A stretch of DNA of 64,000 nucleotides from Priestia megaterium NBRC 15308 = ATCC 14581 (GTDB taxonomy: Bacteria > Bacillota > Bacilli > Bacillales > Bacillaceae_H), in NCBI RefSeq assembly GCF_000832985.1, contig NZ_CP009920.1:1178001-1242000 (forward strand). Direction: 5' to 3'. Positions 1 through 64,000 of this stretch are shown piece after piece. The position numbers and the translations under genes are program-made. The stretch's first letter is position 1; each line of letters begins with the position of its first letter. A model generated the notes under the pieces. It saw nothing but the letters and a program-made list of their open reading frames with translations, did no database searches and was not told the origin of the DNA.

Positions 1-379
1 ATGTTTCAGGCGTCGCCCATAGCTCTTTGCTTCTTTTAATAATCTCACAGCGCAAATCTTGAAAAGTCTTTTCTGCTTTCTCGCTTTTTTTCTGCAGCTG
101 TACAGTATAAAAGTAAAGTGAGAAGGTAAGCAATAGAAACATCAAATGTCCCATGTTGCCTAACAAAAATGAAAAAAATTCGCTAAACGTCCTAAAAAAA
201 CCGCTTTGAAATATGAAAAAAAAGTAGCTAATAACAGCCGTTACACTGGCTAAAAACAAAAGCTTCCATTTTTTCTCTTTAGCTTTCAGCTTATTGACTG
301 TCTCTTTTCTTTTAATAACGCTAGCTAATATATATTGAAGTGTTTCATCGTTTTCAAAGTCTACCACTTTGTTTTCCAT
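1..379 (-). CDS. ypbF: YpbF-like membrane protein (DUF2663), 3' end cut by window
   Basis: An open reading frame of about 126 codons starts at ATG 377-379 behind a strong SD (AGAGGGGGGG) and runs off the left edge without a stop. The N-terminus (MENKVVDFENDETLQYIL) is followed by a basic stretch, then two hydrophobic segments (about residues 40-60 and 72-92) and a charged tail, as in the small two-helix YpbF family. Its place upstream of ypbD and recQ matches B. subtilis, although ypbE is not found between them. The function is unknown in the family; membrane location is inferred. Confidence 0.75.
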   Translation of the reverse strand, partial: MENKVVDFENDETLQYILASVIKRKETVNKLKAKEKKWKLLFLASVTAVISYFFFIFQSGFFRTFSEFFSFLLGNMGHLMFLLLTFSLYFYTVQLQKKSEKAEKTFQDLRCEIIKRSKELWATPET

Positions 380-472
380 TATTCCACCCCCCCTCTTATG
401 CTAGTACAACATATGAGGGAACATAAAAGATTATGTGGGGAGTATTGAAAATAATGGCTGTTTCCTTAACCT

Positions 473-1078
473 TTACTGAATTAATTCTTCTGGCTGTGCA
501 GATTCCCCTTTTGATTTTCGTATCTGCAGGCCCAATAAAAAATCAATGAGAAAATGAGTAAAAATCGTAACATACAAATTTTCAGTCCACCAAAAAAGCA
601 ACCCTATTAAAAAGCTTAAAAACACAACCGAAATAAAAAGAAACCACTTTTTTAAATATCGAATGTGAACGAGTGCAAATACAATACTCGCCCAAATGAG
701 GCCAAACTGAACTTGTATAACCCCTCGAAATAATATTTCTTCTGAACATGCAACGATTATGCAAATAAGGATCAGATGAGGAACAGAACGATTAGCAAAT
801 AAACGTTCATTGATCCCTCCGTCATCGTATAAATGCTCAGGTACGCATTTCATTAGAAGTATATCTCCTCCTACTACAAAGAGAGCCGTTCCTCCCCCGT
901 ACAATAAAATAGAAGACCAATCCAGCTGAAAAAACTGCAAAAAGGAATTCCACGAATCGAATGTAAAAAAACCGATGCCTAAAGCAATGAAGCAGATGAG
1001 CAGCTGTGTTACATATAAATTTTTAACTAGCTCTGCATCTGTCATGGATGAAATAAGCTCTTGCTGTGATTTTGCCAT
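473..1078 (-). CDS. ypbD: CPBP (Abi/CAAX-like) intramembrane protease YpbD
   Basis: A 201-residue protein with several hydrophobic segments. It carries the CPBP signature: EEILFRG (EExxxR motif), then FALVHIRY with a histidine, then a third motif THFLIDF. These are the metal-binding/catalytic positions of the family. The start chosen is ATG at 1078 (MAKSQQEL), which overlaps the recQ stop (TAATG) and has an AGGAGAG SD; the longer frame would run inside recQ. It is translationally coupled to recQ. The physiological substrate is not known; proteolytic activity is inferred from the motifs. Confidence 0.8.
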   Translation of the reverse strand: MAKSQQELISSMTDAELVKNLYVTQLLICFIALGIGFFTFDSWNSFLQFFQLDWSSILLYGGGTALFVVGGDILLMKCVPEHLYDDGGINERLFANRSVPHLILICIIVACSEEILFRGVIQVQFGLIWASIVFALVHIRYLKKWFLFISVVFLSFLIGLLFWWTENLYVTIFTHFLIDFLLGLQIRKSKGESAQPEELIQ

Positions 1079-2595
1079 TATATCTCTCCTTGACGAAGCA
1101 AACGAGCTAATTCTAATTCCCAGCCTTGAAATGTCCATTGCTCCTGCTCACCATTTGTTTTTTTATAGTTTTCTAAATCCAAGCCGCAGCAATCGCAACA
1201 ATTCTCAAGCTCTGATTTTCCCGTTTCATCGAAATAGCCAAGCAGCACGTGACGACGGCATTCTTTTGTCTCAATAAACCCCTTCATCGCACGATACTTG
1301 TCATGTTTGTTTCGAAGACGTTTATTTACAGCCGCAACAATCGTTTCATGCAGCGATGCAGGAATTTTCCAGGGTTCGACATATTCATTTTTCACTACAT
1401 TTTCTTTGTACAAATAATAACGAATAAATCGCCAATGTGTTTCTTGAACACCCACTGTATAAAGAAAGTGAGACTCTACTTGTTTTAAAGGAATGGCCTG
1501 ATCATGGTTTCGTAAATACGACAAGCAGTATAAGATGGTATCTGAAGAAGGAAGCTCAATTTCAAGTAAAGAATGAGCAAAATCATCGTCTCCTTCAGCA
1601 TAAAGCAAGATCGCAATACTGTTTCGCTGATCACGTCCACTTCTTCCAATTTCCTGTACATATGCTTCTAACTGCGTAGGTGTATGAAAATGAATAACAA
1701 AGCGAACATTCGATTTGTTAACCCCCATTCCAAATGCACTTGTGCAGCAAATGATATCAAGCTGATTTTCTAAAAATTGCTGTTGAACAAGCATTCTTTC
1801 ATTCGGTTCCATTCCCCCATGGTAATACTGCACTCGCTGTATCCCATTTTCCTTTAGAAGCTGCGTTAATGCTTCTGTCCAAGATCGGCTGGAACAATAG
1901 ATAATTCCCGGACCTTGCAGTTCACTAACGTACATCAGTAATTTCTCTTTTTTTTCTTCAATACTTGCAACAAAATCAACTTCCATCGCAATATTACTTC
2001 GATTCATGGAATAGATGTGCTCGTTGACAGCAGGAAGCGATAAGTAGCGCTTAATATCTTCCACTACTTCCCTAGTCGCAGTTCCCGTTAGTGCCAGACA
2101 TAGCGGACTGCCAAGTTCCTTCCATATATCTCCTAGCTGTAGATAATCTAAACGAAAATCATGTCCCCACTGAGAAATACAATGCGCCTCGTCCACAACG
2201 AAAAGGCCTACCTTTGCCTGCTTTAATGCTTCTACTACAACAGCATTTTGCAAAATTTCAGGAGATGCATAAATAAAACGATAAAAAGCTAAATTTTTTA
2301 GCGCTCGTTGTTTTTCTTCTTGTTGTAGGAAACTATTTAAGGCAATAACTCGCTTTTCTCCGCTTGCCTTTAGTTGTTGAACTTGATCTTCCATCAGTGA
2401 AATTAAAGGAGATACAATCAGCACCGGTCGGTTCAACAAATAAGCTGGGAGCTGATAGCACAATGATTTTCCTGTTCCTGTAGGCAGAACCGCTAACACA
2501 TTATGACCGGTTAAAATATCTTGAATAATCTCTTTTTGTCCTATTCGAAATTGGCTATAGCCGAATTGTTTCTGTAGAAGTTGTTCTATCTTCAC
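1078..2595 (-). CDS. recQ: ATP-dependent DNA helicase, RecQ family (RecS-like)
   Basis: A 505-residue superfamily 2 helicase. It has Walker A LPTGTGKS, Walker B DEAH, the RecQ-specific loop after DEAH (CISQWGHDFR), and motif VI QEIGRSGRDQRNS. A C-terminal Cys cluster (ECRRH and CCDCCG) is the zinc-binding subdomain. No HRDC domain is visible, so this is the short RecQ form called RecS in B. subtilis. GTG 2595 is preferred over the upstream GTG at 2607 because the protein then begins like RecS; the SD is weak. It lies between ypbB and ypbD in a tight minus-strand operon. Likely role: unwinding DNA in recombination and repair. Confidence 0.88.
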   Translation of the reverse strand: MKIEQLLQKQFGYSQFRIGQKEIIQDILTGHNVLAVLPTGTGKSLCYQLPAYLLNRPVLIVSPLISLMEDQVQQLKASGEKRVIALNSFLQQEEKQRALKNLAFYRFIYASPEILQNAVVVEALKQAKVGLFVVDEAHCISQWGHDFRLDYLQLGDIWKELGSPLCLALTGTATREVVEDIKRYLSLPAVNEHIYSMNRSNIAMEVDFVASIEEKKEKLLMYVSELQGPGIIYCSSRSWTEALTQLLKENGIQRVQYYHGGMEPNERMLVQQQFLENQLDIICCTSAFGMGVNKSNVRFVIHFHTPTQLEAYVQEIGRSGRDQRNSIAILLYAEGDDDFAHSLLEIELPSSDTILYCLSYLRNHDQAIPLKQVESHFLYTVGVQETHWRFIRYYLYKENVVKNEYVEPWKIPASLHETIVAAVNKRLRNKHDKYRAMKGFIETKECRRHVLLGYFDETGKSELENCCDCCGLDLENYKKTNGEQEQWTFQGWELELARLLRQGEI

Positions 2596-2618
2596 ATCAA
2601 ACACCACTTTTTTTAGTA

Positions 2619-3668
2619 TCAGGTAAAATGTTTTGCTAATACGAGACGAATCTGAAAATAGGTAACGTCGTCTTTTACTTCTTCTTTTATCACCTTTAAT
2701 TTATTTGTACGCAAACCTTCAAAAGCTGAGATAATTTTTTCCTGCTGCTTAGGCGATACGTATGCATCGATTGAAAAAGATGGAACAAACAGAGCTAATT
2801 CTGCAATATGATCTTCAATTGTACTTTCTTTCAAACGCCTTATATAAGCAATTTCTTCAAGCGTCTTGCCTTTTTGAAGCCAGCTATACGTTTTTAACGT
2901 CGAGCTTGTCAAAGGCAATTCTAAATATAGATCACGTAAAAAAGAAGACAGTACATGAAAGCTTTCATTATTTTTACTTACTTTTTCAATGATATGGTGA
3001 ATAACCCCTAAAAGTTGAATATGAACATAATGCTCATCGAGTTCATATTGATATGCTAACTGATTTTTTGTAAAGCCTACTCTTTGGTATCCAGTCAGCT
3101 GCAAAACAAAAAGAGACGCGTCCCGTTCCGTGCAACCTTTCAAACACATTCGGAGCTCTTCGAATAGCTCGGCGGCTAACTCTTGACGCGTTTGCTTTTG
3201 AGACATAATATACGTTTTGACCCATTGAATGACCTCGGCATTTTTGGAAATGGGTAAAAACCCTTTTTGAAAATACTGTAGGTTTGATAAGGTCTGAATG
3301 AACAAAGTGATTCTTGCTAAAAATAATTGAGTACTGCTTGCGAATTTCCATCCGTCTAAAGCTGGATGAAAGGGTCGAGCCGTCAGTTCACCTTCAAGGC
3401 GTGCTTGTCCCTTATCTGTCATCACATACTTTTGATTTTCAGTTTCTTCAATATACTGCTGTTCTTTTAGATATGCAACGCAGGTTTCAAAAGACCGTTT
3501 ATCTAAGTAAACAAATGACTGAAAAAGAAACGAAATTCCAAAAATTTTTCCGTCTTGAATCGTTTGAGCTGACTTTTTACCTGTTAATAAATGATAAATA
3601 CCATAGGCGGTTCGCTCACCTTTTAACTGTTTTATACAAAATAAAATGCTAACTTGAATATAATTCAA
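2619..3668 (-). CDS. ypbB: YpbB, helix-turn-helix domain protein
   Basis: About 349 residues. The C-terminal part (SSTLKTYSWLQKGKTLEEIA ... STIEDHIAELALF) is the HTH domain typical of YpbB and of proteins next to RecQ-type helicases. The N-terminal part resembles a winged-helix module (YVMTDKGQARL). The TTG at 3668 is the better start, with AAGGAAG about 9 nt upstream; the longer frame's TTG at 3677 sits too close to that SD. It overlaps no neighbour and ends 23 nt before the recQ start, so the two are co-transcribed. A role as helicase partner is inferred from gene order. Confidence 0.75.
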   Translation of the reverse strand: MNYIQVSILFCIKQLKGERTAYGIYHLLTGKKSAQTIQDGKIFGISFLFQSFVYLDKRSFETCVAYLKEQQYIEETENQKYVMTDKGQARLEGELTARPFHPALDGWKFASSTQLFLARITLFIQTLSNLQYFQKGFLPISKNAEVIQWVKTYIMSQKQTRQELAAELFEELRMCLKGCTERDASLFVLQLTGYQRVGFTKNQLAYQYELDEHYVHIQLLGVIHHIIEKVSKNNESFHVLSSFLRDLYLELPLTSSTLKTYSWLQKGKTLEEIAYIRRLKESTIEDHIAELALFVPSFSIDAYVSPKQQEKIISAFEGLRTNKLKVIKEEVKDDVTYFQIRLVLAKHFT

Positions 3669-3815
3669 AGGTGTCAACTTCCTTTCTCATTCATTGTACC
3701 AAAAGTGACCAATAGCATGTGAGATAAAGGCTTTTTAGCTCTTTCCTTTATGTATCAAAACGTTTGGGTAAGTGAAGAAACCTTGATTTGATAAGCATTC
3801 TCAGTGACTTTTCTA

Positions 3816-3844
3816 TTGAAAAGTTTTATAAATCATTTTACAAT
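3816..3844 (+). promoter_or_regulatory. Candidate SigA promoter for fer
   Basis: TTGAAA (3816-3821), 17 nt, TACAAT (3839-3844), about 80 nt upstream of the ferredoxin start. A second TATAAT (3885-3890) lies nearer the gene but lacks a well-spaced -35. Confidence 0.45.
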
Positions 3845-3892
3845 GAATAAGGAGAAATTTCACTCTTGATTCGCCAAGAGATTATATAATGA

Positions 3893-4174
<282 letters not shown>

Positions 4175-4183
4175 GTATGGAGC

Positions 4184-4217
4184 AAACCTGTAGTGTACAT
4201 GCTGCAGGTTTTTTTAT
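4184..4217 (+). terminator. Rho-independent terminator of fer
   Basis: Stem AACCTG/CAGGTT with a short loop region, followed by seven Ts, 10 nt after the fer stop. Confidence 0.8.
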
Positions 4218-4220
4218 ATA

Positions 4221-4250
4221 TAAAAATCGCTCTCCCCGGGAGAGCGATTG
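4221..4250 (-). terminator. Terminator of ribU
   Basis: Near-perfect palindrome AATCGCTCTCC/GGGAGAGCGATT. On the minus strand it is followed by TTTTT, just after the ribU stop at 4253. Confidence 0.85.
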
Positions 4251-4252
4251 AA

Positions 4253-4828
4253 TTAAACAGCAATGCGACGTGTGATCCATTGCTTCATTTTTGAAAACAA
4301 TAAGACAAAGATAACCCCTGTTGCTGCTCCTTTTATTAAGTTAAACGGCAAAATACCTGCAACGATATATTGACGTGCTTGTTCACTAGACATTTCTGGC
4401 GATTGCAAGAAGATTGTATACGCTGGTAAGAAGACATAATAATTTAAGACAGCCATGAGTACCGTCATTACCACCGTACCCGTAACCAAACCTATCGTTA
4501 CACCTTTAGCTGTTTTAAATCGGTTGAACATGTATGATACAGGAAGAACGAACAGTAAACCAGCCACAAAGTTCGCCACTTGACCAACTGGAACCCCTGT
4601 AGCACTTCCTTGAATTAAATAATTCAATAAATTTTTTATTCCTTCTACTATAACAGCAGCCATCGGTCCAAATACAAGTGCTGCTACGAGTGCAGGAATT
4701 TCGCTAAAATCAATTGTTAAAAACGGAGGTAATCCAGGAATTGGAAAATTAATCATCATTAAAATATAAGCAATACTACTTAACATTCCTAGTATGACCA
4801 GCTTTTGAGTTTTCTTACTTTGTTGCAT
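4253..4828 (-). CDS. ribU: Riboflavin/FMN ECF transporter S component RibU (FmnP)
   Basis: 191 residues, almost entirely hydrophobic, with five to six membrane segments. It has the S-component features IPGLPPFLTIDFSEIPAL and FGPMAAVIVEGIKNLLNYL, which are characteristic of RibU. It would bind riboflavin at the membrane and use the shared EcfAA'T module encoded elsewhere. The FMN riboswitch directly upstream supports the substrate. SD AAGGAGAGAGG. The B. subtilis order fer-fmnP-serA is conserved. Confidence 0.95.
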   Translation of the reverse strand: MQQSKKTQKLVILGMLSSIAYILMMINFPIPGLPPFLTIDFSEIPALVAALVFGPMAAVIVEGIKNLLNYLIQGSATGVPVGQVANFVAGLLFVLPVSYMFNRFKTAKGVTIGLVTGTVVMTVLMAVLNYYVFLPAYTIFLQSPEMSSEQARQYIVAGILPFNLIKGAATGVIFVLLFSKMKQWITRRIAV

Positions 4829-4894
4829 CTTGCCTCTCTCCTTCTTTGTGATCCACTCTTCAAAGAAGAAAGGTTCAACTTTATATCCCCACGC

Positions 4895-4927
4895 AAAAAC
4901 CTCCCAACAAATGATTCGTTGAGAGGA
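4895..4927 (-). terminator. Riboswitch-controlled attenuator terminator in the ribU leader
   Basis: On the minus strand, CCTCTCAACGAA pairs with TTTGTTGGGAGG and is followed by TTTTTG. It lies between the FMN aptamer and the ribU SD, as expected for transcription attenuation when FMN is bound. Confidence 0.85.
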
Positions 4928-4986
4928 GACATGGCAGGCATATTTAATAAACGTTCATCACATTAGGTTTTGAACGCTGAACCTCC

Positions 4987-5122
4987 ACCTTCTCCCATCC
5001 AGACTGTACTGTCGGCTTTGGAATTTCACCAAATCTGCTCGTATGTATTACATATAAGCTCGCGGGCTCAAAACAATTTGTTTTTTACCGCCGGTCGGGA
5101 ATTTCACCCTGCCCCGAAGATA
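4987..5122 (-). promoter_or_regulatory. FMN riboswitch (RFN element)
   Basis: The minus strand carries the conserved RFN blocks in order: CTTCGGGGCAGGGTGAAATT, CCCGACCGGCGGT, GAGCCCGCGAGC, GGTGAAATTCC, and CCGACAGTACAGTCTGGATG. It precedes ribU and its attenuator. Established function: FMN binding lowers expression of riboflavin transport. Confidence 0.97.
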
Positions 5123-5145
5123 GACCAATATTTAATTATGAATTT

Positions 5146-5174
5146 ATTATATGTTATCTCGAATTAAAAGTAAA
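5146..5174 (-). promoter_or_regulatory. Candidate SigA promoter for ribU leader
   Basis: TTTACT (5174-5169), 17 nt, TATAAT (5151-5146), with the predicted start about 20 nt before the riboswitch. Confidence 0.6.
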
Positions 5175-5349
5175 TAAAGAAGTTTTTTAATTCCTATTAA
5201 ATTGATGTCTTTTATAAACTTCATTACTGTTTTATATGTAAAATAAGGAAATAAGTGCATAACCAACAGCATTATAACATATTTATAGTTTCAATTTTAC
5301 GTTTATAATTGTGTATTTGATAACTAATCGTAAAGTTTGAAAAATATAA

Positions 5350-5378
5350 TTGACAGAATTTTTTTAACATGGTAAATT
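5350..5378 (+). promoter_or_regulatory. Candidate SigA promoter for serA
   Basis: Consensus TTGACA (5350-5355), 17 nt, TAAATT (5373-5378), 46 nt upstream of the serA start. The rest of the 5175-5423 gap shows no T-box or other leader structure that I can recognise. Confidence 0.55.
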
Positions 5379-5423
5379 ATCAAATATTTGATGATAGTAA
5401 AATCCAAGGGAGATGTTCACGTC

Positions 5424-6998
5424 ATGTATAATGTATTAGTAGCTGATTCAATTAGCAATGAAGGTCTTGCTCCACTACTTGAAGCTCCTCATGTGAATCT
5501 TACGCGAAAAAAAGTTGAAGAAGTTGAGAATGATTTGCATACGTACGATGCGCTTTTAGTACGGAGTGCTACGACGGTTACAGAGGATTTGCTGGCAAAA
5601 ATGCCGAATTTAAAAATTGTTGCTCGCGCTGGAGTAGGTGTCGATAATATTGATATTGAAGCCTCAACCAAACGAGGGGTTGTCGTTATTAACGCTCCGA
5701 ACGGAAATACCATTTCAACGGCGGAACATACATTTGCTATGATGGCTAGCTTGTTTCGGCATATCCCCCAAGGAAATGCTTCAGTCAAAGCGCGCGAATG
5801 GAACCGCTCAGCATTTGTTGGAACAGAGCTTAATCGCAAACACCTGGGCATTATCGGATTTGGACGAATTGGCTCAGAGCTTGCCAAACGCGCAAAAGCC
5901 TTCAATATGAGCGTTCACGTTTACGATCCTTTTTTAACCTCTTCCCGAGCTGAAAAGCTAGGCGTAGAACTATTATCCCTGGATGAATTACTAGCAGCAG
6001 CGGATGTTATTACCGTGCACACTCCACTTACCAAAGAAACAAAGGGATTGCTCAATCGTGACACGTTAGCCAAAACAAAGAAGGGTGTGTTTTTATTAAA
6101 CTGCGCACGCGGCGGGATCATTGATGAAAAAGCCTTAGTTCATTATTTAGAAATTGGCCATGTTCAAGGTGCAGCTATTGACGTATTTGAAGTTGAGCCG
6201 CCGATTGATAACCCTTTGTTACATTTTGATCAAGTTATTACAACTCCCCATTTAGGAGCTTCTACAAAAGAAGCCCAGCTTAACGTTGCTGAAGACGTGG
6301 CACATGACGTTTTGCGTTTTCTAGAAGGTAATCCTGTAAGCTCATCCATTAATTTACCAACGCTTTCTAAAGAAGTTTTTGAAAAAATTCAGCCGTTTAC
6401 GAGCCTTACTAAACAAATGGGAGCTATCTTATCTCAATGCATGCGAGAACCTGTTCAGCATATCTCTATCTCCTACGGAGGTACAGTGACGGATTTGGAA
6501 ACCACTTATATTACACGAAGCTTATTATCAGGCTTTTTAACTCATCGTATCGACTCACCTGTTAACGAAGTCAATGCTTCTATGATTGCCAAAGAACGAG
6601 GAATTACATTTGGTGAAAAAACATCGGAAGATACGCAAGGATATTCCAATATGATTGACGTTACCGTAACAGGCGAACAGCGTACATTTACCATTACGGG
6701 CACCTATATAGCCGGCTATGGACCTCGAATTGTTAATATTGATTCGTTTGATATTGATTTTTATCCGGAAGGACATCTTCTTTATATCCGTCATAGTGAT
6801 CAGCCTGGAGTTATTGGAAATGTAGGGAAAGTACTTGGAGATTTACGTATTAACATTGCTACCATGCAAGTGGGCCGTAAGCAAAAAGGCGGAGAAGCCA
6901 TTATGATGCTTACGTTTGATAAACTTTTAGATGATTCTGTCATCGCTTCGTTAAAACAAACAAACGAAATTGTGACCATACAGCGTATTGAATTGTGA
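5424..6998 (+). CDS. serA: D-3-phosphoglycerate dehydrogenase
   Basis: 524 residues; first step of serine synthesis, oxidising 3-phosphoglycerate with NAD. N-terminal substrate domain; Rossmann motif GIIGFGRIGSELAKRAKAF (about residues 142-160); catalytic region NCARGGIID and the histidine in TPHLGAST. The allosteric-substrate-binding and ACT domains follow (HSDQPGVIGNVGKVL), giving the long form typical of Bacillus. The start MYNVLVADS at 5424 has SD AAGGGAGA at proper spacing; the upstream in-frame ATGs (5388, 5391) lack one. Monocistronic: a promoter precedes it and a terminator follows. Confidence 0.96.
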   Translation: MYNVLVADSISNEGLAPLLEAPHVNLTRKKVEEVENDLHTYDALLVRSATTVTEDLLAKMPNLKIVARAGVGVDNIDIEASTKRGVVVINAPNGNTISTAEHTFAMMASLFRHIPQGNASVKAREWNRSAFVGTELNRKHLGIIGFGRIGSELAKRAKAFNMSVHVYDPFLTSSRAEKLGVELLSLDELLAAADVITVHTPLTKETKGLLNRDTLAKTKKGVFLLNCARGGIIDEKALVHYLEIGHVQGAAIDVFEVEPPIDNPLLHFDQVITTPHLGASTKEAQLNVAEDVAHDVLRFLEGNPVSSSINLPTLSKEVFEKIQPFTSLTKQMGAILSQCMREPVQHISISYGGTVTDLETTYITRSLLSGFLTHRIDSPVNEVNASMIAKERGITFGEKTSEDTQGYSNMIDVTVTGEQRTFTITGTYIAGYGPRIVNIDSFDIDFYPEGHLLYIRHSDQPGVIGNVGKVLGDLRINIATMQVGRKQKGGEAIMMLTFDKLLDDSVIASLKQTNEIVTIQRIEL

Positions 6999-7002
6999 CA
7001 TT

Positions 7003-7034
7003 GAAAAAAAGAGCCTGAGCGGCTCTTTTTTTTA
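7003..7034. terminator. Bidirectional terminator serA / M23 peptidase
   Basis: AAAAAAGAGCC TGAGC GGCTCTTTTTTTT lies between the convergent genes; the stop of the minus-strand gene falls in its T-tract. Confidence 0.85.
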
Positions 7035-7721
7035 TGGACTTATTTTTAACACTTGTCCTGCATTTAACATCGTATTTTCTAAATGATTCCACTTTCTTAG
7101 CTGATCCATATCTACTTCATATTTGACTGCAAGCTCAGATAATGTATCTCCTTGATGGATAAGAATACAGTTATCAGAAGTCTGATGTAACTGCTGAAAA
7201 ACCGTGGCAGCTAAATCGCTTTTTACGTATGCAGATAGTTTTTGCTTGTCCAATTTGGCAAGTGGGTTTACTGCATTGGTTTTATCCGGATTCCACCTTC
7301 CTTGATGAACTTCAAAATGCAAATGTGCACCTGAAGATCGCCCTGTATTGCCAACTCGTCCAATGTTTTGACCTGCGGCTACACGATTTCCTTCTGCAAC
7401 AAAACGTTCCTCTAGATGAGCATAGACCGTTTCGTATCCATTTGTTTGTTTGATAAAAACAACCTGTCCATATGTATTTGAATAATAAGAGCGGCTCACC
7501 ACTCCTTTTGCAACAGCATACACCTGTGTACCAACAGGTGCTGCTATATCAATTCCAAAGTGTTTGGCGTGACGTGAACCAAATATATCAGTTAAGACTC
7601 CTTCAACCGGCCACTCCCACTGCTTCTCTTCTGCTTTTACCATTTGCCCGCCCAAAAATAAAAGACCTATACACAATCCCATTACTAATACAACCAATAT
7701 TCTTCTTAACACGTCAATCAT
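7032..7721 (-). CDS. Secreted M23-family endopeptidase with C-terminal LysM
   Basis: 229 residues. A signal-anchor segment (residues about 5-24) leads to a peptidase M23 (LytM) domain. The zinc ligands are visible in HFGIDIAAP (H, D) and HLHFEVH (HxH). A LysM motif follows near the C-terminus (ILIHQGDTLSELAVKYEVD). ATG 7721 has SD GGAGG 10 nt upstream; the longer frame does not. Probably a peptidoglycan hydrolase or a regulator acting outside the membrane. Its place between serA and resE is not part of the B. subtilis order that I recall. The exact substrate bond is not inferable. Confidence 0.82.
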   Translation of the reverse strand: MIDVLRRILVVLVMGLCIGLLFLGGQMVKAEEKQWEWPVEGVLTDIFGSRHAKHFGIDIAAPVGTQVYAVAKGVVSRSYYSNTYGQVVFIKQTNGYETVYAHLEERFVAEGNRVAAGQNIGRVGNTGRSSGAHLHFEVHQGRWNPDKTNAVNPLAKLDKQKLSAYVKSDLAATVFQQLHQTSDNCILIHQGDTLSELAVKYEVDMDQLRKWNHLENTMLNAGQVLKISP

Positions 7722-7800
7722 GAAGAAAGAACCTCCTATGTAGATCATTGCACACAAAACATACTATATGCCAATTCCTTCTCTTTTAGACTTGTTTATA

Positions 7801-7850
7801 GAAAAAACAAAGAGATGTGATTCTCCACTGAATCACATCTCTTTGTTATT
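7801..7850 (-). terminator. Terminator of resDE
   Basis: 18-bp perfect stem AACAAAGAGATGTGATTC/GAATCACATCTCTTTGTT followed by TTTT on the minus strand, about 40 nt after the resE stop. Confidence 0.93.
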
Positions 7851-7890
7851 CTTATTATTTCAGCCGAACAAGCTGTTATTTAGCATGTGT

Positions 7891-9663
7891 TTACTTTGGC
7901 AGTTTGATAAAGAAAGTTGTTCCTTCATTTAATTCACTTTCAACCGCAATGATCCCTTGATGTGCCTCCACGATATTTTTGGCGATTGCAAGCCCAAGAC
8001 CAGTTCCTGACTTCCCTCTTGTTCTGGCTTTATCCGCTTTATAAAATCGTTCAAATACAAATGGAAGATCTTCTTTCGGAATGCCTGCTCCTGTATCTTG
8101 AACAGAAAGATGGATTTCGGATTGACTTTTATCAAGATGCAGCTTTACTTCTCCGTAGTCATCCGTATGACGAATAGCATTATCAATTAAGTTTGTCAGC
8201 ACTTGTTCCATACGGTCTGAATCAATCATCGCCTCAAATTCATCTTCTACTTTTCCATTAAGAGACAATTTAATATGTTTTTCTTTAGCTAACCCTTGAA
8301 ACTTACGCAAAACACGTTCTGTAAATTCAACCATTGCTACAGATTCTAAGTGAAGCTGCACATGTCCCGCTTCCATTCGCGCCAAATCTAAAAGTTCATT
8401 TACAAGCCGGCCCATACGGAGTGATTCATCATAAATCACCTGTGCAATTTCTTTCTTTTCTTCATCCGTACTTGCAATATCGTCAATAATAGCTTCACTA
8501 TAACCTTGAAGCATAGAAATAGGTGTACGCAATTCATGAGACACGTTTGCAATAAAATCTTTTCTCGATTTATCAAGTTTACGCTCTTCAGACATATCTC
8601 GTAGTACGGCTACAGCACCGCGAATTTTCGTTTGATTATAGAGCGGTGACATTAAAATGACCCATGTTTTCCCTTGAATTTTCAATTCTGCACTTCGCTC
8701 GGTTTCAGTCTCTACTACCGTTTGAAACAAATGGACAACGTTTGCTGGAAGCTCCGGCACCTGCTGATTGTTGACATCCTGCTCATAATACCAAGTCTGA
8801 AGAAAATGCTCCGCTGGGGGGTTGGTAATTAAAATCGATCCGTCTCTACTAAACGTAATAACACCGTCTGCCATACTGCTTAAAATACTTGAAAGCTGCT
8901 CTTTTTCCTGATTAAGCGCATTGAGGTTAAACTTTAACTGCCTGCCCATTTGATTAAAAGCAATCGCTAACTCTCCAATTTCATCGTGAGTTAAAATAGG
9001 TACTTTTGTATCAAAGTTGCCTTTTGTTACTTCAAATGCCGCCTGCCTCATTTTTCTAAGAGGCGCTGTAATTCGAGTGGATAAGAAAAAAGCAAAGATA
9101 GTAGTTAAAATAATAGCAATACCTGCAGCCAATAAAATGAACTTAGTCGTATACTGAGCGGGTTCTTCAATTTCAGAAAGAGATTGATACAAATAAACGC
9201 CGCCTGTCGGTTTGTTATCTTTCATTAAAGGTACACCGACAACAAACATTAAAGGTTCATCACTCGTGTCTTTCTTTGTGGTCATGTACATTTTTTCCCG
9301 TATTACTTTACCTTTTTCAACCACTTGATTTAGCTGATCGTTTTGTTTAACAATGGCCGAAATAGCTTTCTTATTTTCTTTATCAGGATGGGTGGAATGC
9401 CAATAAAAATCTTTGTCTTGAACAATAACTACACTTGCTTGGTCTGCAAGTTCACGAGCAATGGATAGTCCTAGTTTTTCATCGTCCGTTTCCTGCACAA
9501 TGGTAGAGATTTTAGCAGCTGTTTTAGTTAAACGGTTTTCTGCATCTACAACATGATAATTTTCAAAAAACTGAAGCAATAAAATAGTCAAAATAAATAA
9601 AACAAGCGTGACGAGCAATAGGATAGTAAACCATAGTTTACCAACTACACTTCTCCAAAACAT
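7891..9663 (-). CDS. resE: Sensor histidine kinase ResE
   Basis: 590 residues. TM1 (about 10-32), extracellular sensor region, TM2 (about 173-195), HAMP (about 196-248), PAS-like domain (about 255-360), HisKA with the phosphoacceptor His in [12 protein letters not shown], and HATPase motifs [24 protein letters not shown]. It is the kinase of the ResDE system that controls aerobic/anaerobic respiration in Bacillus. Its ATG overlaps the resD stop by one base (TGATG). Confidence 0.95.
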
Positions 9664-10379
9664 CAGTTATTTTCAACCTCAAATTTATACCCTACTCCCC
9701 ATACGGTTACAATCATTTTCGCCGCTTGTGACGATACACGATTTAACTTTTCACGCAAACGCTTGACGTGCGTATCTACCGTACGAAGATCTCCAAAGAA
9801 ATCATAATGCCATACTTCACGCAGCAGCTGTTCTCTGTCATATACTTTATCTGGCGTTTTTGCAAGGTAGCATAATAATTCATATTCTTTTGGAGTTAAG
9901 TTAACTTCTTTTCCGTCTGCTGTAACGCGATGTGCATCATTATCAATCGTTAAGTGATCAAAGACGATAAGATTTTTCACGCTCGTTTCTGGTTGAATAA
10001 ACGTTGCTTGAGAGGAACGTCGAAGCAGTGCTTTTACGCGAAGAACCACTTCTCTTGGGCTAAACGGCTTAACGATATAATCATCTGTACCTACTTCAAA
10101 CCCTTGGACTCTGTTTACTTCTTCCCCTTTGGCTGTAAGCATGATAATAGGAGTTGCTTTTTTCTCCCGAATTTGTTTACAAACCTCAATACCATCTATG
10201 CCGGGCATCATTAAATCCAATACAATCAAATCATAGTCTATGTGTAACGCTTTCTCGATTGCTTCATGCCCATCTGCTGCTTCTTCAATGATGTATCCTT
10301 CTTTTTCTAAGTACATTTTTAACAATCGTCTAATGCGATCTTCATCGTCTACTAGCAGTAATCTTTGTTCGTTTTGCAT
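9663..10379 (-). CDS. resD: Response regulator ResD (OmpR family)
   Basis: 238 residues. Receiver domain with acidic pocket DDE (about 11-13), phosphoacceptor Asp in [10 protein letters not shown] and Lys in DDYIVKPF. C-terminal winged helix ([36 protein letters not shown]). SD AGGAGG. Coupled to resE. A terminator-like repeat separates it from resC, so it probably uses its own promoter in the 10380-10497 interval. Confidence 0.96.
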
Positions 10380-10497
10380 GTATTTTCAACCTCCTAGTCT
10401 TAGTGTACAAAAAAAAACCAGCGAGTTCTACTTATGATACCCAAACAATGTGACAATTCGTGAACACCTTTACGAAAAACAGCTGTTTTTACCAAAA

Positions 10498-10712
10498 AGA
10501 GGTTGAGACGCAACGAAATCCATGCAATCTACAGCTGAATAAATAAAATAAAGAAGCTAGTAGGGATCGCTTGTTCCACGGCTATAAGCACCTACATACA
10601 CGAACTTTGCGTTCACCATCTCAATGAAAAAATCCGAACGAATGAGATTCTCCATCAAGAAGCTCATTCGTTCGGATCTTTCTTCAACTAAAATATCTTC
10701 GTTTCAGGCTCT
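10498..10712 (-). repeat. Dispersed modular terminator-bearing repeat, copy A
   Basis: This 215-bp element fills most of the resC-resD gap. Read on the minus strand it starts AGAGCCTGAAACGAAGATAT. It then has a hairpin with 15-bp arms (ATCCGAACGAATGAG / CTCATTCGTTCGGAT) followed by TTTTTTC, and ends ATTTCGTTGCGTCTCAACCTCT. The two ends are imperfect inverted repeats. The hairpin and flanking words are shared with copies at 36529-36872 and 55138-55279. It starts 17 nt after the resC stop. No coding content. Confidence 0.8.
10623..10682 (-). terminator. Hairpin plus T-run within repeat copy A (resC terminator)
   Basis: On the minus strand, ATCCGAACGAATGAG pairs exactly with CTCATTCGTTCGGAT around a 16-nt loop, then TTTTTTC. 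It is predicted to end resABC transcripts before resDE. Confidence 0.8.
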
Positions 10713-10728
10713 ATGCTATTATTAAAGG

Positions 10729-11907
10729 TTACGCATATGAATGTAAACCTGCAATAATTAGGTTCACAGCCACTAAGTTGAACATAATGATGGCAAATCC
10801 GCCAACTGCCAGCCAAGCTGATTTTTCACCGTGCCACCCTTTCGACAGCCGAAGATGAAGAAAAGCGGCGTAAAATAAAAAGGTGATCAGCGCCCACACC
10901 TCTTTAGGGTCCCACCCCCAAAAACGCGTCCAGGCCATCTGAGCCCAAATCATAGCGAAAATAAGTGCTCCTAGTGTGAAAATAGGAAATCCAATCGCCA
11001 CTGCTCTGTAGCTTACTTCATCAAGCAAGTCGCTGTTTACCTGTTTCACAAGCGGCTGCAGCGCAGCTCCAATTCGCTTCCGTAAAATAAGACGAATCAG
11101 CCAATATAAGACGAATCCACCAGCTAACGACCAAATGACCGTATTTAATTTTTTAGCATTGATAATAGCGGGCATATCAATAAGCGGCTGTATATCGTTC
11201 CCATCTGTCCATTCACTTTGATGCGGCCCCACTAGCGGAACCATATGATACACGGCTTGCTCTTGTTCTCCACTTTTATTAATCCAATTAAATGATGACT
11301 CGTAGTGTGCCGCATTAAAAGCCAGCGTCACCGCTACAAACCCAAGAGTACTAATAAGCGTATACAGGATGAATTCCAGCCAAAATGCTTTTTTATTTCG
11401 CTTGGATTGGTCAATCGTTTTGATTAAATAAATCAATCCTGCAACAAAGCTAATAGAAAGCACGGCTTCACCCGTAGCTGCGGTTGTAACGTGAATATGC
11501 AGCCAATTCGTTTGCAGAGCCGGTATCAGCGGCGTAATTTCAGTTGGAAACATGCTTGCATAAGCAATGATCAAAAGAGCCACCGGCAATGCAAAAAGTC
11601 CAAGCATGCTAAGACGATAAATAAAGTAAATAACAATAAATGCGCCAACAAGCATCATGCCAAAAAACGTCGTAAATTCAAATAAATTACTAACAGGAGC
11701 GTGGCCTGATGCAATCCATCTTGTAATGAAGTAGCCAATCTGTGCAATAAAGCCGATGATGGTAACCGCAATTCCAAACGTTGCCCACTTTGTTTTCTTT
11801 TGAGCTGCTCTCTTATCTCGAATAGCTCCTCCGAAAAAAAAGGTTGCAACTAAATAAGCAATAAACGCCACATACAGTAAATTACTACTTATACTCGCGT
11901 AATCCAT
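10729..11907 (-). CDS. resC: Cytochrome c biogenesis protein ResC (CcsA/CcsB type)
   Basis: 392 residues with about eight membrane segments. It has the tryptophan-rich heme-handling motif [14 protein letters not shown] and conserved histidines in the surrounding helices (for example [24 protein letters not shown]). With ResB it forms the System II heme-export/ligation complex that attaches heme to apocytochrome c on the outer face of the membrane. SD AGGAGG. It directly follows resB (11-nt gap). Confidence 0.95.
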
Positions 11908-11918
11908 GCTTTTTCCTC

Positions 11919-13541
11919 CTATTTTGTTTCTTTATCATTTTGGTCCTTCAGCTGTGTAAGGGATGTTGATTCTAATAAACCATTTAGTTCTTTTTTAAGC
12001 CCATACCAGTTTTTATTTGTATGTGCGGCCAACCATATCTCATTATTGACTTTTTGAATCCACATGCGGCGATGATTCCAATACATCCCTTGAATTACAC
12101 CAATCATAAAGATGGCTCCGCCAACTCCTAAAAACCAAAGCGTATAGTCTCTGCGAACAGTTAATCCCGTTACATTTTTCGTTTCCACACCAGCAAAGGT
12201 CATTTTATAATCGTTATTTCCTAGGGGCTCCAAGTTCTCTCTAATTCCAACAAAAGCAACTTCACCTTTTTTATGCTGAGGGGTAATCATTTTAAATACA
12301 AAAGCCGGATTGTTAGGCACTCTGGTCTTTGTATTTGGATTTCCTTCATCATCAAAGAAAAAGTCTGGAAAGTAACTCATGAGCTTGACTTTATATCCGT
12401 TTTTTAGATCATATGTTTCTTTTGGATTATGTAAATCTACTGTAAGTGAACCAACGTTTCTATTTGCATTTTTATCTGTTAAATGGAAAGACATAGAGCT
12501 AAATTCATTTAACTTGAAATCCACTTGGTACATGGCATATCCTTCAAACTTAAGCGGCTGATTCACACGAATCTCTGAATCTTTTATTTTCTTTAACTTT
12601 GGATCTGCTCCCGGTATAAGCTTTCCTTCGCGCTTATACAGACTAACATCCGCTTCATATTTTTTGGCTACTTTATTATTCCCTGCACGATCAATTGCTT
12701 CTTGAAACACAGCGTTTTCGCTATCTTTATCATACATTTCAACAGTAAAACGATGGTTTTTCAAAAAATACTCTCCGTTCGTCCCAGGAATAACTTTTGT
12801 TTCACCTTCACGGATCCAAAGAACTTCATCTATATACATACCTGGTACAAACCTAAGCATAGCACCTAGTAAAAAGATAATGAGACCGATATGATTAACG
12901 TATGGACCCCATCTTGAGAAGCGTCCTTTTTCAACCAGCAGATTGCCGTTTTCTTCACGAATAGAGTATCTTCTTTTTTTAAGCATACTTTTTACATGTT
13001 CATAATCTTGATCCGTCCACGATGATGAAGTGGTATATAAACGCTGTCTTTTTAAGAAGTTTGGATGTTTTGTTACACTCTGCCTTTTTAGAGCTCGGTA
13101 CAAAGGCACTACTCGATCTAAACTGCAAATGACTAACGACATTCCTAAAGCAGCAATTAAAAGCAAGTACCACCACGATTCGTAGAGATGATGAAAACCT
13201 AACTTATAATAAAGCTCTCCTGTCCATCCATATTCCTTTTGGTAATACTCATCTGCTGTCACATTAGGAGGTATGTAAGCTTCTTGAGGATAAATGGTTC
13301 CGACTGCAGACGCAACAAGCGTCACGATAATGATCCAAATACCTACTTTTACAGAAGAGAAAAAGTTCCATATTTTATCGATAACTGTTTTATTGTACGT
13401 TTGCGATCGCCTTGCGCTTCCTTCATAACGCATATCTACTAATTTATCAGTTGTTTCTTCTGCAATCGGCTTACCACAGGCTTCACACAAAATCGTACCA
13501 TGCGGGTTAACGTGTCCACATTCACATTTTACGTGTTTCAT
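11919..13541 (-). CDS. resB: Cytochrome c biogenesis protein ResB (Ccs1 type)
   Basis: 540 residues. The N-terminal cytoplasmic tail has a possible zinc ribbon ([10 protein letters not shown] and CEACG, residues about 5-24). Three membrane helices follow (about 65-90, 125-145, 212-235), then a large extracytoplasmic domain and a final helix (about 470-490). Start ATG 13541 ([10 protein letters not shown]) has AGGGAG upstream; the frame's earlier GTG is less well placed. Partner of ResC in heme ligation. It is 12 nt downstream of resA. Confidence 0.94.
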
Positions 13542-13553
13542 TGTCAACACTCC

Positions 13554-14075
13554 CTATGGTTTAATTTCTTCCATATATTCTTTTATTTTAGATTCTTCCA
13601 ATCCCCCAATAAAACTGTCTACAATCTTTCCGTTTTTATCAATTAAAAATGTAGTCGGCAGAGGATCTATTCCGTATGCACCCAACACTTGTGAATCTTT
13701 ATCCATCAAAATCGGAAAAGATAGCTCATACTGTTTAGCAAATTGCTCTACTGCTATATTCGTTTCTGCAACGTTAACAGCTAGAATTTCGACACCTTGC
13801 TTTTTATATGATGCATACTGCTTTTCCATAGCCGGCATCTCTTGTTTACAGGGCTTGCACCATGTTCCCCAAAAATTCAAAAAAACTCCTTTGCCTTTGT
13901 AATCTGATAGCTGATGAGTTTCTCCATTAACATCTCTTAATATAAAGTCAGGTGCCTTATCTCCTACTGATACCTTTTGTTTATCAGCAAAAAATTGAGC
14001 ATAAAGGGTATATCCAACCGCGCACAGCAAAACTGCCAATATAACTGTTCGAATAATCAAGCGCTTTTTTTTCAT
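13554..14075 (-). CDS. resA: Thiol-disulfide oxidoreductase ResA
   Basis: 173 residues. One N-terminal membrane anchor (about 7-27) precedes an AhpC/TSA-type thioredoxin fold with active site WGTWCKPCKQ and cis-proline region PLPTTFLID. It reduces the disulfide in apocytochrome c CxxCH before heme attachment. First gene of the resABC cluster. Confidence 0.95.
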   Translation of the reverse strand: MKKKRLIIRTVILAVLLCAVGYTLYAQFFADKQKVSVGDKAPDFILRDVNGETHQLSDYKGKGVFLNFWGTWCKPCKQEMPAMEKQYASYKKQGVEILAVNVAETNIAVEQFAKQYELSFPILMDKDSQVLGAYGIDPLPTTFLIDKNGKIVDSFIGGLEESKIKEYMEEIKP

Positions 14076-14250
14076 GGCATGAACTCCTTTTAACCGCTTT
14101 CAATACGCTTTTTTCTACCATTATATCATTTTTGTGGTAGTGGCTTTCCAATAATATTTCGACGTTTCTGTGAAGTCTTCCTCTCATTCTACAAGTTCGA
14201 CATTTTTTCAAAAAACCTTGCTTGTTTTTCTAATTCACGACATTTTTCAT

Positions 14251-14286
14251 AAAAAAAACAGGTAAGTGAAAATTACTTACCTGTTT
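14251..14286 (-). terminator. Terminator of rluB overlapping its last codons
   Basis: AAACAGGTAAGT/ACTTACCTGTTT stem followed by eight Ts on the minus strand. It includes the final codons of rluB and separates rluB from resA. Confidence 0.9.
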
Positions 14287-14998
14287 GAGACATTGAATAT
14301 AATTGTTTGACTTCATGCGCTGTAAGCTCACGAGCTTCTCCTGCATTTAATCCGCGTAAATCTAAAGGTCCGTAGCGTTCACGTTTTAATTTTAAGACAG
14401 AATGCCCAATTGCATCGAACATGCGACGTACTTGACGATTTTTCCCTTCATGAATCGTCAATTCCACAATCGCCGTCTGCTTGCTTTTATCAATAGAAAG
14501 AACTTTTGCACGAGCTGGTGCTGTTTTTCCGTCCTCTAGCATCACACCGCGCTGCAGCTGTCTGATTTTTTCACGACTTGGAATTCCTTTAATTTTAGCC
14601 ACATACACTTTGTCCACTTCAAATTTAGGGTGCATTAGCTGATTAGCAAATTCACCGTCGTTTGTTAAAAGAAGTAAACCCGACGTATCATAGTCTAGAC
14701 GTCCAATTGGATAAATTCTTTCTTCTACATGTGGAAAGAAGTCAACGACTGTTTTTCTTCCCTTGTCGTCGTTAGCAGCTGAAATTATGCCTCTTGGTTT
14801 GTATAACATAAAATAAACGGGCGCTTCGCTTTCTACAGGCACTTCGTCTACTTCAATTTTATCGTTAGGACCTACTTTCGTGCCCAATTCTCTTACAACT
14901 TTTCCATTTACTTTCACTCGGCCTTGGCCGATTAATTCTTCAGCTTTACGTCTTGATGCTACACCTGCGTGAGCAATCACTTTTTGTAATCGTTCCAT
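14273..14998 (-). CDS. rluB: 23S rRNA pseudouridine synthase RluB
   Basis: 241 residues. S4 RNA-binding domain at the N-terminus (RLQKVIAHAGVASRRKAEELI), then the RsuA/RluB catalytic motif GRLDYDTSGLLLLTNDG with the catalytic Asp. Family role: isomerises a uridine of 23S rRNA helix 89 (position near 2605 in E. coli numbering). ATG 14998 chosen over upstream GTG because AGAGGTG lies 8 nt before it. Conserved neighbour of spmB and resA. Confidence 0.94.
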   Translation of the reverse strand: MERLQKVIAHAGVASRRKAEELIGQGRVKVNGKVVRELGTKVGPNDKIEVDEVPVESEAPVYFMLYKPRGIISAANDDKGRKTVVDFFPHVEERIYPIGRLDYDTSGLLLLTNDGEFANQLMHPKFEVDKVYVAKIKGIPSREKIRQLQRGVMLEDGKTAPARAKVLSIDKSKQTAIVELTIHEGKNRQVRRMFDAIGHSVLKLKRERYGPLDLRGLNAGEARELTAHEVKQLYSMSQTGK

Positions 14999-15084
14999 TA
15001 ACACTTCACCTCTTGTAACATCTTACTTGTTTACGAAGTAATACACAAGTGTATTTGCCACCCAGAGGTAGAATTTTCGATTTC

Positions 15085-15618
15085 TTACCGGCCAAACACA
15101 AGGATTACAATGACAACTGAGGCAATAATTCCTACCAAATCTGCCAGTAGACCAACCTTCAGCGCATCTCCCATTTTTTTAATGCCAACCGCTCCGAAAT
15201 AAACCGTTAAAATATAAAATGTGGTATCTGTACTTCCCTGCATGGTCGATGCCAAACGACCGATAAAAGAATCAGGTCCGTATGTAGAAATTAGATCCGT
15301 CGTGATACCAAGAGCAGCCGTTCCAGATATTGGTTTGATAAGAGCTAAAGGTACAATTTCAGCCGGAACGCCGACTGCTTGCAGCATAGGTTTTAAAACA
15401 GATAAGAAAAAATCAAGCGCTCCTGAAGCCCGGAAAATAGAGATGCTCACTAACATGCCGACTAAGTAAGGAATGATGGAAAAAGCAATTTGTAATCCGT
15501 CTTTCCCTCCCTCTACAAACTTTTCATACGTAGGAATTTTTTTATAGGTTCCATAAAGTAAAATGCATCCTACGATAAGAGGAATAAACATCAATGATAC
15601 TTGATTAAGCATAGTCAT
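15085..15618 (-). CDS. spmB: Spore maturation protein SpmB
   Basis: 177-residue integral membrane protein of the nucleoside-recognition/gate family, with segments IPLIVGCILLYGTYK, FSIIPYLVGMLVSISIF and LLADLVGIIASVVIVILVF. Its ATG overlaps the spmA stop (ATGA). Known role in spore core dehydration together with SpmA; the mechanism is not established. Confidence 0.94.
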   Translation of the reverse strand: MTMLNQVSLMFIPLIVGCILLYGTYKKIPTYEKFVEGGKDGLQIAFSIIPYLVGMLVSISIFRASGALDFFLSVLKPMLQAVGVPAEIVPLALIKPISGTAALGITTDLISTYGPDSFIGRLASTMQGSTDTTFYILTVYFGAVGIKKMGDALKVGLLADLVGIIASVVIVILVFGR

Positions 15619-16214
15619 TTTCGTTTTCCTCCTTTTCGTGTACGTCGATAATAAAAGAAGCGATCAATGATGATAGCTCCTATCGTAGCTACAACAGTTG
15701 CTAAAAGCGTGGTACCGACAATTTCAGTAGGATTAGCCGAGTTATACGTAATCCGAATGGCAATAACTGTGGTTGGTATAAGTGTTAAACTGGTTGTGTT
15801 AAGTGCTAAAAGTGTGATCATAGAACGGCTTGCTTCGTCTCTATCGCCGTTTAGCTTTTTAAGCTGCTCCATCGCTTTAATGCCAAGAGGAGTTGCCGCA
15901 TTCCCGAGCCCAAACATATTCGCCATCATATTGGACAATATATACCCTAAGGCCGGATGATCTTTTGGAACATCAGGAAAAAGTCTTGTAATGATGGGTC
16001 GAAACAGTTTCGCTAACTTGTCGAGAAGCCCTGCACTTTGAGCAATATTCATCATCCCTAACCAAAAGACCAGCACGCTGATTAACCCAATGCTGATGGT
16101 CACTGCTTCGCCTGCTCCTTGAAAAATTGCTTTGTTTACATCACCAATTTTTCCATTTATAATCGCAAAAACAATTCCGATAATGGTCAGCAGCATCCAA
16201 ATAATATTAACCAT
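15615..16214 (-). CDS. spmA: Spore maturation protein SpmA
   Basis: 199-residue membrane protein; glycine/asparagine-rich loop GYILSNMMANMFGLGNAATP is typical of the family. It begins inside the 3' end of dacB (8-bp overlap) and runs into spmB, so dacB-spmA-spmB is one sporulation operon, matching B. subtilis. Confidence 0.94.
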   Translation of the reverse strand: MVNIIWMLLTIIGIVFAIINGKIGDVNKAIFQGAGEAVTISIGLISVLVFWLGMMNIAQSAGLLDKLAKLFRPIITRLFPDVPKDHPALGYILSNMMANMFGLGNAATPLGIKAMEQLKKLNGDRDEASRSMITLLALNTTSLTLIPTTVIAIRITYNSANPTEIVGTTLLATVVATIGAIIIDRFFYYRRTRKGGKRK

Positions 16215-17355
16215 CTGTTTTGGCTCCAGACTGAATAAACATTAATCGCTTCACTTTATCAAAAAAACCTTTTTGCTGCTCGGACTGCTTTTCGAAATAA
16301 ATTGGAACACTGTCAATCGTCTCTCCACTTCTATAAATATCGAGCTTTCCTACCACATTTGGAACTTCCCCTGTTTCTTTCCACTGCTTTTTAGGCTGAA
16401 TTAACGTTGTTTTTACTTCTACAGAGCTTTGTTCTTTCTTTGTGAGCGGATAGACGACATTTCGTTTAATATACAGCTGATCTTTATAGAAAGAATTTTT
16501 TATATCGGCCAATTCTCCTTTTGAAGCTAAACTGGTCATATCATATTTATCAAATGCATTTTCATACATGGAAATGTGATCGTTCCAATCATCTGGAGCA
16601 TTAATCGTTACGGCAATTAAATCCATTCCATCTTTTGTAGCAGTTGTCACAAGCGTTCGTTTTGCTAATTTTGTATACCCTGTTTTTCCGCCAGTACAGT
16701 ATGCATATAGTGTTGTCAGCAGTTTATTTTTGTTTTTCCACACTCGATCCCATTTCTCTTCAGGATGCTTCATTCGATAGACTTTTGTTCCTGAAATCTC
16801 TTTGAAAATTTTATTATTCATTGCATAGCGCATGAGCAGAGCCATATCGTGCGCGGTTGAGCGATGATTTTCATGATCGTCTAATCCGTGCGGATTTTGA
16901 AATGTTGTATTTGTCATGCCAATTTCTTCTGCTTTTTTATTCATCAAATAAACAAATCCATCTTCGCTTCCTCCAACGGATTCTGCGATAGCTACAGCAG
17001 CATCATTACCTGAACGAAGCATCAAGCCATATACTAAATCTTTTAATTTTATTTTTTCACCTTCAACTAAATACACAGAAGAACCTTCAACACCAACTGC
17101 GCTGTGGCTCACAGTAACTGTTTTATTTATTTTGCCAGATTCAATCGCCAGTATTGCTGTCATAATTTTTGTAATGCTAGCAATTCGGCTAACTTGATCT
17201 GCATTTTTAGCATATAACACTCTCCCTGATTTCTGTTCCATCAAAATAGCACTATGAGCACTTACGCTCCCCGCTGCAGATGATATGGAAGGCCAACCGC
17301 TGAGACATAGCAATACAATAAATAGATAGATGATACTTTTTTTGCTTCTTTTCAT
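16207..17355 (-). CDS. dacB: D-alanyl-D-alanine carboxypeptidase DacB (sporulation PBP5*)
   Basis: 382 residues. Signal peptide (about 1-27), then the penicillin-binding transpeptidase/carboxypeptidase motifs SITK (catalytic Ser), SGN and KTG (GGKTGYT). C-terminal PBP5-associated domain. In B. subtilis DacB trims cortex peptide side chains to limit crosslinking, under SigE. A SigE-like promoter lies upstream here, and spmA/spmB follow in an operon. Confidence 0.93.
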   Translation of the reverse strand: MKRSKKSIIYLFIVLLCLSGWPSISSAAGSVSAHSAILMEQKSGRVLYAKNADQVSRIASITKIMTAILAIESGKINKTVTVSHSAVGVEGSSVYLVEGEKIKLKDLVYGLMLRSGNDAAVAIAESVGGSEDGFVYLMNKKAEEIGMTNTTFQNPHGLDDHENHRSTAHDMALLMRYAMNNKIFKEISGTKVYRMKHPEEKWDRVWKNKNKLLTTLYAYCTGGKTGYTKLAKRTLVTTATKDGMDLIAVTINAPDDWNDHISMYENAFDKYDMTSLASKGELADIKNSFYKDQLYIKRNVVYPLTKKEQSSVEVKTTLIQPKKQWKETGEVPNVVGKLDIYRSGETIDSVPIYFEKQSEQQKGFFDKVKRLMFIQSGAKTDG

Positions 17356-17385
17356 GTCATCCCCGTCCCTCTACCTGTTTGTACA

Positions 17386-17413
17386 AGTTTATGCTCGTCT
17401 TTTTTGGTTATGA
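17386..17413 (-). promoter_or_regulatory. Candidate SigE promoter for dacB-spmA-spmB
   Basis: Minus strand -35 TCATAAC (17413-17407), 13 nt, -10 CATAAACT (17393-17386). It differs from the SigE -10 consensus CATACAnT at one position. Confidence 0.6.
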
Positions 17414-17435
17414 ATGAAAAGATTTGTCCATACAA

Positions 17436-17470
17436 AAAAGAACATAGAAAAAACTCTATGTTCTTTTACA
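17436..17470 (-). terminator. Terminator of scpAB
   Basis: AAAAGAACATAG/CTATGTTCTTTT hairpin with further Ts on the minus strand, directly after the scpB stop. Confidence 0.85.
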
Positions 17471-17473
17471 TTT

Positions 17474-18046
17474 TCACTTCATTTCTTGAAACGATTGAAA
17501 AAACAAATCTGCTTCTTGATCGGTTCCTTCTTGTAATAAATCTTCTGGAAGCGGCGGCAGCTCTTCGATACTTTTAAGGCCAAAATAGCCTAAAAATTCT
17601 TTTGTCGTTCCGTATAAGATGGCCCGCCCCGCGCCTTCCGCTCGTCCCACTTCCTTTAATAAAACTTTTCCAATTAAAGTTTGAAGAGGTCTTTCCGTTT
17701 TCACTCCGCGAATCTCTTCGATTTCAGCTCTTGTAATTGGCTGCTTATACGCTACAATAGCTAACGTTTCAAGCGCTGCTTGTGATAATGATTGATTAGC
17801 GGGAGCTTCTACGAGCTTCTCAATATATGGTGCATAGTCTTTTTTTGTGACAAGCTGATAGGCCCCTCCTATTTCAACAAGTGTAACTCCTCTGAACTTA
17901 CACTCTTGCTTTAAGCTCTCCAAAGCACCTTGAATGTCTTCATGAGGCTTTTCTATAATCTCAGCTAACCGGCTAATAGATAGACCTTCATCACCAGAAA
18001 CAAAAAGCAAGCTCTCAATAATAGCCTGTAGATTATTCGTTGTCAT
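17474..18046 (-). CDS. scpB: Segregation and condensation protein ScpB
   Basis: 190 residues, two winged-helix domains (LQAIIESLLFVSGDEGLS; LETLAIVAYKQPITRAEIEEIRG; PLQTLIGKVLLKEVGR). It dimerises and binds ScpA to form the non-SMC part of condensin. Its start overlaps the scpA stop. Confidence 0.95.
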   Translation of the reverse strand: MTTNNLQAIIESLLFVSGDEGLSISRLAEIIEKPHEDIQGALESLKQECKFRGVTLVEIGGAYQLVTKKDYAPYIEKLVEAPANQSLSQAALETLAIVAYKQPITRAEIEEIRGVKTERPLQTLIGKVLLKEVGRAEGAGRAILYGTTKEFLGYFGLKSIEELPPLPEDLLQEGTDQEADLFFQSFQEMK

Positions 18047-18798
18047 TCCTCTTCATTCCTTTCTCGATACGATACATAAAGCTCGTCTAGATTGTGCTGC
18101 TGTTCCACAACGATTTCATTTTCTTTCATTAATTCCAGCACAGCTAAAAACGTTACAACAATATGATCACGCTCTTGATAAGGAAACAGCTGATAAAAAC
18201 TTTTTTTCCCTTTAAAGGCTTTTAATTCATTCACAATTTCACTCATGCGCTTGTCAATTGGAATGTCTTGCCTTGCTATTTTCGTCTGCATAGGCTTTTT
18301 ATTTTGCTTTCGTTTCATCAACTTTTGAAAAGCACTTAGCATATCATACAGTGATATATCCAATCCTTCATCCTGAGGCTGCGTACGTTCTTCTGCATTT
18401 ATTTGCACATTACTTGGAGGTTTTGTATACACATGACTTTGGTCTTCTTCCAGCTTTTGAAGCTCTACAGCCGCTTCTTTAAACTTTCGATATTCAATTA
18501 AGCGCTGCATCAATTCTTCACGCGGATCTTCTTCATCGACCATTTCAATTTCATCCATATCTTCTTCATACGTAGGCAGAAGCATTTTACTTTTAATTTG
18601 AAGCAAAGTTGCTGCCATGACTAGATATTCACTGGCAACGTCTAGCTGAAGCTCATTCATTGTATGTATAAACATCATATATTGCTCAGTAATTGTCGCT
18701 ACTGGGATATCGTAAATATCAATTTCAAATCGGTTAATCAAATGCAGAAGAAGATCTAAAGGTCCTTCAAACGCATCTACTTTTACACTATACTCCAC
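18043..18798 (-). CDS. scpA: Segregation and condensation protein ScpA (kleisin)
   Basis: 251 residues. The N-terminal kleisin motif VKVDAFEGPLDLLLHLINR and LQLDVASEYLVMAATLLQIK contact SMC; the acidic middle region is variable; the C-terminal winged helix ends VVTFLAVLELMKENE. The GTG at 18798 gives the conserved N-terminus and has GGTGAG at 6 nt; the longer frame adds eight non-conserved residues. Confidence 0.94.
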   Translation of the reverse strand: MEYSVKVDAFEGPLDLLLHLINRFEIDIYDIPVATITEQYMMFIHTMNELQLDVASEYLVMAATLLQIKSKMLLPTYEEDMDEIEMVDEEDPREELMQRLIEYRKFKEAAVELQKLEEDQSHVYTKPPSNVQINAEERTQPQDEGLDISLYDMLSAFQKLMKRKQNKKPMQTKIARQDIPIDKRMSEIVNELKAFKGKKSFYQLFPYQERDHIVVTFLAVLELMKENEIVVEQQHNLDELYVSYRERNEEE

Positions 18799-18996
18799 TT
18801 TTATCTCACCAACACTTTTCAATTGCTTATCATTTCTGCTGCTTTATATAACGTTACTATCATTAGTATAGAGGATTATAGACACATGTCCAATACAAAT
18901 TAACGTAAAAATAGGTCATTTGCCCATACAAAAAATTCAAACATACATATGATGTCAAGGTAATAAGATTTTGAAATGGCTGAAGGAGGAACTCGC

Positions 18997-19095
18997 ATGG
19001 GTGAAAAATCTTGTGGATACGGTAGCGGTTTCGCTTTAATTGTTGTACTGTTTATTTTATTAATTATTGTTGGTTGTTCTTGCTTACGCTTCTAA
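18997..19095 (+). CDS. YjcZ-family sporulation micropeptide
   Basis: A 32-residue ORF with a strong SD (AAGGAGG, 8 nt). The sequence is MGEKSCGYGSGFALIVVLF followed by ILLIIVGCSCLRF. It has the Gly-rich YGSGFALIVVLFILLIIVG core typical of YjcZ/SspM-like small membrane peptides of spore formers. It has one membrane helix and two cysteines near the end of the helix. It stands alone between scpA and ypuF, divergent from scpA. No clear sporulation sigma promoter could be assigned. Confidence 0.8.
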   Translation: MGEKSCGYGSGFALIVVLFILLIIVGCSCLRF

Positions 19096-19112
19096 CCACA
19101 CATATTGAATAA

Positions 19113-19152
19113 AAACAAACGTGTTCACCATACCTTGAGCACGTTTGTCTCT
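19113..19152 (+). terminator. Terminator of the YjcZ-family gene
   Basis: Stem ACAAACGTG/CACGTTTGT after the stop, but the T-tract is weak (CTCTTT). Confidence 0.5.
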
Positions 19153-19227
19153 TTAAAGGCACCGCGCTGATGAATAGCTAATTTTTGTGATACACTACAT
19201 ATAGAGCCTTACCAGGAGGGAACAAGA

Positions 19228-19749
19228 TTGTATTCACAAGCCTATATTGATTATTTAGTTCATTTTCATGGCGACCGGGATTACTTTGAATGTCATGAAC
19301 TGCTAGAAGAACACTGGAAAAAAGACGAAAGAGGACACCGCAATATTATTTGGGTTGGCCTTATTCAAATTGCTGTTTCACTCTATCATCATCGACGCCA
19401 AAATTTCACTGGAGCCAAAAGAACGATGCAAAAGGCGCTGGCAATTTTAACGAAGGAAGAAGAAAATATTACGCAGCTTGGACTTAATTATCTTTCACTG
19501 CTTAAACTTCTTCGCAAACAATTAGCTTTAATCGATACCTATCAGCCATATAAAAGTATTAACTTGCCCATTGAAGATCCAGCATTATTACGAGCTTGCA
19601 AACAAAGAAGCACTGATAAACAGCTTGTCTGGTTATCAGCTTCTAATCTGCAAAATGATGCGATTGTTCATCGTCACAGCACGCGAGATCGGTCAGATGT
19701 GATTGCGGAAAGACAAGCGAACTTATTGGCAAAACAAAACAACAGGTAG
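19228..19749 (+). CDS. ypuF: DUF309 protein YpuF
   Basis: 173 residues with the DUF309 signature near the N-terminus: DYFECHELLEEHWK (His/Glu-rich) and IQIAVSLYHHRRQN. TTG start at 19228 with SD CAGGAGGG. Helical family of unknown function, conserved next to scpA in Bacillus. Followed by its own terminator. Confidence 0.88.
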   Translation: MYSQAYIDYLVHFHGDRDYFECHELLEEHWKKDERGHRNIIWVGLIQIAVSLYHHRRQNFTGAKRTMQKALAILTKEEENITQLGLNYLSLLKLLRKQLALIDTYQPYKSINLPIEDPALLRACKQRSTDKQLVWLSASNLQNDAIVHRHSTRDRSDVIAERQANLLAKQNNR

Positions 19750-19770
19750 CTTCTAGCTACCTGTTGTTTT
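19736..19770 (+). terminator. Terminator of ypuF
   Basis: AACAACAGGTAGC/GCTACCTGTTGTT stem followed by TTT; includes the end of ypuF. Confidence 0.85.
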
Positions 19771-19824
19771 ATGATGACTAAGATGTGAAAGAAGCTTTCA
19801 CACCTCACCTAATCATGCTTTTTT

Positions 19825-20178
19825 TTATTCATCCGCCTGACACTTTTCATAAAACGGAGCGATGATTTCACTCGGCTTAATTTGTGCAGTCGTGTACATT
19901 TCTTTAAGAGCTTTAATCATTTTTTTGCCAATACCCTGTTGGCGGTGTGAAGGGTTTACACTGACGTGTTGAACCTCAATCAAACTTTTATCGAGCATGG
20001 AAATGCCAACAATCCCAATAATATCTTCTTCTTGCTTCCAAAGATACAGCTGCCAATGTTCGTTTTGCTCATATTCTTTCATCGTTTGTTGAAGTTTTTT
20101 TAAATCTTTTTCCGTAGGTACAAACGATAGAAGACCCATGGCAATTTTTTCATAGTTTCGTTTATAGCGAATAAGCAT
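19825..20178 (-). CDS. ribT: RibT, GNAT-family N-acetyltransferase
   Basis: 117 residues. It starts MLIRYKRNYEKIAMGLLSF, which is highly similar to B. subtilis RibT as I recall it, and has the acetyl-CoA loop HRQQGIGKKM (Q/RxxGxG/A). ATG 20178 has GAGGGAG upstream; the longer frame lacks one. In B. subtilis ribT ends the riboflavin operon ribDEAH-ribT. Here no rib gene precedes it and ppiB lies directly upstream. Acetylation substrate unknown. Confidence 0.88.
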   Translation of the reverse strand: MLIRYKRNYEKIAMGLLSFVPTEKDLKKLQQTMKEYEQNEHWQLYLWKQEEDIIGIVGISMLDKSLIEVQHVSVNPSHRQQGIGKKMIKALKEMYTTAQIKPSEIIAPFYEKCQADE

Positions 20179-20345
20179 ACGATTCTCCCTCGTCCTCAAA
20201 CTTTCCTACAAATTAATGCGCTGCGTTTTTTACTGCTTTTATCATACAAAATTTATAAGTAAATAGCAATATTACACAAAAGCTTGTCCTATGTCATGCG
20301 TGTATGAGAAACCTAATCTATTACGCTTTTTGAGCTGTTGCGCGA

Positions 20346-20392
20346 AGAAAAAACGCCGTAACCCCCTATAAAAGGTTGTTATGACGTTTTAT
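20346..20392 (-). terminator. Terminator of ppiB
   Basis: Imperfect stem AAAACGTCATAACAACC / GGGGTTACGGCGTTTT then TTT on the minus strand, 30 nt after the ppiB stop. Confidence 0.75.
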
Positions 20393-20422
20393 CAGCTAAT
20401 ATCCATTTATAGCAGTATGCTC

Positions 20423-20857
20423 TTATTCTTCCCAGACTTTTACTTCTTTCATTACGTCGCCATTTTTCATTTTTAACACTGTATCAAGTCCTTCTGTTAC
20501 TTTTCCAAATACAGTGTGAACACCGTTCAAATGAGGCTGTGGCTCATGAACAAGAAAGAACTGACTGCCGCCTGTGTCTTTACCAGCATGTGCCATTGAT
20601 AGAGAACCCGCTTCATGTTTGTGAGGGTTTCCTTCTGTTTCACATTTAATTGAGTAGCCAGGGCCGCCAGCACCTGTACCAGTTGGGTCTCCTCCTTGAG
20701 AAACAAATCCAGGGATAACGCGGTGGAACGTTACGCCGTTGTAGAATCCTTCATTAGCTAACTTTTCAAAGTTTTCTACTGTTCCTGGTGCTTCGTTAGG
20801 AAATAAATCGATTAGAATTTTTTCGCCATTTTCCATTAGAATACTTGCTTTTTTCAT
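20423..20857 (-). CDS. ppiB: Peptidyl-prolyl cis-trans isomerase B (cyclophilin)
   Basis: 144 residues, cyclophilin fold: [55 protein letters not shown]. Cytoplasmic (no signal). Start ATG 20857 with SD GGAGG at 8 nt; the longer frame's 34 extra residues are not cyclophilin-like. Matches the B. subtilis neighbourhood of ypuA. Confidence 0.95.
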
Positions 20858-21245
20858 ATAAATGACCTCCAATATATGTATTAGTACCGCTATAGGCTCT
20901 GTTTCCCCTATCAAAGCGGCAAAACGTAAAAGCTGTAAGTGCCACCTAGAGTAGAACACTTACATTTATAAACTCACTCTATTCTACTACAAACAAGCTC
21001 ATGAATTCAATGAATGCACTTCTTCACTTTCTTCTCGTAGGGCTCTAAATAAAAAATAGTAGTTGTGAGATGAAACTTTTTATAGTATCATCCGTCTAAT
21101 ACAGTGATAGAGATACATAGATTTCATTTCATATAGAAATCTACGCCTCTAGACTGATTTATGGGAAAATGATGAATTGACTCTGTTACTTCAGACCTGC
21201 CCGTATTATAATAGGGCAAGTATGGGATTAAAGGAGGAAAAAGGT
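20858..21245. other. Intergenic gap between divergent ppiB and ypuA
   Basis: No coding potential or RNA motif is recognised. It contains a short inverted repeat AGATTTC/GAAATCT (21119-21141) and a TATAAT (21207-21212) 34 nt before ypuA; the nearest TTGACT is 24 nt away, too far for a normal promoter. Confidence 0.5.
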
Positions 21246-22121
21246 TTGAAATTAACGATAAAAGCAATGATGGTGACATTAGGTCTTCTTCTATTCCTAA
21301 CCGCACCCTTAAAAAGTTTTGCAGATGCTGCTCCGGGCGATGTTATTATTACATTAGGTCAGGACTTAACCAGCTCTCAGAAGCAACAAGTATTAAATGA
21401 CCTTGATGCACCAAGCAATGCTCAAACAGTAACCGTGACAAACCAAGAAGAGCATGAATATTTAGGTGACTTTATTCCAAAGGCTACTATTGGATCTCGT
21501 GCTATTTCATCTTCTAGTATTACCCTTGGTTCAAAAGATTCAGGTTTAAGCGTATCAACTCAAAATATTAATGGTATTACAGACGACATGTATATTAATG
21601 CTTTGATGACCGCCGGTGTTAAAGATGCAAAAATCCAGATTACCGCTCCATTTGAAGTATCTGGTACAGCTGCTTTAACAGGTATTATGAAAGCATATGA
21701 AGTTCAAACAGATCAAAAAATCCCAGAAGAAGTAAAAAAAGCAGCCAATGAAGAGATGGTCCAGACCTCTGAGCTTGGTGAAAAAATCGGTAAAGAAAAA
21801 GCAGCGCAGTTTATGGCAACGATTAAAGAAGAAATTGCCAAAGAAAATCCTCAAACAAAGGACGATTTACGCACGTTAATTCAGCGAGTGGCTGATGATT
21901 TAGGTATTAAATTAACAGATTCAGAGCTTAATACACTTGTTGATTTTTTCAATCGTTTAAAAGATATGAACATCGATTGGAATCAAGTAAAAGACCAACT
22001 TTCCGCGACAAAGGAAAAAGTAACAACATTTCTTCAGTCAGAAGAAGGCCAATCATTTCTTGATAAATTAAAGCAATTCTTTGTTGATATTATTAATGCT
22101 ATTAAATCGTTATTCTCATAA
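21246..22121 (+). CDS. ypuA: Secreted DUF1002 protein YpuA
   Basis: 291 residues. Signal peptide (KLTIKAMMVTLGLLLFLTAPLKSFADA), then the DUF1002 domain beginning PGDVIITLGQDLTSSQK and including ISSSSITLGSKDSGLSVST and GTAALTGIMKAYE. The C-terminal part is helical and charged. TTG 21246 chosen because AAAGGAGG lies just upstream; an ATG 24 bases earlier has none. Extracytoplasmic; function unknown in the family. Confidence 0.88.
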   Translation: MKLTIKAMMVTLGLLLFLTAPLKSFADAAPGDVIITLGQDLTSSQKQQVLNDLDAPSNAQTVTVTNQEEHEYLGDFIPKATIGSRAISSSSITLGSKDSGLSVSTQNINGITDDMYINALMTAGVKDAKIQITAPFEVSGTAALTGIMKAYEVQTDQKIPEEVKKAANEEMVQTSELGEKIGKEKAAQFMATIKEEIAKENPQTKDDLRTLIQRVADDLGIKLTDSELNTLVDFFNRLKDMNIDWNQVKDQLSATKEKVTTFLQSEEGQSFLDKLKQFFVDIINAIKSLFS

Positions 22122-22158
22122 AAAAAAGAGCCTCTTGAACAAGAGGCTCTTTTTTACG
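22121..22158. terminator. Bidirectional terminator ypuA / lysA
   Basis: AAAAAAAGAGCCTCTTG AAC AAGAGGCTCTTTTTT between convergent genes. Confidence 0.92.
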
Positions 22159-22169
22159 TTAATCACTCG

Positions 22170-23489
22170 TTACTTTTTTACCGTCACTTTGTATTTCACA
22201 TCATTTTTTACAAGGTCTTCATACGTTTCCCGTTTTACGACTAACTGTGCTTCTCCATCTTCTACGAACACGACAGCTGGCTTTGGCAAACGATTATAGT
22301 GACTTGCCATAGAATAACCGTATGCGCCCGTACAAAACATCGCTAATAAATCATCTGGGTTTGCTTTTGGGAGTTGTACATCCCACATCAGCATATCCCC
22401 CGATTCGCAGCACTTACCCGCGATGGACACGAGCTCATCACTTTCATCATTCATTCGATTGGCAATGACCGCTTCATATTTCGCTTGATACAGCGCAGGA
22501 CGGATATTGTCGTTCATTCCTCCATCAATCGCTACATATTCACGTACATTAGGTACATGCTTACGAGAACCAATTGAATACAGGGTCGTTCCAGCATCTC
22601 CTACAAGAGATCGGCCGGGCTCAATCCAAATTTCAGGAATTTCTACCTCTAACTGTTTGGACTGCTTTTTGACCTCTTCTATAATAACTTCCACATACTG
22701 CGAAACAGGAATAGGCTGATCTTCTTCCGTATAACGAATGCCAAAGCCGCCGCCTAAATTTAGTACTTGCGGAACAAATTTTATACGTTGTTTCCACTCT
22801 TTCATTTTTGCAAAAAGCTTTTGAGTCGCCATAATAAATCCGGTTGTTTCAAAAATTTGAGATCCTATATGACAGTGAATACCTAAAAGTTCTAGCCCCT
22901 TGCTATTTTGTACAAGACGCACAGCTTCGTCTGCTTGACCGTTTTGAAGATCAAACCCAAACTTCGAGTCTTCCTGCCCTGTCAAGATATAATCATGTGT
23001 ATGAGCTTCAATTCCGGGTGTTAACCTGAGAAGAACAGGCATCTTTTTTTGATACTGTTCCGTTATTTCCTGAAGCAATGCAATTTCATAGAAATTATCA
23101 ACTACAATGCAACCTACATCTTCTTTGACGGCCATTTCTAGTTCTGCTCGGCTTTTATTGTTTCCATGAAAATGAATACGTTCTTTCGGAAAGTCACCTG
23201 CTAAAGCCGTATACAGTTCTCCTCCCGAAACAACGTCTAACGAAAGACCTTCTTCATGAACGACTTGGACCATGGCAATTGTAGAAAAAGCTTTGCTTGC
23301 ATAAGCGACCTGTGCTTTTACCCCATGCTTTTCAAATGTTTCTTTAAATCCTCTAGCACGCTGCCGAATTAAAGCCACGTCATATACGTAAAGGGGTGTT
23401 CCAAAATTTGATGCTAATTCAACCGTATCAACTCCACCAATTTCAAGATGACCCTGCTTATTTATGCGACTTGTTCCGTGTAAAAACAT
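22170..23489 (-). CDS. lysA: Diaminopimelate decarboxylase
   Basis: 439 residues; PLP-dependent fold III decarboxylase making L-lysine from meso-diaminopimelate. PLP lysine in VAYASKAFS, HGNNKS, GCHIGSQI, LNLGGGFGI, IEPGRSLVG, GKCCESGDML and the C-terminal YGYSMASHYN. The last gene step of lysine synthesis; no lysine riboswitch is visible upstream. It follows the spoVA operon, as in B. subtilis. Confidence 0.96.
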   Translation of the reverse strand: MFLHGTSRINKQGHLEIGGVDTVELASNFGTPLYVYDVALIRQRARGFKETFEKHGVKAQVAYASKAFSTIAMVQVVHEEGLSLDVVSGGELYTALAGDFPKERIHFHGNNKSRAELEMAVKEDVGCIVVDNFYEIALLQEITEQYQKKMPVLLRLTPGIEAHTHDYILTGQEDSKFGFDLQNGQADEAVRLVQNSKGLELLGIHCHIGSQIFETTGFIMATQKLFAKMKEWKQRIKFVPQVLNLGGGFGIRYTEEDQPIPVSQYVEVIIEEVKKQSKQLEVEIPEIWIEPGRSLVGDAGTTLYSIGSRKHVPNVREYVAIDGGMNDNIRPALYQAKYEAVIANRMNDESDELVSIAGKCCESGDMLMWDVQLPKANPDDLLAMFCTGAYGYSMASHYNRLPKPAVVFVEDGEAQLVVKRETYEDLVKNDVKYKVTVKK

Positions 23490-23515
23490 GTTTAGACCCC
23501 GTTCCTGTGTATAGT

Positions 23516-23556
23516 GTAAAAAAGACAGTTAACGGCAATTCGCTGCTAACTGTCTA
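23516..23556 (-). terminator. Terminator of the spoVA operon
   Basis: AGACAGTTA/TAACTGTCT stem, then TTTTTT on the minus strand, between spoVAF and lysA. Confidence 0.85.
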
Positions 23557-23627
23557 AATATTTATTATTTTCCATATTTAAAACAAATCTATCACATCTT
23601 CATACAGGTTTCAACCACATATTTTGT

Positions 23628-25109
23628 TTAAGGTTTTGCAGGCTGGCGGTCTTTGTCCTGCGGATGTACAATACTAGGACGCGGATTTGCTCCAGGAACC
23701 GGTGTACGAATGATAATCTGCCATAAAGCCTGCGGGTTGAATGGAAGAAACGGCCACAAATAAGGCGTATTCAATGATTTTAGACGCACCATATAGAGAA
23801 TGATACACGTTGTTGCAATAAGAAACCCTGGAGTATGAAAGGCCGCCACAAAAATTAACAGAAATAATCGCAGCATTTTATTTGCCACTGCTAACTCGTA
23901 GCTTGGCGTTGAAAAAGAACCAATGGACGCAATAGCTACATAAAGAATCACTTCTGGAACAAACAATCCTACATCAATGGCAATCTGTCCAATGAGTGCT
24001 GCAGCAATCAAGCCCATCGCCGTGGCAAGCGGTGTCGGCGTATGAATGGCGGCCATCCTCAGGAACTCAACCCCTAGATCGGCTAAGAAAATCTGGATAA
24101 CTGTCGGAATGTTTGTTGTTTCGTTTGGCCCAATAAATTGCAATTTTGCCGGCAGCAGATCTGGTTCAAGTACAAATAACAGCCATAACGGCAATAAGAA
24201 AAGAGATGCAAGAATTCCTAAAAATCGTATCCAGCGGATAAAGGTACCGACAGAAGGAGCCTGCCTGTATTCTTCTGCATGCTGCACGTGATGAAACAGC
24301 GTAGTTGGTGTAATAATAACGCTTGGTGACGTATCGGTAATAATAATCACATGCCCTTCTAGTACATGGGCTGCTGCTGTGTCAGGGCGTTCTGTATAGC
24401 GTACCATCGGAAAAGGATTAATTCCTTGTTTGACTAAAAACTCTTCAATGGATTTGTCAGCCATAGGCAAACCATCTACATCGATAGCTTCCAGTTCATC
24501 TTTTATCAGTTTAACCAGTCCTGGATCAGCTACCCCCTTTATGTACCCAATCGCTACGTCCAGTTTCGAACGTTCGCCTACCTTCATAATTTCAAAACGA
24601 AACCTTCCGTCACGGATTCGTCTTCTCGTTAACGCTGTATTGATAATGATATTTTCAGTGTATCCATCTCTTGCTCCGCGAATCACTTTCTCTGTATCCG
24701 CTTCCTCAGGCGATCTGCCGGGATACGTACGCACATCGACTTCAAAGCCAACTTCTTCACCGTCAATTAAAACGAATAGCAGTCCTGATAAAACCGACAC
24801 CATTCCATCATCCAGCGTCTTTAAAGGCTTGACTTGCTGATGAATAAGACGGTTTTCAACAATATCCTTTAGCTTTGCTCGTTCAACTTCATTATCATTA
24901 ATTTGAACGAGCACTTTTGTAATTTCAATAATAAATGAACTGTCGCATAATCCTGTTACATAGTAAACATGAACTTCTCGATCCAAAATAAGTAGTTTAC
25001 GCACGCCCACATCAAAACTTGTGTTCATACTAGCGTTTTCTTTGAACCACTGATCGTTTTTTTGTACCTTCGAAAAAATTGCTGTTTTCTGCTCTGCTAG
25101 CTTACCCAA
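23628..25109 (-). CDS. spoVAF: Stage V sporulation protein AF (GerA-family)
   Basis: 493 residues, related to the A subunits of spore germinant receptors. Large N-terminal soluble region, then about four to five membrane segments ([41 protein letters not shown]) and a Pro-rich tail. TTG start with AAAGGAG, overlapping spoVAEA by 8 bp. Seventh gene of the DPA-channel operon; inner spore membrane. Confidence 0.93.
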
Positions 25110-25668
25110 ACGAACCGCTCCTTTCTAAAATAAGTCTTGCTGCTTTTTCTGTAATAGGACATCCCAGTTTAACATCATCCATCCTAGCCATTTTGCCGAT
25201 ATCCCCTATTCCTACAACTAAGGGAATATCGAGCTGATCCAAGCAGTAAACTGTATCTCCATTAATTCGTCCGACTTCTAACTCTTGAATTCCGCTTTTA
25301 TCCACGCCGTAATGCGATATTTCCCCAAAACGATCAATGGTCACATCCACTCTTGTCCATTCGCTTTGATGAGTACGTGACGCAACAGCAATCACTCCAA
25401 GAACTTCTACTTGAGGATGCTTTGCTACATGGAGCAAAGCAATTTCCCCAGGTCCTTCCTCTAAGAAACCGCTATCGTCAAACATTACAAAGACGGGATC
25501 ATATGGTGCTTGAAGGATTAAATTTACCGTTTGACTACCTGTTAACGTAGTAGGGTTTCCATATGATCTCGAAATGCATCTGCCACCAACCGATTTAGCT
25601 ACATGCTCAATTGCTTTGCGTGCATATTCATCGCCATCGGTTACAATAATGATCCTTCTTTTTTTCAT
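25102..25668 (-). CDS. spoVAEA: Stage V sporulation protein AE, soluble subunit (SpoVAEA)
   Basis: 188 residues, no membrane helix. Begins [20 protein letters not shown] and includes [20 protein letters not shown], as in SpoVAEA. It lies between spoVAEB and spoVAF. Part of the spore DPA uptake/release machinery; its exact job is not known. Confidence 0.9.
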
Positions 25669-25674
25669 AATCTT

Positions 25675-26025
25675 TTATCCTTTCGGCTTAAAGATTAACG
25701 CGATAATAAAAGCAAATAAAATAGCTGCTGAAATTCCAGCCGAGGTAAGTTCAAAAATCCCAATCCCAATCCCGATAAATCCATGGTCATCCGCTTGCTT
25801 CATCGCTCCGTGCAGCAAAGAATGACCAAAGCTTGTAATTGGAACCGTTGCTCCGGCGCCAGCAAATTCAATTAACTTATCGTAAAGACCAAATCCATCT
25901 AAAATCGCTCCTGCAACTACAAACGAACTCATAACATGCGCTGGAGTAAGCTTAGCAAGATCAAGCAGCAGCTGCCCAATAACGCAAATGATTCCTCCTA
26001 CAACAAAAGCTATTACATACTCCAT
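25675..26025 (-). CDS. spoVAEB: Stage V sporulation protein AE, membrane subunit (SpoVAEB)
   Basis: 116 residues, four hydrophobic segments, with [21 protein letters not shown], a motif shared with SpoVAC in the same operon (FAGAGSAVPVTGFANSM). The two are paralogous channel subunits. It overlaps spoVAD by 13 bp. Confidence 0.93.
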
Positions 26026-27044
26026 TGATCATCCCCCTCCCCAATATGTTCTAAGACGACGCCATGAGCAATTGTTGGAATTGACTCTTTTTGCTGAATC
26101 ATCGTTGGACTTAAAAGAGCTCCTGTTGCTACCATAAACACTTTCTTTAAGTTTCCTGATTTTAATTCATTTAAAATATGCCCATACGTGACAATAGCGG
26201 AGCAGCCGCAGCCGCTTCCTCCTGCAAATACATTTTGATCAGGACGGTATACCATTAATCCGCAATCATTATGGTTGGTTGATATATCGTAGCCTTCGTC
26301 CTTGAGCAGCTGTTTTAAGATTGGACTTCCTACACCAGATAAATCTCCTGTTAAAATAAGATCATACTCGCTTGGAGCAACGTTTAAGTCTTCCAAATGT
26401 CTTTGAATGGTATCTGCAGCAGCTGGTGCCATAGCAGAACCCATGTCGTTTGCATTTTTAATTCCATAATCCATTACCCGACCAATCGTTGCAGAAGTCA
26501 GACGCACAATACCTTTTTCTTTTGAGACCAGCGCTGCCCCTGCTCCCGTAATGGTTGCCGTTGCTGTATCTGGTTTTTGTCCTCCGTACTCGGTAGGATT
26601 TCTAAATTGGCGCTCAGCCGTTGCGTTATGACTGCTCGCTGATGCAATAACACGATTAGCAAACCCTGCATCTACAAGAGCTGCTCCTGTTGCAAGCGTT
26701 TCCATTGATGTGGAGCAAGCGCCAAACATGCATAGAAATGGAATTTGGTTATGCCGCGCTACAAAATTAGCCGTTACGTTTTGATTTAATAAATCTCCAG
26801 CCAAAAACAAATCAACGTCTTCATAGGATAAATTTATTTTTTGCAAGCAGGAATCAATGGACTCCGTCATCAGTCTTCTTTCAGCCAACTCCCAGTTGTC
26901 TTCTTCACAGTGCAAATCTTTATGTGTAATATCAAATGTTTCTCCTAACGGTCCATCTGCTTCTTTTGGCCCTACTGCTGTTCCTGTCGCATTAATATAA
27001 ATAGGATTTTCATAAACCCACGTTTGTTTTCCAGTTTTTCTCAT
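26013..27044 (-). CDS. spoVAD: Stage V sporulation protein AD (DPA-binding, thiolase fold)
   Basis: 343 residues with a thiolase/KAS III-like fold: [20 protein letters not shown] and [16 protein letters not shown]. Known to bind dipicolinic acid in Bacillus; attached to the SpoVA channel on the spore membrane. SD GAGGGGG. Fourth gene of the operon. Confidence 0.95.
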
Positions 27045-27057
27045 AATCCCCCTCTTT

Positions 27058-27519
27058 TCATAGCAAATAAGTTTTAAAAAGGTAGCGAATAATTCCTACA
27101 ATGTAAGCCGAAACCGTTCCAAATACAATGACGTTTCCAGCCAGCTTGAACATGTTTGTCGCAACTCCAAGAACAATTCCTTCACTTCGATGTTCAAGCG
27201 CTGCACTCGTCATGGAATTGGCAAAACCCGTAACAGGAACGGCTGAACCTGCACCTGCAAATTGACCAATACGATCATATATCCCAAACCCGGTTAAGAG
27301 CGCAGATATTAAAATAAGGGTTGCAACGGTAGGATTACCTGCATTTTTTTCATTAAAGTCAAAAAATGCAATATAGAAATTTTGAATTGCCTGTCCTAAT
27401 GTACAAATGATTCCCCCTACCAAAAAGGCTTTTAGGCAATTTGCCACATATGAAGGTTTAGGCTGAAATGGTTTAATGCTTTCTTGATAGTTATCTTTTA
27501 ATTTTTGATTATTTGCCAT
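27058..27519 (-). CDS. spoVAC: Stage V sporulation protein AC (mechanosensitive-like channel subunit)
   Basis: 153 residues. Cytoplasmic N-terminus, then four hydrophobic segments with VGGIICTLGQAIQNFY and QFAGAGSAVPVTGFANSM. SpoVAC of B. subtilis is reported to behave as a mechanosensitive channel in DPA release. It precedes spoVAD by 13 nt. Confidence 0.94.
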   Translation of the reverse strand: MANNQKLKDNYQESIKPFQPKPSYVANCLKAFLVGGIICTLGQAIQNFYIAFFDFNEKNAGNPTVATLILISALLTGFGIYDRIGQFAGAGSAVPVTGFANSMTSAALEHRSEGIVLGVATNMFKLAGNVIVFGTVSAYIVGIIRYLFKTYLL

Positions 27520-27537
27520 GTTACATACATCCTTTTC

Positions 27538-27960
27538 TTATTGATTAACAAAATAAATCCAATGAAATAATGATCCGCATACTTTGCCTAGTACAATGGC
27601 CATTAACAATAAAATAAGCTTGCCTTCCATTCCTATTCGTTTCGTTAACGTCGGCAATACATTAAGCACTTCTGTTAACGCTGCTGCCAGCATCCCAATA
27701 AAAATACCGCTGGTTAAACCTATGATCATAATAAGCAACCCCGGAAACTGCCACGTGTATTGATGAAGACTGCACCATCCGCCTGTAACAGCACCACCTA
27801 CGACTCCCCACTCATATGCTTGAATGTATTTCATGGTTTTAGTCAGCTGCATTAAACGCGGGATGATGCCCAGCACCGTTAAAAATGCTACAAACCCAGC
27901 ACCTGCAGCCAGTCCTCCCGCAAGTCCAATTACAATGGTCATCACAATGTTAATGATCAT
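27538..27960 (-). CDS. spoVAB: Stage V sporulation protein AB
   Basis: 140 residues, four hydrophobic segments (IVMTIVIGLAGGLAAGAGFVAFLTVLG; FPGLLIMIIGLTSGIFIGML). ATG 27960 chosen over the TTG one codon earlier; it overlaps the spoVAA stop. Membrane component of the DPA transport operon. Confidence 0.92.
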   Translation of the reverse strand: MIINIVMTIVIGLAGGLAAGAGFVAFLTVLGIIPRLMQLTKTMKYIQAYEWGVVGGAVTGGWCSLHQYTWQFPGLLIMIIGLTSGIFIGMLAAALTEVLNVLPTLTKRIGMEGKLILLLMAIVLGKVCGSLFHWIYFVNQ

Positions 27961-28570
27961 CAATTTTTTTCATACTTTCTTTATTCTCGTGCATAATGAC
28001 GTATTGATCTAAGTCTTGCTGGTAATTAAACATTTCGACTTCGAGAGGACTAGGCTCTTCATTAATTCGTTTTCTAAAGACATGGTTAAAAAACAGAATC
28101 ATTCCCAGGCCTAAACCGATAGAGTAAGGCACTTGAATCAGCAAAGGCTGCTTATCTCTCAGACCGGTCAGCATGTAAAACAATTTTTGATGTACTTGTC
28201 TCATGCTCACATCTTCGTGAAAGTTCATAATTGCCAAAGCAGCTCCGATGAAGAGAAGAAACCAAACAGCTAGAAAAAACAAAAAGGAATATTGTTTCTT
28301 TTTATACATGACCTCTACAATCGTTTGAGCGGGTCCAATCGTCTGAATGTCTAAATGCGGATACCGAGAGGCAACTTTTTCAATTACCTTCATTAAATCA
28401 ACAATGATAATATTTCGATCACTCATACTTACTTGATATACAACTAGCTTTTCAATTTGCTTTTGAACAGAATCTCCTGCTATAACCATTGCTAATTGTC
28501 CAATATTTACAGCTTCATCAGGTTTTACTTGAATACGATGTCTCATTTTAAGATAAAGAACGTTTTCCAT
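27950..28570 (-). CDS. spoVAA: Stage V sporulation protein AA
   Basis: 206 residues. Soluble N-terminal domain (YLKMRHRIQVKPDEAVNIGQ), then two membrane segments (FLFFLAVWFLLFIGAALAI; YSIGLGLGMILFF). First gene of the spoVA operon, directly behind a SigG-type promoter, SD AAGGTG. Confidence 0.93.
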   Translation of the reverse strand: MENVLYLKMRHRIQVKPDEAVNIGQLAMVIAGDSVQKQIEKLVVYQVSMSDRNIIIVDLMKVIEKVASRYPHLDIQTIGPAQTIVEVMYKKKQYSFLFFLAVWFLLFIGAALAIMNFHEDVSMRQVHQKLFYMLTGLRDKQPLLIQVPYSIGLGLGMILFFNHVFRKRINEEPSPLEVEMFNYQQDLDQYVIMHENKESMKKIDDH

Positions 28571-28610
28571 TCATATCACACCTTACGATTCATTATCTCC
28601 CTGTACGTGT

Positions 28611-28640
28611 AGTATGGATTTTCTTAAATTTTCTAATTCA
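28611..28640 (-). promoter_or_regulatory. SigG promoter of the spoVA operon
   Basis: Minus strand -35 TGAATT (28640-28635), 17 nt, -10 CATACTA (28617-28611), an excellent match to the forespore SigG consensus, 41 nt before spoVAA. Confidence 0.85.
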
Positions 28641-28669
28641 CGTTTCTGAACAGACCATTAATTACCAAA

Positions 28670-28725
28670 TAAAAAAGCAATCCGTTTCACTATTCTTCTT
28701 TGAATAGCAAAACGGATTGCTTCTT
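28670..28725 (-). terminator. Terminator of the spoIIA (sigF) operon
   Basis: Long stem AAGCAATCCGTTTTGCTATTC/GAATAGTGAAACGGATTGCTT with TTTTT on the minus strand, just after sigF. Confidence 0.92.
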
Positions 28726-28730
28726 AAGTA

Positions 28731-29492
28731 TTACGTATCATTCATATGCAGCTTCATTTGTTTTAAGATTTTCTTCTCAAGCCTCGATACCTGAACTTGA
28801 GAAATTCCCAGCCTTGCGGCCACTTCGGACTGAGTTTGATCTTTGTAATACCTCAAATAGACAATGAGCTTTTCACGCTCATCAAGTTCTTCAATTGCTT
28901 CTTTTAAGGCAATTTTATCAAACCACTTCGCTTCCGTATGATCAGCAATTTGGTCAAGAAGGGTAATTGGATCTCCATCATTTTCATAGACGGTCTCGTG
29001 AATAGACGAAGGAGCACGATTAGCTTCTTGAGCTAGCACTACTTCTTCAGGAGTGAGATCCAAATGTTCTGCAACCTCAGCGACTGTAGGGACGCGTCCA
29101 AGTAATTTGGAAAGCTCGTCTTTTGCCTTACGTATTTTATTGCTCATTTCTTTCAGAGAACGGCTAACCTTTACCGTGCCATCATCACGAATAAATCGCT
29201 GAATTTCACCAATAATCATTGGAACAGCATATGTTGAAAATTTAACATCATACGATAAGTCAAATTTATCAACGGACTTTAATAGCCCTATGCACCCAAT
29301 TTGAAATAAATCATCGGGCTCATAACCACGGTTAATAAAACGTTGAACAACCGACCAAACGAGCCGCATATTTTTTTGGACGATTGTATCTCGTGCAATT
29401 TGATCACCTTGCTGACTGCGCTTGATGAGGTCTTTAACTTCATGATCCTTTAAATACGGTTCGTTTTTATTTTTTTTGACCTCCACATCCAT
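28731..29492 (-). CDS. sigF: RNA polymerase sporulation sigma factor SigF
   Basis: 253 residues. Region 2 (NMRLVWSVVQRFINRGYEPDDLFQIGCIGLLKSVDKF), region 2.4 (STYAVPMIIGEIQRFIRDD), region 3, and region 4 HTH (TQSEVAARLGISQVQVSRLEKKIL). First forespore-specific sigma factor, held by SpoIIAB. ATG 29492 (MDVEVKKN) has AAGGAG at 8 nt and matches the B. subtilis start; the upstream TTG does not. Confidence 0.97.
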   Translation of the reverse strand: MDVEVKKNKNEPYLKDHEVKDLIKRSQQGDQIARDTIVQKNMRLVWSVVQRFINRGYEPDDLFQIGCIGLLKSVDKFDLSYDVKFSTYAVPMIIGEIQRFIRDDGTVKVSRSLKEMSNKIRKAKDELSKLLGRVPTVAEVAEHLDLTPEEVVLAQEANRAPSSIHETVYENDGDPITLLDQIADHTEAKWFDKIALKEAIEELDEREKLIVYLRYYKDQTQSEVAARLGISQVQVSRLEKKILKQMKLHMNDT

Positions 29493-29504
29493 TGGCAAGT
29501 CTCC

Positions 29505-29948
29505 TTAATTACATAGCGCTTTACTATTTGTTAAGTGCTTTTTTAAATATAAGGTCGTACCTTCTAATACAGTAGACTCCACTCGAATTTCGTCCATAAA
29601 GTTTTCCATTATGGTGAAACCCATTCCAGAACGTTCTAGATCTGGTTTGGTTGTGTATAAAGGCTGCTTGGCTTCATCCACGTTATCGATACCAATTCCT
29701 TCATCACGAATCATCAGCTCGACTACACCGTCTTCATGAAGCGTCACAGAAATATATACCACACCATCCGGATTGCTTTCGTAGCCGTGAATAATAGCAT
29801 TTGTTACTGCTTCAGATACGACTGTTTTAATTTCTGTTAACTCATCCATTGTTGGATCTAACTGCGTAATAAATGATGCTACCGTGACGCGGGCAAACGA
29901 TTCATTTTGACTAAGCGCGGAAAATTGGAGGTTCATTTGATTTTTCAT
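29505..29948 (-). CDS. spoIIAB: Anti-sigma F factor / SpoIIAA kinase SpoIIAB
   Basis: 147 residues, GHKL ATPase/kinase: [13 protein letters not shown] (N box), [14 protein letters not shown] (G1), [15 protein letters not shown] (G2). It binds SigF or phosphorylates SpoIIAA. Start overlaps the spoIIAA stop by one base (TAATG). Confidence 0.97.
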
Positions 29949-30298
29949 TATGCCACCCCCAATTTTTGAAGCGCGTTTTCTTCATTAGGTTCAAAACGAA
30001 TAATTTTAAATAAGCCTGACATATTAAACAAACGTTCTACGGCGGGAGAAATAGCGCATACAACCATTTCCCCGCCGTTATTATGAACCTGTTTGTATCT
30101 CCCTAAAATAACCCCCAAGCCAGAGCTGTCCATAAAGGTTAAATGCTGTAAATTTAAAATCAAATGGCTGATAGATTCCTTCTCTATCGCTTCGGTGATC
30201 TTGCTTCTTAGCTCTTCTGCCGTATGATGATCTAATTCTCCTGTTAATCGAACCAACAAGACATCTTGTTTGAATTCCAATTCAATCGAAAGACTCAC
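29948..30298 (-). CDS. spoIIAA: Anti-anti-sigma F factor SpoIIAA
   Basis: 116 residues, STAS domain, phosphoacceptor serine in [16 protein letters not shown] (about residue 58). GTG 30298 is preferred: GGAGG stands 8 nt before it and it gives the family length; the longer frame adds 24 unrelated residues. Unphosphorylated SpoIIAA displaces SigF from SpoIIAB. Confidence 0.96.
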
Positions 30299-30332
30299 TA
30301 TACAAACCTCCTCGGAAATCTTATAGTCAGTC

Positions 30333-30360
30333 TTTCGCTGCCGACAGAATAGAATCCTTC
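30333..30360 (-). promoter_or_regulatory. SigH promoter of the spoIIA operon
   Basis: Minus strand -35 GAAGGATTC (30360-30352) fits RNAGGAWWW; after 12 nt the -10 AGCGAAA (30339-30333) fits RNNGAAT in all but the last base. It lies between dacF and spoIIAA, where B. subtilis has its SigH promoter. Confidence 0.7.
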
Positions 30361-30400
30361 TCACCGACAAAACTAGTTCTATTTCGTCACATTTAGCTGT

Positions 30401-31567
30401 TTAAGATGTTTGAGAGAAAATAGAGAATGTACGTTTGAATATCTTCCACCAAGAAGCAGCATCAATATCTTCTTTTGCAAGAAGCGGTGAAGAACTAACT
30501 ACTTTGTTATCCTTCTTAATGGTCAACATTCCAATTTTGTCGCCTTTTTGAATAGGCGCATTTAGCTTCTCGTTCATTTTCACTTCTGTTTTAACGTCTT
30601 TGGCTGCATTTCCTTTTTTCAATAAAACCGAAATAGGCTCGGACGTAACAGCTGTTACCTGATCTTCGCTACCCTTGTTTACATCTATCTTGGTAATAAC
30701 GTCTCCTTTTTTGTATAAAGGCTTCGTTGTATATTGACTGAATGCGTAGTCTAACATTTTGGTTACTTGATTATTGCGATCTTTTGGCGTGCTTGCACCG
30801 AATACAACCGCTAACACACGCATATTTCCCTTTTTAGCGGTAGCTGTCAGGCAATACTTAGCTTGACCTGTAAATCCGGTTTTGAGTCCATCAACGCCGG
30901 GATAAAACTTTACTAAGCGATTTGTATTTACTAACCAAAACTTCTTATCTGTATCCGTGCGCAAATAAGCTTCGTATTTACTTGTATAGTTAATAATTTT
31001 TTCATACTTTAGCAGCTCTCTGCCCATCATGGCCATATCATGAGCTGTACTATAGTGATTTTCTACGGGCAGGCCTGTCGGATTTTGAAATTTTGTATGA
31101 GTCAAACCAAGCTCTTTCGCTTTTTGGTTCATCTTTGCTACAAATTTTTCTTCTGATCCAGCTAAATATTCAGCCATTGCCATAGAAGCATCGTTACCGG
31201 AACCTATCGCAATCCCTTTCAGCAAATCATTTACCGTCATTTCTTCTCCGGGCTCTAAAAAGATTTGTGAGCCTCCCATTGAAGCGGCATATTCACTTGC
31301 CCGCACTTTATCTTTTAAGGTAATTTTCCCTTTATCCAAAGCCTCCATAATTAAAATCATTGTCATAATTTTAGTCATACTGGCAGGGGGAAGTTCTTGA
31401 TTACTATTTTTTTCGTATAGAATTTTTCCTGTATCCCGTTCAATTAAAATAGCTGACCTAGCACTATCAGCAAGCTCCGAATTCTTTTTTTCTGCGGCTA
31501 AAACAGGTTGCGTCATAAGTGGAAATAAAAATATGACAACGAGTAACTTTACAATAGTTCGCTTCAT
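30401..31567 (-). CDS. dacF: Sporulation D-alanyl-D-alanine carboxypeptidase DacF
   Basis: 388 residues. Signal peptide (about 1-26 after MKRTIVKLL), PBP motifs SMTK (catalytic Ser), SGN and KTG (DGLKTGFTG), then the PBP5 C-terminal domain. Acts on spore peptidoglycan. ATG 31567 is preceded by GGAGG; the longer frame starts upstream of this SD. Expected to be read from the SigF promoter and through spoIIAA-AB-sigF. Confidence 0.94.
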   Translation of the reverse strand: MKRTIVKLLVVIFLFPLMTQPVLAAEKKNSELADSARSAILIERDTGKILYEKNSNQELPPASMTKIMTMILIMEALDKGKITLKDKVRASEYAASMGGSQIFLEPGEEMTVNDLLKGIAIGSGNDASMAMAEYLAGSEEKFVAKMNQKAKELGLTHTKFQNPTGLPVENHYSTAHDMAMMGRELLKYEKIINYTSKYEAYLRTDTDKKFWLVNTNRLVKFYPGVDGLKTGFTGQAKYCLTATAKKGNMRVLAVVFGASTPKDRNNQVTKMLDYAFSQYTTKPLYKKGDVITKIDVNKGSEDQVTAVTSEPISVLLKKGNAAKDVKTEVKMNEKLNAPIQKGDKIGMLTIKKDNKVVSSSPLLAKEDIDAASWWKIFKRTFSIFSQTS

Positions 31568-31596
31568 CTCCACAAACCTCCATTCTTTATACAACC

Positions 31597-31626
31597 TATT
31601 TTTTCCAAGGTATAATCGATTTATAC
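31597..31626 (-). promoter_or_regulatory. SigF promoter of dacF
   Basis: Minus strand -35 GTATA (31626-31622), 15 nt, -10 GGAAAAAATA (31606-31597), matching the SigF consensus GYWTA-N15-GGNRANANTW; 30 nt before the dacF start. Confidence 0.8.
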
Positions 31627-31636
31627 TAAGGGAAAT

Positions 31637-31669
31637 AAAAAAAGCATCGAGAAATTCTCGATGCTTGAA
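31637..31669 (-). terminator. Terminator of deoB-punA
   Basis: AAGCATCGAGAAT/ATTCTCGATGCTT-type stem then TTTTTT on the minus strand, after the punA stop. Confidence 0.9.
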
Positions 31670-31683
31670 GTCATATTTTCTTC

Positions 31684-32514
31684 TTATTTTTGATAAGCTG
31701 GAAGCTGCTTTACTACTTCTTTTACAAGCGATAAAAACTGCTGTTTTACTTTTTCAGTCGTTTCAATTACTTCTTCATGATTTAACGGCTGATCTAAAAT
31801 ACCAGCTGCCATATTAGAAATACAAGAAATACCTAGCACTTTCATACCTGCATGGCGTGCCACAATAACTTCTGGCACTGTAGACATACCGACCGCGTCT
31901 CCCCCGATAATGCGAAGCATACGCACTTCAGCAGGCGTTTCATATGTTGGACCTGTATTTCCTACATATACACCTTCTTGTAAGGCGATATTTAAATCAG
32001 CTCCTACTTTCTTCGCTAATTGACGAAGATCCTTGCAGTAAGCAGTTGACATATCCGGGAACCTTACTCCGAAATCAGAGTCATTAGGTCCAATCAAAGG
32101 ATTGGTTCCAAAATTATTAATATGATCAGAAATAATCATTAAGTCTCCTGGATTAAAGGATTCGTTTACTCCGCCCGCTGCATTCGTTACAATCAACGTT
32201 TCTACACCGATTTCTTTCATTACGCGCACTGGAAATGTTACTTTATCAAGAGCGTACCCTTCATAAAAGTGAAAACGTCCTTGCATAGCTACAACCGGTA
32301 CGTCATGAATAGTACCTATTACTAATTGGCCTGCGTGACCTTCAACTGTTGAAACCGGGAACTCAGGAATGTCGTTATACGGAATTTTTACCGCGCCTTC
32401 AATTTCGTCAGCTAATACCCCTAGTCCAGAACCTAAAATAAGCCCAATTGTTGGTGTAACAGCTGATTGATTTTTAATATATGCTGCTGCTTTTTCAATA
32501 TATTCTTTTTTCAT
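31684..32514 (-). CDS. punA: Purine-nucleoside phosphorylase
   Basis: 276 residues, trimeric PNP family: LILGSGLGVLADEI (phosphate loop), VEGHAGQL, TLIVTNAAGGVNESF, VGMSTVPEVIVARH. It cleaves (deoxy)guanosine/inosine to base and (deoxy)ribose 1-phosphate, the substrate of the upstream deoB product. Equivalent of B. subtilis pupG in the drm-pupG operon. Confidence 0.94.
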   Translation of the reverse strand: MKKEYIEKAAAYIKNQSAVTPTIGLILGSGLGVLADEIEGAVKIPYNDIPEFPVSTVEGHAGQLVIGTIHDVPVVAMQGRFHFYEGYALDKVTFPVRVMKEIGVETLIVTNAAGGVNESFNPGDLMIISDHINNFGTNPLIGPNDSDFGVRFPDMSTAYCKDLRQLAKKVGADLNIALQEGVYVGNTGPTYETPAEVRMLRIIGGDAVGMSTVPEVIVARHAGMKVLGISCISNMAAGILDQPLNHEEVIETTEKVKQQFLSLVKEVVKQLPAYQK

Positions 32515-32530
32515 ACTCCATTCCCCCTGC

Positions 32531-33712
32531 TTAATTCAACTCTTTTAAAAAACTTTTTCCATGTTTAGGCATTGCTACGCCAAAATTTTCTGCTACCGTT
32601 GCGCCAATATCCGCAAACGTTTGACGAATAGAAAGTTCTTTTCCTTCTTGCATGCCTTTATTGTACACAAGAAGCGGCACGTATTCACGCGTATGGTCTG
32701 TCCCATGATGAACAGGGTCATTTCCATGATCCGCTGTAATAATCAATAAATCATCTTCTTTTAATAAATCAAATACTTCTTCTAAGCGTGCATCATATTC
32801 TTCAAGTGCTTGCCCATATCCTTGTGGATCGCGGCGATGACCATAGAGAGCATCAAAATCAACTAAATTTAAGAAGCTTAAGCCTGTGAAGTCCATGTTT
32901 AATGTATCAACTAGCTTATCCATGCCGTCCATATTCGATTTGGTACGAAGAGATTTTGTTACCCCTTCTCCGTCGTAAATATCAGAAATTTTACCGATAG
33001 CAATAACATCGATGTCATTGTCTTTTAATTCATTCATTACAGTACGTCCAAAAGGCTTTAATGCATAGTCATGACGATTGGATGTACGTGTAAAATTACC
33101 TGGTTCACCTAAAAACGGGCGAGCGATAACACGTCCAATCATGTATGGATCATCAAGCGTTAATTCACGAGCAATCTCACAAATTTTGTACAATTCATCA
33201 ATTGGAACAATTTCTTCATGAGCAGCAATTTGCAAAACAGAATCTGCTGATGTATAGACGATTAAGTCACCTGTTTCCATATGCTGTTTTCCTAGCTCAT
33301 CCAAAATTTCTGTACCAGACGCTGGTTTGTTCCCAATGATTTTTCGACCTGTTTTTTCTTCTAATTGTGAAATCAGCTCTTCTGGAAATCCATCTGGAAA
33401 TACATTAAAAGGCGTATCAATATTAAGGCCCATAATTTCCCAATGACCTGTCATTGTATCTTTTCCTGCAGAAGCTTCCTGCATTTTTGTATAGTAAGCC
33501 AACGGTTTTTCAGCTTTATCGATTCCTTTAATTTCACGGATATTGCTTAGGCCAAGCTTAGCCATATTAGGCATACGAAGACCGTTGCAGTGCTCTGCAA
33601 TATGACCAAACGTATCAGCACCTTTATCATTGTATTTTTCAGCATCCGGTGATTCACCGATACCCACTGAATCCATGACAATTAAAAATACGCGTTTATA
33701 TGTATGCGCCAT
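32531..33712 (-). CDS. deoB: Phosphopentomutase
   Basis: 393 residues, alkaline-phosphatase superfamily: [12 protein letters not shown] (metal ligand), catalytic region [10 protein letters not shown], and C-terminal ITADHGNDP and [12 protein letters not shown]. Interconverts (deoxy)ribose 1- and 5-phosphate. ATG 33712 has GGAGGGAA upstream. Operon with punA, 16 nt apart. Called drm in B. subtilis. Confidence 0.95.
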
Positions 33713-33849
33713 TTTATTCCCTCCAAATATCAATTTATTTATTCTCTATAAAATTCCCGTTTGGAAATAATTTAACCATCTTCTCTTATTGGTCAGAAGT
33801 CTGACCTCTCTATTAGTATAGACGCTTTTTATTTTTTTGTATACATGAA

Positions 33850-33863
33850 TGAAAGTGTTTTCA
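33850..33863 (-). promoter_or_regulatory. Possible cre (CcpA) site upstream of deoB
   Basis: TGAAAGTGTTTTCA is cre-like and palindromic outside the centre, but the central CG is TG. It lies 138 nt before deoB. Confidence 0.35.
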
Positions 33864-33866
33864 ATC

Positions 33867-33902
33867 AAAAAAACCAATGTCTATGAACTCATTGGACATT
33901 GG
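33867..33902 (-). terminator. Terminator of xerD
   Basis: CCAATGTC/GACATTGG stem then TTTTTTT on the minus strand, just after xerD. Confidence 0.87.
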
Positions 33903-33909
33903 AATCTTC

Positions 33910-34803
33910 CTACGCTCGCGGATGAAACTGATTGTATACATCTTTTAAACGTGCTTTTGTAACATGTGTATAAATTTGAGTGGTCGAAATATCCGCATGC
34001 CCGAGCATTTCTTGAACGGCTCTCAAGTCCGCGCCGTTCTCTAACAAATGAGTAGCAAACGAATGCCGTAACGTATGTGGAGTTAATTCTTTTTCAATTT
34101 TTGCTTCAGAAGCTAACTTTTTTAATATTTTCCAAAACCCCTGCCTTGTTAAACGCCTTCCGTGATGATTAACAAAGAGTGCTTTGTCCTGTTCCTTTTG
34201 CTTTGTTAAAACACTCCGGCTATGCTGTAAATACTCTTCGATAGCCTCCGTTGCCAACCTTCCGATGGGGACAATTCTTTCTTTATTTCCTTTTCCGATA
34301 CAACGAATAAATCCCATCGTCAAATGTGCATCATCAATATTTAAGTTAACGAGTTCAGACACACGAATTCCAGTAGCATAAAGCAACTCAAGCATCGCTT
34401 TGTCTCGTATGCCAAAAGGCGTCGAAGTATCAAACACATTTAACAGCGCCTCTACTTCTTCTGCATTTAGCACTTTTGGCAGCTTGCGCTCAAGCTGCGG
34501 GGTATCAATATGAACGGATGGATCTGTATCCGCTGCTTTTTCTCTTAGTAAGAATTGATGAAAAGATCTAGTTGAAGCCACATGTCTCGCAATCGTTTTA
34601 GATGACTTTTGCTGATCACTTAAATATTTCAGAAAATTAACGATGTGAAGTCTTGTTACTTCATTAAATGATTTCAGCTGCTCTACATGCTCTAAATATT
34701 GAGCATACTTTTTTAAATCTCGTTCATACGAATCAATTGTATTTTTCGCTAGTCCCCGCTCTACTACTAAATAATGAATAAAATCTTGAATTTGATCATT
34801 CAA
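33910..34803 (-). CDS. xerD: Tyrosine recombinase XerD
   Basis: 297 residues. N-terminal SAM-like core-binding domain, C-terminal catalytic domain with Arg in [24 protein letters not shown] (HxxR), [14 protein letters not shown] (H and nucleophile Tyr). With XerC/CodV it resolves chromosome dimers at dif. Equivalent of B. subtilis ripX, in its conserved place between deoB and fur. No element-specific context, so housekeeping. Confidence 0.95.
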
Positions 34804-34809
34804 TAGCCT

Positions 34810-35037
34810 CTACTCCCCGTTTTGATAAAACATAAATAAACGCTCTAGCCACGTCTGATCTTTGTTCACACTTGCTTGCATGACCTTAACTGCTGAACCC
34901 GACGGCTCATCATAACGTTTATAATTTTGATACTCTTGAGATACCCATATCATTCCAAAATAAAACAAAAGAGTAAACCCGGTAAATAAGATAAATACTT
35001 TACATGTATTATATACCATTTCAGCCCATGATTTCAT
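34810..35037 (-). CDS. yqzK: DUF4227 small membrane protein YqzK
   Basis: 75 residues. One hydrophobic helix (about 12-32: VFILFTGFTLLFYFGMIWV) and a charged tail. Length, sequence pattern and location between fur and xerD match the YqzK family. SD GGAGGAATTGTTTC. Function unknown. Confidence 0.85.
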   Translation of the reverse strand: MKSWAEMVYNTCKVFILFTGFTLLFYFGMIWVSQEYQNYKRYDEPSGSAVKVMQASVNKDQTWLERLFMFYQNGE

Positions 35038-35196
35038 GAAACAATTCCTCCAATTTTTGATTCTATTAGAAGATATGCCAATTAGGACAGGTTTTATACA
35101 TGTTTCTTGCCTTTATACACTGAGTTCTCTCCTGATGATTTCCTTTCTTTCTATAAAACCATGTAGCTTATAAACTCGTTATTTTTTATTTATGTA

Positions 35197-35236
35197 CAAC
35201 AAAAAACCTTCTCCATTAGGGAAAAGGCTTTTACTG
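35197..35236 (-). terminator. Terminator of fur
   Basis: AAGCCTTTTCC/GGAGAAGGTTTTTT on the minus strand, immediately after the fur stop. Confidence 0.8.
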
Positions 35237-35683
35237 CTTGTCTTCTTTATCCTGACAGCGATGGCAAATGCCATGAAATGTCAAGCGGTGATCTTTAATT
35301 TTAAAATTCCATTGCTTTTCCACAATTTCTTCAACGTCTTCAAGCAAATCTTCTTGAATTTCGTCCACAGATCCACATTCCATACACACAAGGTGATGAT
35401 GAAAGTGTGCGGCTCCTTCTTGTCTTAAATCGTAGCGAGAAACGCCATCGCCAAAGTTTATTTTATCAACAATTTTAAGTTCAGTTAACAATTCTAACGT
35501 ACGATAAACAGTTGCCAATCCAATTTCCGGAGACTTTTCCTTGACGAGGAGATATACATCTTCGGCACTTAAATGATCCTCTTCATGTTCAAGAAGTACT
35601 CTTACAGTCGCCTCACGTTGAGGTGTCAATTTATAGCTAGCTGAGTGCAACTGCTGCTTAATTCGCTCAATTCGACTTTCCAT
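35231..35683 (-). CDS. fur: Ferric uptake regulator Fur
   Basis: 150 residues. Winged helix (LTPQREATVRVLLEHEEDHLSAEDVY), metal-binding HFHHHLVCMECGSVDE and C-terminal CHRC, forming the structural zinc CxxC pairs. Represses iron-uptake genes with Fe(II). Of the three Fur paralogues in Bacillus, position beside yqzK, xerD and spoIIM identifies Fur itself. ATG 35683 has GGAGGGAA upstream. Confidence 0.95.
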   Translation of the reverse strand: MESRIERIKQQLHSASYKLTPQREATVRVLLEHEEDHLSAEDVYLLVKEKSPEIGLATVYRTLELLTELKIVDKINFGDGVSRYDLRQEGAAHFHHHLVCMECGSVDEIQEDLLEDVEEIVEKQWNFKIKDHRLTFHGICHRCQDKEDKQ

Positions 35684-35795
35684 AATTATTCCCTCCCTCG
35701 CCATTCACTAATCCATTATATCAGATGTGTCGAGGGTGTCAAAATAAAGTTATTATTAATAAGAAAAAAGAATTCTTTTTACTTAATACTTATTC

Positions 35796-36440
35796 TTACT
35801 TATTTAATAGAGCCATTACACTTTTCATTAAAGTAGGTGATACGTAAGCTTCAATTGTAGCTGCACAGGCAACCAAACATATCATAGCAATCATGGTTCC
35901 GCTGTAGCGTAAAAATGAGGCGGAAATAGGCTCCGCTGCTTTTTTAAAAAACTGCTGCCGCACAAGCTTCAAAGAAAAGGCAACTGAAGCTGCAGACAAG
36001 ATCAGAAATGCCGGTATGAGAAAGATATTTTGCGGCATAACAGATACAAAAGATAGCGCAAAACCAGAGAGTCCCATTTGATTGACTAAAAAGCCTACGG
36101 TAAAACCAATCACCATTCCTTTTAAAAACAGCAGAATTAACACTACAGGCAAACCAATAATGGCGATTCCTAATATCCAAATGAGCCCTAAGTATTTAAC
36201 ATTATGAAAAAAACTTTGCTGAAACATTTCAACGCTGCTTGCTACTTCTCCACTCTTTACCTGTCCGAAAAACCGGTTTAAATAGAAGTACAGGTCTTCT
36301 TTTTGATCAAGCGTCAAACTATTTACAACAATAGCCCCAAAAATGATTCCCATTAAAAACAGCACGGTCACAAACAAATAAATAGAACTGTTTTCTTGAA
36401 AATGTCTTGCATACGATAATGGCAATTGTTTTTTTCTCAT
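35796..36440 (-). CDS. spoIIM: Stage II sporulation protein M
   Basis: 214 residues, DUF95 family, about five membrane segments (FVTVLFLMGIIFGAIVVNSL; LIWILGIAIIGLPVVLILLFLKGMVIGFTVGFLVNQMG). In B. subtilis part of the SpoIID-SpoIIM-SpoIIP engulfment machine. SD AGGAGGA, SigE-like promoter upstream. Confidence 0.95.
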   Translation of the reverse strand: MRKKQLPLSYARHFQENSSIYLFVTVLFLMGIIFGAIVVNSLTLDQKEDLYFYLNRFFGQVKSGEVASSVEMFQQSFFHNVKYLGLIWILGIAIIGLPVVLILLFLKGMVIGFTVGFLVNQMGLSGFALSFVSVMPQNIFLIPAFLILSAASVAFSLKLVRQQFFKKAAEPISASFLRYSGTMIAMICLVACAATIEAYVSPTLMKSVMALLNK

Positions 36441-36468
36441 CGTCTTCCTCCTATTAATCGCTTAATAG

Positions 36469-36496
36469 AGTGTATGATAGAGTACAAAAACTATGC
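36469..36496 (-). promoter_or_regulatory. SigE promoter of spoIIM
   Basis: Minus strand -35 GCATAGT (36496-36490), 13 nt, -10 CATACACT (36476-36469), a full match to CATACANT. Confidence 0.8.
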
Positions 36497-36609
36497 CAAG
36501 AATCTTTTGAATCTATCAAATAAAAAAAGAGAATGAGACATAATAAAATCAACCCAATCTAAATAAGATCAAATGAGATAGTATGGATGGCTTGTGAAAC
36601 GGCTGTCGA

Positions 36610-36740
36610 TTTCCATGCAAGGCTTCGCTTTCCGCGGGCCGCCGGTGACCCTCTTCGTCGCGTACGCTTCTGCGGGGTCTCACCTATTCCGCTTTTCCCG
36701 CAGGAGTCTTCGCCTTGCCCTCCAATCAACCGCTAGAACC
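36610..36740. repeat. GC-rich imperfect palindromic module nested in copy B
   Basis: AAGGCTTCGCTTTCCGCGGG at 36619-36638 is mirrored by CCCGCAGGAGTCTTCGCCTT at 36698-36717, with CTGCGGGGTCTCACC between. GC content is far above the flanks. It resembles the CCGCGGG...CCCGCAGGAGTC repeats I recall from several Bacillaceae genomes. Copies A and C lack it. Confidence 0.7.
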
Positions 36741-36776
36741 AACTATATAAATGAAATCTACATTCACCATCACCTT

Positions 36777-36840
36777 AAAAAAATCCGAACGAATTTGATT
36801 CTCCATCAAGAATCTCTATTCATCGTTCGGATTTTCCTTC
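36777..36840 (-). terminator. Hairpin plus T-run within repeat copy B (nudF terminator)
   Basis: ATCCGAACGA pairs with the region of TTCGTTCGGAT, followed by TTTTTTT on the minus strand, 135-200 nt after the nudF stop. Confidence 0.65.
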
Positions 36841-36974
36841 AACTAAAATATGGTTGTCAAACATTTTTTTAGTTAGAGATACACGCATGCCTGTTTTTTC
36901 TCACATCAAATGACGTTTCAATGTAAACCTCTAAATTGCTAGATTGCCGTTCGTATGTAAAAGAAAAAACTCTC

Positions 36975-37526
36975 TTACTCTCCTAATCCGCTTTTTAACT
37001 GTAAGTACTGCACAGCATAGGCTGTTTTTGCATCATAAATTTCCTTGTTTTGAATAAGAGTAAGCGTCTCATCTACCGTAACTTCCATCACTTCAACAAA
37101 TTCATCTTCGTCTAATTCCGCTTTGGTGGTCATCACTTTTAAATCTTCCGCTAAATAAAGGTGCACCAACTCATCCGCAAAACCTGGTGATGTATAAAAA
37201 GAAATAATATGGCTAAGCGAATCTGTTGTATAGCCTGTTTCTTCTTCTAACTCACGTTTTGCCGTCACAATCGGCTCTTCTCCTTTTTCTAGCTTGCCGG
37301 CTGGAATTTCGACTAAAATACGATCCATCGGCCTGCGATACTGTTTGACCATAACCATTTTATGGTCGCTTGTTAACGCAATGACAGCTACGGCTCCAGG
37401 GTGCTTAACTACTTCTCTTGTACTCGTTTTTCCGTTTGGAAGCTCTACTTCTTCTAAGTACAAATCAATCACTCTGCCTCCAAACAGCTTTTCAGAAGAC
37501 AGCATTTTTTCTGTTAAATGATCCAT
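36975..37526 (-). CDS. nudF: ADP-ribose pyrophosphatase (Nudix) NudF
   Basis: 183 residues with the Nudix box AGKLEKGEEPIVTAKRELEE continuing ETGY (GX5EX7REUXEEXGU). The N-terminal beta domain (SEKLFGGRVIDLYLEEVELPNG) is typical of ADPRases. Hydrolyses ADP-ribose to AMP and ribose 5-phosphate. SD GAGGTG. Divergent from mciZ. Confidence 0.93.
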   Translation of the reverse strand: MDHLTEKMLSSEKLFGGRVIDLYLEEVELPNGKTSTREVVKHPGAVAVIALTSDHKMVMVKQYRRPMDRILVEIPAGKLEKGEEPIVTAKRELEEETGYTTDSLSHIISFYTSPGFADELVHLYLAEDLKVMTTKAELDEDEFVEVMEVTVDETLTLIQNKEIYDAKTAYAVQYLQLKSGLGE

Positions 37527-37597
37527 TTTCTACACCTCGTTCTATTTTTTTGACTCTTACATATATTCTATCATACAAACCTTGGGAGGTAGAAAAA

Positions 37598-37762
37598 ATG
37601 AAAGTTTATGTTCACGAGAAGCAAATAATTTTGGTCGGTAAAGCATGGGAAATCCAGCAAAAGTTAAAAGAATACGGCGAACAATTTCAGTATGTCGATG
37701 AATGGACGAACGCTATCTCTCAAAATTTTAATTCTTACAAACAAGCAGACTGCAGACACTAA
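37598..37762 (+). CDS. mciZ: MciZ, mother-cell inhibitor of FtsZ, C-terminally extended
   Basis: 54 residues from ATG 37598 (SD TGGGAGGT, 7 nt). It starts MKVYVHEKQIILVGKAWEIQ and continues QKLKEYGEQFQYVDEWTNAI. The core (VLVGKAWEI-KLKEYG-FQYV-W) matches B. subtilis MciZ, a 40-residue peptide made under SigE that caps FtsZ filaments. This copy has about 14 more residues (SQNFNSYKQADCRH). A longer in-frame ORF exists upstream but overlaps nudF and has no SD. Neighbours nudF and yqkF are as in B. subtilis. Confidence 0.88.
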   Translation: MKVYVHEKQIILVGKAWEIQQKLKEYGEQFQYVDEWTNAISQNFNSYKQADCRH

Positions 37763-37856
37763 TTGTGCTGCAGTTTTCTAATCTTCTTATTTGAGTTTCC
37801 CTCTATCATAGCGCTACAATAGATAGAAACAAGTAAAAAATAAGGAGTGACATATA

Positions 37857-38783
37857 GTGACATATATGGAAAAAAGACACTTAGGTACTTCAGACTTGCT
37901 TGTCAGTACATTAGGTTTAGGGTGCATGTCTCTTGGAACGGAACAAAAACACGCTGTCAATATGATTGATGAAGCTCTCGAATATGGCATTAATTATTTC
38001 GATACAGCAGATTTATATGATTTTGGCTTAAACGAGGAGTTTGTGGGACAAGCCCTAAAAAAACGCAGAAATGATATTATTTTAGCCACAAAAGTGGGGA
38101 ATCGCTGGAATGATGCAAAAGACAGCTGGACATGGGATCCGTCTAAAGCTTATATAAAAGAAGAAGTAAAAGAAAGCCTGCGCCGTCTTCAAACAGATTA
38201 CATCGATTTATATCAACTGCACGGAGGAACCGTTGAAGACAATATTGAGGAAACGATTGAAGCATTTGAAGAATTAAAACAAGAAGGCGTCATTCGCTAC
38301 TATGGCATTTCATCTATCCGCCCAAATGTGATTCGAGAGTATGTGCAAAATTCTTCTATTGTTAGCGTCATGATGCAATACAGCTTGTTAGACAGACGCC
38401 CTGAAGAAAGTGCACTTCCTCTTTTACATGACAACGGCATTAGCGTTGTAGCCCGAGGTCCAGTAGCCAAAGGGCTGCTAACCGAAAAAGGAGAGCAAAA
38501 ACTTGCTGCATTCGAGGGCAAGGGCTATTTAGATTATAGCGGTACGGAATTAGCAAAAACGCTAGAAGAATTTCGTCACGTACGACCAACTTACTCTCTA
38601 AACTCAACTGCACTTCAATACTGTTTAGCTAATCCTGCGGTAGCCTCAGTTGTAGCAGGAGCAAGCTCTTCTTCACAGCTTCGCGAAAACGTCAAAGCTG
38701 TCGAGACCTCCCCGCTACAGCCTACTGAAGTTAACAAGCTGCAATCGATCTTTAAAACAAATCAATATGAAGCTCACCGTTAA
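37857..38783 (+). CDS. yqkF: Aldo/keto reductase YqkF
   Basis: 308 residues, AKR fold: LGTSDLLVSTLGLGCMSLG, FDTADLYDFGLNEEFVGQAL (Asp/Tyr of the tetrad), TKVGNRW (Lys), YQLHGG (His). NADPH-dependent carbonyl reduction; substrate unknown. GTG start with AAGGAG at 9 nt; the ATG three codons later is too far from the SD. Confidence 0.92.
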   Translation: MTYMEKRHLGTSDLLVSTLGLGCMSLGTEQKHAVNMIDEALEYGINYFDTADLYDFGLNEEFVGQALKKRRNDIILATKVGNRWNDAKDSWTWDPSKAYIKEEVKESLRRLQTDYIDLYQLHGGTVEDNIEETIEAFEELKQEGVIRYYGISSIRPNVIREYVQNSSIVSVMMQYSLLDRRPEESALPLLHDNGISVVARGPVAKGLLTEKGEQKLAAFEGKGYLDYSGTELAKTLEEFRHVRPTYSLNSTALQYCLANPAVASVVAGASSSSQLRENVKAVETSPLQPTEVNKLQSIFKTNQYEAHR

Positions 38784-38821
38784 AAAATAAAAGCGCCTTT
38801 ACCGGCGCTTTTATTTTTTAA
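38783..38821. terminator. Bidirectional terminator yqkF / yqkE
   Basis: AAAAAATAAAAGCGCC TTTACC GGCGCTTTTATTTTTT between convergent genes. Confidence 0.92.
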
Positions 38822-39059
38822 ACTCGGACCAGTTCATATCACTTTCATTTAACAGTTCTTCAAACGATTTATTTTTTTCTTTTTCTTTTCGAATTCGAGC
38901 AGCTTCTTTACGCTCTGTTTCTTTCTGCTCTTCTTCTTTTAAAGAAAGCGCCTGTTTTTTAGCTTGAAGCTGTTTTAATAAGCTATCATTTAGCTGATCT
39001 TTGATACTAAGCTGATCACTTTGTTTTTGTGCTGATTGTTTTTGCTTTTTTTTAGCCAT
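38811..39059 (-). CDS. yqkE: YqkE-like small charged protein (DUF3886)
   Basis: 82 residues, very rich in Lys/Glu/Gln with predicted helical coiled-coil (about 20-65) and C-terminal FEELLNESDMNWSEFKK. No membrane segment. ATG 39059 chosen over the preceding GTG (GGGGGAA at 7 nt). Function unknown; conserved next to yqkF. Confidence 0.82.
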   Translation of the reverse strand: MAKKKQKQSAQKQSDQLSIKDQLNDSLLKQLQAKKQALSLKEEEQKETERKEAARIRKEKEKNKSFEELLNESDMNWSEFKK

Positions 39060-39123
39060 CACAATTCCCCCGCTACTTTAATTGAGAGATATTGTATCAT
39101 ATTCTTGCTTTTGTTACCAAAAA

Positions 39124-39792
39124 TCAAAATGCATCTAGTTTTACATGTTCATCAATGATTAAAGTTGGCTCTGTAGATTGTTGAATATCTTCTACCGTAT
39201 AACCTTTCGCTACTTCGACAAGTTTTAGGCCTTCTGCCGTAATATCAATGACCGCTCGATCTGTAATAATACGATCTACTACCTCTTTTCCTGTCAGAGG
39301 GAGAGTGCACTCATTTAAGATTTTAGGTTGGTCTTTTCTCGTCACATGTTCCATAATGACAATGATGCGCTGCGCTCCATGAACTAAATCCATTGCACCG
39401 CCCATTCCTTTAATCATTTTCCCAGGAATCATCCAGTTAGCCAAGTCACCAGTTTTTGAGACTTCCATGCCTCCTAAAATCGCAATATTAATATGCCCTC
39501 CGCGAATCATGCCAAACGATTCAGCACTGTCGAAGTAAGAAGCCCCTTTTGTCGCCGTGACGGTTTCTTTACCTGCATTAATTAAATCAGGATCTACTTC
39601 TCCTTCTTTCGGATATGGTCCAATGCCTAACAGACCGTTTTCGGACTGAAGCACCACCGTTTTATTATCTGAGATATGATTAGCCACAAGCGTTGGAATA
39701 CCAATTCCAAGGTTTACATAAAATCCGTCCAAAATTTCTTTTTCAGCACGTTTTGCAATTCGCTCTCTCACGTTCACGCCGTTTTCAATCAT
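39124..39792 (-). CDS. scoB: 3-oxoacid (succinyl-CoA) CoA-transferase subunit B
   Basis: 222 residues, CoA-transferase family I beta subunit: [16 protein letters not shown] and [13 protein letters not shown] with the catalytic glutamate in SENG. Transfers CoA from succinyl-CoA to acetoacetate with ScoA. 20 nt downstream of scoA. Confidence 0.94.
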
Positions 39793-39812
39793 GAAAAATC
39801 TCTCCCCTTTTG

Positions 39813-40502
39813 TTATTTTTGAACGGTTAAACGCTCAATACGTTTTTCTTGTTCACCAATAATTAACGATTGAACATATACACTAGGTGTGTGGATAATA
39901 TTTGGATCAAGTGAGCCTGTTGAATGAAGTTCCTCCACTTCTGCTATCGTCACTTTTCCTGCTGCTGCAATCATTGGGCTGAAATTGCGCGCTGTCTTGT
40001 TATACACTAAGTTCCCCATATGATCGGCTTTCCAAGCTCTAACCAAACTAAAATCAGCTTTTAACGCCTCTTCTAGTAAATATTCTTTTCCATCAAACAC
40101 GCGAACTTCTTTTCCTTCAGCAATGGGTGTTCCCACTCCCGCTGGTGTATAAAATGCAGGTATGCCCGCTCCGCCGGCGCGAATCTTTTCAGCTAGCGTG
40201 CCTTGAGGTAGCAATTCTACTTCAATTTCTCCTGACAATACTTGTCTTTCAAACTCTTTATTTTCTCCCACGTAAGAACCAATCATCTTTTTAATTTGTT
40301 TGTTTTTCAGAAGCAGTCCAAGTCCCCAGTCGTCTACGCCGCAGTTATTTGAAATTACGGTTAAATCTTTTACCCCTGTTTCAACTAACGCTAAAATCAA
40401 ATTCTCCGGAATTCCACATAAACCAAAACCACCGACCATAATCGTAGCACCGTCGTGAATATCTTTCACCGCTTCTTTAAACGACGTATGTACTTGTTTC
40501 AT
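39813..40502 (-). CDS. scoA: 3-oxoacid (succinyl-CoA) CoA-transferase subunit A
   Basis: 229 residues, alpha subunit: [51 protein letters not shown]. Pairs with ScoB. A cre site and SigA-like promoter lie upstream, so the operon is probably carbon-catabolite controlled. Confidence 0.94.
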
Positions 40503-40526
40503 ACATAACCACCCCTTCGTTATTTT

Positions 40527-40540
40527 TGAAAACGCTTTCT
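40527..40540 (-). promoter_or_regulatory. cre (CcpA-binding) site of scoAB
   Basis: AGAAAGCGTTTTCA on the minus strand fits WGWAARCGYTWWCA. It lies just downstream of the candidate -10 (TATAAT, 40551-40546). Confidence 0.75.
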
Positions 40541-40545
40541 AATCT

Positions 40546-40574
40546 ATTATAAAAGATTTTTATTTCTTTTTAAA
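40546..40574 (-). promoter_or_regulatory. Candidate SigA promoter of scoAB
   Basis: TTTAAA (40574-40569), 17 nt, TATAAT (40551-40546) on the minus strand, directly followed by the cre site. Confidence 0.6.
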
Positions 40575-40650
40575 TATATATATAACTGAAAATTATAATT
40601 TAATCATTTTTTTGTCAAAAAAGTTATATTACTAGACAAATTAAAGGAAA

Positions 40651-40700
40651 AACAAAAACGCCACGAGTTCCAAAGCTGTATGTTTGGAATCTGTGGCGTT
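40651..40700 (-). terminator. Terminator of the thiolase gene
   Basis: AACGCCAC and TTCCAAA pair with TTTGGAA and GTGGCGTT, then TTTTTG, on the minus strand. It separates the thiolase from scoAB. Confidence 0.88.
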
Positions 40701-40737
40701 GTGATATAGCTTTAATGTTTGTTAAAACTATATCAAA

Positions 40738-41925
40738 TTAAGGACGTTCAACGATTGTTGCAACGCCTTGGCCTCCGCCAATACATAACGTTGCTAACCC
40801 AAGTTTTGCGTCGCGTTTTTGCATTTCATGAATAAGTGAAACTAGGACACGTGTACCACTTGCACCAATAGGATGTCCAAGCGCAATTGCTCCACCGTTT
40901 ACATTTAAAATATCATGATTAAATTGAAGTTCACGATCCACAGCGATTGACTGTGCAGCGAATGCTTCGTTCGCTTCTACTAATTGAACATCTTCTAATG
41001 AAACAGCAGCTTTTTCCAGCGCCTTTTTCACTGCGCTTACAGGACCGATTCCCATAATGCTTGGGTCTACTCCGGCAGTTGCATTACTTTTAATTGACAC
41101 TAATGGTGTTAGGCCTAACTCGTCTGCTTTTTTACGGCTCATTACCACTACTGCCGCTGCACCGTCATTGATACCAGATGCATTACCAGCTGTTACAGAA
41201 CCGTCTTTTTTGAAGGCAGGACGTAGTTTCCCTAAGCTTTCAGCCGTTGTGCCTGCGCGCGGGAACTCATCTTGTTCAAAAATAGTTACTTGACCTTTTC
41301 TTCCAGGCACTTCTACTGGCACGATTTCATCTTTAAAACGACCAGATTGAATAGCTGCTTCTGCTTTTTGCTGACTTGAAGCTGCAAACGCATCTTGTTC
41401 GTCACGAGTAATTTCATATTTATCACACAGATTTTCAGCTGTAACGCCCATATGGTAGTCATTAAATGCACACCATAATCCATCTTGAATCATGCTGTCA
41501 ACTACTTTTTGGTCGCCCATTTTAAACCCGTTGCGTGCATTTTTTAATAAGTATGGTGCTTGGCTCATGTTTTCCATTCCACCAGCAACAATCACATCAG
41601 CATCCCCAGCAAGAATCGCTTGTGTAGCGAGATGTACTGCTTTTAGTCCTGATCCGCATACTTTATTGATGGTTAATGCTGAAACAGTTTCAGGTAAACC
41701 TGCTGCTAAAGTTGCTTGTCGTGCTGGATTTTGTCCTAAACCTGCTTGTAAGACATTTCCCATAATAACTTCATCTACTTCGTTTGCTGATACCCCTGCT
41801 TTGTTTAAAGCTTCTTTAATTACAGTACCACCTAAAGTTGTTGCGGATACATTTTGTAAGCTTCCCCCAAAGCTGCCGATTGCTGTACGTACAGCGCTTA
41901 CAATGACTACTTCTGTTTGACCCAT
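40738..41925 (-). CDS. Acetyl-CoA C-acetyltransferase (thiolase)
   Basis: 395 residues. Nucleophile Cys in [14 protein letters not shown] (about residue 88), [22 protein letters not shown] and final CIGGGQGVA, the full thiolase II set. Condenses or cleaves acetoacetyl-CoA. With scoAB downstream and HMG-CoA lyase divergent it forms an acetoacetate-handling cluster. mmgA-, thlA- or phaA-like; I cannot choose the symbol from sequence alone. Confidence 0.93.
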
Positions 41926-42033
41926 GTCGAAAACCTCTCCTTACTGTTTGATTACTGTGATTAACTGTCACCTGTATTAATTTCGACATCGCTTGCGAAA
42001 TTCCTCTTTTTTTGTAAAAATTTATAATTTTTA

Positions 42034-42061
42034 TTGAATTTTAATTTTTTAGAATTAAAAT
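42034..42061 (+). promoter_or_regulatory. Candidate promoter of the HMG-CoA lyase gene
   Basis: TTGAAT (42034-42039), 16 nt, TAAAAT (42056-42061), immediately upstream of a cre site. Confidence 0.4.
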
Positions 42062-42068
42062 AAATATT

Positions 42069-42082
42069 AGTAAGCGTTTACA
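42069..42082 (+). promoter_or_regulatory. cre (CcpA-binding) site of the HMG-CoA lyase gene
   Basis: AGTAAGCGTTTACA is an almost perfect cre, located between the candidate -10 and the SD. Confidence 0.8.
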
Positions 42083-42102
42083 ATGTAGGAGGAGAGCGGT
42101 TT

Positions 42103-42999
42103 ATGGGATTTCCTGAAAAAGTAACAATTATAGAAGTTGGTCCACGAGATGGCCTTCAAAATGAAAAAAATTTTGTTCCAACTGAAAAAAAAATTAATTT
42201 TATCAAAAAATTAAAAGAAGCTGGACTATCCGAAATCGAAATTACATCCTTTGTTTCTCCAAAATGGGTTCCTCAAATGAAAGATGCTTCTACTGTTGCA
42301 GATACATTTCAGCCTGATACATGTCGAAACATTGTGCTTGTGCCGAACCAAAAAGGCTTGGAAAAAGCACTGCAAGCTAATTGCCGCTCCGTTGCGCTGT
42401 TTATTGGCGTAAGCAATACCTTTAATCAAAAAAATATTAACAAAAACACCAAAGAAGCTGTACAAACGCTGCTTCCTCTCATTCAGCAGCTCAAGCAGCA
42501 AGAATGTTTTATTCGAACTTGCATTTCCACCGCCTTTTATTGCCCGTATGAAGGAAAAATACATGAACGCGACGTGCTGGCCCTTTGCGAAAGCTTTGTG
42601 AAGGCTGGAGTGAATGAGCTAAGCGTTGCTGATACAATTGGCATGGCAAACCCTAAAGATGTATTTTCACTTTTCTCGAAATTAAAACAAAACTTTCCCC
42701 ACACGCTACTTGCTGCGCACTTTCACGATACGAGAGGATTAGCCATTGCAAATATCTATGCAGCTCTGCAAGCCGGTATTAACAGGTTCGATTCATCCGC
42801 TGGGGGGTTAGGTGGATGTCCATTCGCTAAGGGAGCAACGGGAAACGTAGCTACGGAAGATCTCGTCTTTATGCTTCATGAAATGGATATTTCCACTTCT
42901 ATTAATGAAGAAAAGCTGCTCGAAGCGGTCGCTTTTATCGCTCCTCACATTTCAAGACCGATTGAAAGCAAGCAATACTCTTTATTTGCACAGCGTTAA
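42103..42999 (+). CDS. Hydroxymethylglutaryl-CoA lyase (YngG-like)
   Basis: 298 residues, HMGL-like TIM barrel: EVGPRDGLQNEKNFVPT (metal/substrate), ISTAFYCPYEG, AAHFHDTRGLAIAN (metal His) and the active-site cysteine loop SSAGGLGGCPFAKGATGN. Cleaves HMG-CoA to acetoacetate and acetyl-CoA in leucine breakdown. SD AGGAGGAG. No other leucine-catabolic gene is adjacent. Confidence 0.93.
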   Translation: MGFPEKVTIIEVGPRDGLQNEKNFVPTEKKINFIKKLKEAGLSEIEITSFVSPKWVPQMKDASTVADTFQPDTCRNIVLVPNQKGLEKALQANCRSVALFIGVSNTFNQKNINKNTKEAVQTLLPLIQQLKQQECFIRTCISTAFYCPYEGKIHERDVLALCESFVKAGVNELSVADTIGMANPKDVFSLFSKLKQNFPHTLLAAHFHDTRGLAIANIYAALQAGINRFDSSAGGLGGCPFAKGATGNVATEDLVFMLHEMDISTSINEEKLLEAVAFIAPHISRPIESKQYSLFAQR

Positions 43000-43067
43000 A
43001 AATTAGGTTTTTATGAGAGCGATGCTATAATAAATAATAGCTATATTAACAAAAGGAGCCGCTAATC

Positions 43068-43979
43068 ATGAAAAAATGGCTATTATTAATAGGAAGTGTT
43101 TTCGGAGCATTTGCCGCTCTTGGCATCTTTTTTACAAATCAAATGATGTACATCCGTAAAAAGACCGACAAAGTTATTATTGACCGCGATACGGAAGATG
43201 GCTTTTATGATGAGAAAGTCTATAGCACTCTTCCTAAAGAAGCATTTGTGCTTCCTTCTTCTCTAGGCTATAACATAGCTGGGACCGTTATTAAACAATA
43301 CGAAAACAACCGATTTATGATTCTTTCGCACGGAGTTACAGTTCATTCACTGAACTCTATGAAATATGCTCGGCTTTTTCTAAAGCTTGGATGGAACGTC
43401 GTTCTTTATGATCATCGCCGCCACGGCAAGTCTGAAGGGAAAACAACGAGCTACGGCTATTATGAAAAACTGGACCTTCAATCCGTTGTTCACTGGGTAA
43501 AAGAACAATTCGGTTCAACTATTTCCCTCGGGATTCACGGGGAATCTATGGGAGCTGCGACCACTCTTTTGTATGCTGGAATGGAAGACGGAGCTGATTT
43601 TTATATTGTCGACTGCCCTTTTTCTGACTTAGAAGAACTTCTTGCCTATCGCTTAAAACAAGATTTCCACTTACCAAAACAGCTTGTGATGCCAGCAGCT
43701 AATATTATTTTAAAATGGCGAGAAGGCTACTCATTTAAAGACGTATCACCTATTTCAGTCGTAGATCAAATCAAACATCCTGTTCTGTTTATCCATAGTA
43801 AAGAAGATGACTATATTCTTCCTAAAATGACGGAGCAGCTGCATGCCAAAAAAATGGGAGCAAAACGGATGTATTTAGCACCTGTAGGCACTCATGCCCG
43901 CTCGTATGCTGATAATCCAGAGGAATATGAACAAGTTATTGAATCATTTTTAGAAAAAATACAAAAAGAAGCGCTTTAA
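43068..43979 (+). CDS. yqkD: Alpha/beta hydrolase YqkD
   Basis: 303 residues. N-terminal membrane anchor (about 3-23), alpha/beta hydrolase with oxyanion SHGVTVHS, nucleophile elbow GIHGESMGAA (Ser), Asp in IHSKEDDYIL and His in VGTHARSY. Probably acts outside the membrane; substrate unknown. Confidence 0.88.
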   Translation: MKKWLLLIGSVFGAFAALGIFFTNQMMYIRKKTDKVIIDRDTEDGFYDEKVYSTLPKEAFVLPSSLGYNIAGTVIKQYENNRFMILSHGVTVHSLNSMKYARLFLKLGWNVVLYDHRRHGKSEGKTTSYGYYEKLDLQSVVHWVKEQFGSTISLGIHGESMGAATTLLYAGMEDGADFYIVDCPFSDLEELLAYRLKQDFHLPKQLVMPAANIILKWREGYSFKDVSPISVVDQIKHPVLFIHSKEDDYILPKMTEQLHAKKMGAKRMYLAPVGTHARSYADNPEEYEQVIESFLEKIQKEAL

Positions 43980-43996
43980 AGCGCTTCTTTTGTTTT
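43963..43996. terminator. Bidirectional terminator yqkD / yqkB
   Basis: Perfect palindrome AAAAGAAGCGCTTTAAAGCGCTTCTTTT containing both stop codons. Confidence 0.88.
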
Positions 43997-44314
43997 ATCG
44001 ATAAATGACATGCGCGGATTTAAAATTTGAGAAGGACATTTTAGCATAAACGCATAGGCACTTTCATTGTAGTCAATCGTCATATTATCATCTAAAAATA
44101 CTTGCTTTGTTTTTTCGACAAGAACAGGAACAAAATTCGTCTCAATGATTACATCATCGCTCTCTTTTTCATCAACAATCCATAGCGTCGTTACACCGCT
44201 CACAACACAGCCGCATCCATCTGTATCGTATTTTAATTTTAAATATAGTGAAGAATCTTTCCCGTACTTTTCTTGTACTTTTGCTATCGCTTTATCAGTA
44301 AAGGTAATATTCAT
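43976..44314 (-). CDS. yqkB: YqkB, HesB/IscA-like Fe-S family protein
   Basis: 112 residues, iron-sulfur biosynthesis (HesB/IscA-like) fold of the YqkB group: MNITFTDKAIAKVQEKYGKD, YDTDGCGCVVSG (two Cys), FMLKCPSQIL (third Cys). The order of cysteines differs from canonical A-type carriers, so Fe-S carriage is only inferred. Divergent from the CDGSH gene. Confidence 0.85.
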   Translation of the reverse strand: MNITFTDKAIAKVQEKYGKDSSLYLKLKYDTDGCGCVVSGVTTLWIVDEKESDDVIIETNFVPVLVEKTKQVFLDDNMTIDYNESAYAFMLKCPSQILNPRMSFIDKTKEAL

Positions 44315-44444
44315 TTTCCTTTAACTCCTTTTAAACTAATTGTATAAACAAACGAAAATTGCTTATATAATGAGTATAATACACATCTCGCTTTCATTAA
44401 ACTCTGGCGCTTCATATAGATGTGTACAAAAAGGAGGTTTTTTT

Positions 44445-44660
44445 ATGTCAAAAGTACAAATTAAAGTAATGGATAACGGCTCTTTCCGTGTCACTGGAGA
44501 CGTTGAATTAATTGATGCAGACGGCAACAAATTTGAAACAAAGCCGACATTTTCACTATGCCGATGTGGCCAGTCGCAAAAGATGCCCTTTTGCGACGGA
44601 AATCATAAAGGAAAATTTGACTCTTGTGTGCGCGCTGCAAAAATTTTAGACGAGCAGTAG
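44445..44660 (+). CDS. CDGSH-type iron-sulfur domain protein
   Basis: 71 residues. Motif CRCGQSQKMPFCDGNH (C-x-C-...-C-D-G-x-H) provides the 3Cys-1His ligands of a 2Fe-2S cluster. Start ATG 44445 with AAGGAGG; the longer frame is upstream leader. Soluble. Adjacent to the HesB-like yqkB, suggesting an Fe-S link. Confidence 0.88.
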   Translation: MSKVQIKVMDNGSFRVTGDVELIDADGNKFETKPTFSLCRCGQSQKMPFCDGNHKGKFDSCVRAAKILDEQ

Positions 44661-44708
44661 ATTCATAGAAATACAGCCTTACTGAACGAAACCATTAACG
44701 AAAAACAT

Positions 44709-44741
44709 TGATAACCTGTGGTTAAAGCACAGGTTATTTTC
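44709..44741 (+). terminator. Terminator of the CDGSH gene
   Basis: ATAACCTGTG/CACAGGTTAT stem then TTTCT on the plus strand; it overlaps the yqjQ stop. Confidence 0.7.
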
Positions 44742-45528
44742 TATTAAACGCATCCCCTGCCAATTTCTCTACGAGCCCCGGGGCAAGCTGATACATCTTC
44801 GAGCCTATATTCATCCACTTAGGCAAGTTGACTTCTCGTTTTGGCTTCCCAATAATATTGACCGTTTTTTCAGCTACGTATTGAGGGGTTAACATAAACT
44901 TTTCTACACTTTTTTCATAGTTTCCTGATTGATCTGCTATTGAAAAGAAGTTGGTTTGAATAGGACCTGGATTCACTGCCGTTACATAGATATCTGTTTT
45001 CGCTAATTCCATTCGCAGGCTGTTGGTAAACCCTAGCACGGCATGTTTAGAAGCTGAATAGCCACTGGATTTAGGTGTCGCAAGTTTGCCTGCTTGAGAA
45101 GCAATGTTAATAATATGTCCTTTGTTTTCTTTTAGCATATAAGCTAAAATTTCTTGTGTACATGCAATCAATCCAATAACATTGACTTGAAACATTGAGG
45201 CAATTGTCTTAATCGATGCTTCTTTCACTTCTTCAAATACACCAAAGCCTGCATTATTAATCAGGACATCAACACGCTTAATTTCACTCATCATTTTCTG
45301 AACGACTCTATTGACTTCCTCTACGTTCGCTACGTCAGCTTTGTATATGTAAGAGGTAATCCCATATTTTTGACTAATTTGCTCGGCTACTCGGTGCAGC
45401 TTTTCTTCTGTACGTGCAAGTAAAACGGGGACGCCCCCTCTTTTGGCCACTTCATAAGCTAAATGCTCTCCAAGACCTCCTGAAGCGCCTGTAATCACGA
45501 CATGTTGGTTCTTTAACGAGGATTTCAA
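44734..45528 (-). CDS. yqjQ: Short-chain dehydrogenase/reductase YqjQ
   Basis: 264 residues, SDR: VITGASGGLGEHLA (NAD(P) loop), LINNAGFG, catalytic SGYSASKHA (YxxxK). Substrate unknown. TTG 45528 is chosen because AAAAGGTG lies 8 nt upstream; earlier GTGs at 45561 and 45537 are less well placed. 23 nt downstream of yqjP; same operon. Confidence 0.88.
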   Translation of the reverse strand: MKSSLKNQHVVITGASGGLGEHLAYEVAKRGGVPVLLARTEEKLHRVAEQISQKYGITSYIYKADVANVEEVNRVVQKMMSEIKRVDVLINNAGFGVFEEVKEASIKTIASMFQVNVIGLIACTQEILAYMLKENKGHIINIASQAGKLATPKSSGYSASKHAVLGFTNSLRMELAKTDIYVTAVNPGPIQTNFFSIADQSGNYEKSVEKFMLTPQYVAEKTVNIIGKPKREVNLPKWMNIGSKMYQLAPGLVEKLAGDAFNRK

Positions 45529-45551
45529 ATATAACACACCTTTTTTATAAG

Positions 45552-46508
45552 TTAAGAGCACACAGAATAAATAAGCGTACTTTCTTTTTCATGTGTACTG
45601 ATTTTATTGGCATCTTCTAAAAAATCGAGCTGACCAATTGTTTCAGAAAGAGTTAGCCCTAGTTCTTTTTCATAAATAGTAGGAAAGAGCTGTTTGCAAA
45701 TATCAAACGCTGTTTGAGGACGTTCTTTTATCATGCCAAGCACTTTATCCGCTCGGTCGCTTTGCTTTTGTAACCGCTCTTGTACAAGTTCGCGAACATG
45801 TAACACTTCATCTCCATGACCTGTATAGATACAGTTTATCTCTAAATCAAGCAGACGTCTTAATGAATGATTATATTGAAGAAGCGTTTTAGGTCGCTCG
45901 CCGCTTGGTTTCATAGGAGGTTCAATGAGCGGATTAGATGAAATATGCTTTAACAGTAAATCTCCTCCAATCATAACCGCTGTTCTTTCATTGTATAATG
46001 CAATATGGCTTTGAGCATGACCTGGTACTTCAAGTACTTTCCAACTCTCTAGGTCCGGAATGTAATCTCCTTCCTGCACAGAAGTTGTAAGAGAACGATG
46101 ACATGAATACTTCATTGATGCTTTTAAACGTTTTAAATAAGGGCGAAACCTTTCATCTACGCCGGCTTTCATAAAGTGGTCTTCAAAAAACGCATCGTAC
46201 CACTCAAAAAAATCTGGATTTTGGGAGATCCAAGGCTGATTTTTTGCATGACCGACTATGGCGATATCTTTATGAAAAAAATCAAGCATTCCTACGTGAT
46301 CAGGATGGTGATGAGTTAGGACAACTTGCTTAATATCATCTGGTTTTAATCCTATTTCATTAAGCTTTTCTTTAAATACAGACCACGCCGCCTCCGTTTT
46401 AATACCAGCATCGATTAACGTAACGGTCTGACCTTTTATAACAAAAACATTCACATCTCCTACCGCAAAAGGAGTAGGCAGCACAATTTTATATAATTGC
46501 TCATTCAT
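45552..46508 (-). CDS. yqjP: Metallo-beta-lactamase-fold hydrolase YqjP
   Basis: 318 residues. Metal motif THHHPDHVG (HxHxDH), downstream His in VPGHAQSHIAL and Asp in MIGGDLLL. C-terminal helical domain as in MBL proteins with winged-helix tails. Substrate unknown (glyoxalase II-like family). Operon with yqjQ. Confidence 0.88.
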   Translation of the reverse strand: MNEQLYKIVLPTPFAVGDVNVFVIKGQTVTLIDAGIKTEAAWSVFKEKLNEIGLKPDDIKQVVLTHHHPDHVGMLDFFHKDIAIVGHAKNQPWISQNPDFFEWYDAFFEDHFMKAGVDERFRPYLKRLKASMKYSCHRSLTTSVQEGDYIPDLESWKVLEVPGHAQSHIALYNERTAVMIGGDLLLKHISSNPLIEPPMKPSGERPKTLLQYNHSLRRLLDLEINCIYTGHGDEVLHVRELVQERLQKQSDRADKVLGMIKERPQTAFDICKQLFPTIYEKELGLTLSETIGQLDFLEDANKISTHEKESTLIYSVCS

Positions 46509-46602
46509 CTGTATTTTTGCTCCTTTACCATCGCATTTTCTTTTAAGTTTACACGATTTTTCCTGTTATTTATACAATTGCATTCGTTTTCTGAAAATTA
46601 CA

Positions 46603-46632
46603 TTGACATCCTTCTCTTTTTCATTGCATAAT
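46603..46632 (+). promoter_or_regulatory. Candidate SigA promoter of proI
   Basis: TTGACA (46603-46608), 18 nt, CATAAT (46627-46632); predicted leader about 130 nt. Confidence 0.55.
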
Positions 46633-46708
46633 GACAGAAATATAGTGAAGTTTTATTCATATCTTTAGATAACTATGCATTTTATAAAGAAGAGATACAC
46701 AAACCTTT

Positions 46709-46739
46709 AACAGATACTGAAATCTCAGTATCTGTTTTC
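46709..46739 (+). terminator. Terminator-like hairpin in the proI leader
   Basis: Perfect 12-bp stem AACAGATACTGA / TCAGTATCTGTT with a 4-nt loop, followed by TTC. It lies between the candidate promoter and proI. The U-tract is short, so it could be an attenuator or only a stable leader hairpin. Confidence 0.55.
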
Positions 46740-46770
46740 ATTGGATAGCAAATGACTGGAGGAACTTTTA

Positions 46771-47619
46771 ATGAAAACGGATTTAAACATCGCCTTTATT
46801 GGAGCTGGATCAATGGCTGAAGCTATGATCTCAGGGCTGCTGTCAGATAAAAAGCTTCGCCCCAATCAAATCACCGTAACAAATCATAGCAACGATAAAA
46901 GACTTCACGAACTTCGAAACGCCTATGAAATTAACATTACGCGTAATCATGCCTTGTTAATCGAAAAAAGCGATATCGTCGTGCTTGCTATTAAACCAAA
47001 AGACGTAGCGGAAAGCATTGATACGATTAAGTCCTATATTCGTCCGCACCACCTCGTTCTCTCTGTTTTAGCAGGTGTATCGACTGCCACAATTGTAAAC
47101 TTGTTTGACCAAGAAGTAGCGGTTGTAAGAGCTATGCCAAATACATCGGCCTCTATTGGATTATCGGCTACAGCCATTGCACCCGGCAAGTTTGCTACAG
47201 CAGAGCATATGAACGTTACTACTGCTTTATTTGAAACGATTGGTACGGTTACAACTGTAGAGGAAGAGCAGCTTCACGCTGTAACAGGACTATCTGGAAG
47301 CGGCCCAGCGTATGTCTACTATCTAGTAGAAGCAATGGAAAAAGCAGCTGAAAAACAAGGCTTGGATACGTCAGTGTCAAATGAACTAATTCTTCAAACT
47401 CTTATCGGTGCTGCAGAAATGCTGAAACAGTCACCTAAAACGCCAGCCGTACTTCGAAAAGAAGTGATGAGTCCGGGCGGCACAACAGAAGCAGGAATCG
47501 AACAGCTTATTTCTCATAACTTCCAAGAAGCCATGATGCAGTGTATTGAACAAGCTACAATTCGCTCCAAATATTTAGGAGATACGATTGACGAAAAAAT
47601 CTCGAGTAAACGTTCGTAA
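46771..47619 (+). CDS. proI: Pyrroline-5-carboxylate reductase
   Basis: 282 residues. Rossmann motif FIGAGSMAEAMI, AIKPKDVAE, RAMPNTSASIG, and C-terminal GLSGSGPAYVY and SPGGTTEAGI, the full P5CR set. Last step of proline synthesis. Position beside yqjM/yqjP matches B. subtilis proI (yqjO). SD TGGAGGA. Confidence 0.93.
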   Translation: MKTDLNIAFIGAGSMAEAMISGLLSDKKLRPNQITVTNHSNDKRLHELRNAYEINITRNHALLIEKSDIVVLAIKPKDVAESIDTIKSYIRPHHLVLSVLAGVSTATIVNLFDQEVAVVRAMPNTSASIGLSATAIAPGKFATAEHMNVTTALFETIGTVTTVEEEQLHAVTGLSGSGPAYVYYLVEAMEKAAEKQGLDTSVSNELILQTLIGAAEMLKQSPKTPAVLRKEVMSPGGTTEAGIEQLISHNFQEAMMQCIEQATIRSKYLGDTIDEKISSKRS

Positions 47620-47623
47620 AGGT

Positions 47624-47658
47624 TCACCTCTTTCTAAAAAAAGAAAGAGGTTTTTTTA
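47624..47658 (+). terminator. Terminator of proI
   Basis: ACCTCTTTCT/AGAAAGAGGT stem followed by TTTTTT. Confidence 0.88.
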
Positions 47659-47756
47659 TGATTAAAAATGGATAAGCAGATTATGTGAAAGAAAATTCAA
47701 TGCGGTGATATAATAACTTTTGTTTAGAGTATCGAAATAATTGGAGGTTAAACCGA

Positions 47757-48773
47757 ATGACAACAAAACTATTTTCACCTTATACAGTGAAAGATGTAAC
47801 ATTAAAAAACCGAATTGTGATGTCACCAATGTGTATGTATTCATGCGAAAAGGAAGACGGCGTAATAACTGACTTTCATATGGTTCACTACACAACTCGT
47901 GCGGTTGGACAAGTAGGTCTCATTATGGTTGAAGCCTCAGCTGTCGTGCCACAAGGTCGTATTTCAGCTCAAGACTTGGGAATTTGGAATGATGAGCAAA
48001 GAGATGGATTAACGAAACTTGTGACACAGCTAAAAGAAAACGGTGCAAAAACGGCCATTCAACTTGCACATGCAGGACGTAAAGCAACTGTTGAAGGCGA
48101 TATTTATGCTCCTTCCGCTATTGCTTTTGATGATAAAAGTAAAAAACCTGTGGAAATGACCACAGAACAAATTCATGAAACGATTTCTGCCTTTAAAGAA
48201 AGCGCTCGACGCTCAAAAGAAGCTGGGTTTGATATTATCGAACTTCACGCTGCACACGGTTATTTAGTACATCAATTTCTATCGCCGCTAAGCAATAAAC
48301 GCAGCGACGAATATGGCGGCAGCGCAGAAAATCGCTATCGTTTCTTAAAGGAAATTATTGAAGCTGTGAAAACAGAGTGGGACGGCCCTTTATTTGTCCG
48401 TGTTTCTGCTTCTGACTATACAGAAGGCGGATTAACAGTCGATGATCACGTTGCATTTGCAAAATGGATGAAAGAACAAGGCGTCGACTTAATTGATGTT
48501 AGTTCCGGTGCTCTTGTACACGCTCCAATCAACGTATACCCTGGCTATCAAGTGCCGTTTGCAGATAAAATTAAGCAGCAGGCAAATATTGATACAGGCG
48601 CAGTTGGATTAATTACAACAGGACGACAAGCAGAAGAGATTTTACAAAGCGAACGCGCTGATTTAATTTTTGTTGCGCGCGAACTTCTGCGTGATCCGTA
48701 CTTCCCGCGCACGGCGGCAAAAGAACTAAATGAAACAATTTCAGCACCCGTGCAGTACGAACGCGGCTGGTAA
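47757..48773 (+). CDS. namA: NADPH dehydrogenase, old yellow enzyme family (YqjM/NamA)
   Basis: 338 residues. FMN barrel: [11 protein letters not shown] (active-site Cys region of the YqjM class), [49 protein letters not shown]. Reduces activated C=C bonds and thiol-stress electrophiles. SD TGGAGGT; own terminator. Confidence 0.94.
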
Positions 48774-48806
48774 AAAAAGACGAGGATACCCTCGTCTTTT
48801 TTTATG
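48774..48806. terminator. Bidirectional terminator namA / rnz
   Basis: AAAAAAAGACGAGG ATAC CCTCGTCTTTTTTT between convergent genes. Confidence 0.92.
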
Positions 48807-49731
48807 AAATCGTAAACCGTTTCAAGTCTTCTGCTATGTCGGTATTTGGAAAAATTTCTTTTGCTCCTTCTGCTAGCCGGCTGACTGCGTCTCCTTGGTA
48901 ACGCGAACTAATATGAGATAAAATAAGACGCTCAGCCGATGCTGTTTTAGCGATTTCAGCGGCTTCTTTTGCAGTAGAATGAAAATAGTTGTAAGCAAGC
49001 TCCTCGTCTCCCGCTGAAAAAGTAGCTTCATGGACTAAAACACTTGCATGCATAGCAAGCTGAACACTTTGCATGCACTTTCTTGTATCTCCTAAAACCG
49101 TGATGACCTTCCCTTTTTTAGGCTCTCCTAAAAATTCTTGACCATTGATTATACGCCCATCTTTTAATACTACTTCTTTCCCTTCTTTTAACTGCTGATA
49201 ATGAGGCCCCGGGGGAATATTCATCTCTTTTAAACGTTGAACGTCCAGTGATCCTGGCAAATCTTTTTCGACAACTCGATATCCATAAGATAAAATGCCA
49301 TGTTCAAGTTTGCCAAACTCCACTGAAAAAGTTTCATCTTCAAAAATCGTTCCACTTTCACTTTCCTCTTCTATTTCAACAATCTCTAGAGGATATTGCA
49401 GATGAGTTTGACTTACAGCCAGCGTGACTTCAATAAATTCTTTAATTCCTTTTGGCCCGTATACAGTAAGCAGCGATTCTCCGCCTTGAAACGAACGGCT
49501 TCCAAGGAGTCCAGGCAATCCGTAAATATGATCACCGTGAAGGTGCGTAATAAAAATTTTCTCAATTCGCCTCGGTTTAACGGTTGTATGTAAAATTTGA
49601 TGCTGAGTTGCTTCTCCACAATCAAAAAGCCACACCGCCCCTCTTTCTTGCAAAAGTTCGAGCGCAAGAGATGAAACATTCCGCTGTTTCGCCGGTACTC
49701 CTGCACCCGTTCCTAAAAATAACAATTCCAT
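48802..49731 (-). CDS. rnz: Ribonuclease Z
   Basis: 309 residues. MBL-fold motif [32 protein letters not shown] and final LSHISSRY. 3' end maturation of tRNAs lacking encoded CCA. Homologue of B. subtilis yqjK in its conserved place. Confidence 0.96.
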
Positions 49732-49755
49732 TTTCTACTTCCTCCTTCATACGCA

Positions 49756-49791
49756 CAAAAAGCCTGTAAGTATATTATACAGGCTTTTTGC
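49756..49791 (-). terminator. Terminator of the aminotransferase gene
   Basis: AAAAAGCCTGTA/TACAGGCTTTTT hairpin, symmetric, after the aminotransferase stop and before rnz. Confidence 0.88.
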
Positions 49792-49799
49792 AAACTTAC

Positions 49800-51158
49800 C
49801 TATTTGATGCTGTCAAGCGCATACGTAATAGTAGCTAATAACAGCTCAATATCACTTTCCTCAATGTTGAGAGGCGGCGAGAGCGTGAGAACATTATTAT
49901 AGCCGGCCACCGTTGCTCCATTTTTCCCAATAATGACTCCTTTGCTTTTGCATTTAGCAACCACTTCATTTACAAGATTAACGTCTAACGGTTCTTTCGT
50001 TTGTTTATCAGCTACAAGTTCAATTCCAATTAAAAGCCCTTTACCTCTTACGTCTCCAACGTATGGGTGGCTATCGATAAGCGGCGTTAGCTCACTTAAT
50101 ACGTAAGCTCCGAGCTGTTTAGAACGATCAAAAAGATTTTCTCTCTCCATAATTTCTAAATTCTTTAATGCCAGTGCACATGCAGCCGGGCTTCCTCCAA
50201 ATGTATTAACATGGCGAAAATACTCGTACTGATCGCTATCTTTGAACGCTTCATAAATTTCTTTTTTAACAGCAGTTGCAGAGAGCGGAAGATATGCGCT
50301 TGTAATTCCTTTTGCCATGGTAATGATATCTGGTTTTACATCGTAATTCATAAAACCAAAGGCTTCTCCTGTACGTCCAAAGCCGCAAATAACTTCATCT
50401 GCAATTAAAAGTGCACCGTGTTTTTCACACGTTTCTTTTACGCCTTTCATATAATTTTGAGGCGGTAAAAGAATTCCTCCTCCTGTAATAATTGGCTCCA
50501 TAATAACAGCGGCAATCGTTTCACTTAGCTCCCACGTCATAACATTGTCAATATCTTTTACAGATTGAAGCTGTTCTTTGGGTGCATCGTAGTCATCTTG
50601 CCCTCGGTACGAATCAGGCGGGGCAACGTGAATAAAGCCAGGGGCAAGCGGTTCATATTTATATTTACGCTGAGCTTGGCCCGTTGCTGCTAGTGCGCCC
50701 ATTGAATTTCCGTGATACCCTCGGTAACGCGAAATAAATTTGTAGCGAGAATGCTCTCCTTTTTGCTGATGGTACTGACGCACAATTTTAAAAGCCGTTT
50801 CATTTGCTTCAGATCCGCTATTTGAAAAGAAAATAACATAGTCATCACCTAACATTTCATTTAGCTTCTCTGCCAGTTTGATAGCAGGTACGTGAGATTG
50901 AGTGAGTGGAAAATAAGCCAGTTCTTTTAGCTGCTCATAGGCTGCGAGCGCTAATTCATCCCGTCCATACCCGGTATTTACACACCAAAGCCCTGCCATT
51001 GCATCTAAATAGCGATTTCCTTGTTCATCTGTAATCCAAGCACCTTTTGCTTTTGTAGCTACCATCGTTGCATCCGGACTGTATGGTTTCATTCCATGCC
51101 ATACATACTGCTCATCTTTTGCACGCAGATCTTTTTCATTTTGACTGACCTGTACCAT
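49800..51158 (-). CDS. Class III omega-aminotransferase (beta-alanine/3-aminoisobutyrate:pyruvate type)
   Basis: 452 residues, PLP fold I: GLWCVNTGYGRDELA, FSNSGSEANETAFK, YHGNSMGALAATG, ADEVICGFGRTG, PLP lysine in ITMAKGITSAYLPLSA, HVNTFGGSPAACA. Context with a semialdehyde dehydrogenase and dihydropyrimidine genes suggests it deaminates beta-alanine or 3-aminoisobutyrate to the semialdehyde. ATG 51158 has GGGAG at 8 nt. The substrate is inferred; taurine or other omega-amines remain possible. Confidence 0.85.
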   Translation of the reverse strand: MVQVSQNEKDLRAKDEQYVWHGMKPYSPDATMVATKAKGAWITDEQGNRYLDAMAGLWCVNTGYGRDELALAAYEQLKELAYFPLTQSHVPAIKLAEKLNEMLGDDYVIFFSNSGSEANETAFKIVRQYHQQKGEHSRYKFISRYRGYHGNSMGALAATGQAQRKYKYEPLAPGFIHVAPPDSYRGQDDYDAPKEQLQSVKDIDNVMTWELSETIAAVIMEPIITGGGILLPPQNYMKGVKETCEKHGALLIADEVICGFGRTGEAFGFMNYDVKPDIITMAKGITSAYLPLSATAVKKEIYEAFKDSDQYEYFRHVNTFGGSPAACALALKNLEIMERENLFDRSKQLGAYVLSELTPLIDSHPYVGDVRGKGLLIGIELVADKQTKEPLDVNLVNEVVAKCKSKGVIIGKNGATVAGYNNVLTLSPPLNIEESDIELLLATITYALDSIK

Positions 51159-51202
51159 CTTATCCACTCCCAAATCGCTAGCGCGGTATTTTTTTCTGTA
51201 TG

Positions 51203-51232
51203 AAAAGACTTCGACAAAATGCCGAAGCCACT
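51203..51232 (-). terminator. Weak hairpin between mmsA and the aminotransferase
   Basis: GGCTTCG/CGAAGTC stem then TTTT on the minus strand; probably allows partial readthrough into the aminotransferase gene. Confidence 0.4.
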
Positions 51233-51251
51233 TGCTATATTCATCTATATG

Positions 51252-52721
51252 TTAAAAGTCAAAGCGTGATGTAACCATCTTTTTACGTGTAAAGAAGTTC
51301 AAACCGTCTTTGCCGTTGACATGCAAATCTCCGTAAAAAGAGTCTTTCCAACCGGAGAATGGGAAGAAGGCCATTGTAGCAGGTACTCCTACGTTAATAC
51401 CGAGCATACCCGCATCTGCTTCTTCTCTAAATTGACGTACCGCTTTTGCATCTTTTGTATAAATCGTTGCTCCATTTCCAAAACGAGATTTTTCCATATA
51501 GCGAAGTGCTTCATCTAATGTGTCAGCGCGAAGCAAGCTTAGTACAGGTGCAAAAATCTCTTCTTTAGCAATGGTCATATCAGGAGTTACGCGGTCAAAA
51601 ATTGTTGCTCCTAAGAAATTGCCTTCCATATGTTCATCCATTTCTTTACGTCCGTCACGAATGAGTTCCGCCCCTTCTTTCATGCCCAGTTCAATATAAT
51701 CCAGCACCTTATCACGGTGCTCTTTTCGAATCACAGGCGTTAGAAGCACTTCATCATCAAAGCCGCTTCCCATAATTAATTCATCTGCTTTTTGCTTTAA
51801 TTTTGCGACGAATTCATCGCCTTTTTCACCAACCACGACCACGGCGCTGCACGCCATGCATCGCTGGCCGGCACTTCCATAAGCCGAGCTGATAATATGT
51901 GATACTGCTTTATCCATATCGCAGTCTGGCATCACAACATGATGATTTTTAGCTCCAGATAAAGCCTGAACTCGTTTCCCTTGAGCTGCAGCTTGTTCAT
52001 AAACATATTTTGCTACCGGCTGCGATCCGACGAATGAAATCGCTTTAACTTTTTCATGCTCTATTAATCCGTTCACAACATCGTGTGCCCCGTGCACAAT
52101 ATTTAATAATCCATCCGGTGCTCCTGCTTCTGTAAAAAGTTCAGCAAGTCGCGTTGCTAAAAGCGGCGTTCGCTCAGACGGTTTTAATACAAACGCATTT
52201 CCACATACAATTGCAAGAGGGAACATCCAAAGCGGTACCATCATCGGAAAGTTAAAAGGTGTGATGCCGCCAACGACACCCAGTGGAAAACGGAACATCT
52301 CAGAATCAATTTCTTCCGCTATGTTATTTAATGATTCCCCCATTAATAAAGTAGGAGCACCCGCGGCAAACTCCACGCATTCAATACCGCGCTGTACTTC
52401 ACCGTAAGCTTCTTTAAAAGCCTTGCCGTTTTCTTGTACCACTAATTTAGCTAACTCTTCATGATGCTTAACTAGTAAATGCTGAAACGCAAACATTAAT
52501 CTTGCTCGTTTTGGAGCAGGCACGTTACGCCATGTTTCAAATGTTTTTTGAGCTGTTTCCACCGCATTGGCTACGTCTTCTTTTGTAGAAAGCGGTACTT
52601 TTGCAATGACTTCGCCCGTCGATGGATTAATTACCTCTCCAAATTTTTCCCCTGCCGTATCAACCCATTTTCCGCCCACGTAATTTTTTAAAACTTGCGT
52701 ATCATTATTCACAACTGACAT
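51252..52721 (-). CDS. mmsA: Methylmalonate/malonate-semialdehyde dehydrogenase (acylating)
   Basis: 489 residues, ALDH superfamily of the CoA-acylating MmsA/IolA type: GGITPFNFPMMVPLWMFPLA, LKPSERTP, ALSGAKNHHVVMPD, GSAGQRCMACSA (catalytic Cys), FPFSGWKDSFYGDLH. Oxidises (methyl)malonate semialdehyde to acetyl- or propionyl-CoA. No iol genes are near, so pyrimidine or beta-alanine catabolism is the likely role. ATG 52721 has AGGAGG; the longer frame spans the operator-like repeat. Confidence 0.9.
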   Translation of the reverse strand: MSVVNNDTQVLKNYVGGKWVDTAGEKFGEVINPSTGEVIAKVPLSTKEDVANAVETAQKTFETWRNVPAPKRARLMFAFQHLLVKHHEELAKLVVQENGKAFKEAYGEVQRGIECVEFAAGAPTLLMGESLNNIAEEIDSEMFRFPLGVVGGITPFNFPMMVPLWMFPLAIVCGNAFVLKPSERTPLLATRLAELFTEAGAPDGLLNIVHGAHDVVNGLIEHEKVKAISFVGSQPVAKYVYEQAAAQGKRVQALSGAKNHHVVMPDCDMDKAVSHIISSAYGSAGQRCMACSAVVVVGEKGDEFVAKLKQKADELIMGSGFDDEVLLTPVIRKEHRDKVLDYIELGMKEGAELIRDGRKEMDEHMEGNFLGATIFDRVTPDMTIAKEEIFAPVLSLLRADTLDEALRYMEKSRFGNGATIYTKDAKAVRQFREEADAGMLGINVGVPATMAFFPFSGWKDSFYGDLHVNGKDGLNFFTRKKMVTSRFDF

Positions 52722-52799
52722 ATCGCTTGGCCTCCTCAAAAAATAAGAAATGACAAATCTACCTTTATTATTGAATAAATAAATGGTGGTTGCATTAGA

Positions 52800-52839
52800 C
52801 AAAATGTGAAACAACTCTAGATTCTCGTTTCACATTTTG
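52800..52839. promoter_or_regulatory. Perfect 13-bp inverted repeat upstream of mmsA
   Basis: CAAAATGTGAAAC (52800-52812) and GTTTCACATTTTG (52827-52839) separated by 14 nt. It lies 79 nt before mmsA and 90 nt after pucR, and has no T-tract directly after it on either strand. Arm length and spacing suggest an operator. Confidence 0.6.
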
Positions 52840-52895
52840 CGCAGTGAACTCGGAGAAAGCATGAACTAAAATGAACATATAGTAAAATCAGCCTC

Positions 52896-52926
52896 GACAT
52901 AAAAAAACAGCTGTTTCCAGCTGCTT
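52896..52926 (-). terminator. Terminator of the PucR-type regulator gene
   Basis: GCAGCTG GAAA CAGCTGT then TTTTTT on the minus strand, just after the stop at 52929. Confidence 0.85.
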
Positions 52927-52928
52927 AC

Positions 52929-54560
52929 TTATCCGTTTATAAATTCCGCGCGCGACTTTTTCATCATAAACAAATATTCATATGCCATAATCATAAACTC
53001 AATTGCCAGTCGTTTTTCCGGCTCCATAAAGTCTTCACCCAGCAGCTTTTCTAGTTTTTCGATACGGTGATACAGCGTTTGCCGGACAATGTATAAACGC
53101 TTAGCCGTCTCTTGTTTAGATCCGTTGCATGCTAAATAAATTTTTAATGTTTCCATAAGTTTTGCATTATACGTTTCATCATATGTAATAACGGGCTGCA
53201 GATATTCAAACACCACTTCCTGTAAGTCTTCATGTTGATGTAAAAGCGAAATAATCCGGTACATATGCAAATCATCATAAAAATGAATAATGGTTTGTTT
53301 TTGTAGCATTTCTTGAATCGAAATCGTTTCTTTAGCCGTTTCATAGCTTTTATGCATGCAGTCAAGCTGTTCACAGTATTGGCCAATTCCGATAAAGCTA
53401 ATGGCGTTCCTCTTTGAATTTTCATCCGATTCATATTGATTCATCCAGCGATGAAGGCTGTTTTCTAATCTCTCTCTCCACGTGCTAACCATTCGTTTGT
53501 TCAAAAGAATAAATAATACTTCGCGATTTCGCTCGGAGACTAATAAGTGAAAGCCTTCTTGTTCAAAAATGCTTCTCAAGATCAGCTTAAAATACGTTCG
53601 ATCAAACTTCTCCCGCCTTTGCCACTTACAGCAAACAACGACACCTCCGCGAATAGGCGAATCTGAACACACTTCGTGCATAGAGTCTTTTATTTGTTCA
53701 AGAGTTAACTCTCCGTTCATCCATTTTGTCATCCATTCGGTTTCATCTACTCTTTTTTTCTCTTCGACATACAGGTCCTTCAAAAAATGCTGAGCAAGTG
53801 CAGTCGCCGTTCGGTCAACGGTGAGCACTTCAAGTTCTGTTAACGCTTCATTTATAGAAGCAACATATAGCTGAGCATAATCTTGTCCTAATAAATGAAT
53901 AGGCTGCTCAGTAAAATGCAGACTTTCATTTTCCCTGCTTATATAATGAAGTAGGAGCTGCTGTTTAAGCAAGTCCATCTCAGGAGCAAAGGTAATCAAT
54001 TCATTTGAAACTTTAAGGCCGACAAGAAGCCCCGTAGATTCATATAAACACTGTAAGATGAGGGCCGGATCATTAACTGTTAACAGCAGCTGATTTAGCC
54101 TATGAGAATACTGTTCTAAATCGGAAATCATTTGATAGTGCTGATTAATTAAAAGCGAGTGAACATCTTGCGTAATTTCAACGAACGGAACTTCCTCGTG
54201 AAATAAAATAATCGGAAAATCACATTCGTTCGCTTTATCAATTACAATTTGCGGAATCTTAGAAGTATAAGTGCCAAGTTCAATACACAGTCCTGATGCC
54301 TTGCAAGAAATTAATTGCTGAAGAAATGATAAACAAGATTGAGAATCTTCTCCCCAGCCTACCCCTGTTGATAAAATGAGCTCGTTTCCTTTTAGCAGCT
54401 CATTAATGCGCGTCACTTCCATCACGTGCACCCACTTAACAGAATTAGTAAGCCCTCTCTCTCCAGCTATTACTTCACAGTTTACAAAATGTTTCCTTGT
54501 TAAAATCTCTGTTACTGTTAAATATGATTTCAAGTCAACACCGCCCCTAGCGAATTTCAC
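52929..54560 (-). CDS. PucR-family transcriptional regulator
   Basis: 543 residues. N-terminal PucR purine-catabolism-type domain (TVTEILTRKHFVNCEVIAGE; LSTGVGWGED; FPIILFHEEVPFVEIT), middle region, and C-terminal PucR HTH (HTH_30): LMETLKIYLACNGSKQETAK and VRQTLYHRIEKLEKLLG. GTG 54560 with CAGGAG at 7 nt. Lies between mmsA and the hydA-preA-preT operon, so it is the probable regulator of the pyrimidine-degradation block. Activating ligand unknown. Confidence 0.88.
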   Translation of the reverse strand: MKFARGGVDLKSYLTVTEILTRKHFVNCEVIAGERGLTNSVKWVHVMEVTRINELLKGNELILSTGVGWGEDSQSCLSFLQQLISCKASGLCIELGTYTSKIPQIVIDKANECDFPIILFHEEVPFVEITQDVHSLLINQHYQMISDLEQYSHRLNQLLLTVNDPALILQCLYESTGLLVGLKVSNELITFAPEMDLLKQQLLLHYISRENESLHFTEQPIHLLGQDYAQLYVASINEALTELEVLTVDRTATALAQHFLKDLYVEEKKRVDETEWMTKWMNGELTLEQIKDSMHEVCSDSPIRGGVVVCCKWQRREKFDRTYFKLILRSIFEQEGFHLLVSERNREVLFILLNKRMVSTWRERLENSLHRWMNQYESDENSKRNAISFIGIGQYCEQLDCMHKSYETAKETISIQEMLQKQTIIHFYDDLHMYRIISLLHQHEDLQEVVFEYLQPVITYDETYNAKLMETLKIYLACNGSKQETAKRLYIVRQTLYHRIEKLEKLLGEDFMEPEKRLAIEFMIMAYEYLFMMKKSRAEFING

Positions 54561-54673
54561 ATCATGTCTCCTGGATCATTAACGCGTATTTCGCATATGT
54601 GTAGAACAAAAGCTATATCTTCTTACATTATATTAAATATTTAGAAGAAATAAAATATTTAATGAAAGAAACG

Positions 54674-54709
54674 AAAAAAGCTGTAACGATAATGGATCGT
54701 TACAGCTTC
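54674..54709 (-). terminator. Terminator overlapping the end of the 63-residue ORF
   Basis: AGCTGTAACGAT/ATCGTTACAGCT stem then TTTTT on the minus strand. Confidence 0.88.
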
Positions 54710-54891
54710 TGAGCTGTTTGCTGTAATTTATTAAAAAAACCTTGGCGTTTAACCGCTTGTTCTTTAATTCGGTGAATTTCTTTTTTATAAAAACGCAAAT
54801 CTTGTAGTGACACTGCATTTAACATTTCCATTTTTAATTTATCAATAATTTTTGTTTCTTCCTGTGTCATACACTGCATAGCTTGATCCAT
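54700..54891 (-). CDS. Small helical protein of unknown function
   Basis: 63 residues from ATG 54891 (AAGGGTG about 9 nt upstream). Sequence pattern MDQAMQCMTQEETKIIDKLK and LQDLRFYKKEIHRIKEQ suggests amphipathic helices or a short coiled coil; no membrane segment. A strong terminator begins at its stop codon, which supports a real transcript. I do not recognise the family. Confidence 0.6.
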   Translation of the reverse strand: MDQAMQCMTQEETKIIDKLKMEMLNAVSLQDLRFYKKEIHRIKEQAVKRQGFFNKLQQTAQKL

Positions 54892-55137
54892 CCGTGTCAC
54901 ACCCTTTTTGTATTTAATAGATTTAGTTTGAAAACGTTCTACTATAATATTTACTACAATTTACTAGATAACTAAACCTTTTCTCTTTCGATGTAAACGA
55001 AATGTAACAACTGTAATACAGTCAATGGATAATATCTAGTTATTTTGTTTCACATCCAAAACGAAAAAAACACAAAAACGGATCACTTTTGTCAGCCAAT
55101 ATAGTAAATAACTTATAGGGATTAGTAAACAAATAAA
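54892..55137. other. Intergenic DNA upstream of the 63-residue gene
   Basis: AT-rich and without coding potential. It contains TTGTTTCACATCC (about 55045-55057), which resembles one arm of the inverted repeat upstream of mmsA. Confidence 0.4.
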
Positions 55138-55279
55138 GAGATTGAAACATAATTAAAATTCCAATCAACAGCTAGAAGCACCTTCGTATATGAAACCTAC
55201 GTTCACCCTGCCAATAAAAAAATCCGAACGATTCACCGTTCGGATCTTCCTTCAGCTAAATTAATTTTGTCCCAGCCTC
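55138..55279 (-). repeat. Dispersed modular terminator-bearing repeat, copy C
   Basis: 142-bp short version. On the minus strand it begins GAGGCTGGGACAAAATTAAT 6 nt after the 70-residue gene. It then carries ATCCGAACG GTGAAT CGTTCGGAT TTTTTTT and ends ATTATGTTTCAATCTC. The ends are imperfect inverted repeats (GAGGCTGGGACAAAAT / GAGATTGAAACATAAT, 11 of 16). The words GCTAGAAGCACC and ACGTTCACC are shared with copies A and B. Confidence 0.8.
55215..55250 (-). terminator. Hairpin plus T-run within repeat copy C (hydA operon terminator)
   Basis: ATCCGAACG / CGTTCGGAT stem with a 6-nt loop, then seven Ts on the minus strand. Confidence 0.85.
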
Positions 55280-55284
55280 CGTTT

Positions 55285-55497
55285 TTATACTTGTTGAATC
55301 AGTACGGATGAAAAATATTTTCTAGCATCCGCCGTCAATATATGAAGGGTTTCTTGTTCGGTTTGGTTATTTTCGGTGCGTTCAAACGTCACAAATGCCC
55401 CGCTTAGATTCTCCGTTACGGCTGTTATTTTAAATCCTTTTTGCAGCAAAAAATCAATCTTTTCTCGCTCTGCCATATATTCATGGTAACTTGACAT
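55285..55497 (-). CDS. Small protein, last gene of the preTA-hydA operon
   Basis: 70 residues, MSSYHEYMAEREKIDFLLQK start with SD GGCAGGGA. It follows hydA by 33 nt, so it is probably co-transcribed. Mixed alpha/beta pattern (FKITAVTENLSGAFVTFER), no Cys cluster, no membrane segment. Family not recognised; a pathway role is only suggested by position. Confidence 0.65.
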   Translation of the reverse strand: MSSYHEYMAEREKIDFLLQKGFKITAVTENLSGAFVTFERTENNQTEQETLHILTADARKYFSSVLIQQV

Positions 55498-55530
55498 TTC
55501 CCTGCCCCCGATCTATTTCTTCATCTGTTT

Positions 55531-56949
55531 TTATAACATTAATTTTTCAGCTTCGTTAGCCGTGTTTAACTCATTAAACTTTGCTCGTTTTGTAAATTGT
55601 CCGTAGCCTTTTTGACCGACAAACTGCTTATCTTTTACGACAAATTCCCCGCGGCAAAGTACTGAAACCGGCTCACCCGTGACTTTCATTCCCTCAAATG
55701 CGCTATAATCAACTGCCATATGATGCGTGTTTGCTGAAATCGTACGTTCAACAGAAGGGTCAAATATAAGCAGATCCGCGTCTGCGCCAACCGCTATTGT
55801 TCCTTTTTTCGGGTACAGTCCGAACAGCTTAGCAATTTTTGTTGATGTTATATCTACAAACTGATTGATATTAATTCGTTTCTTCACTACTCCTTCTGAA
55901 AATAAAATACTCATGCGATCCTCGATAATAGGGCCTCCGTTTGGAATTTTCGTAAAATCTCCTTTTCCCAGATCTTTTTGACCGTTAAAATCAAACGAAC
56001 ACTGATCTGATCCAATCGTTTGCAAGTCGCCATTACGCAGAGCATTCCACAAAACATCTTGGTTCCATTTTTCACGTAAAGGCGGCGACCATACGTATTT
56101 TGCTCCTTCAAAATTCGGTTTTTCTAAATAGGTTTGGTCAAGCATCAAATACTGCGGACACGTTTCGCCCCAGATATTTACGCCTTTTTCCCTTGCTTCA
56201 GCAATCTTTTTAACTGCTTCAGCGCACGACACGTGAACAACATAGAGCTGTGAGTCAGCCAGCTCCGTTAGCACCGCGGCTCTTCCCGTAGCTTCTCCTT
56301 CTATTTCTGGAGGGCGAGTCAGTGCATGATAGATAGGATCGGTTTGTCCTTGTTCTAGTGCTTTTGCCGTTAAATACTCAATAACATCTCCATTTTCAGC
56401 ATGTACCATCACAAGCGCCCCTAATTTTTTAGCTTGCACTAGCGTTTGATAAAGGGTAGCATCGTCTGCTTGAAAAACATTTTTATAGGCCATGAATACT
56501 TTAAAAGAAGTAATTCCTTCTTTTTCAATAATCGTAGGAAGCTCATTTAATACATCTTCCGTGATTTCTCCAATCATTAGATGAAAGCTATAATCGATAG
56601 CCGCTTTTCCTTTTGATTTTTCATGCCATGTGCCGATCGCTTTTTGCAGCGGTTCGCCTTTATTGGTTAAGCAAAAATCAATAACAGTTGTCGTACCTCC
56701 AAAAGCTGCTGCTCTTGTACCTGTTTCAAAGTCATCTTTTGTAACGGTGCCTCCAAACGGCATATCTAAATGAGTATGAGGATCGATCCCTCCTGGAAAT
56801 ATATAGTTGCCTTTTGCATCAATCACTTCACAACCCTGCTCTTCAAATGCCGAGCCAATTGCCGAAATGACTCCATTTTCAATTAAAATATCGGCTTTAT
56901 ACGTATCTGTTGCTGTGACTACCACACCATTTTTAACGATTTTCTTCAT
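55531..56949 (-). CDS. hydA: Dihydropyrimidinase / D-hydantoinase
   Basis: 472 residues, cyclic amidohydrolase: metal site GGIDPHTHLDMPFGG, carboxylated Lys in TSFKVFMAYKN, LVMVHAENGD, LYVVHVSC, and catalytic Asp in IGSDQCSF. Opens dihydrouracil/dihydrothymine to N-carbamoyl-beta-amino acids. Third gene after preT and preA. SD AAGGGGAT. Confidence 0.94.
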   Translation of the reverse strand: MKKIVKNGVVVTATDTYKADILIENGVISAIGSAFEEQGCEVIDAKGNYIFPGGIDPHTHLDMPFGGTVTKDDFETGTRAAAFGGTTTVIDFCLTNKGEPLQKAIGTWHEKSKGKAAIDYSFHLMIGEITEDVLNELPTIIEKEGITSFKVFMAYKNVFQADDATLYQTLVQAKKLGALVMVHAENGDVIEYLTAKALEQGQTDPIYHALTRPPEIEGEATGRAAVLTELADSQLYVVHVSCAEAVKKIAEAREKGVNIWGETCPQYLMLDQTYLEKPNFEGAKYVWSPPLREKWNQDVLWNALRNGDLQTIGSDQCSFDFNGQKDLGKGDFTKIPNGGPIIEDRMSILFSEGVVKKRININQFVDITSTKIAKLFGLYPKKGTIAVGADADLLIFDPSVERTISANTHHMAVDYSAFEGMKVTGEPVSVLCRGEFVVKDKQFVGQKGYGQFTKRAKFNELNTANEAEKLML

Positions 56950-56968
56950 TTCTTCATCCCCTTTGTAT

Positions 56969-58249
56969 TTATACGTCTAATCGCTGTGCAGCCGTCGCTT
57001 GTAAAGCAGCTTGGCGTTCATTCCACGTCATTGGAGACTGTTCATTCGGTAATTCAACCATGGATATAGCCCCATCCACCGGACATACAATCGAACATAA
57101 ATTACAGCCTACACAATCTTCTTCTCTTACTTTTAAATAAGATTTTCCTGAAGGGTCTTTCAGCATATCAATACATTGGTGAGAAGTATCTTCACAAGAA
57201 ATATGACATTTATTGCAGTTAATACACGTATCCGGATCGATGCGAGCCACTACTTTATAATTGAGATCTAAGTTGCCCCAGTCGGAATATTTTGAAACGG
57301 CTTTCCCTACAATATCACTTACTTTTTCAATTCCTCTTTCATCCAAATAATAATTGAGACCTTGAATCATATCCTCTACAATGCGGAACCCGTGATGCAT
57401 TGCAGCTGTACATACTTGCACACCTGTAGCACCCATGAGCATAAATTCGACGGCTTCTTGCCAGTTCGAAACGCCTCCCATACCTGATATTGGAACGTTA
57501 ATAAACGGACTTCTCGCACATTCAGCAACCATGTTTAATGCAATCGGCTTAACAGCCGGGCCGCAATAACCTCCGTGAGCGCCTTTTCCTGCTACGTGTG
57601 GAATCGTATTCCATGAATGAATGTCTACTCCTGCTAAACTATTAATAGTGTTAATCATGCTCACAGCGTCAGCACCGCCTCGAACCGCTGCTTCTGCTGT
57701 AACGGTGATATCTGTGATATTTGGAGTTAATTTAACAATGACCGGCGTTTGGGCAACTTCTTTAGCCCAATACGTTTGTTTTTCAACCAAATCAGGGACT
57801 TGCCCAGAGGCAGCACCCATCCCTCGTTCTGCCATTCCATGCGGACACCCAAAGTTCAGCTCTAATCCATCCACTCCTACGTCTTCTACTTTTTTGACAA
57901 TTTCATGCCATTTTTCTTGCTGAGGCTCTACCATAAGAGAGGCAATAATTGCGTGGTTAGGAAACTTCTTTTTCGTTTCATAGATTTCCTTCAAATTAAC
58001 TTCAAGAGGACGATCGGTGATTAACTCAATATTATTAAAGCCGGCTACGCGCTGACCGTTGAAGCCAACGGCAGCAAATCGTGAGGAAACATTTAAAATC
58101 GGATCACCAAGCGTTTTCCAAACTGCGCCTCCCCAGCCTGCTTCAAATGCACGCTGCACTTGATAACCTGAATTGGTTGGCGGTGCGGATGCCAGCCAAA
58201 ACGGATTTGGTGATTGAATACCTGCTAAATTTGTTGTTAAATCTGCCAT
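56969..58249 (-). CDS. preA: NAD-dependent dihydropyrimidine dehydrogenase subunit PreA
   Basis: 426 residues. Class I DHOD-like FMN barrel (NPFWLASAPPTNSG; LELNFGCPHGMAERGMG; VIVKLTPNITD) plus a C-terminal ferredoxin domain with CINCNKCHISCED and CVGCNLCSIVCPVDG, two 4Fe-4S clusters. Reduces uracil/thymine with PreT as the NADH partner. SD GGAGGAG. Confidence 0.94.
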   Translation of the reverse strand: MADLTTNLAGIQSPNPFWLASAPPTNSGYQVQRAFEAGWGGAVWKTLGDPILNVSSRFAAVGFNGQRVAGFNNIELITDRPLEVNLKEIYETKKKFPNHAIIASLMVEPQQEKWHEIVKKVEDVGVDGLELNFGCPHGMAERGMGAASGQVPDLVEKQTYWAKEVAQTPVIVKLTPNITDITVTAEAAVRGGADAVSMINTINSLAGVDIHSWNTIPHVAGKGAHGGYCGPAVKPIALNMVAECARSPFINVPISGMGGVSNWQEAVEFMLMGATGVQVCTAAMHHGFRIVEDMIQGLNYYLDERGIEKVSDIVGKAVSKYSDWGNLDLNYKVVARIDPDTCINCNKCHISCEDTSHQCIDMLKDPSGKSYLKVREEDCVGCNLCSIVCPVDGAISMVELPNEQSPMTWNERQAALQATAAQRLDV

Positions 58250-58270
58250 AGATTTCTCCTCCTCCTGATT

Positions 58271-59632
58271 TTAAGCTGTTTCCATTGTTTCTTTTGTTAA
58301 CTGCATATGAATATTTAACGCCGTTTGTTTTCCTTGCTGAGCAGCGGTCACAACCATTGCTTCTCCTTGCCCTTTACCAAAAATAACGTCTCCGCAAGCA
58401 AATACTTTTGGATTTGATGTTTGAAACGTCTCTTGATTAATTAAGACAACTCCGTCTTCATGATGCAGCTGAAATTGTTGAATCAAAGACAGGTACCGTT
58501 CTTGACCAATTGCTTTAACAACAGCATCGACTGGAATGGTAAACGTTGAACCTTCAACAGGAACAGGCTTTCTTCGGCCGTCTGCATCTGGATCTGTTAG
58601 AGTCATTTTTACACATTCAATCCCGCTCACCTTACCATTTTCATCTCCAATAATTCGTATAGGAGCCGTTAACCAGCGGAATTCAACACCATCTTGTTTT
58701 GCAAATTCAAATTCAAAATCATAAGCCGTCATTTCTTCTCGTGTACGACGGTATAAAATTTGAACATTTTCAGCCCCCAAGCGCACGGAACATGTAGCAC
58801 CATCAATCGCAGTATTTCCCGCACCAATGACGGCAACACGCTTACCCACAAATTCTGTTGATAACGCTTCTGACTTCGTTTTTTTCACAAAATCAATCGC
58901 ATCATACACACCGTCTAGCTCTTCACCTTCAACATGTAGAGAAGGCACCTTGCTCATACCAATAGCTAATACAACCGCGTCATACGACTGCAGCAATTCG
59001 CTCGGAAGAATATCTTCTCCAATTCTTACGTTTGTTTTAATTTTTACATCTAATCTTTTTACTTGTTCAACTTCCCAAAATGAAATCGCTTGAGGAAGAC
59101 GAAACGACACGATTCCATATGTATTTAACCCTCCTGCTTGTTTTTCCGCTTCAAAAATGGTTACATCATATCCAAATCGCGCCAGTTCTCTTGCTGCAGA
59201 GAGACCCGCCGGACCTCCACCAACAATTGCTACCTTTTTACCGTTTGCTCTTCCTTTCTCAAACAGCACCTGTTCATTTTGAATAGCCCAATCCGTTGCG
59301 TAGCGCTGCAAATTTCCAATCATAATTGGTTTGGTTGAGTGGTTAAGTACACACGCTCCTTCACATAGTTCATCGGTTGGACAAACTCTCGAACAGCTTG
59401 CTCCTACGGGATTAGAAGACATAATCGTTTCGGCAGACCCCTTTAAATTGCCCGATGCAATTTTTTTAATAAACGTCGGGATGTCAATTCCTGTAGGGCA
59501 TGCCTGAATACAGGGTGCATCATAACAGTACAAACATCGATTAGATTCTTCGACTGCTTCTCTATCTGAAAACCCTTTTTCTACTTCATTAAAGTTTTGA
59601 ATGATGGACTGCAAACTTTCCTGTGATCGCAT
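58271..59632 (-). CDS. preT: NAD(P)-dependent dihydropyrimidine dehydrogenase subunit PreT
   Basis: 453 residues, glutamate-synthase-small-subunit-like. N-terminal Fe-S domain (CLYCYDAPCIQACPTGID; GASCSRVCPTDELCEGACV), FAD site VAIVGGGPAGLSAARELA, NAD(P) site VAVIGAGNTAIDGA, C-terminal FACGDV. Start ATG 59632 (MRSQESLQ) has GGGAGG; the 47 extra residues of the longer frame cover the promoter. First gene of the operon. Confidence 0.93.
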   Translation of the reverse strand: MRSQESLQSIIQNFNEVEKGFSDREAVEESNRCLYCYDAPCIQACPTGIDIPTFIKKIASGNLKGSAETIMSSNPVGASCSRVCPTDELCEGACVLNHSTKPIMIGNLQRYATDWAIQNEQVLFEKGRANGKKVAIVGGGPAGLSAARELARFGYDVTIFEAEKQAGGLNTYGIVSFRLPQAISFWEVEQVKRLDVKIKTNVRIGEDILPSELLQSYDAVVLAIGMSKVPSLHVEGEELDGVYDAIDFVKKTKSEALSTEFVGKRVAVIGAGNTAIDGATCSVRLGAENVQILYRRTREEMTAYDFEFEFAKQDGVEFRWLTAPIRIIGDENGKVSGIECVKMTLTDPDADGRRKPVPVEGSTFTIPVDAVVKAIGQERYLSLIQQFQLHHEDGVVLINQETFQTSNPKVFACGDVIFGKGQGEAMVVTAAQQGKQTALNIHMQLTKETMETA

Positions 59633-59673
59633 TGCATCAACCTCCCAAGGATATCTGTTGATAAAACTAAAAT

Positions 59674-59687
59674 TGAAAGCGCTTACA
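59674..59687 (-). promoter_or_regulatory. cre (CcpA-binding) site of preT-preA-hydA
   Basis: TGTAAGCGCTTTCA on the minus strand is a perfect cre. It overlaps the candidate -10, placing it for direct repression. Confidence 0.88.
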
Positions 59688-59712
59688 TATTTTTTATATA
59701 CGTTATTTTCAA
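59684..59712 (-). promoter_or_regulatory. Candidate SigA promoter of preT-preA-hydA
   Basis: TTGAAA (59712-59707), 17 nt, TATGTA (59689-59684) on the minus strand. Confidence 0.6.
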
Positions 59713-59816
59713 CTTCTACTTTGGTAAAATGTATTACTAACTTTATTGTACAAAACGACCGTCTTTTCTTCATTATACATTATGTTAAAAAATTCAGACT
59801 ATTTACTATTCACTAT

Positions 59817-59853
59817 GTAAAAAGCCTTGCTTTTATATAAAAGCAAGGCTGCA
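59817..59853 (-). terminator. Terminator of mce-pccB-yqjE
   Basis: AGCCTTGCTTTTA/TAAAAGCAAGGCT stem then TTTTT on the minus strand, directly after the yqjE stop. Confidence 0.9.
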
Positions 59854-59857
59854 ACTA

Positions 59858-60976
59858 TTATTTGGCTACTTCTTTAATAATCGACACTACTAGTTCAGAT
59901 GTCTTCACCAGTTCTTCTACCGGAATTTTTTCATTTGTTGTATGAATATCTTCATAACCAACTGCTAAGTTGACTGTTGGGATATCAAAGCCAGCGATTA
60001 CATTTGCATCGCTTCCGCCTCCGCTTTGAAGCAGGCGTGAAGGACGATCGATATTAACCACGGCTTTTTTAGCAACTTCGACAACATGATCTCCATCGCC
60101 AAATTTAAAGCCTGGATACATCACTTTAATATCAACTTCTGCACGTCCGCCCATTTCTTGTGCAGCTGTTTCAAACGCTTCTTTCATTTTCGCTACTTGC
60201 GCTTCCATTTTTTTTGGAATTAATGAACGAGCTTCTGCTAAAATATCGACGCGGTCACACACGATATTCGTTTGCGTTCCGCCTTCAAAGCGTCCAATAT
60301 TCGCTGTAGTCTCTTCATCAATACGTCCAAGCGGCATTTTAGAAATGGCTCTTGAAGCGATCGTAATAGCAGAAACGCCTCGTTCAGGAGCTACACCTGC
60401 ATGAGCTGTTTTTCCATAAATTGTTGCATTTACTTTTGCTTGCGTCGGCGCAGCAACGATAATGTCTCCCACTTTGCCATCGCTATCTAAAGCATAGCCG
60501 AATTTTGCCGTTACGAGGCTAGAATCAAGAGCTTTAGCGCCCACTAAGCCAGATTCTTCTCCTACTGTAATAATAAATTCAATTTTGCCGTGCGCGATGT
60601 TTTCTTCTTTTAATACGGTGATGGCTTCTAGCATTGCTGCTAAGCCTGCTTTATCATCCGCTCCAAGAATTGTCGTGCCGTCACTTTTAATATAGCCATC
60701 TTCAATAGATGGTTTAATACCGTTTCCAGGTACGACTGTATCCATATGAGAAGTAAAGTAGATTGTGTCTACGCCTTCTTTTGTAGCTGGCAGTGTGCAG
60801 ATTAAGTTGTTGGCTCCGTGGCCCGTTTTTTCTTTGGCATCATCTTCTACTACTTCGACGCCTAATGCGGTAAATTTTTCTTTTAGTACAACAGCAATTT
60901 TTTCTTCATGCTTTGTTTCTGAGTCTACTTGTACTAATTCAATAAATAAATCAACGATTCGTTGTTCATTAATCAT
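59858..60976 (-). CDS. yqjE: M20-family peptidase YqjE (PepT-like)
   Basis: 372 residues. Zinc ligands in FTSHMDTVVPG and LGADDKAGLAAML, catalytic Glu in TVGEESGLVGAK, and ALDSDGKVGD. Probably a di/tripeptidase. ATG 60976 (MINEQRIVD) has GGAGGGA; the longer frame overlaps pccB. 25 nt after pccB. Confidence 0.9.
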   Translation of the reverse strand: MINEQRIVDLFIELVQVDSETKHEEKIAVVLKEKFTALGVEVVEDDAKEKTGHGANNLICTLPATKEGVDTIYFTSHMDTVVPGNGIKPSIEDGYIKSDGTTILGADDKAGLAAMLEAITVLKEENIAHGKIEFIITVGEESGLVGAKALDSSLVTAKFGYALDSDGKVGDIIVAAPTQAKVNATIYGKTAHAGVAPERGVSAITIASRAISKMPLGRIDEETTANIGRFEGGTQTNIVCDRVDILAEARSLIPKKMEAQVAKMKEAFETAAQEMGGRAEVDIKVMYPGFKFGDGDHVVEVAKKAVVNIDRPSRLLQSGGGSDANVIAGFDIPTVNLAVGYEDIHTTNEKIPVEELVKTSELVVSIIKEVAK

Positions 60977-61001
60977 AATATGTAATCCCTCCAAAAATAA
61001 C

Positions 61002-62552
61002 CTACAATGGTATGTTACCATGTTTCTTTGCTGGACGCTCTTCCTTTTTATTGTGCAACATTTCAAGCGCTTGTATTAATTTTATTCGCGTTTCCCGAGG
61101 ATCAATAACATCATCCACCATTCCAGCGCTTGCCGCTACGTAAGGATTAGCAAATTTCTCGCGATACTGTTCAATTTTTTCGTGTCTTGTTTCATCTGGG
61201 TTTTCGCTACCTCGAATGTCGTTTGCAAAGATAATATTTGCAGCACCTTGAGGACCCATAACAGCGATTTCGGCATTCGGCCACGAATACACAAGGTCCG
61301 CTCCAATCGATTTACTATTTAAAGCTACGTATGCACCTCCGTACGCCTTTCGCAAAATCACCGTGATTTTCGGAACGGTAGCTTCGGAGTATGCATATAA
61401 AATTTTAGCACCATGACGTATAATTCCGCCATGTTCCTGCTTGATACCTGGGAAAAAACCTGTAACATCTTCAAATGTAATAAGTGGGATATTAAATGAA
61501 TCGCAAAATCGAATAAACCTTGCTGCTTTATCTGAGGAGTTAATATCTAAACTGCCTGCCATTACTTTAGGCTGGTTACACACAAGTCCGACAACTTTTC
61601 CATCTATGCGGGCAAAACCAATGACAATATTTCTTGCAAAGTCTTTTTGCACTTCAAAAAATGAGTGTTCGTCCACCACTTGGTGAATGACTTGACGCAC
61701 ATCGTAAGGGCGCACGGCATCAAACGGGACAACGTCTAATAAATCCGGACGATAATGATCAGACTCTGCCTTTGAGGCTAAAGGAGGCTGCTCTTGGCTA
61801 GACTGAGGAAGATAGCTTAAGAGCGTTCGTACTTGTTCTAGCACCTCTTGTTCTGTTGCACCTCTAAAATGGGCATTACCGCTAATTTCGTTATGGACAG
61901 CTGCTCCTCCAAGATTTTCAGAGGAAATGCTTTCTCCCGTTACCGTTTCAATTACTTTTGGTCCTGTAATGAACATTTGACTTGTTTCTTCTACCATAAA
62001 AACAAAGTCCGTAATCGCCGGTGAGTACACGGCTCCGCCTGCACAAGGCCCCATAATAACAGATATTTGAGGCATGACACCCGAATAAATGGCATTTCGA
62101 TAAAAAATATGACCGTATCCATCAAGAGACATGACGCCCTCTTGAATACGAGCCCCGCCTGAATCATTTAACCCAATAAACGGCACGCCTGTTTTAGCAG
62201 CTAAGTCCATTACGTGCGCAATTTTTTTAGCATGCATTTCACCTAACGCGCCTCCGAATACCGTAAAATCTTGCGAAAACAAATAGACTGAGCGACCGTT
62301 TATCTTGCCGTAACCTGTTACTACCCCGTCTCCTGGTCCTACTTGATTATTCATACTGAAATCCGCACACCGATGTTCAATAAATGGATTTAATTCAACA
62401 AATGTATGTTCATCCAAAAGAATTTCAATTCGTTCGCGTGCCGTTAGTTTCCCTTTATGGTGCTGTTTTTCAATTTTTTCGTCTCCACCGCCTAACTCGA
62501 TCTTCCGGCGCTTATCGTACAATTCATTTAATTTATCATAAATGTCAACCAT
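61002..62552 (-). CDS. pccB: Acyl-CoA (propionyl/methylmalonyl-CoA) carboxyltransferase subunit
   Basis: 516 residues, carboxyltransferase with the two crotonase-like halves: GKLTARERIEILLDEHTFVE, GVPFIGLNDSGGARIQEGV, GPCAGGAVYSPAITDF, DVTGFFPGIKQEHGGIIRHG, RKAYGGAYVAL. Homologue of B. subtilis YqjD. No biotin carboxylase or biotin carrier gene is in the window, so its partner is elsewhere. Overlaps mce by 8 bp. Confidence 0.9.
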   Translation of the reverse strand: MVDIYDKLNELYDKRRKIELGGGDEKIEKQHHKGKLTARERIEILLDEHTFVELNPFIEHRCADFSMNNQVGPGDGVVTGYGKINGRSVYLFSQDFTVFGGALGEMHAKKIAHVMDLAAKTGVPFIGLNDSGGARIQEGVMSLDGYGHIFYRNAIYSGVMPQISVIMGPCAGGAVYSPAITDFVFMVEETSQMFITGPKVIETVTGESISSENLGGAAVHNEISGNAHFRGATEQEVLEQVRTLLSYLPQSSQEQPPLASKAESDHYRPDLLDVVPFDAVRPYDVRQVIHQVVDEHSFFEVQKDFARNIVIGFARIDGKVVGLVCNQPKVMAGSLDINSSDKAARFIRFCDSFNIPLITFEDVTGFFPGIKQEHGGIIRHGAKILYAYSEATVPKITVILRKAYGGAYVALNSKSIGADLVYSWPNAEIAVMGPQGAANIIFANDIRGSENPDETRHEKIEQYREKFANPYVAASAGMVDDVIDPRETRIKLIQALEMLHNKKEERPAKKHGNIPL

Positions 62553-62970
62553 GTTTCTTCTCCTCCTCTAGTGTTTTTTCACAGAGCTCATAAAGAACAC
62601 CGTTTGCTGACTTTGGATGCAAAAAAGCAATGGATGCTTCCCCTGCGCCTTTTCTCGGAACATCGTCAATCATTTGTACACCCTTTTCCTTTAACTCGTG
62701 AATCCGTTCTTCAATCGTTCGCACACCTAAAGCCACATGATGAAGACCTTCACCTCTCTTTTTGATGAACGCGCCGACAGCACTGTCTTCAAAGAGCGGC
62801 TCTAATAATTCAATTTTTACGTTGCCGCACTGAATAAAAGCAACTTTTACTCCTTGTTCTTCTACTTCTTCTACTTTTAATAGAGACAGTCCTAATACCT
62901 TTTCATAAAAAGGGAGGCTGCCTTCAATTGATTTTACAGCTATTCCTATGTGATCAATTCCTTTTATCAC
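62545..62970 (-). CDS. mce: Methylmalonyl-CoA epimerase
   Basis: 141 residues, glyoxalase/VOC fold: IDHIGIAVKSIEGSLPFYEKVL, IELLEP, GLHHVALGV, FLHPKSANGVLYELCE; the H, E metal ligands are visible. Converts (S)- to (R)-methylmalonyl-CoA. First gene of the operon with pccB and yqjE. B. subtilis yqjC equivalent. Confidence 0.93.
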   Translation of the reverse strand: MIKGIDHIGIAVKSIEGSLPFYEKVLGLSLLKVEEVEEQGVKVAFIQCGNVKIELLEPLFEDSAVGAFIKKRGEGLHHVALGVRTIEERIHELKEKGVQMIDDVPRKGAGEASIAFLHPKSANGVLYELCEKTLEEEKKHG

Positions 62971-62986
62971 TTTCTCACCTCTTTTA

Positions 62987-63000
62987 AAAAAGCGTTTTCA
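62987..63000 (-). promoter_or_regulatory. Possible cre site upstream of mce-pccB-yqjE
   Basis: TGAAAACGCTTTTT on the minus strand keeps the CG core and left arm of cre but differs in the last two bases; 17 nt before mce. Confidence 0.4.
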
Positions 63001-63120
63001 TTTACACATATTCTTGAAAACAAAAGAAATCTCCTGCTCGCGTGTCTACAGAAAGTTGCTTGTCTAAGCAGCGGAAGACATGTAAAATAAGAAAAAAACG
63101 TGTAGGAGGACTTTGGTTGT

Positions 63121-63216
63121 ATGTCTAATAAGAAAATCCAAAAAACCGTTGTGTTTTTAATGCTTCTTGTCATGTTAATATCTACGCTTTTAGCGGGACT
63201 TGCCATGTGGTTTTAA
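63121..63216 (+). CDS. prli42: Stressosome-associated micropeptide Prli42
   Basis: 31 residues with SD TAGGAGGA (about 9 nt). The sequence is MSNKKIQKTVVFLMLLVMLI followed by STLLAGLAMWF. The basic N-terminus plus single helix ending in ST-LL-GL--W matches the Prli42 family first found in Listeria, which anchors the stressosome RsbR at the membrane. It is opposite in strand to both neighbours. No shorter or longer start is possible in frame with an SD. Confidence 0.82.
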   Translation: MSNKKIQKTVVFLMLLVMLISTLLAGLAMWF

Positions 63217-63274
63217 TCGAGACTGATGACTAAAAACATAGATGCACTGCTCCTTCTTTGTGCAATGCAAACAT

Positions 63275-63310
63275 ATAAAAAAGACTGGTGACTAGTCACC
63301 AGTCTTTTGC
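63275..63310. terminator. Bidirectional terminator prli42 / L,D-transpeptidase
   Basis: Perfect palindrome AAAAGACTGGTGACTAGTCACCAGTCTTTT between convergent genes. Confidence 0.92.
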
Positions 63311-63816
63311 TGTATATTCACAATGCCTTTTTGAGCGGCTAACTCTTCAAAAGATTGATCTGTAGATACAATCCATACTTTTGTACCTAACGGGACTTGA
63401 TCATATAAATGGCTTACTTCACGATTTTCTACGCGAATACAGCCATTCGATACATATTTACCGATGGAATCCGGCTGATTTGTACCGTGAATGCCGTAAA
63501 TACGTCCGTCAGTCTCTCTTGCATCAAACCCAATCCACCTTACACCTAGAGGATTTTGAGGAGCGCCTCCTTCAATATTACTTCTCCGATAATAAGGATT
63601 AACAGCTTTTACTGTTACCGTGAACTCCCCTTCGGGCGTCAGATTAACTGCTTTCCCCGTTGCTACTTTAATAATTTGTTTAATTTCTTTATTTTGAATA
63701 TAAGCAAGCTCATTGCTTTGTTTATTAATAATAATATAAGGATCATTTGGCAACGGATTTTCTCCTAATGGCCAAACCGGAGATAATAGTAAAAGGATAA
63801 AAGCAAACACATGCAC
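63292..63816 (-). CDS. L,D-transpeptidase (YkuD domain)
   Basis: 174 residues. Hydrophobic signal/anchor segment (about 2-16), then YkuD domain: YIIINKQSNELAYIQN and the active site HGTNQPDSIGKYVSNGCIRV with the catalytic Cys and His. Forms or exchanges L,D-bonds in peptidoglycan outside the membrane. GTG 63816 is favoured because AAGGTGG precedes it at normal spacing; a GTG four codons earlier lies within that SD. No LysM domain. Confidence 0.85.
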   Translation of the reverse strand: MHVFAFILLLLSPVWPLGENPLPNDPYIIINKQSNELAYIQNKEIKQIIKVATGKAVNLTPEGEFTVTVKAVNPYYRRSNIEGGAPQNPLGVRWIGFDARETDGRIYGIHGTNQPDSIGKYVSNGCIRVENREVSHLYDQVPLGTKVWIVSTDQSFEELAAQKGIVNIQQKTGD

Positions 63817-63844
63817 GTAATCCACCACCTTACGTTAGTCCTAA

Positions 63845-63882
63845 GTAAAAGATAAGAGAGGTATCTCTTGTCTTATTTAGTG
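63845..63882 (-). terminator. Possible terminator of the yqjA-like gene
   Basis: AAGACAAGAGA/TCTCTTATCTT stem then TTACTT on the minus strand; imperfect with a weak T-tract. Confidence 0.45.
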
Positions 63883-63914
63883 TTCGTAAGCAAGATAAAC
63901 AACATGCATACTGT

Positions 63915-64000
63915 TTAACTTATTTTTAAGGTTTGTTTAATAACCAAATATTGTTCAATTTCTTTGACTACGTGCAGTAAATCGGCACGCGCTTCAAACT
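63915..64000 (-). CDS. yqjA: C-terminal end of a YqjA-like membrane protein (partial)
   Basis: Only the last 28 codons are inside the window: FEARADLLHVVKEIEQYLVI then KQTLKIS and stop. The pattern and position (upstream of the mce-pccB-yqjE genes, as yqjA in B. subtilis) fit the C-terminal domain of the DUF939/aromatic acid exporter-like family. Identification is tentative because most of the gene is missing. Confidence 0.5.
   Translation of the reverse strand, partial: FEARADLLHVVKEIEQYLVIKQTLKIS

What the first reader, a model, noticed from the sequence alone, without database searches (positions are those of the whole stretch)
10498..10712. A family of dispersed repeats that act as portable terminators
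Three intergenic elements (10498-10712, 36529-36872, 55138-55279) share a hairpin ATCCGAACG...CGTTCGGAT followed by a T-run on the minus strand. They also share flanking words (TCCATCAAGAA, ACGTTCACC, GCTAGAA) and imperfect terminal inverted repeats (GAGGCTGGGACAAAAT-like and GAGATTGAAACATAAT-like). All three lie just after the stop of a minus-strand gene (17, 102 and 6 nt away) in the same orientation relative to it. This is MITE-like architecture plus a fixed position bias at 3' ends. The sharing and orientation are seen directly; mobility is inferred.
Basis: partly seen in the sequence, partly recalled or inferred. Interest (0 to 1): 0.75.

Follow-up and report, generated by a model that had tools for sequence, protein, structure and literature searches.

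The report
Mobile element that replaces gene terminators
A short mobile DNA repeat in Priestia (the megaterium group) appears to swap itself into the stop signals at gene ends, removing the old stop hairpin and bringing its own, which may let it spread at gene ends with little harm.

Summary
The three repeats belong to a family with at least 147 copies in this Priestia genome (capped) that is abundant in 5 of 10 Priestia genomes searched. Copies have imperfect terminal repeats and, at one end, a strong hairpin plus T-run. In 121 of 125 copies whose flanks were fetched, that end follows the stop codon of a co-oriented gene, at a median of 8 nt.

Comparing 364 kb with 340 kb of a second strain gave 15 element sites, 11 of them polymorphic. 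At 11 of 11 the strain without the element has an unrelated ordinary terminator hairpin in the slot; no element allele keeps it. No target duplication was seen. Of 235 mappable terminator-like hairpins in that strain, 225 are conserved in this one, and 8 of the 10 changed ones are element swaps.

This is the published footprint of IS1272 (IS1182 family) stem-loop-replacing transposition, here in a non-autonomous element that trades each terminator for its own. Four of the five element-rich genomes gave no IS1182 transposase match and the fifth only a doubtful one. Termination was not tested on RNA. New variant of a known kind.

The parts
10498..10712 (-). Element copy 1 (no GC-rich module in this strain). 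Far-end repeat about 10499-10513, gene-side repeat about 10697-10711.
   Evidence: present in G007, G009 and G001; replaced by an unrelated hairpin in G003
10632..10677 (-). Terminator-like hairpin of copy 1 with T-run on the minus strand
   Evidence: (folds at -36.1 kcal/mol over 93 nt, z -5.6)
10729..11907 (-). Gene whose stop lies 17 nt before copy 1
36529..36872 (-). Element copy 2, with the GC-rich module; gene-side terminal repeat decayed (about 36849-36863)
   Evidence: full in G009, module deleted in G007, truncated in G001, unrelated sequence with a hairpin in G003
36604..36734 (.). GC-rich module inside copy 2, also found in other Bacillaceae (approximate limits)
36783..36832 (-). 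Terminator-like hairpin of copy 2
   Evidence: (z -3.2)
36975..37526 (-). Gene whose stop lies 102 nt before copy 2
55138..55279 (-). Element copy 3 (short form). Terminal repeats 55138-55152 and 55265-55279.
   Evidence: present in G007, G009 and G001; replaced by an unrelated hairpin in G003
55222..55245 (-). Terminator-like hairpin of copy 3 (short-stem form)
   Evidence: (z -3.2)
55285..55497 (-). Small ORF (70 aa) whose stop lies 6 nt before copy 3

Best explanation
The repeats are copies of a non-autonomous mobile element (a MITE) that transposes into intrinsic terminators and replaces them. Seen from the gene it follows, the element reads: A-tract, GAGGCTGGGACAAAA, about 20 nt, a strong hairpin with a T-run, a body of about 70-260 nt that may hold a GC-rich module, TTATGTCTCAATCTC, T-tract. 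A trans-acting transposase of the IS1182/IS1272 kind would join the element at the feet of a resident terminator hairpin, whose stem-loop is lost, with no target duplication. Because the element carries its own terminator next to the gene, the cell keeps termination; insertions in the opposite orientation are largely absent, presumably removed by selection. Shown: copy number, structure, orientation, position, polymorphism, and exchange of an unrelated hairpin for the element. Inferred: that a transposase of this kind did it, that the element's hairpin terminates in vivo, and that selection makes the orientation bias.
For: At least 147 copies. Upstream gene co-oriented in 121 of 125 copies with flanks, median 8 nt from stop to element, the place where ordinary terminators of the genus sit (median 7 nt, 40 gene-end distances). 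11 of 11 polymorphic sites between G000 and G003 have an unrelated terminator-like hairpin in the other allele (dG -11.6 to -22.9), and no element allele keeps it in the slot. A-tract and T-tract are shared by both alleles in the clearest cases, e.g. AAAAG-CCGCTTAAGCGG-CTTTTTT against AAAAG-AGGCTGGGAC...CTCAATCT-CTTTTTT. Hairpins of G003 mapped to G000: 225 of 235 conserved; of 10 changed, 8 are element swaps and 2 lie inside elements. At the copy 1 site all 5 Priestia genomes without model matches at 1e-6 have an ordinary hairpin, so the hairpin is probably ancestral. Terminal repeat agrees at 13 of 17 with the terminal repeat of an IS1182-family element in G008. Hairpin plus T-run in 121 of 125 copies although the hairpin sequence falls into at least two classes (103, 13 and 9 others). 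IS1272 precedent for hairpin replacement without duplication: PMC5678879 and PMC4923244 (passages).
Against: No IS1182-family transposase found in G000, G001, G003 or G009, and only a 19.6-bit match (cut-off 270) in G007; PF05598 in none of G000, G003, G007. The two IS1182 copies found on P. megaterium plasmids have quite different ends. The two terminal repeats agree at only 11 of 15. Base-pair changes in the outer stem are not more compensatory than shuffles; only the inner stem of one length class covaries. The model was built on the hairpin, so the 121 of 125 is partly circular. At the G003:C2:369150 site G003, G007 and G009 have the element and G000 alone the hairpin, so one gain does not explain every site. 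No RNA data.
Confidence: 0.8

Rival explanations
1. No transposase: the element spreads by recombination or template switching between terminators, using the A-tract and T-tract that flank both ordinary hairpins and the element as short homologies.
For: Borders lie at the A- and T-tracts; no target duplication; no matching transposase in the element-rich genomes.
Against: Such a process should also spread ordinary hairpins. Of 235 mapped hairpins of G003, none of the 10 changed ones is one ordinary hairpin exchanged for another. In the other direction 195 of 208 were conserved and 13 changed; 5 of the 13 are element-related, and of the other 8 rechecked 3 are the same or similar, 1 is a shorter form of the same stem, 1 is a weak inverted repeat with a partial match, and 3 were not found in G003; I did not check those 3 for a different hairpin. 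The ends resemble IS1182-family ends.
Confidence: 0.12
2. The element inserted next to the resident terminator, which then decayed because it was redundant.
For: Would also give element alleles without the old hairpin.
Against: At 11 of 11 sites the old hairpin is gone although the strains are about 96% identical, and at the clear sites the flanking tracts are intact with no remnant. The one shared 9-mer (site 31022) lies in the neighbouring gene.
Confidence: 0.04
3. The element is ancestral at these sites and the hairpin alleles are later replacements or imports by strain recombination.
For: At the G003:C2:369150 site three genomes have the element and one the hairpin; recombination between strains is likely to have moved some alleles.
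Against: The hairpins are unrelated to each other while the element is one family; 5 of 5 outgroup genomes have ordinary hairpins at the copy 1 slot. At the copy 4 slot (G000:C6:1251455) the outgroups are mixed: I saw a clear hairpin in G002 only and an element-like end at a contig end in G004.
Confidence: 0.03
4. The shared hairpin word is an uptake-type or other sequence signal that happens to sit in terminators, as DNA uptake sequences do in Neisseria and Haemophilus.
For: ATCCGAACG occurs in many short hairpins.
Against: Copies share 145 or more aligned positions with terminal repeats; 13 of 125 copies carry a different hairpin (AACGAACCA type) in the same body.
Confidence: 0.01

Closest known systems
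IS1272 (IS1182 family), 'inverted repeat-replacing' or 'stem-loop-replacing' transposition, Wan et al. 2017, PMC5678879 (abstract and passages seen)
   Same: Targets are hairpins of unrelated sequence; the target hairpin is replaced; no target duplication; some insertions immediately downstream of genes; ends probably begin GAGGCTGAGACG (taken from a primer printed in the paper; 10 of 12 to this element)
   Different: IS1272 is a 1.9-kb insertion sequence with a transposase, 14-15 copies per genome; this element is about 115-350 nt with no gene, in 147 or more copies, and carries its own terminator
TnSha1 / IS1272, Furi et al. 2016, PMC4923244 (passages seen)
   Same: Inserts into hairpins, several confirmed as terminators by RNA-seq, and deletes part of them
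   Different: Paper reports both orientations at one target; here the orientation is 82 against 2 where neighbouring genes are in tandem. TnSha1 carries a gene; this element does not
Bacterial MITEs (bcr1, RUP, BOX, Correia and similar; recalled, not tested here)
   Same: Short, non-coding, terminal inverted repeats, many dispersed intergenic copies
   Different: Typical MITEs duplicate a short target; this one removes a hairpin and makes no duplication
Stem-loop sequence families of Petrillo et al. 2008, PMC2267715 (passages seen)
   Same: Systematic finding of repeated stem-loop families in bacterial genomes, some possibly terminators
   Different: B. megaterium does not appear in the text (0 occurrences); no exchange of terminators described in the passages seen

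Membership tests
IS1182/IS1272-type hairpin-replacing elements | Target is a hairpin of any sequence | tested here: met
   11 of 11 polymorphic sites have a terminator-like hairpin in the other allele, all unrelated
IS1182/IS1272-type hairpin-replacing elements | Target hairpin lost, no target duplication | tested here: met
   No hairpin kept in 11 of 11; no duplication seen in the alignments inspected
IS1182/IS1272-type hairpin-replacing elements | Terminal inverted repeats of the family | tested here: inconclusive
   13 of 17 to an IS1182-family repeat in G008, 10 of 12 to a stretch of an IS1272 primer, but another IS1182 branch on Priestia plasmids has different ends
IS1182/IS1272-type hairpin-replacing elements | Transposase gene of the family, in the element or in the same genome | tested here: not met
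   NF033551: none in G000, G001, G003, G009; a doubtful match in G007; present in G004, G006, G008. A non-autonomous element needs one only at the time of moving, so it is not filed as an IS1182 member, only as working like one
MITE | Short, no transposase gene, terminal inverted repeats, many copies | tested here: met
   At least 147 copies; T-end AAAAAAGAGGCTGGGACAAAA, far end TTATGTCTCAATCTCTTTTTT; far end with 3 or fewer mismatches in 87 of 125 against 2 of 125 in reversed sequence (at 5 or fewer mismatches 108 against 80, which does not discriminate)
MITE | Target-site duplication (usual, not universal) | tested here: not met
   Alignments at polymorphic sites show replacement
Intrinsic terminator | GC-containing hairpin followed by T-run, just after a stop codon in gene orientation | tested here: met
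   121 of 125 (partly circular since the model includes the hairpin); T-run of 5 or more in 72 of 79 with exact stem; 121 of 125 after a co-oriented gene. The simple scan did not report copy 3, whose stem is followed within the pairing by its T-run
Intrinsic terminator | Transcripts end there | not testable with these tools
   No RNA data
Known Rfam RNA family | Match above the gathering score | tested here: not met
   Only an FMN riboswitch elsewhere in the window

The most novel reading that the evidence does not exclude
A mobile element whose niche is the intrinsic terminator: it lands only on terminators, deletes them and substitutes its own, so that an estimated 150-200 gene ends of one chromosome now end in the same imported terminator. 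The terminator inside the element is itself an exchangeable cassette: different hairpin classes sit in the same body, and in a related element of G008 that slot holds an IS1182-family element. This would be terminator-for-terminator exchange as a low-cost strategy of a selfish element.
Probability: 0.65. Interest if true: 0.78.

Novelty: new variant of a known kind. Interest (0 to 1): 0.68.

Why it matters
Hairpin-replacing transposition is described for IS1272 in staphylococci, with few copies and no repair of the lost terminator. Here the same footprint occurs at 11 of 11 polymorphic sites examined in a harmless, genetically tractable genus, at high copy number, with an element that appears to restore what it destroys. 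It offers many natural before-and-after pairs to ask how much the sequence and strength of a terminator matter to a gene, what makes a hairpin a transposition target (cruciform DNA, single strands at forks or transcription), and whether supplying a function lets a mobile element escape selection. It also warns that terminator conservation between strains can be broken by mobile DNA.

Tried and rejected
Ordinary MITE insertion with target duplication: rejected on the alignments. Phage origin: no match of copy 1 in the phage collection. Known RNA family: none for the elements. IS1182 transposase as local partner: looked for with PF05598 in 3 genomes (none) and NF033551 in 10 (only G004, G006 and G008 carry clear matches). 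IS1182 branches of Priestia plasmids as partner: the two copies compared share ends beginning TGAATTAATTTCATAA, unlike the element. IS1182 copies of other plasmids (Sporosarcina, Alkalihalophilus, Parageobacillus, Lactiplantibacillus) gave no terminal repeat of the GAGGCTG kind by my scans. Compensatory change in the outer stem: not above shuffles. Search for the element in print; no listed title or abstract start describes it; apart from the papers named I saw listings only.

In the 235-hairpin control, 31 of 266 G003 hairpins had no mappable flanks and were set aside.

Full report
WHAT IS THERE. The genome is of the Priestia megaterium/aryabhattai group: a window gene is 99% identical to P. 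aryabhattai B8W22 at the protein level over its best segment, and the surrounding 11.6 kb is 95.7% identical. The window is G000:C6:1178001-1242000 of a 5.75-Mb assembly. BLAST with copy 1 alone found 40 scored copies among 151 candidates (64 rows, many being the palindromic hairpin read on the other strand). An alignment of 29 copies gave a covariance model that finds 147 distinct copies in the genome (150 candidates scored, so a lower bound). In the 364 kb of this chromosome read in full there are 13 copies, which would extrapolate to about 190 on the 5.34-Mb contig (inference).

DISTRIBUTION. At E 0.001, G002, G004 and G008 gave 7, 10 and 18 weak matches (best E 5.3e-6), which I did not examine one by one. 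Ten plasmid records match copy 2, four of them Priestia; the others match mainly the GC-rich module. No phage record matches copy 1.

ANATOMY. Read in the direction of the gene it follows, the consensus is AAAAAA-GAGGCTGGGACAAAA, about 20 nt, hairpin, T-run, body, TTATGTCTCAATCTC-TTTTTT. The far-end word is present with at most 3 mismatches in 87 of 125 copies against 2 of 125 in reversed sequence; at 5 mismatches the test does not discriminate (108 against 80), so the lengths measured that way (mostly about 115-350 nt) are rough. 58 of 125 copies have words of the GC-rich module. A terminator-like hairpin is present in 121 of 125 copies (partly circular because the model contains the hairpin). 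It is not one sequence: 103 copies have the ATCCGAACG type, 13 an AACGAACCA type in the same body, 9 others. Among 79 copies with an exact outer stem, 72 have a T-run of 5 or more. In the 17 copies with a 28-nt interior the inner stem covaries (outermost pair: 0 of 1000 shuffles); over the alignment of 29 copies the structure kept 98.3% of pairs but showed no excess of compensatory change (230 of 500 shuffles as high).

POSITION. Of 147 copies I had flanks for 125. In 121 the gene upstream of the hairpin end points the same way: 82 tandem, 39 convergent. Two lie reversed between tandem genes and two between divergent genes. The median distance from stop codon to element is 8 nt in the 121 (range -23 to 524, with my own ORF calls). 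Ordinary terminators in 140 kb of G003 lie at a median of 7 nt (40 gene-end distances).

THE KEY COMPARISON. I aligned 364 kb of G000 with 340 kb of G003. There are 15 element sites: 4 shared, 9 with the element only in G000 (including all three window copies), 2 only in G003. At 11 of 11 polymorphic sites the other allele has an ordinary hairpin with T-run, dG -11.6 to -22.9 kcal/mol, all different in sequence. None of the 11 element alleles keeps that hairpin in the slot; one shares a 9-mer with it, but in the neighbouring gene well beyond the element. In the clearest cases the A-tract on the left and T-tract on the right are the same in both alleles and only what lies between is exchanged. 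Copy 2 is the least clean: G003 there differs over about 110 nt. No target duplication was seen.

CONTROLS. Are terminators simply fast-changing? Of 266 terminator-like hairpins in the G003 blocks, 235 had mappable flanks and 225 were conserved in G000. Of the 10 changed, 8 are element swaps and 2 lie inside elements. In the other direction 238 hairpins, 208 mapped, 195 conserved, 13 changed: 5 element-related; of the other 8 rechecked, 3 are the same or similar (scores 0.67-0.97), 1 is a shorter form of the same stem, 1 is a weak inverted repeat with a partial match (0.53), and 3 were not found in the G003 interval. I did not check those 3 for a different hairpin, so I cannot say that ordinary terminators never exchange, only that element swaps dominate.

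DIRECTION OF CHANGE. At the copy 1 slot the five Priestia genomes without model matches at 1e-6 (G002, G004, G005, G006, G008) all have an ordinary hairpin. At the copy 4 slot (G000:C6:1251455) the picture is mixed: I saw a clear hairpin in G002, an element-like end at a contig start in G004, nothing conclusive in the others. At the G003:C2:369150 site G003, G007 and G009 have the element and G000 the hairpin, so either loss by recombination with another strain or repeated gain occurred there. Taken together, hairpin to element is the more economical direction, since the hairpins are unrelated and the element is one family (inference).

MECHANISM. Replacement of hairpins of any sequence without target duplication is the published behaviour of IS1272, IS1182 family (PMC5678879, abstract and passages; PMC4923244, passages, which adds that several targets are RNA-seq-confirmed terminators and that both orientations occur). 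The element's terminal repeat agrees at 13 of 17 with that of an IS1182-family element in G008 and at 10 of 12 with a stretch of an IS1272 primer printed in PMC5678879. G008 also has a related short element (24 of 28 at the hairpin-side end in L200; also L191 and L207) in which the IS1182-family sequence sits where ours has its terminator. Against: none of G000, G001, G003, G009 has a detectable IS1182 transposase, and G007 only a 19.6-bit match against a cut-off of 270. I therefore say that it works like an IS1272-type element, most likely as a non-autonomous element moved in trans by a transposase since lost or carried on other replicons; I do not file it as a proven IS1182 member.

VERDICT. 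Observation confirmed; interpretation supported and sharpened: portable terminators that replace terminators. What is shown is sequence exchange; what is inferred is the transposase and the termination itself.

Noticed in passing
window 4983-5125 (-): FMN riboswitch (RF00050, 130.9 bits).
   Followed up: no
window about 36604-36734: GC-rich module inside copy 2 that also occurs on plasmids of Bacillus badius, Peribacillus, Niallia and Cytobacillus; it looks like a separate, wider repeat nested in the element. In G007 it is deleted from copy 2.
   Followed up: partly
L255:2021-2203: On a P. megaterium plasmid a 'hypothetical protein' is annotated within the stretch matching the element, probably a spurious gene; copy 2 likewise holds a 92-aa ORF at window 36594-36872.
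   Followed up: no
G000 copies at C6:343276, 3386538, 4064619, 5217694 and others (13 of 125): A second hairpin class (AACGAACCA...TGGTTCGTT) sits in the same element body: the terminator behaves as an exchangeable cassette.
   Followed up: partly
L191, L200, L207 (G008): Related short element with an IS1182-family sequence in the slot where the terminator would be; that IS1182 sequence has a hairpin plus T-run at its own end (L198).
   Followed up: partly
G003 genome: Fewer copies (44 at 1e-6) but the highest-scoring ones, as if G003 had a more recent, separate expansion.
   Followed up: no
L266 (G004:C3, start of contig): At the copy 4 slot this outgroup contig begins with TGTCTCAGTCTCTTTC, like the far end of the element: perhaps an independent insertion at the same terminator.
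   Followed up: no
L250 and L251 (P. megaterium plasmids): IS1182-type transposase copies with different ends (TGAATTAATTTCATAA...), a separate branch.
   Followed up: partly
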